Positions 1 through 51,513 of a DNA stretch of 51,513 nucleotides are shown piece after piece. Made by a program: the position numbers and the translations under genes. The DNA comes from an uncultured bacterium. GTDB lineage: Bacteria > Bacillota_I > Bacilli_A > RFN20 > CAG-826. A model generated the notes under the pieces. That model had not been told where the DNA came from, ran no database searches, and saw nothing but the letters and a program-made list of their open reading frames with translations. How positions within the stretch are numbered: position 1 is the stretch's first letter; every line of letters starts with the position of its first letter. The DNA lies in the NCBI GenBank assembly GCA_949285325.1, contig CASDYZ010000061.1:1-51513 (forward strand), written 5' to 3'.

Positions 1-31
1 TATTTTTGAAGAAATGATTATGGAGGATATT

Positions 32-2356
32 ATGAAATTTCTGAAAAAAATACTTATTAGCTCAATTGGACTTGCAATGGCAGTTGGTGTTGGAATAACT
101 GCTTATTCTAGTGACACCTTAAGAGTTGAAGCGGCGGAAGAGACGCAGTTTTTATCTTCTTTTAATTCAACAAGTGGTGATCTTGTTCAAAATATTATTT
201 CCTATAATACTTATAAAGGTGGTGGAACAACCGATCCAGGAGTGTATAGTAACGAAATTAGACTTTATCAAAACAGTAATGGCGATGTAGGTGGTTATTT
301 AGTTCTCAATGCTGCAACTGGATATAACATTACTTCTGCAACTATTGGTAGTTCGACGAAAACCACTTTAGGTTATGGATATAATCAAGAAGATTATGCA
401 TCCAATAATGCTTACACCAAAACAAGTTTGGAAGCAAATGACAAATATACATTAGATAATATTTCTGCCAGTAGTGTTGGTTTTGGATGCTTTGGTGTAG
501 ATAAAAATTCAAGACTCAATGTCAATTACTTATCTGTCACCTACGAGTCTGCAACTACCGCTGAAATAACATCTGTAGTGTTAGCAGGTGACATGACAAA
601 TAAGAGTTATGGATTAGGTGATCCATTCGACGCGACTGGTTTGACTTTAACTGTCAATTATGATGATAATTCAAACACTCAAATCAATGATGTATCAAGT
701 TATGTTACATTTAATCCCGCTACTGCGAATAGTTTAGATTTAACATCCGTTGAAGTAAGTGCTACTTATAATGATGTAGCAAGCAATACTTTAACGATCA
801 ATGGTATTACTGTTAGTGAAAAAGCAGAATACGAATATGATTTTGTTGCAAATTTTGCTTTATGGTGTGTAGACTGGAATAGTAGCTACACAAATAGAAA
901 TATAACAATCAGTGGCGAAGCAGGTTTACTAGACGCAAAAATTGATTTTACAAGCGCTAATATACAATCATCAAATATTACCGATAGACCAGTTAGCAAA
1001 CGATCTGTAATGACATTTACATTGAATGACGCTAATTATTTGATTAATGGTTTTACCGCTGAATTTTATCAATGGAGTAGCAAAACTGCATCCATTTCCG
1101 TCAATGGTGGTTCAGCTTCACAATTAAGTTTTACCAATAAAGTTGCAACAGTTTCTTCAACATTAAATAATAAAAATTCATTTACTTTAGAACAAACAGA
1201 AGATAATCAAGTTGGTTGGACCAGTATTACTATTAGTGTGGTTAAAGTTGAACAAGGCGAACTTGAATCTATAAGTATTAATTCTTTACCAACTAAAATT
1301 GTTTATGAAAAAGGTGAAGAATTGTCATTAGAAGGTTTACAACTTACAACAATTGACACCAACGGCAATCCAGGTGTTGTAGATTACGATGGCTCAAACA
1401 TAGTTGCCACTGACACCATCGACATGAATACATCTGGTAAAAAGACTGTTACCATTTCTTATACTAGTGGAGAAGTAACAAAGACTTCCACATTTGATAT
1501 TTATGTTTCATCTTATACATATAAATTTGATGAATCTTCTTTAAATGAAGGCACTAATAACACTTCTCTTAATTGGAATGGGTTAACTTGGGGAACAACA
1601 TCAAATATTACGGATGCTTCTCTTGATGCTGATAGTCAAAATTTAAAGCTTGGCACTAGTGATAAAAAAATGAATGAACTTAAATTAACATCAGATTGGT
1701 ATTCTAATGCTGATGGTAGCACTATTAATTACATTATTGTAAGTGCTGCTGGATGGGACGCCGATGAAGCTTATACATTAACAGTTTCAACTGGTGACGC
1801 ATCAAATAGAACTTCATCTACTGTATATGATTTAGTTTCAAAACCATCTGCTGATGTTATCGTACCTGTAAGCTCAAATGCATATGGGTATATCGAATTA
1901 GATTTCCAACCAAAAGATAATGGTGGAAGATTATTGTTAGATTCAGTTCATGTCATTTCAAGTGTCGGTGATGACGAGGCTGTTGTTAATTTAGCAAACG
2001 ATATTAGCAAGATTGATGTTTGCGATAATTCTAGTGAAAATCTCACTAAAATTAATGAATTATTAGAACGATATGAAACATTAAGTGAAGATGAGCAAAG
2101 TATGCTTGCTTCTATGAATGTTTATGATTATCAAGATGGCGATACAGCACACAGCGAATTACGTAATAATCTAGTTTCTGTTGAAGCCAAATTAGCGTAT
2201 ATGAGAACTGCTTCTGCAGTTGCTAGCAACATGAGTGGTATTAAATTAATTACTGATAACACAATGTTCATCGTTATGTTTATTGGTATTATGAGTGCTG
2301 CTGGTATAATTATTGCTATCGTCATTAAAAAAAGAAAAAATTTAATCAATAGATAA
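32..2356 (+). CDS. Membrane-anchored surface protein with bacterial Ig-like domains
   Basis: A 774-residue exported protein of unknown ligand. The start at 32 is chosen because GGAGG (22-26) lies five bases before it; an in-frame ATG at 14 lacks this. The N-terminus is a Sec-type signal (Lys-rich, then a hydrophobic stretch to about residue 24). About residues 170-260 and 410-500 look like group-3 bacterial Ig-like domains (the 'Y..G..fd..Gl.l...y..g' pattern). Between them are beta-rich modules ending in a 'SITI' or 'LSVTY' strand. A helical segment near residues 655-720 ends in a single membrane helix followed by KKRK, so the C-terminus is cytoplasmic. No LPXTG motif is present, so anchoring is by the helix. 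The role is probably adhesion or polymer binding, which is inference. Confidence 0.75.
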   Translation: MKFLKKILISSIGLAMAVGVGITAYSSDTLRVEAAEETQFLSSFNSTSGDLVQNIISYNTYKGGGTTDPGVYSNEIRLYQNSNGDVGGYLVLNAATGYNITSATIGSSTKTTLGYGYNQEDYASNNAYTKTSLEANDKYTLDNISASSVGFGCFGVDKNSRLNVNYLSVTYESATTAEITSVVLAGDMTNKSYGLGDPFDATGLTLTVNYDDNSNTQINDVSSYVTFNPATANSLDLTSVEVSATYNDVASNTLTINGITVSEKAEYEYDFVANFALWCVDWNSSYTNRNITISGEAGLLDAKIDFTSANIQSSNITDRPVSKRSVMTFTLNDANYLINGFTAEFYQWSSKTASISVNGGSASQLSFTNKVATVSSTLNNKNSFTLEQTEDNQVGWTSITISVVKVEQGELESISINSLPTKIVYEKGEELSLEGLQLTTIDTNGNPGVVDYDGSNIVATDTIDMNTSGKKTVTISYTSGEVTKTSTFDIYVSSYTYKFDESSLNEGTNNTSLNWNGLTWGTTSNITDASLDADSQNLKLGTSDKKMNELKLTSDWYSNADGSTINYIIVSAAGWDADEAYTLTVSTGDASNRTSSTVYDLVSKPSADVIVPVSSNAYGYIELDFQPKDNGGRLLLDSVHVISSVGDDEAVVNLANDISKIDVCDNSSENLTKINELLERYETLSEDEQSMLASMNVYDYQDGDTAHSELRNNLVSVEAKLAYMRTASAVASNMSGIKLITDNTMFIVMFIGIMSAAGIIIAIVIKKRKNLINR

Positions 2357-2387
2357 TAAATTGTTCATTAATTTGTTATACACAACT

Positions 2388-2410
2388 AGGCAGGTTCATC
2401 CTGCCTTTTT
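2388..2410 (+). terminator. Intrinsic terminator after the Ig-like surface protein
   Basis: A perfect 7-bp stem AGGCAGG/CCTGCCT with a 5-base loop is followed directly by a T run. It separates the surface-protein gene from smpB. Confidence 0.85.
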
Positions 2411-2450
2411 GTGTTCTTTAATTAAAATAATTAAATAATAATTTTAGGTG

Positions 2451-2459
2451 TGATATTAT
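2451..2459 (+). promoter_or_regulatory. Possible extended -10 promoter for smpB
   Basis: TGATATTAT fits an extended -10 element (TGn plus TATTAT). The smpB ATG lies 11 bases further on, so the leader would be only about five bases. No convincing -35 is visible, and no Shine-Dalgarno lies at the usual distance from the ATG. Confidence 0.35.
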
Positions 2460-2470
2460 ATTGATTACGT

Positions 2471-2935
2471 ATGGAAAAGACTAGTGGCGGAATTAAAATT
2501 ATCACTTTAAATCGCAAGGCATCTTTTAATTATTTTTTAAGTGATTTTTTAGAATGTGGTATTGCTTTAAGTGGCACAGAGATTAAATCTTTACGCGCGC
2601 ATGGATGTTCTTTAAATGATGCTTATGTAGTGTTTAAAGGTAATACTCCTCAAATAATTAATATGCATATTAATCCATATAGTCACGGGAATATATTTAA
2701 CAAGGATCCTTTAAGAGCAAGGGATTTATTAATGCATAAAAAAGAAATAAGATGGTTTAAAGAGCAAATTAAGTCTGGTGGATATACGATTGTACCTACC
2801 AAAGTATATTTTAAAAAAGGATTGGCTAAGGTTGAAATTGCGCTTGCTAGAGGCAAGAAATTATATGATAAGAGAGAAACAATTAAAAAAAGAGACGCTC
2901 AACGTGAAATAGATAAAGCATTAAAAAGGAAATAA
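2471..2935 (+). CDS. smpB: SsrA-binding protein SmpB
   Basis: A 154-residue homologue of SmpB, the tmRNA-binding protein needed for trans-translation, which frees stalled ribosomes and tags the nascent peptide. The family motifs are present: an N-terminal 'LNRKASFNYF' strand, 'GIALSGTEIKSLR', 'INMHINPYSHGN', and a basic tail (DKRETIKKRDAQREI) that enters the ribosomal A site. Length is typical. No tmRNA gene was recognised in this window. There is no normal ribosome-binding site; GTG or TTG starts further upstream run into stops, so the ATG at 2471 is kept. It is followed after one base by folC, so the two are probably co-transcribed. Confidence 0.95.
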   Translation: MEKTSGGIKIITLNRKASFNYFLSDFLECGIALSGTEIKSLRAHGCSLNDAYVVFKGNTPQIINMHINPYSHGNIFNKDPLRARDLLMHKKEIRWFKEQIKSGGYTIVPTKVYFKKGLAKVEIALARGKKLYDKRETIKKRDAQREIDKALKRK

Positions 2936-2936
2936 T

Positions 2937-4163
2937 ATGTCTAATTTAATAAATGATAAATTTACAAAATTTAATAGAGATGAGTATCAAAGAGATAATT
3001 TTGATAAATTTTTAAAAAAAGTATCTTTTTCATATTCTATTCCATCTATCCATATCGCTGGGACTAATGGGAAGGGGAGTGTCGCTTCTTTTTTATCGAG
3101 CATATATATCACACAAGGATATAAAGTAGGGCTATTTACTTCTCCATATTTAAACTGTGTCAATGAGATGATTAAGATAAATAATGCCACGATAGATGAT
3201 GAGACTATTGAACAATATTTAAAACAATACGAAGACAAATTTAAAAAATATAATTTATCTAGTTTTGAAATTCAAACATTTATTGCTTTTGAATATTTTA
3301 AAAAAGAAAAAGTTGACGTCGCTGTTATAGAGTGTGGGATGGGTGGAGAAGAAGACGCAACTAATATCTTTACTCCTATATTATCTATCATCACCAGTGT
3401 ATCCTTAGAACATACTGAAACTCTAGGTACGACTATATCAGAGATTGCCTATAATAAAGCAGGTATCATCAAAGAACACGTACCAGTGTTAGTAGGTAAA
3501 TTAAGTGAAGAAGCTTTAATTGTAGTCAATGATTTATGTAGAGATAATCATTCACCATTTTATGAAGTTGACAATTACCACTATGAAAAGTTAATTGATG
3601 ATATAGGTTATAGTTTTTCTTATTCTAACCGCAGTGATTTATATATTAATTTTCCTTGTTTATATGAGATAAATAACGCTTGTTTAGCTATTGAGGCTAC
3701 CAAGATATTAAATGAACAATTTAAAGTAGATGAAGATAAATTAAGAAGTGGATTAAAAAATAATTTTTGGCCAGGTAGAATGGAAAAAGTTTATTCTAAT
3801 CCTAGTGTTTATCTCGACGGTGCCCACAATCCTGAAGGTATACAAAAACTTGTTGAATCAATAGAAAAAGTATCTAATTCTAAGCCAATTCATGTGATAT
3901 TTGCATGTTTTAAAGATAAAAATATTGAGAATATGTTAAATAATTTAAATTTGATATCTTCTGATATATCTCTTACTACCTTCCCGCATCAAAGAGCGAG
4001 GACAGAGCAAGATTATTTTTTGTATTTAGATGATTATCATTTTGAACAAGACTATATAAATTTAATTAAAAACAAAATAGAAAACTATACAGATGATTTG
4101 ATACTTATAACTGGTTCTTTAGCGTTCGTGGGACTAGTTAGACAATTATTTAAAGAAGGTTAA
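2937..4163 (+). CDS. folC: Folylpolyglutamate synthase / dihydrofolate synthase
   Basis: A 408-residue Mur-ligase-family enzyme that adds glutamates to folates by ATP-dependent ligation in the cytoplasm, which traps them in the cell. The N-terminus carries the folC P-loop 'HIAGTNGKGS' (about residues 40-49) followed by 'GLFTSPYL'. The central domain has 'ECGMGGEEDATN' and 'SLEHTETLG', and the C-terminal domain has 'LDGAHNPEG'. Whether it also acts as dihydrofolate synthase cannot be read from the sequence. AAAAGGA at the end of smpB serves as ribosome-binding site. It is followed after four bases by a FolT-like transporter gene, which suggests import followed by polyglutamylation. Confidence 0.93.
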   Translation: MSNLINDKFTKFNRDEYQRDNFDKFLKKVSFSYSIPSIHIAGTNGKGSVASFLSSIYITQGYKVGLFTSPYLNCVNEMIKINNATIDDETIEQYLKQYEDKFKKYNLSSFEIQTFIAFEYFKKEKVDVAVIECGMGGEEDATNIFTPILSIITSVSLEHTETLGTTISEIAYNKAGIIKEHVPVLVGKLSEEALIVVNDLCRDNHSPFYEVDNYHYEKLIDDIGYSFSYSNRSDLYINFPCLYEINNACLAIEATKILNEQFKVDEDKLRSGLKNNFWPGRMEKVYSNPSVYLDGAHNPEGIQKLVESIEKVSNSKPIHVIFACFKDKNIENMLNNLNLISSDISLTTFPHQRARTEQDYFLYLDDYHFEQDYINLIKNKIENYTDDLILITGSLAFVGLVRQLFKEG

Positions 4164-4167
4164 AAAC

Positions 4168-4977
4168 ATGAAGAGGCCATTTTTCTATCCAAACAATTTA
4201 GGGAAAATAGAAAAAATATGTCTTTGTGGTCTATTTATTGCGATTTCAATGATATTAAATAAAGTCCTCGCGATTAATTATATCCCTATTATTCCGTTTT
4301 TAAGAATATCATTAGGTGGGCCAGCCCTTATAATATTTTCTTCTCTTTTACTTGGACCTATTTACGGTATGTTAGTAGGTGGATTTTCTGATATTTTTGG
4401 TTATTTGATATTCGATATTAAAGCATTTGCTTACATGCCTCAGATTACTTTAACTTATATTTTATTAGGTTTTATCCCTTCTTTTTTATTTGGTTTAGTT
4501 AAAAATATTAAAAATAAAAAAATTATGCTTTTAAGTAGTATTATCCCAATGTTTTTAATTTTAATATTTGTCAGCGTATATTTTATTTATAATGATTCAT
4601 TAAGTTTATACGGGACAACTTACAATATATTTTTATGGATGAAAATAGTTATCCCAACATCTTTATTTATTTTATTTGGTGTCACAATTTTCTTTATTGT
4701 TTTTATCGATAAAAGAATGAATAAAGTTATTAAAGATGAACAAGATAGAAAACACTTATTAAATCCATATCAAATAGGGTTTGTCTGTTTTCTATGTGAA
4801 TTTTTTATAATGCTATTATTTGGTTCATTAATGAAAGCGTACGCTTTTGGTTTTACTATGTTTTTATCTATCTTTATTTGTCAGATGATAGTCATGTTTA
4901 TAAATATACCCTTAAATATTGCTCTTATTAGTTGCATAATAATAGTAGGAAAGAAATACTTTATTAAAAAGTATTAG
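4168..4977 (+). CDS. folT: ECF transporter S component, FolT-like (folate uptake)
   Basis: A 269-residue integral membrane protein. The N-terminal half carries the ECF S-component pattern 'LRISLGGPALIIFSSLLLGPIYGMLVG', typical of FolT and relatives, the membrane-embedded substrate binders of energy-coupling-factor importers. The ATPase and EcfT partners are not in this window, as expected for group II ECF systems. FolT proteins are usually about 170-190 residues with six helices. Here roughly 85 residues with two extra hydrophobic segments lie between the conserved N-terminal part and the last helices. The folate assignment rests mainly on adjacency to folC. Other vitamin S components are possible. 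Confidence 0.75.
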   Translation: MKRPFFYPNNLGKIEKICLCGLFIAISMILNKVLAINYIPIIPFLRISLGGPALIIFSSLLLGPIYGMLVGGFSDIFGYLIFDIKAFAYMPQITLTYILLGFIPSFLFGLVKNIKNKKIMLLSSIIPMFLILIFVSVYFIYNDSLSLYGTTYNIFLWMKIVIPTSLFILFGVTIFFIVFIDKRMNKVIKDEQDRKHLLNPYQIGFVCFLCEFFIMLLFGSLMKAYAFGFTMFLSIFICQMIVMFINIPLNIALISCIIIVGKKYFIKKY

Positions 4978-4986
4978 TTTACATTT

Positions 4987-5220
4987 ATGTTTAAATCAAG
5001 AAGAAGAAAAGCTGAAGAAGAAGCAAAATTAGAAGAAAATTATCGCCCGACTAAAACGCTTGAAGCTGATGAAAGTAATGTCAGTGACGACGAGAAAGGT
5101 TGGACTAAATTTCCTCTATCGGCAATTATTATTTTCTCTGTCATTGTGGTGGCAATAATTATTTGTATTATTTTAATTATTTGTTTTGGAGGTCCGTTTG
5201 ATGCATCAAACTCGAACTAA
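4987..5220 (+). CDS. Small single-pass membrane protein of unknown function
   Basis: A 77-residue protein not recognised. Residues 1-45 are highly charged (Arg/Lys-rich, then Glu/Asp-rich). Residues 46-69 form one very hydrophobic helix, followed by a short Asn/Ser tail. The positive N-terminus predicts N-in, C-out topology. No clear Shine-Dalgarno precedes the ATG. Its 3' end overlaps the endonuclease gene start by 20 bases and contains that gene's GGAGG, so the two are likely translationally coupled. It may be a folate-operon accessory or a chance neighbour. Confidence 0.55.
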   Translation: MFKSRRRKAEEEAKLEENYRPTKTLEADESNVSDDEKGWTKFPLSAIIIFSVIVVAIIICIILIICFGGPFDASNSN

Positions 5221-6637
5221 ATTAATTATATTCGCTATACCTTTTTTATCGTTATTATTATCCTCTTGTGTGGCACAGCCCACATCATCTTCAAGTCAAG
5301 CTTCTCTAACTAGTGACACCACATCTACTCAGACGACTAGTGAAGGTACTTCTAGTGAAGATATAACGAGTGAATATACAACAAGTGAAGTCTCATCTAG
5401 CGAAGAGAGTTCTAGTGAAGAATCATCTAGTTCATCATCTAGCGAAAAACAAGCTTCAAGTATAACTATTGATAGTGGCGATATCCCTTCATCTTATGGG
5501 AGTGGTGATTTTACTATCAATGGAGTTAATTTCTCATATAACGATGTAGCGTCTGGCTATGGATATCCTATGCAGTGGAAAAAGGATAGCGGGACCATCT
5601 ACAATAACAACGCCTTAAATGATTTAGTTAGAATAACATTAAACGATGTAGTGCAAGGTGAAGCGACACTCAAAGTCGGTACGTCATCTAATAATGTAAA
5701 AGAATCTATATCTATCAAAGATGATTATTTTGATATTCCTGCTGGTTATTCATATTTTAAATTAACCGCCGGGAGTGGGGTATTTAGATGTACATCCATC
5801 ACTATATATTACGATGGTGAAGTAGGCCCGATTGAAGGAGGTGGAGGAGAAGATTCATCTTCTTCTTCAAGCGAAGTTGAACCACCTTTTGAATATAATG
5901 GTGAAATATTATATGACGAGACTTCATATAGTGGTTCTTGTGAATACATTTATAATTACGATGGCAACTATTACAGCGGGATTTCAGAAGATCTTACTGG
6001 TCAATCTTTATTAGAAGCACTTGATAGATTAATTGACCAAAGAAAAAAATCTTTCTCTTACGATGGGATGTTCACCCAATTTGTCTACACTGATGCGGCA
6101 GATTTTGAAAATTTAGGTAATGGTAAGATTACTTCTTTCTATTCAGGGAATGCTTCGACAAAAGGTTCGATGAATAGGGAGCATACTTGGCCTAAATCTC
6201 GAGGTGGAGATATAATTGATAACGACCCACATATGGTTAGACCTACTATCACTAATGAAAATAGCCAAAGAGGCAACGACTTTTATAACGAATCTCCTCT
6301 CTCGTTTGATCCAGCATATTTTGGAGTAAATAAATATCGAGGCATCGCCGCGCGCATTATGTTTTATTGTGCGGTGCAAGAATGGGAAAATGGATTAAAA
6401 TTAGTTGATAAGACTAACGACTCGTGGAGTGACTCTAATCGCACGATGGGAAAATTATCGACATTATTAAAATGGAATATACAGTATCCAGTAGATGATA
6501 CTGAATTATTAAGAAACAATTGTTTGTATGAAAAATATAATCATTGTCGTAACCCATTTATTGATGATAGAAATTATGCATGTAAGATATGGGGCAACAC
6601 TAATGATGAGACAAGGATGATTTGTGGCATCCATTAA
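5201..6637 (+). CDS. Surface lipoprotein endonuclease I (DNA-entry/secreted type)
   Basis: A 478-residue lipoprotein. The start at 5201 is preferred because GGAGG (5188-5192) lies eight bases before it; an upstream in-frame TTG is less likely. The lipobox LLLSSC puts the lipidated Cys at residue 23. Residues about 28-90 are a Ser/Thr/Glu linker, seen in several lipoproteins of this window. A beta-sandwich module ending 'SITIYY' follows, then a second Ser-rich linker, then an endonuclease I domain (about 270-470). The domain contains 'REHTWPKSRGG', 'DPHMVRPT' and 'NSQRGNDFY', the beta-beta-alpha metal nuclease core. It should cut extracellular DNA or RNA at the membrane surface. No terminator separates it from the genes before it. 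Confidence 0.88.
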   Translation: MHQTRTKLIIFAIPFLSLLLSSCVAQPTSSSSQASLTSDTTSTQTTSEGTSSEDITSEYTTSEVSSSEESSSEESSSSSSSEKQASSITIDSGDIPSSYGSGDFTINGVNFSYNDVASGYGYPMQWKKDSGTIYNNNALNDLVRITLNDVVQGEATLKVGTSSNNVKESISIKDDYFDIPAGYSYFKLTAGSGVFRCTSITIYYDGEVGPIEGGGGEDSSSSSSEVEPPFEYNGEILYDETSYSGSCEYIYNYDGNYYSGISEDLTGQSLLEALDRLIDQRKKSFSYDGMFTQFVYTDAADFENLGNGKITSFYSGNASTKGSMNREHTWPKSRGGDIIDNDPHMVRPTITNENSQRGNDFYNESPLSFDPAYFGVNKYRGIAARIMFYCAVQEWENGLKLVDKTNDSWSDSNRTMGKLSTLLKWNIQYPVDDTELLRNNCLYEKYNHCRNPFIDDRNYACKIWGNTNDETRMICGIH

Positions 6638-6643
6638 TTTAAT

Positions 6644-7384
6644 ATGATATTAAACGCTTTTCATATATTGCTTTTATCTCTACCTCTATTAGTTGAAAGG
6701 GAAATTGATTATTCTAAATTAGATAAACAATATTATCTAAATCAATTTGAAATTGTTTTAAAAGATGATGACAATTATGAAATAACAGGCATAAAAGATG
6801 AATATTTAAATAATGATGAATTTAGAATTTATTTTCTTGAAGAAACAAAGATAACATCAATAAATGTTGATGCTTTTAAAGAAGTCAATCATGATTTTTC
6901 AATAATGATAAGCGACAATATTACTTATCTACCTTCATCGTTATTTGATATTAATCATAATGTTATAGTTAACTATACAGGTGATTTAAATGATTTAAAT
7001 TATACACCTAGTGATAATGTTGAGCCTAATGATTATGCGTGCGACGAAGGATTTATAAATTATTGGAATAAATTTATTCGGCCAGATGAATTATCTAATA
7101 TTTGCTTATTAGAAATAGAAACATATCAAGATGTTAATTCACGGTATAATTTGCTGAGTGAAAGAGATAGATACTATGTTGATGCATATACCGATAAAAG
7201 TGGTTCAACCATCAAAGATGCGATTGAGTATATGAATGTGTATTACGATTCACAGTCGCAGTCACAACAGACTGATTTTTTAAGTCAAGAACAGACTGTC
7301 GCACTTATAACTGGTATCGCCATATTAGGTACGACATTCATCAGCGTTTTATATTTTTTAAAACAAAAGGATTATATATCTTAA
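6644..7384 (+). CDS. TM-anchored exported protein, short LRR-like region
   Basis: A 246-residue protein of unknown function. A short N-terminal hydrophobic stretch acts as a signal. Residues about 30-110 read like one or two BspA-type leucine-rich repeats ('ITSINVDAFKEV' and 'ITYLPSSLFD'). A Cys-containing helical segment follows (about residues 128-200, with 'NSRYNLLSERDRYYVDAY'), then a Gln/Ser linker, then one membrane helix with a short Lys-containing cytoplasmic tail. The helical segment resembles that of the surface protein at 32-2356. No Shine-Dalgarno is visible, and the start lies only six bases after the endonuclease stop, so it is probably co-transcribed. Confidence 0.65.
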   Translation: MILNAFHILLLSLPLLVEREIDYSKLDKQYYLNQFEIVLKDDDNYEITGIKDEYLNNDEFRIYFLEETKITSINVDAFKEVNHDFSIMISDNITYLPSSLFDINHNVIVNYTGDLNDLNYTPSDNVEPNDYACDEGFINYWNKFIRPDELSNICLLEIETYQDVNSRYNLLSERDRYYVDAYTDKSGSTIKDAIEYMNVYYDSQSQSQQTDFLSQEQTVALITGIAILGTTFISVLYFLKQKDYIS

Positions 7385-7408
7385 AACAAAATTAAAGGAG
7401 GAGATGAG

Positions 7409-7606
7409 ATGAATAGTTTATTTATAATTTTTAACGCGATGGATATGAAATCAATATTATCGATAGTTATAGGAATCCTAGTCATCACGTTAATAGTGCT
7501 TCTTTTTCTTAAGAGCATTAGATTTATTATTAAACTTATTCTTATCGTGATTTTAATTATGCTTATCGTTAGTGGTGTTTCTTGGCTCATATCACTATTT
7601 TTTTGA
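7409..7606 (+). CDS. Small two-helix membrane protein
   Basis: A 65-residue very hydrophobic protein with two predicted membrane helices (about residues 17-36 and 39-63) and a short Lys/Arg turn between them. A strong AAAGGAGG lies ahead of the ATG, which supports it as a real gene. It ends with TGA, showing that TGA is a stop here. Function unknown. It is the last gene before the rpmG-secE-nusG promoter region. Confidence 0.6.
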   Translation: MNSLFIIFNAMDMKSILSIVIGILVITLIVLLFLKSIRFIIKLILIVILIMLIVSGVSWLISLFF

Positions 7607-7772
7607 TATTCAATTTAAACATTAAAAAGAAAAAACTCATCAAAAATAACATAAAATTTTTATTTTTTAATTATTTTAAATAAAAAGAATAAAGAACATA
7701 TGTGTATTTAGACTAATAAAATAACGCTTATCAGTTAATAAAATATAAAAATATTACATGTATATATAATCA

Positions 7773-7794
7773 ATCGGTTTAATTAAAAACCGAT
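7773..7794 (+). promoter_or_regulatory. Operator-like inverted repeat before rpmG-secE-nusG
   Basis: A perfect 8-bp inverted repeat, ATCGGTTT/AAACCGAT, with a 6-base AATTAA centre. It ends on the first base of a TATAAT (7794-7799) and lies 17 bases before the -35 of the promoter at 7812. No T run follows, so it is not an intrinsic terminator. A protein-binding site is possible. The rest of 7607-7811 is AT-rich with no gene seen. Confidence 0.4.
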
Positions 7795-7811
7795 ATAATG
7801 GGAAAAATCAT

Positions 7812-7840
7812 TTGCAATTTTTGTTTTATGGGGGTATATT
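7812..7840 (+). promoter_or_regulatory. Sigma-A-type promoter of rpmG-secE-nusG
   Basis: TTGCAA (7812-7817) and TATATT (7835-7840) are separated by 17 bases. This predicts a start near 7847 and a leader of about 26 bases before rpmG. An upstream TATAAT at 7794 lacks a good -35 and could be a second weak promoter. Confidence 0.65.
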
Positions 7841-7872
7841 GTAGTAGCGTGCTAAAATAGGAGTAAAGAAAG

Positions 7873-8019
7873 ATGAGAGATAAAGTGATTTTAATTTGCT
7901 CGCAATGCCTTTCAAGAAACTATGTGACTAGCATTAAAAGAGAGACAGAGGCAAAAAGAGAAATAAATAAATTTTGCCCGAAGTGCAACAAACATACACT
8001 TCATAAAATTAGCAAGTAG
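7873..8019 (+). CDS. rpmG: 50S ribosomal protein L33 (zinc-ribbon form)
   Basis: A 48-residue protein with two CxxC pairs (Cys 9/12 and 35/38), the zinc-binding C+ form of L33. '[10 protein letters not shown]' and '[14 protein letters not shown]' are family signatures. AGGAG lies nine bases ahead of the ATG. In Bacilli an rpmG copy commonly precedes secE-nusG, as here (11 bases to secE). L33 sits near the E site of the large subunit. Confidence 0.95.
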
Positions 8020-8030
8020 GAGGGAAAATT

Positions 8031-8222
8031 ATGGGACTTAGAAAATTTAGCAGCGAAGTTGTTAAAGAAGGTAAAAGAGTTCGTTGGCCTAAAAGAGATG
8101 TACTTATTCCATCAATTATTGTCGTCGTATTAATCGCCGCATTCTTCGCAATTATATTGTTCTTAGAAGATATGCTTGGCAACACCTTACTAGAAATTTT
8201 AAGGGATACATTCCAGGGGTAA
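8031..8222 (+). CDS. secE: Preprotein translocase subunit SecE
   Basis: A 63-residue single-helix SecE of the short Gram-positive type. The amphipathic N-terminal part holds the conserved 'EGKRVRWPKRDV' stretch, followed by one membrane helix (about residues 26-47). It stabilises SecY in the Sec channel that exports the lipoproteins of this window. A strong GTAGGAGGG ribosome-binding site overlaps the rpmG stop. Confidence 0.95.
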   Translation: MGLRKFSSEVVKEGKRVRWPKRDVLIPSIIVVVLIAAFFAIILFLEDMLGNTLLEILRDTFQG

Positions 8223-8228
8223 TTAGTT

Positions 8229-8840
8229 ATGGTGGATGAAGAAATAAAATTTACAGATTCAAATACAGATGAACTCGCTGGAAAATCAAGTGCGACTTTA
8301 GGTGATAAAGCGTGGTATGTTGTAAATACTTATTCAACTCACGAAAGAAAGGTCGCTAATAATCTTAAAAAACGTGTTGATTCAATGGGATTAAACGACC
8401 TCATATTTAGAATCATCGTCGCAGAGCAAGAAGTCGATGTGATGAAAGACGGACTTCCAACAGGAAAAAAGAAAATGAAAAATTTATATCCAGGTTATGT
8501 GTTCGTTGAAATGATTATGACTGATAATGCTTGGTATGTTGTTAGAAATACACCTGGCGTCACCGGCTTTGTCGGTTCTAGTGGTAAAGGTACAAAACCA
8601 TTCCCTGTTCCTAGAGAACAAATTGAACCAGTCTTAAAACGTATGGGTATTGTCGATTCCTCAATGTACGATCGTTATAAAGAAGGCGACACTGTTAAGA
8701 TTATCCACGGGCCATTTGAAAATACACTTGGCACGATTATATCAATCGATAAAAACACTGGACAAGTTGATCTCGATGTACTCTTCTTTGGTAGACCGAC
8801 TAGAGTCACAGTTGAGTTTTCGGAAATCGAAAAACAATAA
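8229..8840 (+). CDS. nusG: Transcription termination/antitermination factor NusG
   Basis: A 203-residue NusG that binds RNA polymerase and modulates pausing. A non-conserved acidic leader of about 27 residues precedes the NGN domain (from 'AWYVVNTYSTHERKV'), which includes 'LYPGYVFVEMIM' and 'VRNTPGVTGFVG'. The C-terminal KOW domain is at about residues 150-200 ('GDTVKIIHGPFEN'). The gene starts six bases after secE, its usual partner, and is followed by a terminator. Confidence 0.96.
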   Translation: MVDEEIKFTDSNTDELAGKSSATLGDKAWYVVNTYSTHERKVANNLKKRVDSMGLNDLIFRIIVAEQEVDVMKDGLPTGKKKMKNLYPGYVFVEMIMTDNAWYVVRNTPGVTGFVGSSGKGTKPFPVPREQIEPVLKRMGIVDSSMYDRYKEGDTVKIIHGPFENTLGTIISIDKNTGQVDLDVLFFGRPTRVTVEFSEIEKQ

Positions 8841-8859
8841 CAATAAAATATTTATTAAA

Positions 8860-8886
8860 AATACTGCAAATTCGCAGTATTTTTTA
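8860..8886 (+). terminator. Intrinsic terminator after nusG
   Basis: AATACTGC/GCAGTATT stem with a 6-base loop, then TTTTT. It lies between nusG and the convergent ktrA. Confidence 0.85.
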
Positions 8887-8954
8887 TTAATTATCTTAAA
8901 ATCCCCTTAGATCTAAAATTTCAATCTTATCGTTAAAGATTTATTTTAATAAAA

Positions 8955-9629
8955 CTATTTCTTCTTCTTGCCGTTAATCGCGCTTCTAAAACTTCTGATA
9001 TCTTTAGTGGTGCCAACGACATAAATAGTGTCGTCTGGTAGTATCGAATCAGTCCCGCCAGGAACAAATGATTTACCGTTTCTCATTATTAAAACGACGT
9101 TTACGCCATATTCAGCACGAGAATTAAGTTCTGTCAATGTTTGGGGGATGAAACCAGGATTGACGACGATTGATACAATTGAATATCTATTGTCGAGTTT
9201 ATAGAAGTCTTTATAATCATCGCTACCAAGTCTATTAGCTAATGAACGTCCCGCTGCTTTTTGCGGAGTTATGACTTCTGATGCACCGAGTCTTTTAATA
9301 ATATTCATATAGTAGTCGTTATCAACTCTTACAATTAATTGTTTAACCCCAAGTTCTCTTAAAATGACAGTGGTAAGAATTGTCGACTCTATATTTGAAC
9401 CAAATGCGACAATTGCTACATCGACATTTTGTACACCTAAATCTTTTAAAGCTTTTTCATCCGTTGAATCAGCGACAAAACATGTCTCTAATATTTCAGA
9501 GGTCTTTTTGACATTTTCTTCATCGACATCGATGGCGATGACGTCCATCCCAAGTCCAACTAATTCCTCTACGACTGCAGAGCCAAACTGCCCAAGTCCA
9601 ATAACCGCGAATGTTTTTTTGTTTCCCAT
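8955..9629 (-). CDS. ktrA: Potassium uptake regulatory subunit KtrA (RCK protein)
   Basis: A 224-residue cytoplasmic RCK protein that gates KtrB. The N-terminal Rossmann fold has 'VIGLGQFGSAV' with Asp at the end of strand 2 ('VIAIDVDEE'), which binds nucleotide. The C-terminal RCK_C domain is at about 140-220. The start at 9629 is chosen because AGGAG then lies nine bases upstream; an ATG nine bases earlier would abut the ribosome-binding site directly. It follows ktrB immediately on the minus strand, so the two form an operon. A terminal Lys-rich tail (GKKKK) is present. Confidence 0.92.
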   Translation of the reverse strand: MGNKKTFAVIGLGQFGSAVVEELVGLGMDVIAIDVDEENVKKTSEILETCFVADSTDEKALKDLGVQNVDVAIVAFGSNIESTILTTVILRELGVKQLIVRVDNDYYMNIIKRLGASEVITPQKAAGRSLANRLGSDDYKDFYKLDNRYSIVSIVVNPGFIPQTLTELNSRAEYGVNVVLIMRNGKSFVPGGTDSILPDDTIYVVGTTKDIRSFRSAINGKKKK

Positions 9630-9641
9630 AATTTTCATCTC

Positions 9642-11030
9642 CTAACCAATCAATATATCTTCTTCCACGTATTCGTAGTGGCGGATTTCATCTTTATCCA
9701 TATTCTTTTGAACGACTTGAATTAATGTCATTGGTCCAAGTCTTCCAACAAACATCAATAAACACAATATAATCTTACTGCCCCAAGAGAAATAAGGAGT
9801 AATACCAGTGCTTAAACCAACTGTACCAAAGGCAGAGAATACATCATATAATATTTCTCCTCTATCTCCAATGTAGGAATTATTCACCTCTATACTTACT
9901 ATTATTAAATACGAAATTATAATTGCACTTAAAGATATAATCATTAAAGAGACAGCCTTTAAGACAGTTTTAGATGAAAATTGTCTTTTAAAAGCAACGA
10001 CTCTTTTACCAGATAAATATTTATACATCGCTAAACATATCGTAAACGCAGTAGTGGTTTTAATACCTCCAGCAGTGGATAAAGGAGAGCCACCAACATA
10101 CATCAAAATACAAGATACAGCCCGTCCCGCTACACTTAGATTGGCTTGATTGTATCCAGCAAACCCAGCGGTTCTACAAGTAACTGATTGGAATAAAGCC
10201 TCAAATGGAGAAAGTCTCTCATAACTTTTAAAACCATCAGTAATAAGTAACGCCAGTGCGCCTCCAAATATTAACACTAAAGTTGTGCTTATAACTATTT
10301 TAGAAAAAGTACGATATTGTTTTGGTTTTTTCTTCCCATCAAATACGTCCATAATGACTAAAAAAGATAAACCACCAAAAATAATTAAAAGCATAGTGAC
10401 AGTTTTTAAATAGTAGACACTCCACGTTGGTAAATTATCAATAAGTGGGTTACCCATACCCTGGACAAAACTAGTGTTACCTATTATATCAAATCCAGCG
10501 TTATTGTACGCACTAACAGCGGTGTAAACGCTATTCCATAAGGCTGAAGGGATATCGGAAGGGAACATGATGAAAAAAACTGGAATATAAAGCAAAAATC
10601 CAATAAATTCACAAGAAAATGCAATGATTATTATTTTTCTAACGAATTTTTTTAAGTCGCCAATCGATTCAGCTGAGACAGCCTGAGCGAGAAAAAATTG
10701 ATCTTTTATTTGTAATTTTTTGCTAAAAAGAGTGATGAAAAAAGTTAATAGAGTTATGAAACTAAGTCCACCAATCTGAATCATTATCACCATTACTAGT
10801 TCACCAAAGAAGGTTAATTCAGGACCTACGCCATCAACGTAGACAGAAAGTCCAGTAACACAAGTTGAACTAGTTGCAGTGAAAACTGCGTCTAAAAAAT
10901 TTCCCCAATTTCCATCAGTTCTAGAAAAAGGGCAAGTTAATAAAAAGCCGCCCAACATTATGACGACAAAAAATGAGATGCTTACTAACAAGTAAGGAGA
11001 CAGTGTTCTATGTTTTTTAGTGTTGTCCAT
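9642..11030 (-). CDS. ktrB: Potassium transporter subunit KtrB
   Basis: A 462-residue TrkH/KtrB-family channel with four fused M1-P-M2 units. The four selectivity-filter loops are visible as 'SSTCVTGLS', 'YNNAGFD', 'CRTAGFAGYN' and 'FGTVGLSTG', each with the key Gly. It imports K+ (Na+-coupled in characterised relatives) with KtrA. 'GGLSFLVIMD' and 'GRLGPMTL' are further family motifs. A GAGGGA element lies 11 bases before the ATG. It is transcribed divergently from rplK, which splits the usual nusG-rplK neighbourhood. Confidence 0.94.
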   Translation of the reverse strand: MDNTKKHRTLSPYLLVSISFFVVIMLGGFLLTCPFSRTDGNWGNFLDAVFTATSSTCVTGLSVYVDGVGPELTFFGELVMVIMIQIGGLSFITLLTFFITLFSKKLQIKDQFFLAQAVSAESIGDLKKFVRKIIIIAFSCEFIGFLLYIPVFFIMFPSDIPSALWNSVYTAVSAYNNAGFDIIGNTSFVQGMGNPLIDNLPTWSVYYLKTVTMLLIIFGGLSFLVIMDVFDGKKKPKQYRTFSKIVISTTLVLIFGGALALLITDGFKSYERLSPFEALFQSVTCRTAGFAGYNQANLSVAGRAVSCILMYVGGSPLSTAGGIKTTTAFTICLAMYKYLSGKRVVAFKRQFSSKTVLKAVSLMIISLSAIIISYLIIVSIEVNNSYIGDRGEILYDVFSAFGTVGLSTGITPYFSWGSKIILCLLMFVGRLGPMTLIQVVQKNMDKDEIRHYEYVEEDILIG

Positions 11031-11060
11031 AAACCAACCATTCCCTCATTTGATGAATGC

Positions 11061-11089
11061 ATTATAATACTCACTATTTTTTTTGTCTA
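11061..11089 (-). promoter_or_regulatory. Promoter of ktrB-ktrA
   Basis: On the minus strand, TAGACA (11089-11084) and TATAAT (11066-11061) are spaced by 17 bases. The start would fall near 11054, about 24 bases before the ktrB ATG. Confidence 0.7.
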
Positions 11090-11156
11090 TGATGTAAAAA
11101 TAAAATTTTATTTTTTCTTAATTCATTAAGAAAGTATTGAGTACGTAAAAAATTAG

Positions 11157-11186
11157 TTGCAATCGTTATATTATCTTTGATAAATT
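11157..11186 (+). promoter_or_regulatory. Weak candidate promoter of rplK-rplA
   Basis: TTGCAA (11157-11162), the same -35 as at rpmG, is followed after 18 bases by TAAATT. A TATATT at 11167 is too close to serve it. A promoter is expected here because rplK starts a new transcription unit divergent from ktrB. Confidence 0.4.
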
Positions 11187-11232
11187 ATTAAAGCATGTTG
11201 CCTATGTGTATGTATATGCGTATGAGCGACTA

Positions 11233-11271
11233 GCTTGTGGTAGAGAAGCGATTAGCTCAATTGACCACAGC
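11233..11271 (+). promoter_or_regulatory. Predicted stem-loop in the rplK leader
   Basis: GC-TGTGGT (with one bulged T) can pair with ACCACA-GC, and an inner GAG/CTC stem closes a second loop. It ends about 30 bases before the rplK start. The leader of rplK-rplA is where L1 binds for autoregulation in E. coli; a similar role here is inference. Confidence 0.35.
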
Positions 11272-11302
11272 ACTGACAAACTTAAAAAAGGAGGAAAGTC
11301 AC

Positions 11303-11716
11303 GTGAGTAAAAAAATCGCAAAAGTAGTGAAGATGGAACTCCCTGGTGGTGACGCAAAACCAGGTCCAAAACTCGCTTCCGCCAGCGTCAATATGGCAAA
11401 GTTTTGTACCGACTTTAACGCTAAGACGGCTGATAGACGTGGAGAAATAGTCCCAGTCATCATTACAGCTTACGAAGACAAATCGTTTGACTTCGTAATC
11501 AAAACATCCCCAGTTGCGGGATTGCTCTTAAAAGCAGCTGGTGTCAAAAAAGGTTCCGCCAATAGTAAGACAACTAAAGTCGGACACATTACTAGAGCAA
11601 AGCTTCAAGAGATTGCTGAATACAAAATGCCAGACCTCAACTGCAATGATATTGAGTCTGCAATGAAAATTATCGAAGGTAGTGCTCGCAATATGGGCAT
11701 CGTCATCGATGATTAG
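11303..11716 (+). CDS. rplK: 50S ribosomal protein L11
   Basis: A 137-residue L11, part of the GTPase-associated centre. It starts at GTG 11303, behind AAAGGAGGAAAG, so that the protein begins 'SKKIAKVVKMELPGG' like other L11 proteins. The frame is open a further 22 codons upstream, but those residues do not belong to the family. Motifs 'FCTDFNAKT' and 'VGHITRAKLQEIA' are present. It is followed after 18 bases by rplA. Confidence 0.95.
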   Translation: MSKKIAKVVKMELPGGDAKPGPKLASASVNMAKFCTDFNAKTADRRGEIVPVIITAYEDKSFDFVIKTSPVAGLLLKAAGVKKGSANSKTTKVGHITRAKLQEIAEYKMPDLNCNDIESAMKIIEGSARNMGIVIDD

Positions 11717-11734
11717 CGAGAGGAGAATAAATGC

Positions 11735-12415
11735 ATGAAAAGAAGTAAAAAATATCGTGCCGTCCTCGAACTAATTGAAAAGGGCAAAAGATACTCTTAT
11801 AACGAAGCTTGCGAATTAGTAAAAAAGACCTCAACTGTCAAATTTGATGCGACAGTGGATGTCTCAATCAAACTTAATGTCGATCCAAAACAAGCCGACC
11901 AACAAGTTAGAGGCACAGTCATACTCCCTCACGGAAATGGTAAAACTAAAAAAGTCTTAGCCATTACCGACAAGGTTGAAGATGCGACTAATGCCGGCGC
12001 AGACTTTGTCGGCGGTAAAGAAATGCTTGAAAAAATTCAAAAAGAAAACTGGTTTGATTTCGATGTTATCGTCGCTACACCAAACATGATGGGCGAGATT
12101 GGTAAATTAGGTCGTCTTTTAGGTCCTAAAGGTTTAATGCCAAATCCAAAGACTGGCACAGTTTCACCAGACATCGCTAAAGCGATCCATGAAATTAAAG
12201 CTGGTAAGGTCGAATATCGTGTCGATAAAGAAGCAAATATGCATGTCTCTATCGGACGTGTATCATTTGATACCGATAAACTTGTCGACAATTTAAAGAC
12301 ATTAATTGATGCGGTAGTTAGAGCAAGACCAGCCGCGGTTAAAGGTACATACATGAAAAATGCGGTCATCCATACTACTATGGGACCATCATTACCAATC
12401 GAAATCGATGGGTAA
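11735..12415 (+). CDS. rplA: 50S ribosomal protein L1
   Basis: A 226-residue L1 that binds the mobile 23S rRNA stalk near the E site. The conserved L1 signature '[19 protein letters not shown]' is complete, and '[12 protein letters not shown]' follows. GAGAGGAG lies nine bases before the ATG. In other bacteria L1 represses its own rplK-rplA mRNA. Confidence 0.96.
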
Positions 12416-12431
12416 AAATTAACTAAGATTT

Positions 12432-12519
12432 CAATATACCCTAGACAGCAACTGGCTAAAGAGCCTTAATCGTGTTGCCGAGGCATAGGAATAAACACCT
12501 ACTCGTATATTGGAGCCTC
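12432..12519 (+). ncRNA. Ribosomal protein L10 leader
   Basis: This cis-regulatory RNA sits in the rplA-rplJ gap, as in other Firmicutes. Visible pairings are a long-range 8-bp closing stem (12432-12439 with 12505-12512), CCTA/TAGG, GCAAC (12448-12452) with GTTGC (12474-12478) and a GGCT/AGCC hairpin. The conserved 'TTGCCGAGGC' lies at 12475-12484. GAGGC can instead pair with GCCTC (12515-12519). No T run follows, so control here may be translational or by a terminator that is not obvious. L10(L12)4 is the known ligand in the family. Confidence 0.8.
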
Positions 12520-12554
12520 AAAACAATTATTAAAGAAAAGGAGGTCAAGAACGA

Positions 12555-13040
12555 ATGAATCAAGAAGTCTTACAAGCAAAAGTTTCTACAGTCAACGAAA
12601 TTGTTGAAAAAGCTAAAGCTAATAAAACACTCATTATCGTTGAATATCGTGGACTTAGTGTCAATCAACTCGAACAAATAAGACGTGCTTTAAGAGCAGA
12701 AGATGCCTCATTAGCGGTCTATAAGAATTCACTCGTCGAAAGAGCGGTTAAAGAACTCAAATACGACGAACTCGAACCATTACTTACCGGCCCAAATGCA
12801 TTTGTCTTTTCTTTAGATGAACTCAAAGGTGCGAAAGTTGTCGCCAAATACGCGAAGAGATTTGGTGGGACACTAAACATCAAAGGTGCGATGATTGAAG
12901 GACAATTTGTCGATCCTAAAACATTAACAGCACTTTCAAAATTACCTGGAAAAGACGGACTTATTTCAATGTTCTTATCGTGCTTACAAGCACCTATCCG
13001 CTCCTTCGCTTGTGCAGTGCAAGCAGTCGCGGATAAATAG
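12555..13040 (+). CDS. rplJ: 50S ribosomal protein L10
   Basis: A 161-residue L10 that anchors L7/L12 dimers to the stalk base. Conserved 'VEYRGLSVNQLEQIRRALR' and 'YKNSLVERAV' regions identify it. The C-terminal helix, which binds L7/L12, is present. AAAAGGAGG precedes the ATG. It follows its own regulatory leader. Confidence 0.95.
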   Translation: MNQEVLQAKVSTVNEIVEKAKANKTLIIVEYRGLSVNQLEQIRRALRAEDASLAVYKNSLVERAVKELKYDELEPLLTGPNAFVFSLDELKGAKVVAKYAKRFGGTLNIKGAMIEGQFVDPKTLTALSKLPGKDGLISMFLSCLQAPIRSFACAVQAVADK

Positions 13041-13064
13041 CCAATTATTAGGAGGATTTAATTT

Positions 13065-13442
13065 ATGGCAAAATTAACAAAAGAAGAAATCGTTGCTTCT
13101 TTAAAAGAATACACAGTCGTTGAATTAAACGAACTTGTCAAATTAGTTGAAGAAGAATTTGGTGTTACCGCCGCCGCGCCTGTCGCGGTTGCAGCAGCGC
13201 CTGCTGAAGAAGAAAGCGCAGCGCAAGGACCAACCGAAGTCAACTTAATCTTAAAAGCAGTTGGTATGCAAAAAGTTCAAGTTATCAAAGCTGTTCAAGC
13301 TATTACTGGCTTAGGCTTAATGGACGCTAAAAAGTTAGTCGATTCAGTTCCTGCTACCATCAAAGAAAAAATTTCACCAGTCGAAGCAGAAGAACACAAG
13401 AAAGCTCTTGTTGCCGCTGGTGCTGAAGTTGAAATTAAATAG
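13065..13442 (+). CDS. rplL: 50S ribosomal protein L7/L12
   Basis: A 125-residue stalk protein that recruits translational GTPases. It has an N-terminal dimerisation helix, an Ala/Glu-rich hinge (about residues 38-52) and the C-terminal domain with '[24 protein letters not shown]'. TTAGGAGG precedes the ATG. Confidence 0.96.
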
Positions 13443-13456
13443 TTTTAAAACACATT

Positions 13457-14062
13457 ATGCCTCAATATTTTGAAAACGATCCGAATATCGCGTCACATCT
13501 TCGTGAAGTTTTCTTTGTTGTAGGTGGTAGACAATTTAATTTCACAACCGATAGTGGTGTATTTTCAAAAAGTAAAATCGATGAGGGATCAGCTATATTT
13601 TTAAATGAGTTGATCTCTCTTCCACTAAAAGGGAGAATACTTGATTTAGGATGCGGTTATGGCGTTATTGGTATAGTGCTCGCTTCCGTATTTCCTTCTG
13701 TTAGAGTCGACTGTGTCGATGTCAATGATAAAGCACTAGAATTAACTAGAACTAACGCACTTAAAAATGGTGTTAGTTCTAAGCTCGCTGTCTTTCGAAG
13801 CGATGTATATGAAAATGTCGAAGGACCATATGATTCAATTGTTGTCAACCCACCGATAAGGGCGGGTAAAGCCGTTATATATAAAATGTTTAGCGACTCG
13901 TGGCAATACTTAATTGATGGCGGTTCACTCTTTGTGGTAATTAGAAAAAATCAAGGAGCAGTGTCTGCTTCTAATTATATTAAAGAACAATTTGGCAATA
14001 TCAAATTGCTGTGTAGAAATAAAGGTTATCACGTGTATCAAGCCACAAAGATGGGCAAATAA
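13457..14062 (+). CDS. Class I SAM-dependent methyltransferase (RsmC/YbxB-like)
   Basis: A 201-residue methyltransferase. Motif I 'LDLGCGYGVIG' binds S-adenosylmethionine, and 'VVNPPIRAGK' is the NPP(Y/F/I) motif of enzymes that methylate an exocyclic amino group, as in the rRNA guanine-N2 methyltransferase RsmC. The position between rplL and rpoB matches ybxB of Bacillus subtilis. Methylation of 16S rRNA is the likely role, but the target base cannot be read from the sequence. Confidence 0.85.
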   Translation: MPQYFENDPNIASHLREVFFVVGGRQFNFTTDSGVFSKSKIDEGSAIFLNELISLPLKGRILDLGCGYGVIGIVLASVFPSVRVDCVDVNDKALELTRTNALKNGVSSKLAVFRSDVYENVEGPYDSIVVNPPIRAGKAVIYKMFSDSWQYLIDGGSLFVVIRKNQGAVSASNYIKEQFGNIKLLCRNKGYHVYQATKMGK

Positions 14063-14085
14063 TTTTTTAAAAAGGAGCCGTTTGA

Positions 14086-17000
14086 ATGATAAGAAAAATT
14101 ACTGATTTAAAAAAGTTGAATAACGACCGTTACAATTATTCAAGAATTTCTGGAGAATTACCTCTCCCAAATCTTGTTGAGATTCAAACTAAGTCGTATG
14201 AAGAATTTAAAGATAAAGGTTTAGACGAAGTATTTAAAGAATCTTTCCCAATTTATTCTTATTCAGAAAATATTTGGATTGAATATGTTTCTTTAAGATA
14301 TGGTAAACCTAAACATACATTTTTAGAATGCAAAGCGCGCGATTTAACTTACAGCATCGCGGTTTATGTTCTATTAAGACTCCATTATGAGAGTGGTGAG
14401 GTGACTGAATCCGAAGTCTATATGGGTGATTTCCCACTCATGACTAAAAGCGGAACGTTTGTCATCAATGGTGCGGAACGTGTCATCGTCTCTCAATTAG
14501 TTAGATCCCCAGGCGCTTATCTATCAAAAGAAATGCGTGGTGGTAAATATTTTTACGAAGCTGATTTAATTCCAGGTAGAGGTACTTGGTTACAATTTGA
14601 AAGTGATGCGAAAGATTTGTTATCTGTCCGTATCGACCGTCAAAGAAAGATGTCAGCGATTGTTCTTATCAAGGCTTTAGGTATCGAAAAAGATGATGAT
14701 ATCGTCAAACTTTTCGGTGAAAATGAATTCCTATTATCAACACTTAAAAAAGATGAAACTGGAGAAAAAATCGAGTCATCCCAAGCTGCTTTAGTCGAAA
14801 TATTTAGAAAGATGAAATCTGGTGAGCCAGTCACAAATGAAGGTATTTACAATTTCCTCATTCAAAAATTCTTCGATCCAAAACGTTATGACTTAGGGAG
14901 AGCAGGTCGATTCAAATATATTAAAAAATTAGGTATCTATGAAAGATTGAAAGGGCGTATACTCGCGGAAAATCTCGTCAATAAAGACGGAGAAATAGTT
15001 TACCGTAAAGGTACTTTATTAACTCCTGAAATGGTCGATGAACTCCACGACAAAAACTTCTTTGAAGAAGGCGCTCATCTATTAAAAATTAGAGTCAATA
15101 CTAAATTAGATAATCATAGTTATGTCAATTTAGTTAAAGTTTACAATAATGAAAAAAAAGAAAAAGTATGTCACGTTATAGGTACTGACCTCAATTTATC
15201 CTATAACTGCGTGACTATTTCCGATATCGTCGCCATATTCTCATATTTCTTAAACGTTATCGATGGATTTGGTGATACTGACGACATTGACCATCTCGGC
15301 AATCGTCGTATTAGATGCGTCGGTGAATTAATTCAAAATCAATTTAGAGTTGGTTTAGCAAAAGTCGTTAAAACCGTTCAACAAAAAATGTCTATTTCCG
15401 ACTTAGGAAATGTCAAATTAAAAGCACTTATTAACCCAACTCCTCTAACCGCGTCAATTAGAGAATTCTTCGCTAGTTCTCAATTGTCGCAATTTATGGA
15501 TCAAACCAACCCACTAGCAGAACTTACAAATAAAAGACGTCTTTCTGCATTAGGTCCTGGTGGTTTAACTCGTGATAGAGCGTCAAGTGAAGTCCGTGAC
15601 GTCCACGTTTCTCACTATGGTAGAATTTGCCCTATCGAGACACCTGAAGGTCAAAACATCGGTTTGATTAATAACCTCGCCTCATACGCGAAAATAAATA
15701 AATATGGATTTATAGAAACTCCTTATAGAAGAGTAGACAAAGAAAGATGCGCAGTTTTAAATGCACCTGAAGATTCCGTTTACCTTTCAGCAGACCAAGA
15801 ATGGGATTATGTCATCGCTGAAGCAAACATCAATTTTGGTCCTAATGGAGAAATTTTAGATGATTATGTCGTCGCCCGTCACAGAGGTGAAAACGTCATG
15901 GTTAGAAAAGAAGATATCGACTTTGTCGACGTCTCTCCTAAACAGATTGTTTCTGTCGCGACAGCGTGTATTCCATTCCTTGAAAATGACGACACTACAC
16001 GTGCTCTTATGGGTGCAAACATGCAACGTCAAGCCCTCCCTCTACTTAGACCAACTGCCCCGCTAGTGGGTACTGGTATGGAGCATCAAATTGCTCGTGA
16101 CTCTGGGCTTGCTGTCGTCGCGAGTAAAGATGGGACTGTCACTTACACCGACAGTAGAACTATTAGAGTGATGCCTGACGATGGTGGAGAAGAGCAAACT
16201 TATTCACTTCAAAAATTTGAAAGAAGTAACCAAGGTACTTGTATCAATCAAATTTCTATCGTCAAAAGAGGCGATAAAATTAAAAGAGGACAAATCATCG
16301 CCGATGGTCCTGCCATGCAAAATGGGGACCTCGCTTTAGGACAAAATGTCACCATCGCCTTCATGACTTGGAATGGATACAACTACGAAGACGCAGTCAT
16401 CATGTCTGAAAGACTAGTAAAAGATGATACTTATACTTCTATTCATATTGAAAAATATGAATTTGAATGTCGTTCTATTCCTAAATTAGGTGATGAAGAA
16501 ATCACCGCGGATATCCCTAATGTTTCAACTGAAGCAAAAGCTCACCTCGACGAGAGAGGTATCATCGTTCCTGGTAGTGAAGTTAAAGAAGGGGATATCT
16601 TAGTTGGTAAAGTTACTCCTAGAGGACAATCTGAACCAACACCTGAAGAAAAATTATTGATGGCCATTTTTGGTGAAAAAACTAATGAAGGTAAAGATGC
16701 TTCATTAAGAGTCCCTCACGGCGGGGCTGGTATCGTCTTAGATGTCAAAGTCGTCAAAAGAGATGGCAAATCTAAAGACAACGAACTCCCACCAGGTGTC
16801 AATGAAGTAGTAAGAGTTTATATCGTTCAAAAACGTAAGATATCTGAAGGGGATAAGATGAGTGGTAGACATGGTAATAAAGGTGTCATCTCTCGTATTC
16901 TTCCAGAAGCGGATATGCCATTCCTTCCAGATGGCACACCTATCGACATCATGTTGAACCCACTAGGCGTTCCTTCCCGTATGAACATCGGTCAAATATT

Positions 17001-17685
17001 AGAAGTTCACCTCGGTATGGCGCTTAAAAAGTTGGGATATCGTTTAGCAACTCCAGTATTTGACGGAATTACTAACGAAGAAATATACGACTTGATGAAA
17101 CAAGCCGGCATGGATAGTGACGGTAAGACTATTTTATACGACGGTCGCACTGGTGAGAGATTTGATGAGAGAATCAATGTCGGTGTCATGTATATGATTA
17201 AACTTGTCCACATGGTCGATGATAAATTACACGCTCGTGCGACAGGTCCATATTCACTCGTCACTCAACAACCACTTGGTGGTAAAGCACAAAATGGTGG
17301 TCAAAGATTTGGTGAGATGGAAGTGTGGGCACTTGAAGCATATGGGGCCGCCCATGTCTTACAAGAAATTATCACCGTCAAATCTGACGATCGTGTCGGA
17401 AGAAGAAAAACATATGAAGCGATCATCAAAGGTGAAGAACTACCTAAACCAGGTATTCCAGAAGCCTTTAGAGTGCTAGTTAAAGAACTTCAAGCACTCG
17501 CGGTGGATGTCAGACTCCTCGACAACGAAGGTAACGACATCGACATGGACGCTTTAGCAAAAGAACAAGACAGCGAAGAGAGAAAGACAAACGACTCAAT
17601 TCGCCAGATGATGGGCAAAGATGAAGCCAGTAGCTCATCAGTGGTCGATAACGCCTCCTTAGGGCGTGACGACAATGAAGATTAA
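14086..17685 (+). CDS. rpoB: RNA polymerase beta subunit
   Basis: A 1199-residue beta subunit of usual Firmicute length. The rifampicin-pocket cluster '[17 protein letters not shown]' is followed by TNKRR, where Asn 482 stands in place of the usual His (E. coli 526). The rest of the pocket, including the Asp of 'FMDQ' and the Ser of 'RLSALGPGG', is conserved. '[12 protein letters not shown]', '[11 protein letters not shown]' and '[27 protein letters not shown]' regions are intact. It starts behind AAAAAGGAG and ends 14 bases before rpoC, whose AAGGAGG overlaps the stop. Confidence 0.98.
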
Positions 17686-17699
17686 GGAGGTAAGAGATA

Positions 17700-20600
17700 A
17701 TGTTTGACGTTAAAAAATTATCTGCCATTAAAGTTGGCCTAGCTTCCCCAGAAACAATCCGTAAATGGTCTCATGGTGAGGTACTTAAACCAGAAACGAT
17801 AAATTATCGTAGCCAAAAGCCAGAAATGGATGGTTTATACTGTGAAAAGATTTTCGGTCCAAACAAAGATTTTGAATGTAATTGTGGCCGTTATAAAAAG
17901 ATTCGTTACGCTGGAAAAGTATGTGAAAAGTGTGGCGTAGAGGTCACTTCTAGAGAAGTGAGAAGAGAGAGAATGGGGCATATTGAACTCGCCTCTCCTT
18001 GCACACACATTTGGTATTTAAAAGGTATTCCTTCCCGTATTGGTCTACTTTTAGATGTCAGTCCAAAACACCTTGAAGAAGTTGTTTATTTCGCTGCCCA
18101 TTTCTGCCTCAATCCAGGTAAGAGCACTGTTCTTACTTACCGTGAATTTATAAACGAAAAGAATGGTAGAGAAATATTTATTCCTGCGATTAATGAAGTA
18201 CTTGATAATCCTGATACCTTTGGAGTTTATGAAGGCACTGACGCTTATGCGATAGGGCAAGAATTAGTGTCTAAACTTCAAAATCATGGTGAAGTTTTTG
18301 ACTTCCAAACTTGTGCTTTATATTTAGCCGATAAAGTAGGAGCAGAATTCTCTGAAGGCGCGGCAGCGGTTAAAAGACTCCTACAAGAAGTCGATTTAGA
18401 TAAAGAGAGCGAAGAAATTTCTAAAAAGATTAAAGATGCTTCTAGCCAAACTAGACAAAAACTTACTAAGAGACTCGAAGTGATTGAAGCATTTAGAAAT
18501 TCTTCTAACAAACCAGAATGGATGGTGCTCGACGTCATCCCAGTCATACCACCAGATTTAAGACCAATGCTTCAACTCGATGGTGGTAGATATGCGACGA
18601 GCGATTTAAATGATTTATACCGCCGTGTCATATCGCGTAATAATCGTTTAAAAAGATTGATCGATATGAATGCACCTGAAGTCATTTTGATGAATGAGAA
18701 ACGTATGCTTCAAGAAGCGGTGGACGCGCTTATCGACAATGGTAGAAGAAATAAACCAGTCACTGGTCCTGGCGGTAGACCTTTAAAGAGCTTAAGTAGT
18801 GCTTTAAAAGGTAAACAAGGTCGTTTCCGTCAAAACTTACTTGGTAAACGTGTCGACTATTCAGGTAGAAGCGTCATCGCAGTCGGACCAGATTTAAAGA
18901 TGTATGAATGTGGTCTTCCTAGAGAGATGGCTATCCAATTATTAAGACCATTTATCGCTTGTGAACTTCTTAAAAGAGGAGTGGCAAACGCTCATAAACA
19001 AGCTGATAAAATTATCGATAGATACGATGAAGTAGTCTTCGATATCGTCGAAGAAATTATCAGCAAACACCCAGTGCTTTTAAACCGTGCACCTACTCTT
19101 CATAGATTAGGTATCCAAGCCTTCCAACCAAAATTAGTCGATGGAAGAGCGATAAGGCTTCACCCTCTTGTCTGTACTGGATTTAACGCTGACTTCGATG
19201 GTGACCAAATGGCGGTTCACGTCCCACTTGGCAAAGAAGCACAAGAAGAAGCACTTCATTTAATGCTTGCTTCTAACAATATTTTAGGCCCTAAGGATGG
19301 CGCGCCTATCGTCACCCCATCTCAAGACATGGTGCTTGGTAATTATTATTTAACTACTGAGACTTCTAAAGAAGAATTCTTAGCAAAAGCCCAATCTTTA
19401 AAAGAACAAGGTGACTATGAAGAAGCGGAAAGATACGAACTTTACGCGGCGAGTGAAGGTAAAGTATTTAAAAGTGTCGATGACGTACTCCTCGCCTATC
19501 AAACTAAACAGATTCACCTACAAAATCGTATTGCAATTTATGGGAGTGCACTTTTAAAAGAAACATTTACAGAAGAGATGAATAATTCTTACTTATTGAC
19601 AACGGTCGGTAAAGTAATTTTCAACCTCATCTTCCCAAATGATTTCCCATTCTTAAATGAAGTGAGTCCCGCCAATCTTGAACGCGATTTATCTTCATAT
19701 TTTGTGCCAAAAGGCACGAATGTGAAAGAAGCAATCGCTTCTAGACCACTCGCCCAACCATTTAAAAAAGGCGATTTAGGTAAAATTATTAACGAAATTT
19801 TCCAACGTTATGATAGAAAAGGCAACGCGAAGACTTCTTCAGTTCTCGACAAGATGAAAGATCAAGGATTCCGCTTTGCGACAACCGCTGGATTCACTAT
19901 TTCTTTATCCGATATCAAAATGGTTGAAGAAAAGAAAGAAATCGTTGATGAAGGTGATAGAAAAGTTCAAGAAATTGAACAGTATTATGAACTTGGTCTA
20001 CTCACTAATGACGAGAGACATGAACAAGTTATTAAGATTTGGAACGATGTGTTAGATAAAGTTAAATCTGCTTTATCTATCCAACTCGCCAAAGATAAAA
20101 AGAACAACATCTTCATGATGAGTGATAGTGGGGCTCGTGGTAATATTTCCAACATTCTCCAACTTACTGGTATGCGTGGTCTTATGAGTAACACTTCTGG
20201 TGGCACAATCGAACTTCCTATTAAATCATGTTTCCGTGAAGGACAGACTGTTTCTGAATTCTTCATCGCCACTCACGGGGCGAGAAAAGGTGGGGCTGAT
20301 ACCGCCCTTAAAACTGCTGACTCTGGTTATTTAACTAGAAGATTAGTCGATGTCTCTCAAGACGTTATTGTAAGAGAAGTCGACTGCGGCACAACTCAAG
20401 GGTTCTTAGTCGGTGATATTATCGATAGTTCAAGAAACACTGTCATAGTCAAATTATATGATAGATTAGTCGGTAGATACGCATTAAATGATGTCGTTAA
20501 TCCTAATACTAACGAAGTCATCGTTGAAGGTAACACCATGATCGATGAAGAAAAAGCCAAAGAGATAGTCGAGGCTGGTATAAAACAAGTTTATATTCGT

Positions 20601-21614
20601 TCACTATTTGGATGTGAAACTAAAGATGGTGTCTGTGTGCACTGCTACGGCAGATGCTTAGCCACTGGTAGAGAAATCAAGGTTGGTGAAGCAGTCGGCA
20701 TTATGGCGGCCCAATCTATTGGTGAACCAGGCACTCAGTTAACGATGAGAACATTCCACACTGGTGGTGTTGCAGGTTCTGACATTACTCAAGGTTTACC
20801 TCGTGTTCAAGAATTGTTTGAAGCTCGTAATCCTAAAGGTGAAGCTTTAATTTCTGAAATTTCTGGGGTTATTAAAAACATTGAAGAAAAGAACAACTGC
20901 TACGTGGTGACAGTCAGTAATGACTTAGAAGAAAAAGTATACACCACAAACTTTGGTGCGAGACTTAGAGTTAGTAAAGGTGACAAAATCAAAAATGGTG
21001 GTAAGATCACTGAAGGTGCTATCTCACCTAAAAAACTTCTCGAAGTGTCTGATGTCAACACAGTTGAAAGATACATTTTAAAAGAAGTTCAAAAAGTTTA
21101 TTCTGCTCAAAACATTTCTATTTCTGATAAACACATTGAAGTTATCGTTAGACAAATGCTTAGAAAAGTATTTATCATCGATGCGGGAGATACAAATTTA
21201 CTCTCTGGCACAAGAGTCAATATCAACACAGTGACTAGAGAAAATGAGAAAGCACTTCTTGCGGATAAACATCCAGCGGTGTTCTCACCACTAATCTTAG
21301 GTATCACTAAGGCCGCTCTCGAGACTGATAGCTTCTTATCTGCTGCCTCATTCCAAGAGACGACAAGAGTGCTCACAGATGCGGCAATAAAAGGCAAAAC
21401 CGATTACTTACACGGTTTGAAAGAAAATGTTATCACTGGTAAATTAATACCTGCTGGTAGAGGTTTATTAAGTGAACAACAAGAAGATGAACTTATTGAA
21501 AATTTCAGCGTTGAAGATACGATGAAAGAAGTCAAAGATCGTTATGTTGAAGCTCACGATAGAGTTTTAAATGAACTTCGTGAGAAGATTCAAAACGAAG
21601 ATGACAATAGATAA
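17700..21614 (+). CDS. rpoC: RNA polymerase beta' subunit
   Basis: A 1304-residue beta' subunit. The N-terminal zinc site is visible as 'CNCGRYK' and 'CEKCGVEV', and the second zinc site as '[15 protein letters not shown]'. The catalytic loop 'NADFDGDQ' (residues 496-503) holds the three Mg2+-binding Asp. '[22 protein letters not shown]' marks the trigger loop. The gene ends the rplKAJL-rpoBC unit at a strong terminator. Confidence 0.98.
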
Positions 21615-21637
21615 ATTTATCTAAATTAATAGCAACT

Positions 21638-21671
21638 ATCCTCTAGGAGTAAAATTCTAGAGGATTTTTTA
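21638..21671 (+). terminator. Strong intrinsic terminator after rpoC
   Basis: A perfect 9-bp stem ATCCTCTAG/CTAGAGGAT with a 10-base loop is followed by six T. It closes the rif operon. Confidence 0.92.
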
Positions 21672-21799
21672 TTGATTAATTTAAAATAAAATCCTAGAAT
21701 TTATCGACAATTAAAAATAAGGTGGAATTGAATTTTTTTAATTTAAAATGAAAATATAAAGAAAAAACATATATTTAATCTTTTAGGAGGTCGACATTT

Positions 21800-22195
21800 A
21801 TGAGCGATTTAAATGAAAGAAAAGTAAAGACTAGTTATTATGTAAATATTGGATTTTACATTTTTGAATTACTCGTCATAATAGTGGGGTTGTGCTTTAT
21901 ATTTTTACCATTTTTAGATAGACATTCCTCGTATTTTGATGGCGAGATTCCGTATAGATTCCACAATTTTGTGTCACCATTTGAATATGGATTACTCTAC
22001 ACCAACATCGCAGTTGTAATAGTGCCCCTATTATCAATATTTTGTGGTTTATTAATTATCATCGATATTTGTAATGGATTTAAAATTAAAAATCTAACTA
22101 AGATAAATCATGTGTTTTTTGTCATTTGTCTTTTGTTAATTTTATACGTAGTCATTTTGCCTACTGGTAGTTTTATGTCTAACAATAATCTTTAA
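21800..22195 (+). CDS. Small three-helix membrane protein, unknown
   Basis: A 131-residue protein not recognised. It has a charged N-terminus (about 10 residues) and hydrophobic helices at about 15-38, 65-90 and 103-122. Between the first two is an extracytoplasmic loop with 'RFHNFVSPFEY'. TTAGGAGG precedes the ATG. A decayed paralogue follows immediately. No domain suggests a function. Confidence 0.6.
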   Translation: MSDLNERKVKTSYYVNIGFYIFELLVIIVGLCFIFLPFLDRHSSYFDGEIPYRFHNFVSPFEYGLLYTNIAVVIVPLLSIFCGLLIIIDICNGFKIKNLTKINHVFFVICLLLILYVVILPTGSFMSNNNL

Positions 22196-22207
22196 GGAGG
22201 AAAAATT

Positions 22208-22629
22208 ATGAACGAAAATAAAACGACAAATATTTATGAAAAGATTATATTTGTATTAGGTATATGTTTATTTATCATTACCCTTTTAGTATTTTTCTCT
22301 CCTATTTATGAAGGTAATCAATATGGTATAAATTGGGTAGAAAATATTGCTCCTTGGCATGTTGTATATTTTGATAACATTTATTAAGTTATAAACATTT
22401 ATTCTATCCCACTCGCTGCATTTTCTATAATACTACCTGCTTTAGGAGCGGTTTTATCGACGGACTTCTTGTTTATCCAAATATTTTTAAAAGCAAGATA
22501 AAAGTTTTTAAAATTGTCACTTATGTCATTTTGATAATATCGCTTATATTGTTATTTGTTATGATATTCTACCACGTTGAAATAATTAAAGATTTCGATA
22601 AAGTGAATGTCATCGTTGAATATAATTAA
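22208..22629 (+). pseudogene. Broken paralogue of the preceding membrane protein
   Basis: A GGAGG-led ATG at 22208 opens a 59-codon frame with the same opening as its neighbour (charged start, hydrophobic helix, then a short aromatic loop). It hits TAA at 22385-22387. Beyond it the same frame continues with a second hydrophobic helix ('YSIPLAAFSIILPALGAV'), stops near 22500, and a +1 frame then carries a third helix and tail to TAA at 22629. Two disabling changes (one stop, one frameshift near 22455-22462) explain this. The 59-residue product could still be made. A sequencing error cannot explain both changes easily. Confidence 0.6.
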
Positions 22630-22638
22630 TTGACTGAC

Positions 22639-22673
22639 AAAAAGGTTATAAATGAAAATTTGTAAGCCTTTTT
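22639..22673 (+). terminator. Probable terminator after the membrane-protein pair
   Basis: AAAAAGG-TTA pairs with TAA-G-CCTTTTT (one bulged G), and the stem ends in the T run. It is weaker than the rpoC terminator. Confidence 0.5.
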
Positions 22674-22759
22674 AATTTATGTACCATAATATTTTATTAT
22701 ACAAAATACATTATTTTATGTATTTTCTTCATATTTTTTGTTAAAATAACTCTAAATTG

Positions 22760-22788
22760 TTGAAAAAGTCTTTTAAAAAGTGTATTAA
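22760..22788 (+). promoter_or_regulatory. Promoter of the first M6 metalloprotease gene
   Basis: TTGAAA (22760-22765) and TATTAA (22783-22788) are 17 bases apart, about 40 bases before the start codon. It follows a terminator, so a new transcript is expected here. Confidence 0.5.
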
Positions 22789-22830
22789 ATATAGCATCAA
22801 CAATTAACTTAACAAAGGAGGAAAAGGAAA

Positions 22831-24510
22831 ATGAAAAAATCAAAATTGTCAATCCTAATAGCGTCTATCGCTCTATGTGGTGTACTCACCATGACAAGTT
22901 GTGGTGGTGGCGATGACACGACACCTGACATCGAAAGATTAGACCCATTTTTAATGACGAGCGATCTATATGGATTAAGCACTCAAGGTGAAGGCTTATT
23001 ATCTCTTCCATATTCAACTCTTGAAAAGACATATGAAAATGGTTCCGTTAGAGAAAGACACGCGATTACAGATGTTAGAGTACTTGTTGTACCTGTAGAT
23101 TTCACTGATTATCCAGCCAGTGAGACACCTTTTGGTGAAGAAGGGACAATAGAAAAAATTAACGACATTATGTTTGGAGAAGCAAGCGACACAGGATGGA
23201 ATTCACTCGCTTCATATTATGACTCTACAAGCTTTGGACAATGTAATGTCACTGGTGTTGTCACCGATTGGTACCACACCAATCAATCTGTTAGTGAATT
23301 TAAAAATTATGGGGCAGGATCAAATTACGCGACTCAGCAATTAGTCGCAGATTTGCAAGCATATTTCCCTCAAACATCAGAAGATGGTTCACTAAATATG
23401 GATGAATTTGACGCGAATGAAGATAATTATATCGACGCGTTAGTTATGCTCTATACTTGCCCACCATTAGTTAGAGATAGATTCAATCAACCTGTTGATG
23501 ATGAGCTTTATTGGGCGTACTGTTGGCAGTGGATGGGCGCGACATCAAGTAGCGACGATATTCAATTCTATAAATTCTTCTGGGCTTCAATTGAAACATT
23601 CTTTGAAGGTGGAGTTTGGGAAATAGATGAAGAAACCGGTGAAGAAGAATGGAGAGATTGGACCGAAGAAGAAATCACTACTGGCATCGCGACACTTGAC
23701 GCGCATACAATCATCCATGAATTTGGTCACATCTTAGGTTTACCAGATTATTACACATATGATGACACTGTCGGTGATTACCACCCATTAGGTGGACTTG
23801 ATATGATGGCCCATAACGTTGGAGACCACAATGCATTCTCAAAAGCTCTATATGGATGGACTACCCCTTACGTCGTCAGTGAAGAAAGCATGACAATCAC
23901 CATTAATTCCACGACGACGACAGGCGACTTCATCATGCTTCCTGTAGGAAGATGGGCATCGAACTCAACAACGATGTTAAGACAATACCTCACCATCGAA
24001 TTTATTACTCCTGACGGGGTGGCAGTTAATGATGGATTACACCAGTATAGAGGAGGATATCCACTTTATTACTCTGTTCCTGGCATTAGAGTAGAACACG
24101 TTGACGCACGTATGGGTATTAGAAGAAGTGATTCTCAAACCGGCGCTGTCGTGTTTGGCGGTTATACTTCTAACTATTCACCAGGTGCGGCTGGAGGATA
24201 TGTGAGCTTTGCGCACGATAACACTAAATCAAGAAGTGCGTTTGAAGATTATCGTTTAATTGAACTTGTCCCTGCGACAGGTGAATCAATTAAAACTTAC
24301 AACTGGGCAAATAACGACTGCTTATTCCAAGAAGGCGATAAATTCAATCTTGGTGAAGATGGTGTTTGGAACAATTATATGGTCAATTCAACCGATGGCA
24401 CTGTATCGACACCATTTGAATACGGATTTGAAGTTTTAGATATTGATGCGGAAGCAAAAACTGCGACAATCAAAATTACATATTTAAACGAAGATACTCA
24501 AACCGCATAA
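22831..24510 (+). CDS. M6-family metalloprotease lipoprotein
   Basis: A 559-residue surface lipoprotein. The lipobox 'LTMTSC' puts the lipidated Cys at residue 24, followed by Gly/Asp. The zinc motif HEFGHILGLPDYY lies near residue 295, and a downstream 'DMMAHNVGDHNAFSK' region carries the Met-turn, as in the immune-inhibitor-A-like M6 peptidases. A 'DANEDNYIDAL' stretch resembles a Ca2+-binding loop. It should degrade proteins outside the cell. AAAGGAGGAAAAGG precedes the ATG. It lies between rpoC and rpsL, with its own promoter and terminator. Confidence 0.85.
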   Translation: MKKSKLSILIASIALCGVLTMTSCGGGDDTTPDIERLDPFLMTSDLYGLSTQGEGLLSLPYSTLEKTYENGSVRERHAITDVRVLVVPVDFTDYPASETPFGEEGTIEKINDIMFGEASDTGWNSLASYYDSTSFGQCNVTGVVTDWYHTNQSVSEFKNYGAGSNYATQQLVADLQAYFPQTSEDGSLNMDEFDANEDNYIDALVMLYTCPPLVRDRFNQPVDDELYWAYCWQWMGATSSSDDIQFYKFFWASIETFFEGGVWEIDEETGEEEWRDWTEEEITTGIATLDAHTIIHEFGHILGLPDYYTYDDTVGDYHPLGGLDMMAHNVGDHNAFSKALYGWTTPYVVSEESMTITINSTTTTGDFIMLPVGRWASNSTTMLRQYLTIEFITPDGVAVNDGLHQYRGGYPLYYSVPGIRVEHVDARMGIRRSDSQTGAVVFGGYTSNYSPGAAGGYVSFAHDNTKSRSAFEDYRLIELVPATGESIKTYNWANNDCLFQEGDKFNLGEDGVWNNYMVNSTDGTVSTPFEYGFEVLDIDAEAKTATIKITYLNEDTQTA

Positions 24511-24533
24511 TTTAAATTAATTATTCAATTATT

Positions 24534-24574
24534 AAAGATGTCCTTAAATAGTTAATCTAAAAGGGCATCTTTTT
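24534..24574 (+). terminator. Intrinsic terminator after the first M6 protease
   Basis: AAAGATG(T)CCTT pairs with AAGGGCATCTTT and ends in a T run. It isolates the two protease genes from each other. Confidence 0.8.
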
Positions 24575-24647
24575 ATTTATTTTTATTAAAAAGTCTTTAA
24601 AACTAACTTTTTTATTTATTTTTTTATTTAAATTTTAATTAATGAAG

Positions 24648-24653
24648 TATACT
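24648..24653 (+). promoter_or_regulatory. -10 box for a leaderless protease mRNA
   Basis: TATACT (5 of 6 to consensus) ends six bases before the ATG at 24660, so the predicted first base of the RNA is the A of the start codon. The -35 region is only T-rich. Confidence 0.5.
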
Positions 24654-24659
24654 TAATTC

Positions 24660-26231
24660 ATGAACAAAAAAATACTCAATTTTGTTTTTATATTCGCCTT
24701 ATTACTAACTGGATGCTCATACACATCGTTAGAGTTTGAACCATATACTTATGATGTAAACTATTCAAATATGAAAAAAGAAAGAATAGAAGACAATTAT
24801 TATTCTCTTGATGAATATAAATCACTTAAATATTTATCTCCTAGTGGTGAAAAATTGATTGAATCATATAGAGATTTATATTCTTCTAAAAGTGATAAAG
24901 ACACACGAGAGTTTTTAAATATGTCTTCACATGGTGAACAATATTTACTCGTCATACCGGTTTCATTTTTAGATTCTAATAAAAACGATCAAGATAAGAA
25001 AAAAATAATTATACAAAATGCCTTTTTTGGACAAAGTAGTAAGACAATTTATGAATCAGTCGCCTCATATTACGATAAATCTTCTTATGGCGATTTAAAG
25101 ATAAAAGGCGAAGTGGTGGACTTTATTGATTTCCCTTCTAAAGCAAGTGAACTTGAAAGTACATATGGTTCATATACACGTGCATCTAGATATGTCGTCG
25201 CTTGGCTTATTGATTATTTAAAAGAACAAAATTTTGATTTTAGCAAATATGATAACGATAAAGACGGGTATATCGACGGCGTTTATGTCATATATGATTA
25301 TCCTTATTCTGAAAAAAATGCCAACTCACTATTTTGGGCTTATACTGACCAGACGCAGAAAAATTTAAGTGGATTAAATAGCACTAAACCTTACGCTTCA
25401 TCATACTCATGGAGTTCATACGATTTTATTAAATATAACAATAATTTTGCTAATTCACATACATTGATACATGAAGTTGGTCATCTTTTTGGTTTAAGCG
25501 ATTATTACAATACGATTCCATCTGCTTTTTATCAACCGACTGGTTATATGGATATGATGGATTTTAATGTCGGAGATCACTCTGGTTTTTCTAAAATGAT
25601 TTTAGATTGGGTGACACCTAAGGTAGTTACTGGTGAAGGGGATATTACATTATCTCCATTTTATAATTCCGGTGAACTTATACTTATTCCTGCCGGAGAA
25701 TGGAATGGTACGCCTTACGATGAATATTTACTGTTAGAATATTTTGCTCCTCAAGGATTAAACGAAAAAGAACAAGCATTTACTTTTACTTATGTTGATA
25801 AAAATGGAGATGAGAAAGATTTTTCATATTTATCGTATTATGGCATTAAGGTATATCACGTCGACGCAAGACTTGCTTATTTTGAAAGAAAGACATCGTC
25901 TTATTACATTTGTCTATTAGAAGATGAAAACGCTATAGAAAAATTAAAAGATTATACCTCGTACTGCGTCAATTTTGCTTTTTCCAACAGCGTTGATAAT
26001 TTTCAAATCAACAATAAGCCAACTCTTCTTCATCTATTACAAAGTAGTGGAGAGAATACTTTTATGGAAGGTGAACCGATGAAAAATGAAGATTTATGGA
26101 TACTAGGTGATACTTTTGGTGTCGATACCTTTACCGACTTTACTTTCAACAACAATGAAAAATTACCATTCACTTTTGAAATAAGTAAATTTAATACTAA
26201 TCAAGCAACAATAACTTTTAAAATAAATTAA
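24660..26231 (+). CDS. Second M6-family metalloprotease lipoprotein
   Basis: A 523-residue paralogue of the preceding protein. The lipobox 'LLLTGC' gives lipidated Cys at residue 19. The zinc motif HEVGHLFGLSDYY and the following 'DMMDFNVGDHSGFSKM' match the first copy, as does a Ca-loop-like 'DNDKDGYIDGVYVIYDYP'. The divergence of the rest suggests different substrates. There is no Shine-Dalgarno before the ATG; a -10 box lies in its place. No clear terminator follows before the str promoter. Confidence 0.82.
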   Translation: MNKKILNFVFIFALLLTGCSYTSLEFEPYTYDVNYSNMKKERIEDNYYSLDEYKSLKYLSPSGEKLIESYRDLYSSKSDKDTREFLNMSSHGEQYLLVIPVSFLDSNKNDQDKKKIIIQNAFFGQSSKTIYESVASYYDKSSYGDLKIKGEVVDFIDFPSKASELESTYGSYTRASRYVVAWLIDYLKEQNFDFSKYDNDKDGYIDGVYVIYDYPYSEKNANSLFWAYTDQTQKNLSGLNSTKPYASSYSWSSYDFIKYNNNFANSHTLIHEVGHLFGLSDYYNTIPSAFYQPTGYMDMMDFNVGDHSGFSKMILDWVTPKVVTGEGDITLSPFYNSGELILIPAGEWNGTPYDEYLLLEYFAPQGLNEKEQAFTFTYVDKNGDEKDFSYLSYYGIKVYHVDARLAYFERKTSSYYICLLEDENAIEKLKDYTSYCVNFAFSNSVDNFQINNKPTLLHLLQSSGENTFMEGEPMKNEDLWILGDTFGVDTFTDFTFNNNEKLPFTFEISKFNTNQATITFKIN

Positions 26232-26321
26232 TTTGTCCGTCAAAGCCCATTATTTTAAATTAAATTTTTAATTATTTTTAACATCGCAAAACAAAATATT
26301 ACAACATTTTATAAAAAATAC

Positions 26322-26350
26322 TTGCTATTAATTTGAAATTAAAATATATT
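26322..26350 (+). promoter_or_regulatory. Promoter of the str operon (rpsL-rpsG-fusA)
   Basis: TTGCTA (26322-26327) and TATATT (26345-26350) with a 17-base spacer. Predicted start near 26357, which gives a leader of about 100 bases. Confidence 0.7.
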
Positions 26351-26356
26351 TATAAA

Positions 26357-26455
26357 GCGTGTTGAGAAACACTAGGCCTACTATATAGGTCATTATTTTA
26401 AGGGAATTAATGACACACCCGGTCTTGTGAACACTCAACTTTGAAAGGAGAAATT
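26357..26455 (+). promoter_or_regulatory. Structured leader of rpsL with alternative pairings
   Basis: Local hairpins are GTGTT-GAGA-AACAC (26359-26372, GNRA-type loop), GCCTA/TAGGT (about 26376-26390) and GTCATTA/TAATGAC (26389-26414). The GTTGAG of the first hairpin (26361-26366) can instead pair with CTCAAC (26434-26439), just ahead of the AAGGAG ribosome-binding site (26445-26450). The two states exclude each other. Autogenous control of the str operon (S7 in E. coli) is known; a switch at this site is inference. Confidence 0.5.
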
Positions 26456-26872
26456 ATGCCAACGATTAATCAATTAGTTCGTGAAAGCCGTAAGAGTACT
26501 GTTTTTAAATCAAAAGCACCAGCTTTAGGCAAGAGATGGAATTCTTTAAAGAAAAAAGAAACAAATCAGCCAAGCGCACAAAAAAGAGGCGTCTGCACCC
26601 GTGTTGGTACAAAGACACCTAAAAAACCAAATTCAGCGCTTCGTAAATACGCTCGTGTGAGACTTTCAAACGGATATGAAGTTACTGCTTATATTGGTGG
26701 AGAAGGACACAATTTACAAGAGCACTCCACAGTTTTGATTCGTGGTGGCCGTGTTAAAGATTTACCAGGTGTTAGATACCATATCGTTAGAGGAACACTC
26801 GATTGCGCGGGTATCGAAGCGAGAAGACAAGGTAGAAGCTTATACGGCACAAAAAGACCAAAATCAAAATAA
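26456..26872 (+). CDS. rpsL: 30S ribosomal protein S12
   Basis: A 138-residue S12 of the decoding centre. The start at 26456 is chosen because AAGGAG lies just upstream and the protein then begins 'PTINQLVRE' like the family. '[17 protein letters not shown]' and '[16 protein letters not shown]' carry the loop lysines whose mutation gives streptomycin resistance; both are the sensitive type here. Confidence 0.97.
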
Positions 26873-26935
26873 TAATCAATTGATTTATATGATGCATGTT
26901 ATTCATGCAAATTAAGTAATAGGAGGAAAGTAAAT

Positions 26936-27406
26936 ATGCCACGTAAGGGTAGCGTTATCAAACGCGATGTGTTACCAGATCCAATATACAACTCAAAATT
27001 GGTAACTAGATTAATTAATAAAATTATGCTCGATGGTAAAAAAGGCACCGCACAAACGATTTTGTACAACGCCTTTAATAAAATCGAAGCAAAAACTGGC
27101 AAACCAGCAATGGATGTATTCGCTACAGCGATCAACAACATCATGCCAGAAGTAGAATTAAAAGTTAGACGTATCGGTGCGACAAACTATCAAGTTCCAG
27201 TCGAAGTTAATAGAGATAGAAAAGTTACTTTAGGTCTTAGATGGCTAGTCAATTACGCAAGATTAAGAAATGAAAAAAGTATGGAAGATAGATTAGCGGC
27301 AGAAATTATCGACGCTGCAAACGGCACAGGTGCATCAGTTAAAAAGAGAGAAGATACACACAAGATGGCTGAAGCCAATAAAGCCTACTCTCATTATCGT
27401 TGGTAA
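26936..27406 (+). CDS. rpsG: 30S ribosomal protein S7
   Basis: A 156-residue S7 that nucleates assembly of the 30S head. '[19 protein letters not shown]' and '[11 protein letters not shown]' are signatures. ATAGGAGG precedes the ATG. In E. coli S7 regulates this operon. Confidence 0.97.
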
Positions 27407-27423
27407 TGGAGAAATAAATATTT

Positions 27424-29505
27424 ATGGCACGTGAATATGATTTAGCCCACACTCGTAATATTGGTATTATGGCCCATATCGACGCGGGCAAGACAACAAC
27501 TACTGAAAGAATTCTTTACTTCACTGGTAAGATTCATAAGATTGGTGAAGTGCATGAAGGGGCCGCTACGATGGACTGGATGGCCCAAGAACAAGAAAGA
27601 GGAATTACTATCACTTCTGCTGCGACAACTGCAGTGTGGAAGGGCAATAGAATCAACATCATCGACACTCCAGGGCACGTCGACTTCACAGTCGAAGTTG
27701 AAAGAAGCCTCCGTGTCTTAGATGGTGCGGTGACTGTTCTCGATGGTAAAAATGGTGTTGAACCACAAACTGAAACTGTTTGGAGACAAGGCTCAAAGTA
27801 CGGTGTTCCTAGAATCGTATTTGTCAATAAATTAGATGCGATAGGTGCAGACTTTGAGATGTGTGTTCGCTCACTCCACGAAAGATTAGGGGCAAATGCT
27901 GAAGCAGTTCAATATCCAATCGGCATCGAATCATCGCTAAAAGGATGTGTCGATATCATTGAACAAAAAGCTTGGATTTATACTTCCGACGTTCATGAAG
28001 AACCACATGAAGCACCTGTTCCTGATGATTTAAAAGACAAAGTCAATGAACTAAGAAACAAATTGTTTGAAGCTCTCGCTTCATTTGATGAAGAAATATT
28101 GATGATGGTGTTAGAAGGAGAAGAACCATCTATTGAACAAACTAAGGCTGCAATTCGTAAAGCTGTCTTGACTGGTGAATTCTATCCAGTGTTCTGTGGT
28201 TCTGCTTACAAAAACAAAAATATTCAATTGCTCCTCGATGGTGTCATCGATTATCTACCATCACCACTCGATATTCCTCCAGCAAAAGGAACAGATGAAG
28301 ATGGTAATGAAATCGTCTGTCATCCAGATGACAATGCTTCTCTTGGCTGTCTAGCGTTTAAGATTGCCACCGATCCTTTCATCGGTCGACTCGCTTATGT
28401 TAGAGTTTATTCTGGCACTCTTAAATCTGGTTCTTATGTCTTAAATTCAACTAAAGGTGTCAAAGAGAGAATCGCTCGTGTCGTCTTGATGCATTCTAAT
28501 CACCGTCAAGAAGTTGAAGAACTCCACGCTGGTGATATCGGCGCGGTAGTGGGACTTAAAAACACGACGACAGGTGATACCTTATGCGATGAAAAACATC
28601 CAGTTATCTTAGAGAAGATGGAATTCCCAGATCCAGTTATTGAAGAAGCGGTGGAACCAAAAACAAAAGCCGACCAAGAAAAAATGACTGCTTCTCTTAT
28701 GAAACTAGCGGAAGAAGACCCAACATTTAAAGTAAGAACTAATCCAGAGACTGGACAAACTATCATCGCTGGTGTTGGTGAACTACATCTCGACATCATC
28801 GTCGATAGATTAAAAAGAGAATTTAATGTTCAAGTCAATGTCGGTGCCCCACAAGTAGAATACCGTGAGACTATCAAGTCGAGAGCGGAATGTGAAGGTA
28901 AATACATACGTCAATCTGGTGGTAGAGGTCAATATGGTCACGTATGGATTAGATTTGAACCAAACCCAGGCAAAGGATTTGAATTTGTCGATGCGGTAGT
29001 GGGTGGCTCAGTTCCAAAAGAATATATCAAACCAACCGCTGACGGATTAAAAGATGCTTTAGCAAGAGGTATGATTGCCGGTTATCAAGTGATGGATATA
29101 AAAGCGACTTTATTCGATGGTAGCTATCACGAAGTCGACTCATCCGAAGCTGCATATAAGATTGCTGCCTCAATGGCTCTTAAAGAGGCTGCTAAAAAAT
29201 GTAATCCTGTCATTTTAGAGCCAATTATGAAAATTGAAGTAACCGTCCCAGAACAATATTATGGTGATGTCGTCGGTGACATCGCTAGACGTAGAGGTAG
29301 TGTGACTGGTGAAAGTCAAAGGGCTAACGCTAAAATTATTGAAGCGGAAGTGCCTCTATCAGAAATGTTTGGATACGTTACTGATTTAAGAAGCATGACT
29401 CAAGGTCGAGGCAATTATGTAATGCAGTTCGACCACTATGGAGAATGCCCAAGATTCGTCCAAGATGAGATTATTAAAAAATCTGGGATGAATAATGCTC
29501 GATAA
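27424..29505 (+). CDS. fusA: Elongation factor G
   Basis: A 693-residue translocation GTPase of full length. G1 'AHIDAGKTT', G3 'DTPGHVDF' and G4 'NKLD' are intact, and domain IV has '[12 protein letters not shown]'. It follows rpsG by 17 bases with a modest GGAG. After the stop, a hairpin without a T run leads into the tuf promoter. Confidence 0.97.
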
Positions 29506-29508
29506 TTA

Positions 29509-29530
29509 AATACTGTTTATTCACAGTATT
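29509..29530 (+). terminator. Hairpin between fusA and tuf, incomplete terminator
   Basis: AATACTGT/ACAGTATT is an 8-bp stem with a 6-base loop, close in sequence to the nusG terminator stem, but no T run follows. It may allow read-through into tuf or act in processing. Confidence 0.4.
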
Positions 29531-29555
29531 GATTATAAAAATAATTTGCTATAAT
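29529..29555 (+). promoter_or_regulatory. Extended -10 promoter of tuf
   Basis: TGCTATAAT (29547-29555) is a perfect extended -10. TTGATT (29529-29534) is at a short 15-base spacing. Predicted start near 29562, about 36 bases before tuf. Confidence 0.6.
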
Positions 29556-29597
29556 ATTATCAATGCGTTATGTATTTGATGAAAGGAGATTCAAATA

Positions 29598-30782
29598 ATG
29601 GCAAAAGAAAAGTTTGACAGAAGTAAACCACACGTTAACATTGGTACCATTGGTCACGTCGACCACGGTAAAACAACCTTAACTGCGGCTATCACTTCCG
29701 TCTTAGCAAAACAAGGTGGGGCTGTTAAGACCGATTACGCACAAATCGACTCAGCACCAGAAGAAAAAGCACGTGGTATTACAATTAATACTGCACACAT
29801 TGAGTATCAAACTGCAAACCGCCACTATGCACACGTTGACTGCCCAGGGCACGCTGACTATGTTAAGAATATGATTACAGGTGCTGCCCAAATGGATGGT
29901 GCAATTCTCGTCGTGGCGGGCACTGATGGCGTCATGCCACAAACTCGTGAACACATCTTACTTGCTCGTCAAGTTGGTGTTCCTTACATCGTTGTCTTTA
30001 TCAACAAGACTGACTTAGTTGACGATCCAGAACTTCTCGACTTAGTTGAAATGGATGTCCGTGATTTACTTTCAAGCTACGGCTTCCCAGGCGATGAAGT
30101 ACCAGTCATTAGAGGTAGTGCTAGATTAGCACTCGAAGGCGATCCAGCTGAAGAAAAACACATTCTCGAACTCATGGATGCTTGCGATAAATATATCCCA
30201 GCTCCACAAAGAGATGTCGACAAACCATTCTTGCTTGCAATCGAAGACGTCATGACTATCTCAGGTCGTGGTACAGTTGTTACCGGCCGTGTTGAAAGAG
30301 GTAGCGCCAAACTCGGTGATGAAGTTGAAATCGTCGGTATCCACGACACTTTAAAATCAGTTATCACTGGTCTTGAATCATTTAGAAAGATTCTCGACAG
30401 CGCGATGGCGGGGGACAACGTCGGTGTCTTGTTACGTGGTATTAACCGCGACCAAGTCCAACGTGGTCAAGTCCTTGCAAAACCAGGCAGTGTTACCCCA
30501 CACACCAAATTCAAAGCGTCAGTCTACGTATTAACTAAAGAAGAAGGTGGCCGTCATACTGCTTTCTTAAGCAACTACCGTCCACAATTCTATTTCCGTA
30601 CAACTGATATTACTGGTGTCATTACTCTTCCTGCGGGAACTGACATGGTTATGCCAGGCGATAACGTCGAATTAACCGTTGAATTAATTCACCCAATCGC
30701 TATTGAAAAAGGTACCAAATTCTCCATCCGTGAAGGTGGCCGTACAGTCGGTGCTGGTACAGTTAACGAAATCTTAAAATAA
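29598..30782 (+). CDS. tuf: Elongation factor Tu
   Basis: A 394-residue EF-Tu that delivers aminoacyl-tRNA to the ribosome. G1 'GHVDHGKTT', G3 'DCPGHADY' and G4 'NKTD' are intact, and all three domains are full length. GAAAGGAG precedes the ATG. It has its own extended -10 promoter and a clear terminator, so it can be expressed apart from fusA. Confidence 0.98.
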
Positions 30783-30806
30783 GTTGACTTAATTAAAACA
30801 ATCTAG

Positions 30807-30828
30807 CCCATCTAGGATGGGGTTTTTT
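30807..30828 (+). terminator. Intrinsic terminator after tuf
   Basis: CCCATC/GATGGG with a 3-base loop, then TTTTTT. The -35 of the next promoter begins two bases after the T run. Confidence 0.85.
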
Positions 30829-30829
30829 G

Positions 30830-30858
30830 TTGACTTTTTTCGTTTTAGTCAATACAAT
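30830..30858 (+). promoter_or_regulatory. Promoter of the RDD pair, nearly leaderless
   Basis: TTGACT (30830-30835) and TACAAT (30853-30858) with a 17-base spacer, each 5 of 6 to consensus. The ATG at 30869 is only 10 bases beyond the -10, so the leader would be about 3-5 bases and no Shine-Dalgarno is present. Confidence 0.7.
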
Positions 30859-30868
30859 TTTTTAATAG

Positions 30869-32008
30869 ATGGATGAAAATAATCAAATAATTTCTAGAGA
30901 AGAAAATAATAAAAAACATTTAGATATTTCTCCTTTAACTAAGGGGAGGAGGATGCTTGTTTTCTTAGGTGATTTTTTTATTAATTTTATGATTTCTATC
31001 TTCTTGATGAATCTAGTAGTTCTCCCTATTGCAAAAGCGACAACTAATTACGAGGGAAGAATGAAAAATTTAGAGATTGCTGAAGAGAATAGAAATGATA
31101 TTCTTTATGAGAACGAGATTCTTTTTTATGAGAATGTCACCGATAAAATAGATTTTAATTTGTCGCTTAACTATACTTCTAGTTGGTACGCCAAATATTT
31201 TATTTTTGAAAACAATGAGAAATATGAAGTTATTAAGACTTATTTTATCGATATTAAAAACGATGAGGATACTTATTTAAAAATATATCGAGATATCAAT
31301 AAAGATTTTCCTTTCTTTGAATTTGTTGATAATAGGCCAGTATTAAAAGAAAATTACAAGCAAGATTTTGCCCCGATATTTGACGAGAAAGACACCCCGA
31401 CCGCCAGCGCGGAGCAAAAATATGAACAATTTATTGAAAATGTATTTTTAAAAGCTTATTCACTAGTTATTGAGGATATTGAATTGAATGATTTAACTAG
31501 TGGAGAACATTCATATAAGGCTTTACAAAATAACATAAGCAATATTGAAAAATATTATGATTTATTGATTTTAATTTGTACTTTTATTTCTTATTTTGTC
31601 TCTTCTCTCATCTGCTTTTTAATCTATCCGTTAGCAAATCAAAATGGTAGGACGATAACGATGTCGATCATGAAAGTTGATCGAGTCGGGATAAATAACA
31701 TTTTCCTATTAAAAAAGATTGAGGTGGCAATTGATGCAGTATACCACACCGCCTCCAACTTACTATTTATAATATTAGTCCCAGTTCCAACAATATATTT
31801 AGCGTACGCTTTTAATATCGGTAATTCTTCTTTATTTATTTTAAGCATGTTCAGCGCGTTGATTATTATCATTTCTTTCATCTTTTTGATGGTGTCTCAA
31901 TATAATCAAACGTTATTTGATTTTCTTTCTAGAAGTCTGCTTATCAAAAGTGATGACTTAGATGAGATATATAGATTGAAAGGCTATATGGACTATGACA
32001 AACGATGA
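30869..32008 (+). CDS. RDD-family membrane protein with a long outer loop
   Basis: A 379-residue membrane protein. The RDD signature is present: 'GRRMLVFLGDFF' in the first helix carries the Arg and first Asp, and 'TLFDFLSR' near residue 355 carries the last Asp. Between helix 1 and helix 2 lies about 165 residues of mostly charged, probably extracytoplasmic sequence, unlike the short loop of typical RDD proteins. Later helices lie at about 229-257, 285-315 and 318-345. RDD proteins are linked to ion or small-molecule transport in a few cases; the substrate here is unknown. The gene overlaps the next by 14 bases and ends with TGA. Confidence 0.7.
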   Translation: MDENNQIISREENNKKHLDISPLTKGRRMLVFLGDFFINFMISIFLMNLVVLPIAKATTNYEGRMKNLEIAEENRNDILYENEILFYENVTDKIDFNLSLNYTSSWYAKYFIFENNEKYEVIKTYFIDIKNDEDTYLKIYRDINKDFPFFEFVDNRPVLKENYKQDFAPIFDEKDTPTASAEQKYEQFIENVFLKAYSLVIEDIELNDLTSGEHSYKALQNNISNIEKYYDLLILICTFISYFVSSLICFLIYPLANQNGRTITMSIMKVDRVGINNIFLLKKIEVAIDAVYHTASNLLFIILVPVPTIYLAYAFNIGNSSLFILSMFSALIIIISFIFLMVSQYNQTLFDFLSRSLLIKSDDLDEIYRLKGYMDYDKR

Positions 32009-33008
32009 GAAACAAATGATACATATCAATTATGTCAGACCAAAGTTTTGGCATCGAGTAATTGCTAATTTAATTGACTTTTTACTTTTTGCCCTCATTT
32101 TTGGTCTATTATTTGTCGCCCTTAGGGCGATTGTACAAACTACTGACGAGTATAAAAATAATAGGGATGAACTAAATCAAATACGCCTCGATAGTGGTCT
32201 TTATATCGATTCTATCGATTATGGGATTATCGATGTAGTGACTTTTAATAACAGGATGGGGAATTCCACCACTGGTTATGCGAAGATGGCTAACGCTAAA
32301 GACGCAGTCGATAAATTTTTAAGATATGTCGATGAAGTATGTGATGAAAAAACTTCAAACAAAATACAAAATAGTTACGATGAAGCGAGATTAGACACTA
32401 GGTTTGTCGATGAAAATGGCAATCCTTATTTTATTGAAACTGAAGAAGGTATCGTTAAGAATAAAAACTGCAAGGCGACTAACGACGAATATTATAAAAA
32501 TTTTTATTGCTACTATATCGATGAGGTTTTGCAAGGTTATTTAATCACATCAATACCGTCATATTTAGATTTAACTAGGTATATGTCAAATTTATTGTTA
32601 TTTATTGAACTACCTATTTCTTACCTATTAAGTGGGTTATTAGTTTACTATGTACCAACCTTCATATTTAAAAGAGGTAGAAAAACAATTGGTAAAGCTA
32701 TATATCACATCGGTTTAATCGATTCGCGGTATTTAAACCCAACGAAAAAAAGAACATTAGCGAGATTTTCTATCTTTTACTTTTTTGAATTGATATTATC
32801 TCCTTTTACGCTCGGTATACCTCTTATTATTTCTTTTTCCTTAATGGCGTTTATAAAAACGCGTCAAGGCTTTCCAGATTACATGTTAGGGCTATACGAG
32901 ATTGATACTTCTAAAAATAACATATATAATAGTTATGAAGAAATCGAAATAGCGGGTTTAGATAAGAGCAAGAAGCCGATAGATTTTAAGATGCGCGAGT
33001 TGCCGTAA
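31995..33008 (+). CDS. RDD-family membrane protein, paralogue
   Basis: A 337-residue RDD protein overlapping its paralogue. 'FWHRVIANLIDFLLF' in helix 1 has the Arg-x6-Asp pattern, 'KRGRKTIGKAIYHIGLID' is the typical inner loop and 'GFPDYMLGLYEID' holds the last Asp. As in its partner, a long insert (about residues 45-195) lies between helix 1 and helix 2. It is probably made from the same mRNA, and the two may form a heteromeric complex (inference). Confidence 0.75.
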   Translation: MTNDEKQMIHINYVRPKFWHRVIANLIDFLLFALIFGLLFVALRAIVQTTDEYKNNRDELNQIRLDSGLYIDSIDYGIIDVVTFNNRMGNSTTGYAKMANAKDAVDKFLRYVDEVCDEKTSNKIQNSYDEARLDTRFVDENGNPYFIETEEGIVKNKNCKATNDEYYKNFYCYYIDEVLQGYLITSIPSYLDLTRYMSNLLLFIELPISYLLSGLLVYYVPTFIFKRGRKTIGKAIYHIGLIDSRYLNPTKKRTLARFSIFYFFELILSPFTLGIPLIISFSLMAFIKTRQGFPDYMLGLYEIDTSKNNIYNSYEEIEIAGLDKSKKPIDFKMRELP

Positions 33009-33068
33009 ATGTAGGAGAAAAGATATAAAAATATTTTATATACTTTTGATTTCTATTATTTAAAAAAC

Positions 33069-33097
33069 TTTTAAAAAATTAGATGAACGATTATAAT
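33069..33097 (+). promoter_or_regulatory. Candidate promoter of the nine-gene ABC run
   Basis: TATAAT (33092-33097) is a perfect -10 with only a weak TTTTAA at the -35 position 17 bases upstream. GGAGG and the start at 33140 follow. Confidence 0.45.
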
Positions 33098-33139
33098 TTA
33101 ATTGTTCAGTAGAATGCTATATTTGGAGGACACTTATTA

Positions 33140-35158
33140 ATGAGCTACAAATTCATCCTGAACACCATGCTGGTGATGAGCCTAATTGGCTCGGTTGGAA
33201 TTATCAGTGACCACTCTTTCAAAGACACTCATAATTCATCACCAAAAAGTGTTCAACCGCTCAAAAATGAAGTAATTGATACTTCGTCTTTTGATGATGC
33301 GAATGAAATTGGAAGAGATGAATTATCCATTTCTTTTACTCGTTCGACAACCACTCCATTTTCTCAGTCGTATCAAGTGACGTTATCTTCTCAAGTCGAA
33401 GCTTATACCAATAGAAGAAAACATACATATGTTTCGATAGATGACCCTACATTTAGTCCTGGAACTGATTATCCATCATGTGAAAATGAAGCAGATATGC
33501 CTATTTTCAATGGTAGAGCGTATAAAGTTAGAAACGCAAATTTATCTACTCCTGTCGACGTCATAATTCCTGAAACACTTAAATATGGAACTAGATATTA
33601 CATTCAAACGACGATGTTAGGTTCTAATTTAATCGATACTGATCCTCAATATAACGGACCAATTAATTCTATATTTATCCCAAAAAATATAACGACGATA
33701 TATCAAGATTCATTTACCGAAGATGATGCGGATATTGTTTTTAATGTTGAAGTGAGTGAAGAAGAAGCGACATTCGATGCTTCTGTCTTCCCAGAAGGTG
33801 CGACTATCAATTGGGGATGTGAAAGAACAGATGCAATCGCTGCTGACTTAAATCTAGGAGTCAATGGTGGCTCTCAAAAGTTTGGGCAAAAAGATTTTAT
33901 CATCGGATATAACGGCACCTACGATGGAAGCAGTGAGCCTCTATTTTTACCATTAACTATCAAATATGATGTTTATGATGAGAATAGTGGTGAATTTATT
34001 CAAACTCGTTATAAAGAATTACCTCTTACTGCCTCGGCAGGTTCTTATTACAATTCTGTCGGTGCGAATATATCTTCTACTTCATATTCCACCTCAATCG
34101 ATATCGATATTGCGGAAAATGAAGAAGTAGATGACGACAATATTCAATTCTACAATATCTTCTACGCAGTTAGAGGGAGCGATGGACGTTTTTATCCAGA
34201 TTTAGAAACCGGCATGTTCACCTCTACTGCCCAGTGCTCATATTCATTTAAAGACTCAATCAATAATTACATCACTTATGAATTTGATAACGTCTCAACA
34301 TTCCAAGGTTATACTTCAGTAACGATGAATGTCACGACAGTGGATGGTATTTATGAGAGATTAAATCCAAATTCTTACAACAACAATTTAGCGAACATTC
34401 AAAATGGCTCGATGAGGCTTAGATATCGTTTCACCAACCTCAATTCTGTCTACTACAATATCGTCTATGAAGTTGACGGCAAGGAAGTTGCGGCGTCTTT
34501 AAAAATTACCACCCCATTATCATTTACTAATCTAAGTACTGGTCACAATAAAATTAATTTCTTGATTAAGGACAGCGACGTTGGTGAAGGATTTAAAGGT
34601 ACGAATATTAAATCATTCGCGGTCACTGGTTTATATGTTACTCTCGATTTATATATCCCTTCAACTAATTCAATCGTCACTAAATCAAATGTCTCTTCTC
34701 GATTTGGTACTATTAGTGTTTATGACTCCTCAGTCGATGGAGGATTAAACATGACTAATTTTGATTTTGTCCTCATTTGGTTGATGGTTATTTATACAGT
34801 TGTTTTTATCGCTATTACTCTTTCATATTTCTTCTACTGCCGTCACAAATATAAAAACGATGAATTTAGAAGAGTTAAACCAAAACAATTCTTTAAACAA
34901 GCTGCGATTTCATTCTTTGCGGTTGCACTAATCGTACTCGCATTCACATTTATATATATGAGATTCTGGCCACTTAATAATTCGGTTGTCGTCTATAATC
35001 CTTCCGATATTTATGTCATTATCTTCTCTATCGCCGCGGTTATCGCCATCGGCTATTACATCCGCTACTTCGTCATTACGATTCGTACAAATATCGAACG
35101 TAAACGCGCTCTTAAACTCAAACTCGATGAAGATGTCGTGGATGATGGAACTAATTAA
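33140..35158 (+). CDS. Large exported protein with three C-terminal membrane helices
   Basis: A 672-residue protein not recognised. An N-terminal hydrophobic signal or anchor (residues 4-23) is followed by about 510 residues of beta-rich, Ser/Thr/Asn-rich extracytoplasmic sequence. Three helices lie at about 541-566, 588-607 and 623-645, with a Lys/Arg-rich cytoplasmic tail. GGAGG precedes the ATG. It ends 22 bases before the ABC ATPase gene, with no terminator between, so it is likely a transporter partner such as a substrate-capturing or gating scaffold, which is inference. Confidence 0.65.
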   Translation: MSYKFILNTMLVMSLIGSVGIISDHSFKDTHNSSPKSVQPLKNEVIDTSSFDDANEIGRDELSISFTRSTTTPFSQSYQVTLSSQVEAYTNRRKHTYVSIDDPTFSPGTDYPSCENEADMPIFNGRAYKVRNANLSTPVDVIIPETLKYGTRYYIQTTMLGSNLIDTDPQYNGPINSIFIPKNITTIYQDSFTEDDADIVFNVEVSEEEATFDASVFPEGATINWGCERTDAIAADLNLGVNGGSQKFGQKDFIIGYNGTYDGSSEPLFLPLTIKYDVYDENSGEFIQTRYKELPLTASAGSYYNSVGANISSTSYSTSIDIDIAENEEVDDDNIQFYNIFYAVRGSDGRFYPDLETGMFTSTAQCSYSFKDSINNYITYEFDNVSTFQGYTSVTMNVTTVDGIYERLNPNSYNNNLANIQNGSMRLRYRFTNLNSVYYNIVYEVDGKEVAASLKITTPLSFTNLSTGHNKINFLIKDSDVGEGFKGTNIKSFAVTGLYVTLDLYIPSTNSIVTKSNVSSRFGTISVYDSSVDGGLNMTNFDFVLIWLMVIYTVVFIAITLSYFFYCRHKYKNDEFRRVKPKQFFKQAAISFFAVALIVLAFTFIYMRFWPLNNSVVVYNPSDIYVIIFSIAAVIAIGYYIRYFVITIRTNIERKRALKLKLDEDVVDDGTN

Positions 35159-35180
35159 GATATTATAAGGAGTTATACAA

Positions 35181-37118
35181 ATGGAAATTAGAATTAAAGA
35201 TTTGACAAAAGTCTTCGTCGGTGATCCTAAAAAGAACATACGCGATACCGTCGCGGTTAAAGACATGGACTTTGTTGTTCCTGATGGTCAATTAGTTGGC
35301 TTGTTAGGTCCTTCTGGATGTGGTAAATCAACAACTCTATATATGATTTCTGGTTTACAAATTCCAACTAGTGGTGAAGTGTGGTTTGGCGACCAAGAAG
35401 TAACTAACCTCTCTCCAGAAAAAAGAGGTATTGGGTTAGTTTTCCAAAACTACGCTCTTTACCCACACATGACTATCTATAAAAATATTGAATTCCCTCT
35501 CACTAATTTAAAAGTAGAAGTGCCACTTGTTACTTTCTATAATTATCATTTAGTCTATGAATATAAATTAAAAGAAGATGATATCGTTAATGGTATCATT
35601 AAATCTGCTTCGACTCTCGCTTATAAGACAGGTCTTAAGAAGAAACAATTTGTCATTGAAAATAAAGTTGAAGATAACAATTTAACAATCGATGTATATC
35701 TTAAGAAAGTCGATCCAAATCAAAGAGATATTTATAAAGATAATTTTGTTAAGATTATCGATGCGAAATTAGTTAAAGAAGATGAAGAGCAAGCGACAGA
35801 TGCTTTATTTGATAATTCTGTAAGAGCAAAATTGAATCACATCGATATCGATAAGGTGAGTGACAATCCTAAAAATGATGCGCTTGTCGTCTTTACTTTT
35901 AAAGGTAAATTAGGTAAAGATTTTAATAAAAATACAATCGATGACACGATTAATGCATCAAGAAAAGCCGCGAGTGGTTTAGGCAAAGTTCAAAGCGTTG
36001 TCATTACTAAAGGGCACGATGGATATGAATTACTTGCGATTTATCATTCAGTTAGAGTTAGTCATATCAAACCTCTTTTAGAAGCAGTTAGAAATATTTA
36101 TAAATTTGAAAGTGATTTATTTATCATCAACGATGTCAAAGATAGACATCTCGAAAAAGAAATTAAAAAACATTTTAGAGATAAGAAGATTTCTATCTCT
36201 GATTTAAAAGTTTACTTTGATAAAAAAGATTTTAGAGTTTATTTCAAGCTCAATAGAGTGAGCAAAGAACTCGCTACTAGTGCGATGAAAGAACTCGAAC
36301 AAAAAATTGGTTTAAGCGATATTTCTATTGAGACAGTGCAAGCTATATCTCATAGAAGATTAACCAAAGAAGAAAGAAGAGATATCGTCTATGAGACCGC
36401 TAAATTGGTGCAAGTTGATGAGTATTTACAAAGAAAACCATCGCAGTTATCTGGTGGACAACAACAACGTGTCGCCATCGCGCGTGCTCTAGTTAAAAAA
36501 CCAAGAGTGCTTCTTCTCGACGAACCTCTCTCTAACTTAGACGCTCGTTTAAGACTTCAAACAAGAGAAGAGATTAGAAGAATTCAAAGAGAAACTGGCA
36601 TCACCACTGTATTTGTCACTCACGACCAAGAAGAAGCGATGTCGATATCCGATAAGATTGTCGTTATGAAATTAGGTATTATGCAACAAATTGATTCACC
36701 TCAAAATGTTTACAATAATCCAGCAAATCTATTCGTCGCACAATTCTTAGGCACCCCACCTATCAATGTCTTTAAAGGTAGAGTGGAAGGTAAGAAAGTA
36801 TTTATTGGTGACGACTGCATTTATGAATCTAAAGAAAAGATTGGCGATAAAGATGTCTATGTCGCGATTAGACCTGAAGGATTTATCATCGGTGACAAAG
36901 ATGATAAGAACGTTTTGTCTGCTCAAGCAGAAATGATTCAAATTTTAGGTAGAGATATTTCAATTGTCGCTAAAAACAAATACTGCACTAAAGATACATT
37001 TAAAATTATTATCTCAAGTGACGATCAAACTGACGCGAAGAGGTTATATTTAAAAGTTAGACCTGAAAAGATGTTCGTGTTTGATGGTGAAAGCGAAAAG
37101 CGTATTTATATCAAATAA
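35181..37118 (+). CDS. ABC sugar-type importer ATPase with a large insertion
   Basis: A 645-residue relative of MalK/UgpC/MsmK (usually about 370). Walker A GPSGCGKST is at 43-51, the Q-loop Gln at 89, signature LSGGQ at 423-427, Walker B 'VLLLDEP' at 443-449 and the switch His at 481. All are intact, so the ATPase is expected to work. The extra length lies in the helical subdomain: the MsmK pattern stops near residue 110 and resumes near 391 ('RRLTKEERR'), so about 280 residues are inserted with no membrane helix. A TOBE-like regulatory domain follows near 520-645. It energises the permeases encoded directly downstream. Confidence 0.93.
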   Translation: MEIRIKDLTKVFVGDPKKNIRDTVAVKDMDFVVPDGQLVGLLGPSGCGKSTTLYMISGLQIPTSGEVWFGDQEVTNLSPEKRGIGLVFQNYALYPHMTIYKNIEFPLTNLKVEVPLVTFYNYHLVYEYKLKEDDIVNGIIKSASTLAYKTGLKKKQFVIENKVEDNNLTIDVYLKKVDPNQRDIYKDNFVKIIDAKLVKEDEEQATDALFDNSVRAKLNHIDIDKVSDNPKNDALVVFTFKGKLGKDFNKNTIDDTINASRKAASGLGKVQSVVITKGHDGYELLAIYHSVRVSHIKPLLEAVRNIYKFESDLFIINDVKDRHLEKEIKKHFRDKKISISDLKVYFDKKDFRVYFKLNRVSKELATSAMKELEQKIGLSDISIETVQAISHRRLTKEERRDIVYETAKLVQVDEYLQRKPSQLSGGQQQRVAIARALVKKPRVLLLDEPLSNLDARLRLQTREEIRRIQRETGITTVFVTHDQEEAMSISDKIVVMKLGIMQQIDSPQNVYNNPANLFVAQFLGTPPINVFKGRVEGKKVFIGDDCIYESKEKIGDKDVYVAIRPEGFIIGDKDDKNVLSAQAEMIQILGRDISIVAKNKYCTKDTFKIIISSDDQTDAKRLYLKVRPEKMFVFDGESEKRIYIK

Positions 37119-37133
37119 TGAAGGGAGATGTCT

Positions 37134-38219
37134 ATGATCTTTAAAAGAAAAAAAGAAGATAACATAGAAATGACACCAGCATTTGCTAGTGCTACCTCTT
37201 CACTTTACTTTAATGATAGTGGGGTCGCTTACGACGAGAAAAATGACTATGTCGTTAGACTCGTATCCAACCGCAAAATCAAAAAAGAATATCAAGTGAG
37301 TGGTGTCGATGATGTCTCTAGCAAAAACAACTGGAAAGCATGGGTATATTTAGCCCCTGTCGTCGTTTTAATTGCCGTCTTCCTCATTTATCCACTTATC
37401 AATACAATATTTATCGCCTTCCTCGACAATTATAAATATGCGACAGGTGAAAATACTGGTTTTACCCTCAATAACTTCGGTATTATTCTCGGTTTAACCA
37501 CCAATGATTTAGGAGCGCAGGAACTCAATTTTACACGGTATGCGATTCCTAACACATTTATCATCGTCTTTGTCACTGTTCCAGTCTCGACGATTTTAGC
37601 CCTTATCATATCTGTGTCTTTAAATAATATTAAGTGGTTCCAAAAAACCTTACAGACGATATTCTTCCTACCTTATGTTACAAATGGTATCGCCATCGGT
37701 ATGGTTTTCAGCGTCATTTTTGATAGACAAGGTGTCATCAACTTCTTATTTGGTACAGATATCACTTGGATTTATGGTGCGAATAGGTGGGTGGCGATGG
37801 TGCCATTATTTATATACATTGTCTGGTCTTCTATTCCATTTAAGATTTTAGTCTTCTTATCTGGTTTACAAGGTATTGATAAACAATATTATCAAGCCGC
37901 TCAAATTGACGCGTGTTCTAGATTTAAAGTATTTTCAAAAATTACTGTTCCTCTATTATCTCCGCAAATCCTATATATTTTAATTACATCGTTCATCGGA
38001 GCGTTTAAAGAATATACTTCTGTCGTCGGGTTGTTTGACGGACCTGGTACGATGGGTGAAGCTGGTGATCCTAATATGGAGACTATCGTTTTCTATATTT
38101 ATGATAACTTAGTTGAACAAACCCCGTACGCTGCTGCGGCAGCAGTCTTCTTATTTGTTATTATCTTAGTCTTTACATTCATACAATTCGGCGTTTCAAA
38201 ACGAAGGGTTCACTATTAA
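37134..38219 (+). CDS. ABC permease, MalF/UgpA type
   Basis: A 361-residue permease with six main helices. The start at 37134 is chosen because AGGGAG lies six bases before it; an earlier ATG (37128) overlaps that site. About 65 residues of polar N-terminus precede helix 1, longer than usual. The ATPase-contacting EAA-like loop is 'AAQIDACSRFKVFSKITVP'. It pairs with the next gene product as the membrane channel. Confidence 0.92.
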   Translation: MIFKRKKEDNIEMTPAFASATSSLYFNDSGVAYDEKNDYVVRLVSNRKIKKEYQVSGVDDVSSKNNWKAWVYLAPVVVLIAVFLIYPLINTIFIAFLDNYKYATGENTGFTLNNFGIILGLTTNDLGAQELNFTRYAIPNTFIIVFVTVPVSTILALIISVSLNNIKWFQKTLQTIFFLPYVTNGIAIGMVFSVIFDRQGVINFLFGTDITWIYGANRWVAMVPLFIYIVWSSIPFKILVFLSGLQGIDKQYYQAAQIDACSRFKVFSKITVPLLSPQILYILITSFIGAFKEYTSVVGLFDGPGTMGEAGDPNMETIVFYIYDNLVEQTPYAAAAAVFLFVIILVFTFIQFGVSKRRVHY

Positions 38220-38233
38220 GGAGGTGTTAGTTG

Positions 38234-39241
38234 ATGGCAGATGTTAATAATGCAGTTATGGATAATAAACCAACTCCTAATAAAAAATCATATCCTGATT
38301 TTAAAAAGATAGTGGTCAATAATCATTTAGTCCTTTCGATTGAAGAGGCAGGTAAAACTGTCGACGCGATAAAAACGGGAGAAAAGGTAAGTCGTATATT
38401 TATGACTATCCTTACTTATATATTTATTCTTATTTTAGCTTTTGCGGTCATCTTCCCATTTTATTGGATGATTATTACCTCGCTTAAGCAAAATACAGAA
38501 ATTCAATCGACAACGCAGACATTCTTCCCTAATATCGTTATGTGGAGCAACTATGTCTATGTGTTCCAAGTCTTTGATTTCATGACTTATATGACTAACA
38601 CTATTGTTGTCGCAGTATTCTCCACCATAGGGACGCTCATAACTACCATATTTGCAGCGTTTGCCTTCTCTAGGCTTACATTTAAAGGTCGAGAAGCGTT
38701 ATTTATGGTTTTCCTCATGACGATGATGATTCCAGGTGAAATGATGGTCATTTCTAACTACATCACCGTCGCATCGTTTGGCTGGATTGGTACAGGTCAA
38801 ACTTTAACTGACGCTTATCTTTCAATGATTGTTCCATTCTGGATTAGCGTTTTCTACATATATTTGTTGAGACAAAATTTCAAACAAATACCTAATGAAC
38901 TATATTTAGCCGCCAAAGTGGATGGCAAATCGGATTGGAGTTATTTGTGGAAAGTCATGGTTCCACTTGCCGCTCCTACCCTCATTTCCATCACTATTTT
39001 GAAGTTCATGGGAACATGGAATTCGTATGTGTGGCCAGCACTTGTCGCCGATACCGAAGAGTATCGTCTCATCTCCAACGGTTTACGTGGAGCAGGATTC
39101 GTCGACGCTGATACTGGTAACACTGAATACGGATATCAAATGGCTGCGACCGTCGTTGTCACCGTTCCTCTCTTCCTATTGTTTGTATTCTTTAGAAAAT
39201 ACATTATGAAGGGTGTTGGAAGAGCAGGTATCAAAGGATAA
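38234..39241 (+). CDS. ABC permease, MalG/UgpE type
   Basis: A 335-residue permease with six helices and the EAA-like loop 'LAAKVDGKSDWSYLWKVMVP'. The start is ATG 38234 behind AAGGAGGTG; the frame also opens three bases earlier at TTG. A polar N-terminal extension of about 55 residues precedes helix 1. It is the second half of the importer channel. Confidence 0.92.
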   Translation: MADVNNAVMDNKPTPNKKSYPDFKKIVVNNHLVLSIEEAGKTVDAIKTGEKVSRIFMTILTYIFILILAFAVIFPFYWMIITSLKQNTEIQSTTQTFFPNIVMWSNYVYVFQVFDFMTYMTNTIVVAVFSTIGTLITTIFAAFAFSRLTFKGREALFMVFLMTMMIPGEMMVISNYITVASFGWIGTGQTLTDAYLSMIVPFWISVFYIYLLRQNFKQIPNELYLAAKVDGKSDWSYLWKVMVPLAAPTLISITILKFMGTWNSYVWPALVADTEEYRLISNGLRGAGFVDADTGNTEYGYQMAATVVVTVPLFLLFVFFRKYIMKGVGRAGIKG

Positions 39242-39270
39242 CGATATCAAAACGATTTTAGGAGGAAATT

Positions 39271-40821
39271 ATGAAAATTAATCGTTTATTACTCGTCTTA
39301 CCGGCAGTTCTTGTCTTAGGTGTGACGGCTTGTGGAAATAGAGGTGAAACTACTTCATCGATCGACACCACAACAAGCGAAACCGAACAAACTACATCAA
39401 GTACAGAAAGTGGTGGGCAAACTTCTTCATCCGAACAAGAATATACCCCAATTATCACTGAACCTGTCACTATCGATTTTTGGAGCACATTCTCTTATAC
39501 GACACAGTTAGATAACATCATCAGTGCATTTAATGAATTAGAACCAAATATTACTGTTAATAACGTAAAACAATCCGGTGGTTACGATGATTTAAAAACA
39601 AAGACAATTCAAGGTTTCCCAACCAACAATTATCCTGATATAGTCGTCGCCTACCCAGATCACGTCGCTGAATACCTCGATTATAATAAAGCAGTCGATA
39701 TGACTCCTTACATCGACAATGCGACATATGGATGGACTGCTGAAGACAAAGCTGACGTACTTCCTTCTTTCCAAACTGAAGGTACACAATATTCAATTCC
39801 TGGAACTTATTCACTACCTCTTGCTAAATCAACTGAAGCAATGTTCTACAATGAAGATGTCTTAATTGGTCTTGATTTAAGTTCAGTCGATTCAACCATC
39901 AACAATGGTTCACCTTTAACTGCCTCATATATTAACTCATTAACTTGGGAAGAATTATTTAATAAACTCTGCCCAGCAATTGTCGCGTATGATGCGGCTT
40001 TACCTGAAGGGGAAAAAATTATTAAAGTTGGAACTGGCGATGGAGAAACCGCGACATATCACGCAGTTATGGGTTATGACTCTGACGACAATTTATTCAT
40101 CACTCTTGCCGAACAATACGGATATGATTACACCGCGATTGATCCAGTCACTGGTGTCGGTCAAATCTTATTCAATAACGATGATATGAAGGGATTGATG
40201 AAAGTCTTTAACCAAGCTTATAAAGATGGTTATTTCATCACCAAAGGTAGTGCTGGTAACAATTATGTCAACACTTACTTTACTGAACAAAAAGTCTTAT
40301 TCTCTATCGGTTCAACCGGTGGTGTCAAATATCAAATTTCTGATGATAACCCAATGAATGTAGGTGTTGCACGTATTCCTCAAGCTGAAGGAAGAGATCC
40401 AAAACTCATCAACCAAGGTCCATCAGTTTGTATGTTAAACCACAATGATGAAAATAGAATTCTCGCTTCATGGTTATTCTATAAATTCTTAACCAACGAA
40501 GAAAATTCATTATATTGGTCACTTGAAACAGGTTATATGCCAATTAGATATTCTGGATATGAATCTGATGATTATTTAGATTACGCTGACGCGAGTCAAT
40601 ATCCTGAAAAATCTCTTGAAAGATTAACCGCGAATAACGCTGCCTATGTTGGCACTGTTACTGATTACTTATTTACTTCACCTGTCTTTAAAGGCTCAAG
40701 TTCTGCTAGACAAGCCGCCGCGTCAGTCATGACAACTTGCTTAACTACCGCAAATTTAACTGACGATGTGCTTGATGATATTTTCCAAAAAGCAGTCGAC
40801 GATGTCTTATTAGACATGTAA
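39271..40821 (+). CDS. Solute-binding lipoprotein of the ABC importer (copy 1)
   Basis: A 516-residue family-1 solute-binding protein. The lipobox 'LGVTAC' gives lipidated Cys 21, followed by a Ser/Thr/Glu linker (about 26-55). The binding fold starts at 'TIDFWSTFSY', and 'YPDIVVAYPDHVAEYL' is a ligand-domain segment shared with copy 2. Family members bind sugars, oligosaccharides or glycerophosphates. The ligand here is unknown. TAGGAGG precedes the ATG. Confidence 0.88.
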   Translation: MKINRLLLVLPAVLVLGVTACGNRGETTSSIDTTTSETEQTTSSTESGGQTSSSEQEYTPIITEPVTIDFWSTFSYTTQLDNIISAFNELEPNITVNNVKQSGGYDDLKTKTIQGFPTNNYPDIVVAYPDHVAEYLDYNKAVDMTPYIDNATYGWTAEDKADVLPSFQTEGTQYSIPGTYSLPLAKSTEAMFYNEDVLIGLDLSSVDSTINNGSPLTASYINSLTWEELFNKLCPAIVAYDAALPEGEKIIKVGTGDGETATYHAVMGYDSDDNLFITLAEQYGYDYTAIDPVTGVGQILFNNDDMKGLMKVFNQAYKDGYFITKGSAGNNYVNTYFTEQKVLFSIGSTGGVKYQISDDNPMNVGVARIPQAEGRDPKLINQGPSVCMLNHNDENRILASWLFYKFLTNEENSLYWSLETGYMPIRYSGYESDDYLDYADASQYPEKSLERLTANNAAYVGTVTDYLFTSPVFKGSSSARQAAASVMTTCLTTANLTDDVLDDIFQKAVDDVLLDM

Positions 40822-40856
40822 TTACATCATCTATTTAGATGAGGAGGGAAATTTTA

Positions 40857-42326
40857 ATGAAAAAAATACAAATGAGTGTTTGCCTATTGAGTGTATTCTC
40901 TCTTCTTGGTGCCCTCACTTCCTGTGGTGGAGGTGGTGGTGCATCCGATTCACTCACTTCACAAAATACTACTAAAAATGCGTCAGTTGTGTTTTGGCAC
41001 ACTTTCGGTGCGGGAATCGACCAAAACATCAATGAAAAAATTAATGAATTTGAACGCTTAGTTTTAGAAAATGATAATGTCAATGTCACTGTTGACGCTA
41101 CATATCAAGGTAATTACGACGATATTCAAAGAAAAATTATTAATGGTATCGGCGGTGGTAACATTCCAAACCTAACTGTCGCTTATCCAGACCACGTTGC
41201 TTCATATTTTGCTCAAGAATCAACTAGAGGCGATTATGTCGTCAATCTTCAACCATACATGGACAACGAAGAATATGGATTAGGCAAAGAAGCATATTTA
41301 GGGGATAAATTTGGTGAAGATGATTTTATCGAATCATTCCTTGAAGAAGGTCGTCAATTTATTGCAGAAGGCACATACGTTTTGCCGTTTATGAAATCGA
41401 GCGAAGTGCTCTTCTATAACGAAGACGCGGTGGCGTATGCTTTAAGACTTAGAGATCCATCTTTCTCTGGCACGACTGAAGATTATCTTGCGTCTCTATC
41501 TTGGGATGAATTTATGGATCTAGCTAGATTCTGCTTAGAAAATAAAGAAGAAGTTTGGTCAGGTATGACTACTCCTGTCGTCTACGATAGTGACTCTAAC
41601 CTTTTCATTACCAAGATGTATCAAAACAACATCCCATATTCAAGTGTCGATACGACAAATGAAATTGGTGTCATCGATTTTGAAAGTGGTGAAAATAGAG
41701 AAAGAGCGGAAGCAATGGTCCTTAAACTAAAAGGGTACGCTGACGAAGGATTACTTACCACCAAAGGTATATTAGGTGAATATGGCTCTAGTGAATTTAC
41801 TGAAGGTAGGGCTATCTTCTCTATCAGCTCTAGTGGCGGTACTGGTTACAACTTACCTACTTCTGATTCGTTTGAAGTTAAAATGACCGTTGTCCCTGCT
41901 GACAACAACAATCCTTTATATGTATCTCAAGGCCCATCTTTGACAATACTTAAAAAGAGAAATTCATCCGAACAAGATAATATAAATACTTTATACGCTT
42001 GGAAATTATTGAAATATTTAACCAACGCTGAAGTAAATGTCGATATTTGTATTCGTGGTTCTCAAGGATATATTCCTGTAAGAACAAGTGCATTTGAAAC
42101 TGATGAATTCCTCGACTTCTTAGAGACTGGTGAAGGCTACGCCGACACCGCTAATGTCTTATTGGAAGATATCGATGGGAACTATTTATCAACCGCGGTG
42201 TTCTCTGGTTCTTCTAAACTTAGAGATGAAGTCGGTAGCATTATCACTGTCGTTTTAAAAGGCGAAAAGAGTGTTTCAGACGCTTTCGATGACGCGATTG
42301 AAAATACTAAATTAGTCATGGGTTAA
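40857..42326 (+). CDS. Solute-binding lipoprotein (copy 2)
   Basis: A 489-residue paralogue of the preceding protein. The start at 40857 is chosen because GAGGAGGG precedes it and the protein then begins with a lipoprotein signal (lipobox 'GALTSC', Cys 23). It shares 'NLTVAYPDHVASYF' and the same overall fold but has a different linker and sequence. Two binding proteins with one permease pair suggest two ligands or two affinities. Confidence 0.86.
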   Translation: MKKIQMSVCLLSVFSLLGALTSCGGGGGASDSLTSQNTTKNASVVFWHTFGAGIDQNINEKINEFERLVLENDNVNVTVDATYQGNYDDIQRKIINGIGGGNIPNLTVAYPDHVASYFAQESTRGDYVVNLQPYMDNEEYGLGKEAYLGDKFGEDDFIESFLEEGRQFIAEGTYVLPFMKSSEVLFYNEDAVAYALRLRDPSFSGTTEDYLASLSWDEFMDLARFCLENKEEVWSGMTTPVVYDSDSNLFITKMYQNNIPYSSVDTTNEIGVIDFESGENRERAEAMVLKLKGYADEGLLTTKGILGEYGSSEFTEGRAIFSISSSGGTGYNLPTSDSFEVKMTVVPADNNNPLYVSQGPSLTILKKRNSSEQDNINTLYAWKLLKYLTNAEVNVDICIRGSQGYIPVRTSAFETDEFLDFLETGEGYADTANVLLEDIDGNYLSTAVFSGSSKLRDEVGSIITVVLKGEKSVSDAFDDAIENTKLVMG

Positions 42327-42340
42327 TAGGAGGTAAATAG

Positions 42341-43804
42341 ATGAAAAAGATTATATTACCTTTAATTGTTTCTGCTTTATTACTCGTTGGTTGCGAAAGA
42401 GGTGGACCTGTCTCCTCATCTAGTGAAGACGGAGTAGATTCATCATCAACAACTAGCGAACTTGCTGATTGGATTGATTATATCAATTCTGACGAAGCAA
42501 AAATCAATTTAGATTATGAAGGTAGAGACTTCTATAAAGATGGTATTGGTGAGATGGAACTTAGAATGTGTATCGATGGAGATACGGCGCATTTTAATCC
42601 AGTTATCACCGCGACATCATCTGAACCAGTAAAAGCGCGTTTTTACGGCATTGACACTCCAGAATCAACTGGAAAAGTTCAAAAATGGGGAAAAGAGGCT
42701 AGTGATTTTACAAAAGAAAAACTCACTCTCGCTGCTGAACAAGGGACGATTGTCGTCTCATCTCCATTCTTAAATTACCGTGAACCAGAACACGATAGCA
42801 CTGGTGAAAGATATTTGTCCCTCGTCTGGGTTAATACGGAAAAAGAACACGCCCCAGCAGAAGAGTTAACATTATTAAATCTTTGGATTGTCCAAGAAGG
42901 TTTATCTTGGGTTAAAAATGTCACTGATGAAGAATTTAGCATTTATGAGAATGTATTCTACGACGCCGAAAAACAAGCACGTGCGTATAAACTCAATTTA
43001 TTCTCTAATGAAACTCCACCGAGCTGGCCAGATGATGAATATGTCGTCACTTCTCTTCTTGATTTAAAACGTGACGTTATTGGTACATTAACTGATGAAA
43101 ATTATAAACCAGTTTACGACAATGTCCGTGTTAGAATTCAAGGTGCAGTCGCGGGGTACGCTAATAATATCTTATATCTTGAAGATTATTTTGATGAAGA
43201 AATCAGTGAGACTCCTGGCGGAGAATACGCTGGTATTAATATCTTTGTTGGAATGAGTAAAATCCCAGATAAATATACTGTTCCAAATACTTACTTAGAA
43301 ATTTGTGGTCTAGCCACATATAGTGAAAACTTTGGCTATCAAATAACTGACGCTGAAGGGCGCTTCCCAACTGGTAAACCATACGCTGATACAGATACAG
43401 TTATCATCTATACTGCAGAAGAAAATATAGAACATCAAATTGAAGCATTTGATTATACTATCAGTGAATTAAACGATGTTACTACTCAAGAGACATTTGA
43501 ATCTTTATTCTGTCTCGTATCTGTTAGTGAAGTGTTGACTGTTAGAGATGCCTATGTCGCATCGAGTAATGAGATTACCCTTTATTTTGAAGGATGTGAA
43601 TTCCAAGCTTATGTCACATTCATCTATAGAGGTGATCCATCTCGCCCTAACTATCAGTGGGGATCTGAAGATGATTGGATTGGTAAGAGATTACAAGTTC
43701 AAGGTATCTATACATTCCATAAAACCACTAGAGGTAATATCAATTATCAAATCAACCCGAGAAATAACGCTGATATAGTGTGGGTTGATGCACCTAGTGT
43801 CTAA
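42341..43804 (+). CDS. Staphylococcal-nuclease-like lipoprotein
   Basis: A 487-residue lipoprotein nuclease. The lipobox 'LLLVGC' gives Cys 18. The SNase domain covers about residues 60-210: 'CIDGDTAHF' holds the Ca2+-binding Asp, 'RFYGIDTPES' holds the catalytic Arg, second Asp and Glu, and 'GERYLSLVW' holds the second Arg. About 215-480 looks like two OB-fold domains ('NVRVRIQGAVAGY', 'LQVQGIYTF') that could bind single-stranded nucleic acid. It should cut DNA and RNA outside the cell. TAGGAGG precedes the ATG, 14 bases after the second solute-binding gene. Confidence 0.88.
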   Translation: MKKIILPLIVSALLLVGCERGGPVSSSSEDGVDSSSTTSELADWIDYINSDEAKINLDYEGRDFYKDGIGEMELRMCIDGDTAHFNPVITATSSEPVKARFYGIDTPESTGKVQKWGKEASDFTKEKLTLAAEQGTIVVSSPFLNYREPEHDSTGERYLSLVWVNTEKEHAPAEELTLLNLWIVQEGLSWVKNVTDEEFSIYENVFYDAEKQARAYKLNLFSNETPPSWPDDEYVVTSLLDLKRDVIGTLTDENYKPVYDNVRVRIQGAVAGYANNILYLEDYFDEEISETPGGEYAGINIFVGMSKIPDKYTVPNTYLEICGLATYSENFGYQITDAEGRFPTGKPYADTDTVIIYTAEENIEHQIEAFDYTISELNDVTTQETFESLFCLVSVSEVLTVRDAYVASSNEITLYFEGCEFQAYVTFIYRGDPSRPNYQWGSEDDWIGKRLQVQGIYTFHKTTRGNINYQINPRNNADIVWVDAPSV

Positions 43805-43838
43805 TCGATAAAAATAAAAAAATTGAAGGAGGAAAATT

Positions 43839-44315
43839 ATGCTCTGTACACATTGTGGCAAAAAAATAAACGAGAGGCGCATAGAGGCTAAAAAGCCTAC
43901 TTTAATGCACATCGATACTGAGATTAATGACGATACATCTATCGCATATGTATGCCCTAGATGTGGGAATATCGTTCACGAAAATATTAGTGAAGCGGAA
44001 ATTAAATCTCTTTCTCGTGCAGCGCATTCCGAATATCAAAGAGGCAACAACTCTTTCTCTATCGGTATGGGCAACATCGCAATCGGTGTCATCGCTCTCG
44101 CTTTAGCAATTATTTTCTTCCTTCTTGCCAAAAAGCCGTCTAACAATCATCAACTCGTGACAACTTGTCCTGAATTTTATGTTAGCATGGTGCTTTTTGT
44201 CATTTCTTTCGTGCTTTTAACAGTAGGTATTGTTTATACTGCTATCGGTATTTATAAAAAGCAGTATTACACACATCTGTTGAAGGATATAAACAACAAG
44301 ACATTTGTCCAATAG
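43839..44315 (+). CDS. Zinc-ribbon membrane protein
   Basis: A 158-residue protein. The N-terminus holds two CxxC pairs ('CTHCG' and 'CPRCG'), a zinc ribbon, in the cytoplasm. Two helices follow at about 72-92 and 109-133. GGAGG precedes the ATG. Function unknown; its place between the nuclease and Big2 lipoprotein genes suggests a link to the importer complex or its assembly. Confidence 0.65.
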   Translation: MLCTHCGKKINERRIEAKKPTLMHIDTEINDDTSIAYVCPRCGNIVHENISEAEIKSLSRAAHSEYQRGNNSFSIGMGNIAIGVIALALAIIFFLLAKKPSNNHQLVTTCPEFYVSMVLFVISFVLLTVGIVYTAIGIYKKQYYTHLLKDINNKTFVQ

Positions 44316-44368
44316 GAAGACAAAAGTCATCTACATCAAAAAAGATTGTTATTAATAAGGAGGAAATT

Positions 44369-47305
44369 ATGAAAAAGACATTATTAACAATCGCGTTAAT
44401 GTTGGCTCTTGGTTTAACCGCTTGTGGTGGTGATGGACCATCATCAAGTGAAGTTATTGACTCTTCAGACACAACGACGTCAGAGACGACATCAGAAACA
44501 AGTAGTGAAGATTCGTCCACGAGTAGTAGTTCATCTGAAGAATTGACCGCCAATTCATTTGAAATTTCAAACAAAGATGAATTGACCGCCGAATGGAAAG
44601 TTGGCGACGCAAATCGTACATTAGATTTTACTTCTGATCCTCTAATGAACACTCAACTCGAACTCAATCAGGGTAACTTAGTAGTCACTTCAAGTAATCC
44701 TGAAATAGTTTCTGTAACTGGTATCGCCCTCACTCCTGTAGCGGTTGGTACAGTTACTGTCACCGCGACTTGGAGAAATTTAAGTGATTCTGTCACACTT
44801 AATATCTTAGAACAAGATCCACCAATGACATTGAGAGATGTCCGTGAGTATATCACAGAAAATCCTGATGTCACTGAAGATGATAACGTCATCGTTGACT
44901 TCTATGGACGTATCACTGCGACTATGGAAGCTACAACTGGTACAGACGGTCACGTCTATTCTGGCGTATTTGTCCAAGATGGCGACTACGCAATTATGCT
45001 TTATGCTGGTTCATTATCAGAATTATATGACTCATTAGATTTACAAATTGGTGATGATATTTACGCTAGAGGCGTTCTCTCACCATACAATGGTTTAAAT
45101 GAAGTCAAACCTTCAGAAATTAGATTAATTGAAGATGGCGAATATACTGTCAGTGAACCTACTGCCTTAACCGTCACTGGTGACAACTGGAATTTAGATA
45201 CATTAACTGGACAAGATTCTAGATTAGTTGTCGCAGAAGATGTTGAATACGTCAGTGGTAAGATTACTTCTGTCACTGAACACGCGACAATTAAAGTTAG
45301 ACTTCCTAAGGCGGACGGCACTTATACAAACGCTGACCTTTATGTAAATTATCACCTTGGTCAAACCCAAATGACAGAACTTCAAACTATTTTTGCTGGT
45401 ATGTCAGAAGGTACAAAATTTGATATTAAAGGTATTGTAGGATGGTATAACAATCCTCAACTTCAATTAGAATTCTTAGAAGGCTTAAAACCTTCTGAAT
45501 GTATTACTATTGCTGATCAACCTGATCCAACCGCGCTTACTGCAACTGCTGACACTACTAATTTAAGTGTTGGACAAAAAGCAAACATTACTGTTAGTGT
45601 TCAACCTGCTGGCGCGAAAGCGGGTGTATCATATGAATCTAGCGACACTTCTGTCGTGACAGTTGACGACGCTGGCGTTGTCAGTGCTGTTGGTGCGGGT
45701 ACTGCTACAGTTACTGTTACTTCAACCGCAGTTACTACATTATCTGACACTGTCGACTTTGTAGTCACTGAAAATTTCGGTCCAGTTGAAACTAAAGACT
45801 GGGTCGTTGGTGGCTCTTATAAATTAGGTACTTATCAAGCCAACATCGATAAAACATTGATGTTAAATGGTGGTATGGACGAATATTATGGCGATACAAC
45901 TGAAATTTATACTGAAGCTGCAACATTTGTCATTGACGAAGTTGAAGGTGGATATACATTAAAGACTGGCGATAAATATCTCGCTGTTGTCGTTAGTGGT
46001 AATTATAAGAATTTTGGTTATCAAACTGAACCATTCACATTCACATATAACGAGGAATACAACACATTTATCGGTAATATCGGTACTGTCGAAGAACCTG
46101 ATGAATATTTCTTCTCTTTGAGAAGTAATTTCGAGACTTTCAGTTGTGGTGGTATTCAATATTTATCTGAAAATTTTGCTCTCCATCCATATGATTATAG
46201 AGTAAAAACAGAAAGATTAGAAACCGCACCTGCTGATGGTAGTGAATATATCATTGGTGTCGAACAAGGTAATCTTGGTGAGACATTCTTCTCAACCGGA
46301 TTAATGAGTGGTTATTATGGTGCTTCTACCACAAATCCATATGACGCTGTTACATGGACAGTTGGTAACACTGCTGAAGGATACACTTTCAAAAATGGAA
46401 ACAAATATATAGGTGTCACTGTCGAAGGTAAACATACAAATATCTCATTTGATTTTGATGAACCATTCTATTTCGAATACGATGAAACATATAACACATT
46501 CAAAGTTAGTTTAACCGTAGAAGGTGAAACTGGTTATTACTATATTGGTACTTATAATAACTATAACACATTCAGCGTGTCCTCAATTTCACATATAGCT
46601 ACATCATTCCCAATGCATTTATATACTGTCGAAGAAGCACCTGCTGCCATCGGTATTAAAGTAAATGCTTCAGCGGAAAGCATGTATGTTGGTGATACAG
46701 TTGAATTATCAACCGATGTATTCCCAACCTATGGGCAAGTTGATGGTGATGTTAGTTATGCTTCTAGCAACACCGGTGTAGCCACTGTTGAAGGCAACGT
46801 CGTCACTGGTGTCAGCGCTGGTACAACCGTTATTACTGCAACTGCTGGTACATTCACTTCTTCAGTTACTTTAACTGTTGAAGATGCACCTGCTGGTTTA
46901 GCCACTAAAACCGTCGTGTTTGTTGAAGAAGGTTATTCTGACGCTCAAGATGTAACTGATGTCGTAGTTGATGAAAAAATTACCTTAACATTTGCTCAAA
47001 ATGGCGGAAACAACGGTCCAAAATATTTTGATAGTGGCGAAGCCGTTAGAATGTATGCGAATAATTCATTAACTATTACACCTACTTCTGATGTAGTTAT
47101 CACAAATATTGTCATTAATACCGTAACAGGTAGCAATGGTGCTAGTGGTAATACTGAATCTCTATCTGTTACAAATGGTACATTAGCGTTTGGTGAAACT
47201 ACTGTAACAATTACAGTAACAGGTGCTGGTGAAGTAGTACTCACTAGAGGTAGTAGTGGTCAACTTAGAATCACATCTATTTCAGTCACATATCAAAACG
47301 CTTAA
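44369..47305 (+). CDS. Large Big2/OB-fold surface lipoprotein
   Basis: A 978-residue lipoprotein. The lipobox 'GLTAC' gives Cys 19, followed by a Ser/Thr/Glu linker to about residue 50. About 55-145 is an Ig-like fold. Residues 150-260 look like an OB-fold ('GVFVQDGDYAIMLYAG'). Big2 domains lie at about 390-465 and 765-845, with two repeated beta domains between them. The C-terminal module ends 'LRITSISVTY'. It carries no visible catalytic motif and probably holds or binds polymers at the surface. AAGGAGG precedes it, and a terminator follows. Confidence 0.8.
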   Translation: MKKTLLTIALMLALGLTACGGDGPSSSEVIDSSDTTTSETTSETSSEDSSTSSSSSEELTANSFEISNKDELTAEWKVGDANRTLDFTSDPLMNTQLELNQGNLVVTSSNPEIVSVTGIALTPVAVGTVTVTATWRNLSDSVTLNILEQDPPMTLRDVREYITENPDVTEDDNVIVDFYGRITATMEATTGTDGHVYSGVFVQDGDYAIMLYAGSLSELYDSLDLQIGDDIYARGVLSPYNGLNEVKPSEIRLIEDGEYTVSEPTALTVTGDNWNLDTLTGQDSRLVVAEDVEYVSGKITSVTEHATIKVRLPKADGTYTNADLYVNYHLGQTQMTELQTIFAGMSEGTKFDIKGIVGWYNNPQLQLEFLEGLKPSECITIADQPDPTALTATADTTNLSVGQKANITVSVQPAGAKAGVSYESSDTSVVTVDDAGVVSAVGAGTATVTVTSTAVTTLSDTVDFVVTENFGPVETKDWVVGGSYKLGTYQANIDKTLMLNGGMDEYYGDTTEIYTEAATFVIDEVEGGYTLKTGDKYLAVVVSGNYKNFGYQTEPFTFTYNEEYNTFIGNIGTVEEPDEYFFSLRSNFETFSCGGIQYLSENFALHPYDYRVKTERLETAPADGSEYIIGVEQGNLGETFFSTGLMSGYYGASTTNPYDAVTWTVGNTAEGYTFKNGNKYIGVTVEGKHTNISFDFDEPFYFEYDETYNTFKVSLTVEGETGYYYIGTYNNYNTFSVSSISHIATSFPMHLYTVEEAPAAIGIKVNASAESMYVGDTVELSTDVFPTYGQVDGDVSYASSNTGVATVEGNVVTGVSAGTTVITATAGTFTSSVTLTVEDAPAGLATKTVVFVEEGYSDAQDVTDVVVDEKITLTFAQNGGNNGPKYFDSGEAVRMYANNSLTITPTSDVVITNIVINTVTGSNGASGNTESLSVTNGTLAFGETTVTITVTGAGEVVLTRGSSGQLRITSISVTYQNA

Positions 47306-47347
47306 TAGTTGATAAACATAACTATTTAAGCTAATTATTAAACAATT

Positions 47348-47377
47348 AGCCAGACATATCCGATTGTCTGGCTTTTT
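47348..47377 (+). terminator. Terminator of the ABC-nuclease run
   Basis: AGCCAGACA/TGTCTGGCT perfect 9-bp stem with an 8-base loop, then a T run. It ends the nine-gene run that begins at 33140. Confidence 0.9.
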
Positions 47378-47379
47378 GA

Positions 47380-47408
47380 TTGTAAAAGAACAATTATTTT
47401 ATTAAAAT
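47380..47408 (+). promoter_or_regulatory. Promoter of the 5'-nucleotidase gene, leaderless
   Basis: TTGTAA (47380-47385) and TAAAAT (47403-47408) with a 17-base spacer. Six bases separate the -10 from the ATG at 47415, so the RNA should start at or next to the A of the start codon. Confidence 0.6.
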
Positions 47409-47414
47409 AAAAGC

Positions 47415-49289
47415 ATGAAAAAGACATATTTTTTAACTTTAATTTCTTTATTTAGTTTCTCTTTATTTGCTTGTGGAGGGGATAGTAATTTAACGTATGA
47501 TGAGAGATTTTTTCTCGTCGGGTATGGTTCTTATGTAAATGGATTAAATTTTGAAATTGATTCTGGGATAGAACTAAATAAATTAGACGATAGAGAAGAT
47601 GGGGCGATCGCATCTTATCGTCTTGTTGATGCATCATTTAATATTGGCGATACTTTTATAGTTACTAATCTAGATAAAAATATCATTTTAGATTCTAGTT
47701 TTATCGATACTTCATCAGGCTCTTTTTCCACAAATAACGCTGCTATTTATGAGGGGGAAAATACGCAAGTAGATATTTTAAAAACTGGTAAATATGACAT
47801 TTATTTAAATGTTTTTAAAGACGATGTATTTGAACTAAGGATTGAAAATGGTGAAGGTACTACTTCTAATTTAGATGTGACAAAGCCGTCAGGTGATGTA
47901 GTTATTAATATATACGCTAACGGGGATCAACACGGAGTGGTGGAAGAAACTTTATTAGATGGCAAATTATTACCTAGCATGCCTACATACGTTTCATATT
48001 TAAAAGAACAGATGAATTCGTCAGTTGGTGAAGATATCATCATCTCTAATGGCGATTTATGGCAGGGGACATATGCTTCTAATTTTAATTATGGTGCGAT
48101 GCTAAATGAAATAATTGAGGAAGTTGGTTATTCTTCTTTTACACTAGGTAATCATGAATTTGATTGGGGAGAAGAAGTATTAAAAGAAAATAAAATCAAC
48201 AGCGCTGTCCCATATCTAGGCGCTAATGTTGTAGTAAGGGGAAGCGAGACACTACAAAATTATGTTCAACCATTTACCATTGTTGAAAAGAGTGGTTTAA
48301 AGATAGGTATCATCGGCACGATTGGAAGGACACAACTGACATCTATCACTTCTTCTCAAGTGGAAAATGTTGATTTTTTAAATGATGGTGAAGCGGTAGA
48401 AGAAAATGCTGATCGACTTAGAAAAGAATTTGGTTGCGATATTGTAATTGCCTGTTTTCATAACGATACGTCCAATTTAAGAAGCGTTATCCGTAATTTA
48501 GGTAATATCAGCGAGGTGAGTGGTAAAAGGTATGTAGACGCGGTATTTACCGCTCACGACCACATCGCTGCCCGTGGACTTAATAATGGCATCCCTTATT
48601 TAAATTCAGGGAACAACAATAAAAACCTCTCTCACATTGCTCTTAATTATAATGATGGAGTGGTCGCCACTTTATCGTATGAAAATTTAATAACAACTGA
48701 TTTAGAAAATGTTAAAGAAGACGAAAAAACTAGAGAGATAATTGATAGATACTGCACTGAAGAGATAAAAGAAAAAGCAAACACTGTTGTCGCCACACTG
48801 GATGAAACTTTTCCCGATAATGATGAAGCGCCGAAAATGATGGCAAAAGCAGTGTATGATTATGTGGTGTCTAGTGGTGAAGATGACATCGTCTTATCGA
48901 TTGTTAATCAAGCACGTGCGGATTTAGTTAAAGGCGACATCACATATGGACAATTATTAGATTCATTCCCATTTTTTAATAAGACACTTGTCTTTAATGC
49001 CAGCGGAATGGATTTAATTTCTATCGTTTCATCTAATTATTATTATTCTCCTTCTACCGATTGGGAAATCGATGGGAACAAGACTTATAAAATTGCGGTG
49101 TGTGACTATCTAGCCCTCCACCAAAACACACAGCACAAATATGATTATTTTCAATTTTCTCATCCAATTAATATTTTAAATACATTCGATAAATATCCTT
49201 GCGATATATTAAATGATTATTTACTATCGTTTGATGATGTTATTTCAATAAGTGATTATCAAACACAAAATTATTCATTTTTAGATTAA
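47415..49289 (+). CDS. 5'-nucleotidase / UshA-like metallophosphoesterase lipoprotein
   Basis: A 624-residue lipoprotein. The lipobox 'LFAC' gives Cys 20. About residues 30-140 form an N-terminal beta domain. The calcineurin-like domain has the metal-site motifs 'GDQHG', 'GDLWQG', 'GNHEFDWG', 'CFHND' and 'AHDH'. A 5'-nucleotidase C-terminal domain follows (about 440-610). It should strip phosphate from nucleotides outside the cell. There is no Shine-Dalgarno; a -10 box lies directly before the ATG. Its place next to the nuclease-ABC run supports nucleotide salvage. Confidence 0.85.
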   Translation: MKKTYFLTLISLFSFSLFACGGDSNLTYDERFFLVGYGSYVNGLNFEIDSGIELNKLDDREDGAIASYRLVDASFNIGDTFIVTNLDKNIILDSSFIDTSSGSFSTNNAAIYEGENTQVDILKTGKYDIYLNVFKDDVFELRIENGEGTTSNLDVTKPSGDVVINIYANGDQHGVVEETLLDGKLLPSMPTYVSYLKEQMNSSVGEDIIISNGDLWQGTYASNFNYGAMLNEIIEEVGYSSFTLGNHEFDWGEEVLKENKINSAVPYLGANVVVRGSETLQNYVQPFTIVEKSGLKIGIIGTIGRTQLTSITSSQVENVDFLNDGEAVEENADRLRKEFGCDIVIACFHNDTSNLRSVIRNLGNISEVSGKRYVDAVFTAHDHIAARGLNNGIPYLNSGNNNKNLSHIALNYNDGVVATLSYENLITTDLENVKEDEKTREIIDRYCTEEIKEKANTVVATLDETFPDNDEAPKMMAKAVYDYVVSSGEDDIVLSIVNQARADLVKGDITYGQLLDSFPFFNKTLVFNASGMDLISIVSSNYYYSPSTDWEIDGNKTYKIAVCDYLALHQNTQHKYDYFQFSHPINILNTFDKYPCDILNDYLLSFDDVISISDYQTQNYSFLD

Positions 49290-49328
49290 AATATTTTAGA
49301 TTTGCATTATTTTTTAAAAAAGTAATAA

Positions 49329-49368
49329 AAAAACACTTGCTATTAAATTGATAAATGCAAGTGTTTTT
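49329..49368. terminator. Bidirectional terminator between convergent genes
   Basis: AAAAACACTTGC/GCAAGTGTTTTT is a 12-bp stem with a 16-base loop and A/T flanks on both sides. It can stop both the nucleotidase transcript and the minus-strand dehydrogenase transcript. Confidence 0.85.
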
Positions 49369-49373
49369 AACTA

Positions 49374-50408
49374 TTATTCTTCTCTTAAACAAGTCTCCAT
49401 CGGATATACCATGTAGCGGACTTCATCTAATTGATCCGCACTTACATATCCAGCAGGCGCAGTTAATAATGATGGTATACGATTGACTATCGTCGCACAT
49501 GTGTGCTCGACTGTCGCTGGTTTATCGACACTAAATTTAACATTAGGTTCGCCTTCTATCAACCAATCGCACATATCACCTTCATCTTCACCATAAACTT
49601 TGCCAATTGTTTCTTCCTCGATAGTGATGCCTTGGAATGTTTCAATACGAACTTGTGCGGACATGCCGATGCATCTACCTGCTTTAATAGTTTTATCAAG
49701 CGTAGAAGAATATACATCTTTATCAGCAATATAAGGAACAGGTTTTTGCTCAATTGATTTAATTGTTAAACCTAATTTAGAACATATCGCTTCTGCAGCG
49801 TTCCACGCATATGAAGGCACAACTTCATCAGGATGGCCAAGTGTTTTTTCAAATTCTTCTTTGGTCAAATCGCATCCATGCGCTTTTGCGAGTGCAAGTC
49901 CATATTCATCGACATTATATGAGTAAGAACCTTTAATTTTATTGATTTTGTGTACCCCACCAGCAACTAGCGCGACCATATTAATCCAGTATATATCTTG
50001 CATACCAGAACCAGTGACAGTGCACCCACATTCTTTAGCTAATCTATCGATCTTATTTGTCAAATTAGCAGCAGTTGTCCAAGGATATATCGCTTCTTCA
50101 CAAGTAGTGATAACATTAATTCCTCTTTCAACACATTTTTCAACATGAGGATAAATATCACTCATAAATGAAAATAAAGTGACCACCGCGACATCAGCGT
50201 CGCATTCATCTAACACTCTATCCGCATCGTCAGAAATTTTAACACCTAATTTAACACCTAAATTAGCAAAATCACCGACATCCATACCTATAATGTCAGG
50301 ATTGACATCAATCGCCCCAACAATTTGAGCACCTTTTTCATAAAGATATCGCAAAATGTATTTAGACATCTTGCCACATCCATACTGAACAACTTTAATT
50401 TTTCGCAT
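49374..50408 (-). CDS. DapB-fold NAD(P) dehydrogenase, 2,4-diaminopentanoate dehydrogenase-like
   Basis: A 344-residue oxidoreductase. The N-terminal Rossmann fold has '[17 protein letters not shown]' and the acidic strand-2 end 'AIDVNPD'. The central part resembles dihydrodipicolinate-reductase-like proteins such as 2,4-diaminopentanoate dehydrogenase of ornithine fermentation. No other ornithine-degradation gene is in the window, so the substrate is uncertain. GGAGG precedes the ATG on the minus strand. It stands alone between a terminator and the tRNA region. Confidence 0.65.
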
Positions 50409-50550
50409 AATTCCTCCTTGTAAAATAAAGTTGAAACACTATTTTTTAATCTAATCTCACTATATTGTTAAAAATATTTAAAATCAAGAAAATAGGAAAA
50501 ATATTTATACACAATATAGATTATTTTATATGAATATATAAACTTATTTC

Positions 50551-50579
50551 TTGTATAATGGCAAAAAGTTGTTATACAA
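50551..50579 (+). promoter_or_regulatory. Promoter of tRNA-Lys with inverted repeat
   Basis: TATAAT (50554-50559) is a perfect -10, about 40 bases before the tRNA, with a weak -35. It lies in the left arm of an 8-bp inverted repeat TTGTATAA/TTATACAA (50551-50558 and 50572-50579, 13-base spacer). Confidence 0.45.
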
Positions 50580-50597
50580 TTAATCACGCTTACAAGT

Positions 50598-50673
<76 letters not shown>

Positions 50674-50685
50674 ATCTTTAAAAAT

Positions 50686-50719
50686 ACCTATAATGAAAGC
50701 CCATTATAGGTCTTTTTTT
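50686..50719 (+). terminator. Terminator after tRNA-Lys
   Basis: ACCTATAATG/CATTATAGGT 10-bp stem with a 6-base loop, then CTTTTTTT. Confidence 0.9.
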
Positions 50720-51138
50720 ATCATAACTTACCAATTTATGCTCACTATGTCGCATCCTAAAATTTGGGGTATTAAGATTACCATCGAAAATAGCCAAATA
50801 TACCTCTAAAAGTTTGAACCATCGAAGTATCAAAATGGGTTCGAACATTCGTAAATTATAAATTAAGGATATAAGAAGAGATAATAGTGTTGACTATTTT
50901 GAACTTATAATTTTCGATTTTTCTTTTATTGGAAAAATTAGCCAAAACCTTGACTGTATCTTGGTTATATGCATTAAAAAAAGTCCTAAATCATTAATAT
51001 TGTATAAACTTAAACTTTAAAGCGCATACTATTTTCTGGTTGTTTTCTGGTTGTTTTTCTGGTTGTTTTGTTGAAACCTTCTCTATTAAACGTGATTACT
51101 ACATCGATGAAATATTCAGAAAAGATATTGCGATTGTT
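50720..51138. other. Non-coding, decayed region downstream of tRNA-Lys
   Basis: No intact gene is seen. A plus-strand frame open from 50998 to TGA at 51202-51204 lacks a good start. Its end reads as a helix-turn-helix-like stretch (DIAIVLHKTEGSIRHYI), so it looks like the tail of a broken gene. Upstream is AT-rich sequence with two imperfect ACCATCGAA repeats (about 50780 and 50818). Confidence 0.5.
51032..51065 (+). repeat. Three tandem copies of an 11-12-base unit
   Basis: TTTTCTGGTTG at 51032-51042 and 51043-51053, then TTTTTCTGGTTG at 51054-51065. It lies in decayed sequence between tRNA-Lys and a truncated transposase. Confidence 0.9.
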
Positions 51139-51513
51139 TTACATAAAACAGAAGGAAGCATAAGACACTATATAAAAAATACAAGAACAAATCGCATATA
51201 TTGATTTTTTATCTTTTAATCCTTCTTTAAGAATTTCATTTAGTTTTTTATGTTCTTCTTCAGTTAGATTAATTCCTTTTCTAGTTTCGTGAAGTCGACG
51301 TTCGTATTTCTTTTGAGCAGCATCAACATTATATCTAAGCTGAGTCAATGTACAGGTCGTATATTTCTTTGGACAATCTAGACATACGTATGGATATCTA
51401 TCTAATTTTTTACAAAGAATCTTATTATTACCTTTACCTTTTGCTTCTTTAGATATGACTCTATTTTTCTTAATTTCTTTTGAAATAGTAGTTGGGTCGC
51501 ATCCTATTATTTC
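51139..51513 (-). pseudogene. Truncated IS30-family transposase (N-terminal part)
   Basis: The minus-strand frame enters open at 51513 and gives 124 residues to a stop at 51139. It starts in the transposase HTH ('GCDPTTISKEIKKNR'), passes a Cys-rich stretch typical of IS30 proteins ('RYPYVCLDCP', 'CTLTQLRYN') and 'GINLTEEEHKKLNEIL'. After 'KKSIYAI' (about 51195) similarity stops and the remaining residues are an unrelated tail, so the DDE catalytic domain is missing. The 5' end lies outside the window. Confidence 0.75.

Follow-up and report, generated by a model that had tools for sequence, protein, structure and literature searches.

Results

The str locus and the region upstream of rpsL

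The window, by which we mean the whole stretch of 51,513 nucleotides analysed here, belongs to a 1.15-Mb draft genome that is 97.8% complete. Its forward strand carries, in this order, rpsL (uS12; 26456-26872), rpsG (uS7; 26936-27406), fusA (EF-G; 27424-29505) and tuf (EF-Tu; 29598-30782). Among named public loci, the closest counterparts of the encoded S12 are those of Coprobacillus sp. and an uncultured bacterium, followed by those of Erysipelotrichaceae and Bacillus; on this basis, the source most likely falls within Bacilli, with an RF39-like position as a tentative finer assignment. The interval between rpoC and rpsL contains a peptidase M6-like gene (22831-24510) and an open reading frame of 523 amino acids without a Pfam match (24660-26231). 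The rplK, rplA, rplJ and rplL genes all lie in the window as well (11237-13442); despite their presence, the window has no Rfam match to an L10 leader family at the gathering score.

The leader RNA that precedes rpsL occupies approximately positions 26357 to 26455 of the forward strand, on which all its parts described below also lie, and includes a Shine-Dalgarno sequence, AAAGGAG, that we located by eye at 26444-26450. A promoter-like sequence, TTGCTA-17-TATATT, lies at 26322-26350. It is weak when taken alone, and a promoter scan performed no better than chance, returning 2 promoter-like sites where 2.5 were expected. Therefore, the promoter assignment relies on a comparison of relatives by eye, many of which carry an AT-rich TATATTATAT-like stretch directly 5' of GCGUGUG. 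From this we infer that transcription starts near 26357.

Predicted folds of the leader

Folding of the window leader predicts two sets of structures. The early state consists of P0, a local hairpin of the form GUGUU-GAGA-AACAC (26359-26372; arms 26359-26363 and 26368-26372), which is the GNRA hairpin that the preliminary description had proposed, and of H1, a terminator-like hairpin of the form GGCCUA-CUAUA-UAGGUC (26375-26391). H1 is followed directly by a U-rich tract, AUUAUUUU (26392-26399), and together they form the sole terminator-like site in 351 bases, where 0.1 would be expected from shuffled sequences. H1 is short, with 6 base pairs of which 3 are GC, and its U-tract is interrupted.

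The second set comprises three helices. P1 pairs GUUGAG (26361-26366) with CUCAAC (26434-26439) across 67 nucleotides, and the CUCAAC strand ends 4 nucleotides 5' of the Shine-Dalgarno sequence; both motifs and their proximity to the ribosome-binding site had been described correctly. P2 pairs CAC (26370-26372) and AGGCC (26374-26378) with GGUCU (26421-26425) and GUG (26427-26429). P3, also present as described, pairs GUCAUUA (26389-26395) with UAAUGAC (26408-26414), and it shares positions 26389-26391 with H1. In the minimum free energy (MFE) fold, P1, P2 and P3 are nested one within another. Explicit energy calculations gave -20.6 kcal/mol for the nested P1+P2+P3 fold and -11.3 kcal/mol for the early P0+H1 state, so that the nested fold lies 9.3 kcal/mol below the H1 state. 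The multibranch layout that had been envisaged, with P1, P3 and a small hairpin, reaches only -12.0 kcal/mol, which is 8.6 kcal/mol worse than the nested fold. When folding was followed on a growing transcript, P0 appeared before H1, which persisted up to approximately 60 nucleotides, and P3, P2 and P1 formed at 65, 75 and 90 nucleotides, respectively.

The single-sequence fold is unremarkable relative to shuffled sequences (z = -1.43; 18 of 200 shuffles were as good). With so slight a difference from chance, the fold could not be established from the window sequence by itself. MFE folds of the 44 leaders used in the swap test below contain P1 in 34 cases, P2 in 32, P3 in 31, H1 in 17 and H2, a weak candidate hairpin described below, in 1.

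Covariation across relatives

We gathered 219 rpsL leaders (211 distinct), namely 130 distinct leaders from the same family or order, 80 loci from named genomes and the window itself. In 61 leaders of the family or order, the window included, GACC or GGCC is separated by a short loop from GGUC, GGCC or GGU, after which comes a U-rich tract, all 5' of a conserved element that is described below. We took 44 of these 61, all less than 85% similar to one another, into an alignment-free swap test, in which the duplex energy of true partner segments is compared with that of partners dealt among the sequences. RNAalifold predicted zero pairs on a MAFFT alignment, and we relied on the swap test instead.

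In the 44 leaders, the swap z was -7.9 for P3, -6.1 for P2, -3.4 for H1, -2.9 for P1 and a weak -2.2 for P0, while four control pairs gave -0.2, -0.2, -1.4 and -1.6. The last of these controls (S3:S5) is one of three that gave a score of their own, the others being E-6:E+31 (z = -3.15) and the d=5 arm in named Bacilli (z = -3.4). H2 gave no swap signal in the same 44 leaders (z = -0.5). Because the segments had initially been picked by eye from the same sequences, we also computed a map of 156 window pairs, in which partners are not chosen, and repeated the swap tests with the window left out. The map has a mean z of -0.87 and a standard deviation of 1.6, and its top cells correspond to P3 (-7.0) and P2 (-6.3 and -5.7), with P1 lower (-4.5). 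At strict filters and with the window left out, z was -5.5 (n = 27) and -3.0 (n = 13) for P3, -4.7 and -2.9 for P2, and -2.9 and -2.2 for H1 at the same sample sizes. Pairs of P2 that have changed and yet are kept include CACGUU/AACGUG (L006), CACGGU/ACCGUG (L172) and CUAGACC/GGUCUAG (L126).

P1 behaves differently from the other helices. When strict filters are applied to the full set it is unsupported, with z = -1.45 (n = 27) and +1.08 (n = 13). However, in the 44 of the 61 leaders whose transcript starts with GCGUG or a near variant, z is -5.6 (n = 30), -3.1 (n = 15) and -2.7 (n = 9), and leaving out the window changes these values to -5.3, -2.6 and -1.9. The GUUGAG/CUCAAC helix is thus a trait of one subclade; P2 and P3 have a broader distribution. 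Covariation among relatives had been named as the check on a two-state leader before rpsL, and its lack in the stems as grounds for discarding the idea. The two-state proposal survives this check, since partner swaps weaken P2, P3 and H1; the pairing on which it centred holds within the GCGUG-start subclade but not over the whole set, and its layout is nested rather than multibranch. The comparison shows P2 and P3, and P1 in the subclade, as predicted alternatives that use the arms of H1. We conclude that the leader is a real, covarying RNA with a probable regulatory role.

A conserved element in Bacilli

P2, H1 and a conserved element at 26410-26435 were all absent from the preliminary description. 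The core of this element is GA-N-ACACC-N-GG-N4-GUG (26412-26429), and we characterized it with a weight matrix trained on the gathered leaders (motif WUGANACACCNGGNNNNGUG) and with a covariance model. Element scores are bimodal, and shuffled leaders have a median of -13.7 and a maximum of 13.4 bits. The element is present in 125 of the 130 family or order leaders and in 36 of the 80 named loci, 35 of them by the first scan and one (L078) with the element 159 nucleotides 5' of the ATG, outside the range of that scan. The named loci that bear it are mostly Bacilli (Bacillus, Staphylococcus, Paenibacillus, Enterococcus, Aerococcus, Erysipelotrichaceae and others), with a few metagenome-assembled genomes labelled otherwise; in B. 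subtilis, the GG of the element lies within ACACCNGG. Among the 80 named loci, the element is absent from both Streptococcus loci, one Anaeroplasmataceae locus and the clostridial loci. By eye, it also seems to have been lost from three leaders of a single genus (L140, L145 and L176), though their close relatives keep it. Enterococcus and Streptococcus rpsL leaders (L045 and L057) share an upstream block, ACGTGCTGAC, followed by AAGTACA or AAAGTACACA; this block is perhaps a separate Lactobacillales leader element.

The covariance model, which covers 26 positions, matches 119 of 247 genomes of the class at E <= 0.01 and strict filters. The true number is probably higher, because the window itself barely passes (E = 0.0087). 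The matches number 120, of which 90 were located; 86 of these lie directly upstream of rpsL on the same strand and 4 do not. Off-target matches, which we take to be chance, fall in lepA-like codons, in the codons of another gene (phosphatidyltransferase-like by eye) and at two places on the opposite strand upstream of rpsL. The distance from the end of the element to the ATG ranges from 11 to 51 nucleotides, with a median of 20 (77 measured cases). In several named loci, the second-best match to the element falls in the G3 GTPase codons (I-D-T-P-G-H-V-D) of fusA, and once in those of a lepA-like gene. The corresponding site in the fusA gene of the window is at 27662-27687, and the family consensus of the element, GATACACCCGGTATTGTGGAC, is two bases off the G3-codon reading. 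This likeness is probably fortuitous and liable to yield false positives.

While the conservation of the element's sequence is firm in the leaders compared, its fold is weak, and H2, a hairpin of CAC (26416-26418) and GUG (26427-26429) within it, is therefore only possible. In a slide test, the four-pair stem of H2 closes in 92.5% of cells, compared with at most 67.9% when slid. One of the four pairs, the outermost, changes on both sides (A-U in 32, C-G in 19, U-G in 1 and other, unpaired combinations in 18 of 70 sequences). Leaders of another genus (g18; L141, L144 and related) contain a strong alternative hairpin, CCCGGUG/CACCGGG, for example CCCCGGTGGCGATACACCGGG, which overlaps the element; it would exclude H2 and is possibly another switch. 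The element also resembles the S7-site stretch of 16S rRNA (GAAUAC..CCCGGG), and mimicry of the rRNA site is a common though not universal trait of autoregulatory r-protein leaders. When four consensus strings were aligned locally to six loci with partial 16S sequence, no match survived the 24 comparisons, and mimicry does not enter our model; the best alignment was reached by 3 of 200 shuffles, and the reverse complement of that match looks 16S-like by eye.

Spacing between the terminator-like hairpin and the element

A hairpin with a U-tract lies 5' of the element in 27 of 35 element-bearing named leaders (3.5 expected) and in 66 of 126 family or order leaders (16.8 expected). Such a terminator-like hairpin is also found in 19 of 45 named leaders that lack the element (5.3 expected), which means that H1 does not by itself single out leaders with the element. 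In 23 of the 35 named leaders and 52 of the 126 family or order leaders, the end of the most stable stem is 16 to 19 nucleotides 5' of the element. In the named set, the mean stem energy plotted by distance peaks at 18 nucleotides with -6.7 kcal/mol and is about -1 far off; the gap between H1 and the element in the window is 18 nucleotides. The linker is U-rich at positions -17 to -9 relative to the element. The sequence of the hairpin varies by genus, and its arms covary in named Bacilli (H1 swap z = -8.5; n = 21).

Two further candidates in this region were rejected. The 17-nucleotide linker does not contain a hairpin of its own, its fold energy being no better than that of shuffled linkers (-0.16 versus -0.09 and -0.18 versus -0.19). 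A leader peptide was considered since the Bacillus form begins AUG AAC CAC, but by eye the AUG is not kept, being replaced by ACG, AAG, TTA and others.

Discussion

A model for the leader and its alternatives

We judge it somewhat more probable than its negation that the leader is an autoregulatory cis-acting RNA of the str operon (rpsL-rpsG-fusA-tuf), in which H1, the element and refolding would act jointly. Comparative sequence analysis supports a nascent RNA that can form H1 with its U-tract, after P0 in the predicted folding order, and, in the clade of the window, RNA that extends past H1 and can refold into the nested P1-P2-P3 structure and so take H1 apart. In our proposal, a part of the polymerases may stop at H1. 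On read-through RNA, an excess of an r-protein of the operon, S7 or S12, may bind the conserved element and block 30S loading at the adjacent Shine-Dalgarno sequence, with P1-P2-P3 as the putative competing, ligand-free fold. Alternatives to the terminator do exist in P0 and P1-P3, but the element and the 3' strands of P2 and P3 are transcribed after H1. They therefore cannot be ordinary antiterminators, and their effect should be on the stability of the mRNA or on its translation. As candidate ligand, S7 is more likely than S12, and this only because of the precedent in E. coli, where the uS7 operator is part of r-protein autoregulation (PMC10931766, available text).

The same evidence has rival readings. 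H1 could be the only regulatory part, acting through pausing, NusA/NusG or a bound r-protein, with the element devoted to something else, for example ribosome standby or the stability of the mRNA, and with the long-range helices being incidental. The wide occurrence of H1 with a U-tract and the earlier prediction of rpsL attenuators (PMC2965389, available text) speak for such a plain attenuator. Against it stand the covariation of P2 and P3 in the family, which is stronger than that of H1, and the conservation of the element, which likewise exceeds that of H1; we consider it unlikely. The converse, that H1 is too weak to terminate and that ribosome loading is governed by P1-P2-P3 or the element, tuned by S7, S12 or intrinsic folding alone, would fit the shortness of H1 and the interruption of its U-tract in the window, the position of the element close to the ATG and the low energy of the nested fold relative to the H1 state. 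It does not account for the excess over expectation of U-tracts directly 3' of the hairpin in named leaders, which makes a purely translational leader rather improbable in our estimation.

Readings in which the RNA plays no part are the least probable. At the DNA level the element is likewise an inverted repeat, for example an imperfect palindrome ACAC-N8-GTGT that a regulator might bind downstream of the promoter, and the weakness of its hairpin would suit a DNA site. Its place between hairpin plus U-tract and Shine-Dalgarno sequence, its near-constant spacing to an RNA hairpin and the covariation, as RNA, of its 3' part with an upstream strand (P2) in the family nevertheless make a DNA site very improbable. 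Slightly less credible again is the notion that these are AT-rich leaders with chance complementarity and no function; the unexceptional single-sequence z and the negative RNAalifold result would agree with it, but the swap tests and the class-wide conservation of the element do not.

Relation to known leaders

The autoregulatory reading agrees with the general pattern of r-protein leaders in that a conserved RNA structure precedes an r-protein operon. The S12-leader shape had been thought to belong to no described family in Firmicutes, and this stands insofar as Rfam 15 yields no leader match, either in the window, where a search at gathering scores finds just a tRNA at another place, or in 12 rpsL loci at E <= 5, and a conserved str or rpsL leader family of this kind was not found in the open-licence literature; "undescribed" is used here in that sense of the Bacilli leader. 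It has to be qualified because Naville and Gautheret predicted rpsL attenuators in 2010. The available text of their paper (PMC2965389) describes multiform rpsL attenuators in Listeria, Xanthomonas, Pseudomonas and Rickettsia and fusA attenuators in streptococci, refers to predictions for 24 species, gives a Listeria example with proposed antiterminators and states that no feature of sequence or structure was found to be globally conserved among rpsL attenuators. Like these, the window feature lies in the 5' leader of rpsL and combines a terminator hairpin with a T-stretch (26375-26391 plus ATTATTTT) and proposed alternative structures. Unlike them, as far as that text describes them, it has a conserved downstream element that is common to Bacilli, often at near-constant spacing, and in the clade of the window the terminator is predicted to be succeeded by three long-range helices.

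Other known systems share fewer traits with it. The E. coli uS7 operator belongs to the same operon and provides a precedent for an r-protein ligand; unlike the window feature, which precedes rpsL, it lies in the rpsL-rpsG intercistronic region (PMC10931766), and no sequence relation between the two emerged in our analysis. The Candidatus Pelagibacter rpsL motif, which the available text of PMC2704228 places only in SAR11 and marine metagenomes, is likewise a structured RNA before rpsL, but its bulged P1 and three-stem junction differ from a nested P1-P2-P3 fold that has no Rfam match. Leaders named for Firmicutes in the available part of PMC7247131 include those of S4, S10, L13, L19, L20 and L31; these resemble the window leader as clade-limited cis-acting RNAs before r-protein genes, and among the 20 new leaders in Table 1 of that paper there is no S12, S7 or str-operon leader. 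The accessible text of PMC6429828 does not mention rpsL.

Significance

The element shared across Bacilli is a more interesting part of this leader than the two-state layout that was originally proposed. Tentatively, and with the balance of our judgement slightly against it, we suggest that the majority of Bacilli, uncultured lineages with small genomes as well as Bacillus and Staphylococcus, have in common an undescribed str leader consisting of a variable terminator hairpin, a near-fixed U-rich linker of 17 to 18 nucleotides and a putative S7- or S12-binding element by the Shine-Dalgarno sequence, to which the clade of the window would add a switch that dismantles the terminator. The element would supply, for Bacilli, a shared feature of the sort that was lacking in the 2010 survey of rpsL attenuators. 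It offers a defined target of 26 nucleotides, with relatives in Bacillus, for studying the regulation in Gram-positive bacteria of an operon whose products are S12, S7, EF-G and EF-Tu. If the suggestion is true, a leader shared by Bacilli joins premature termination and translational repression in one RNA.
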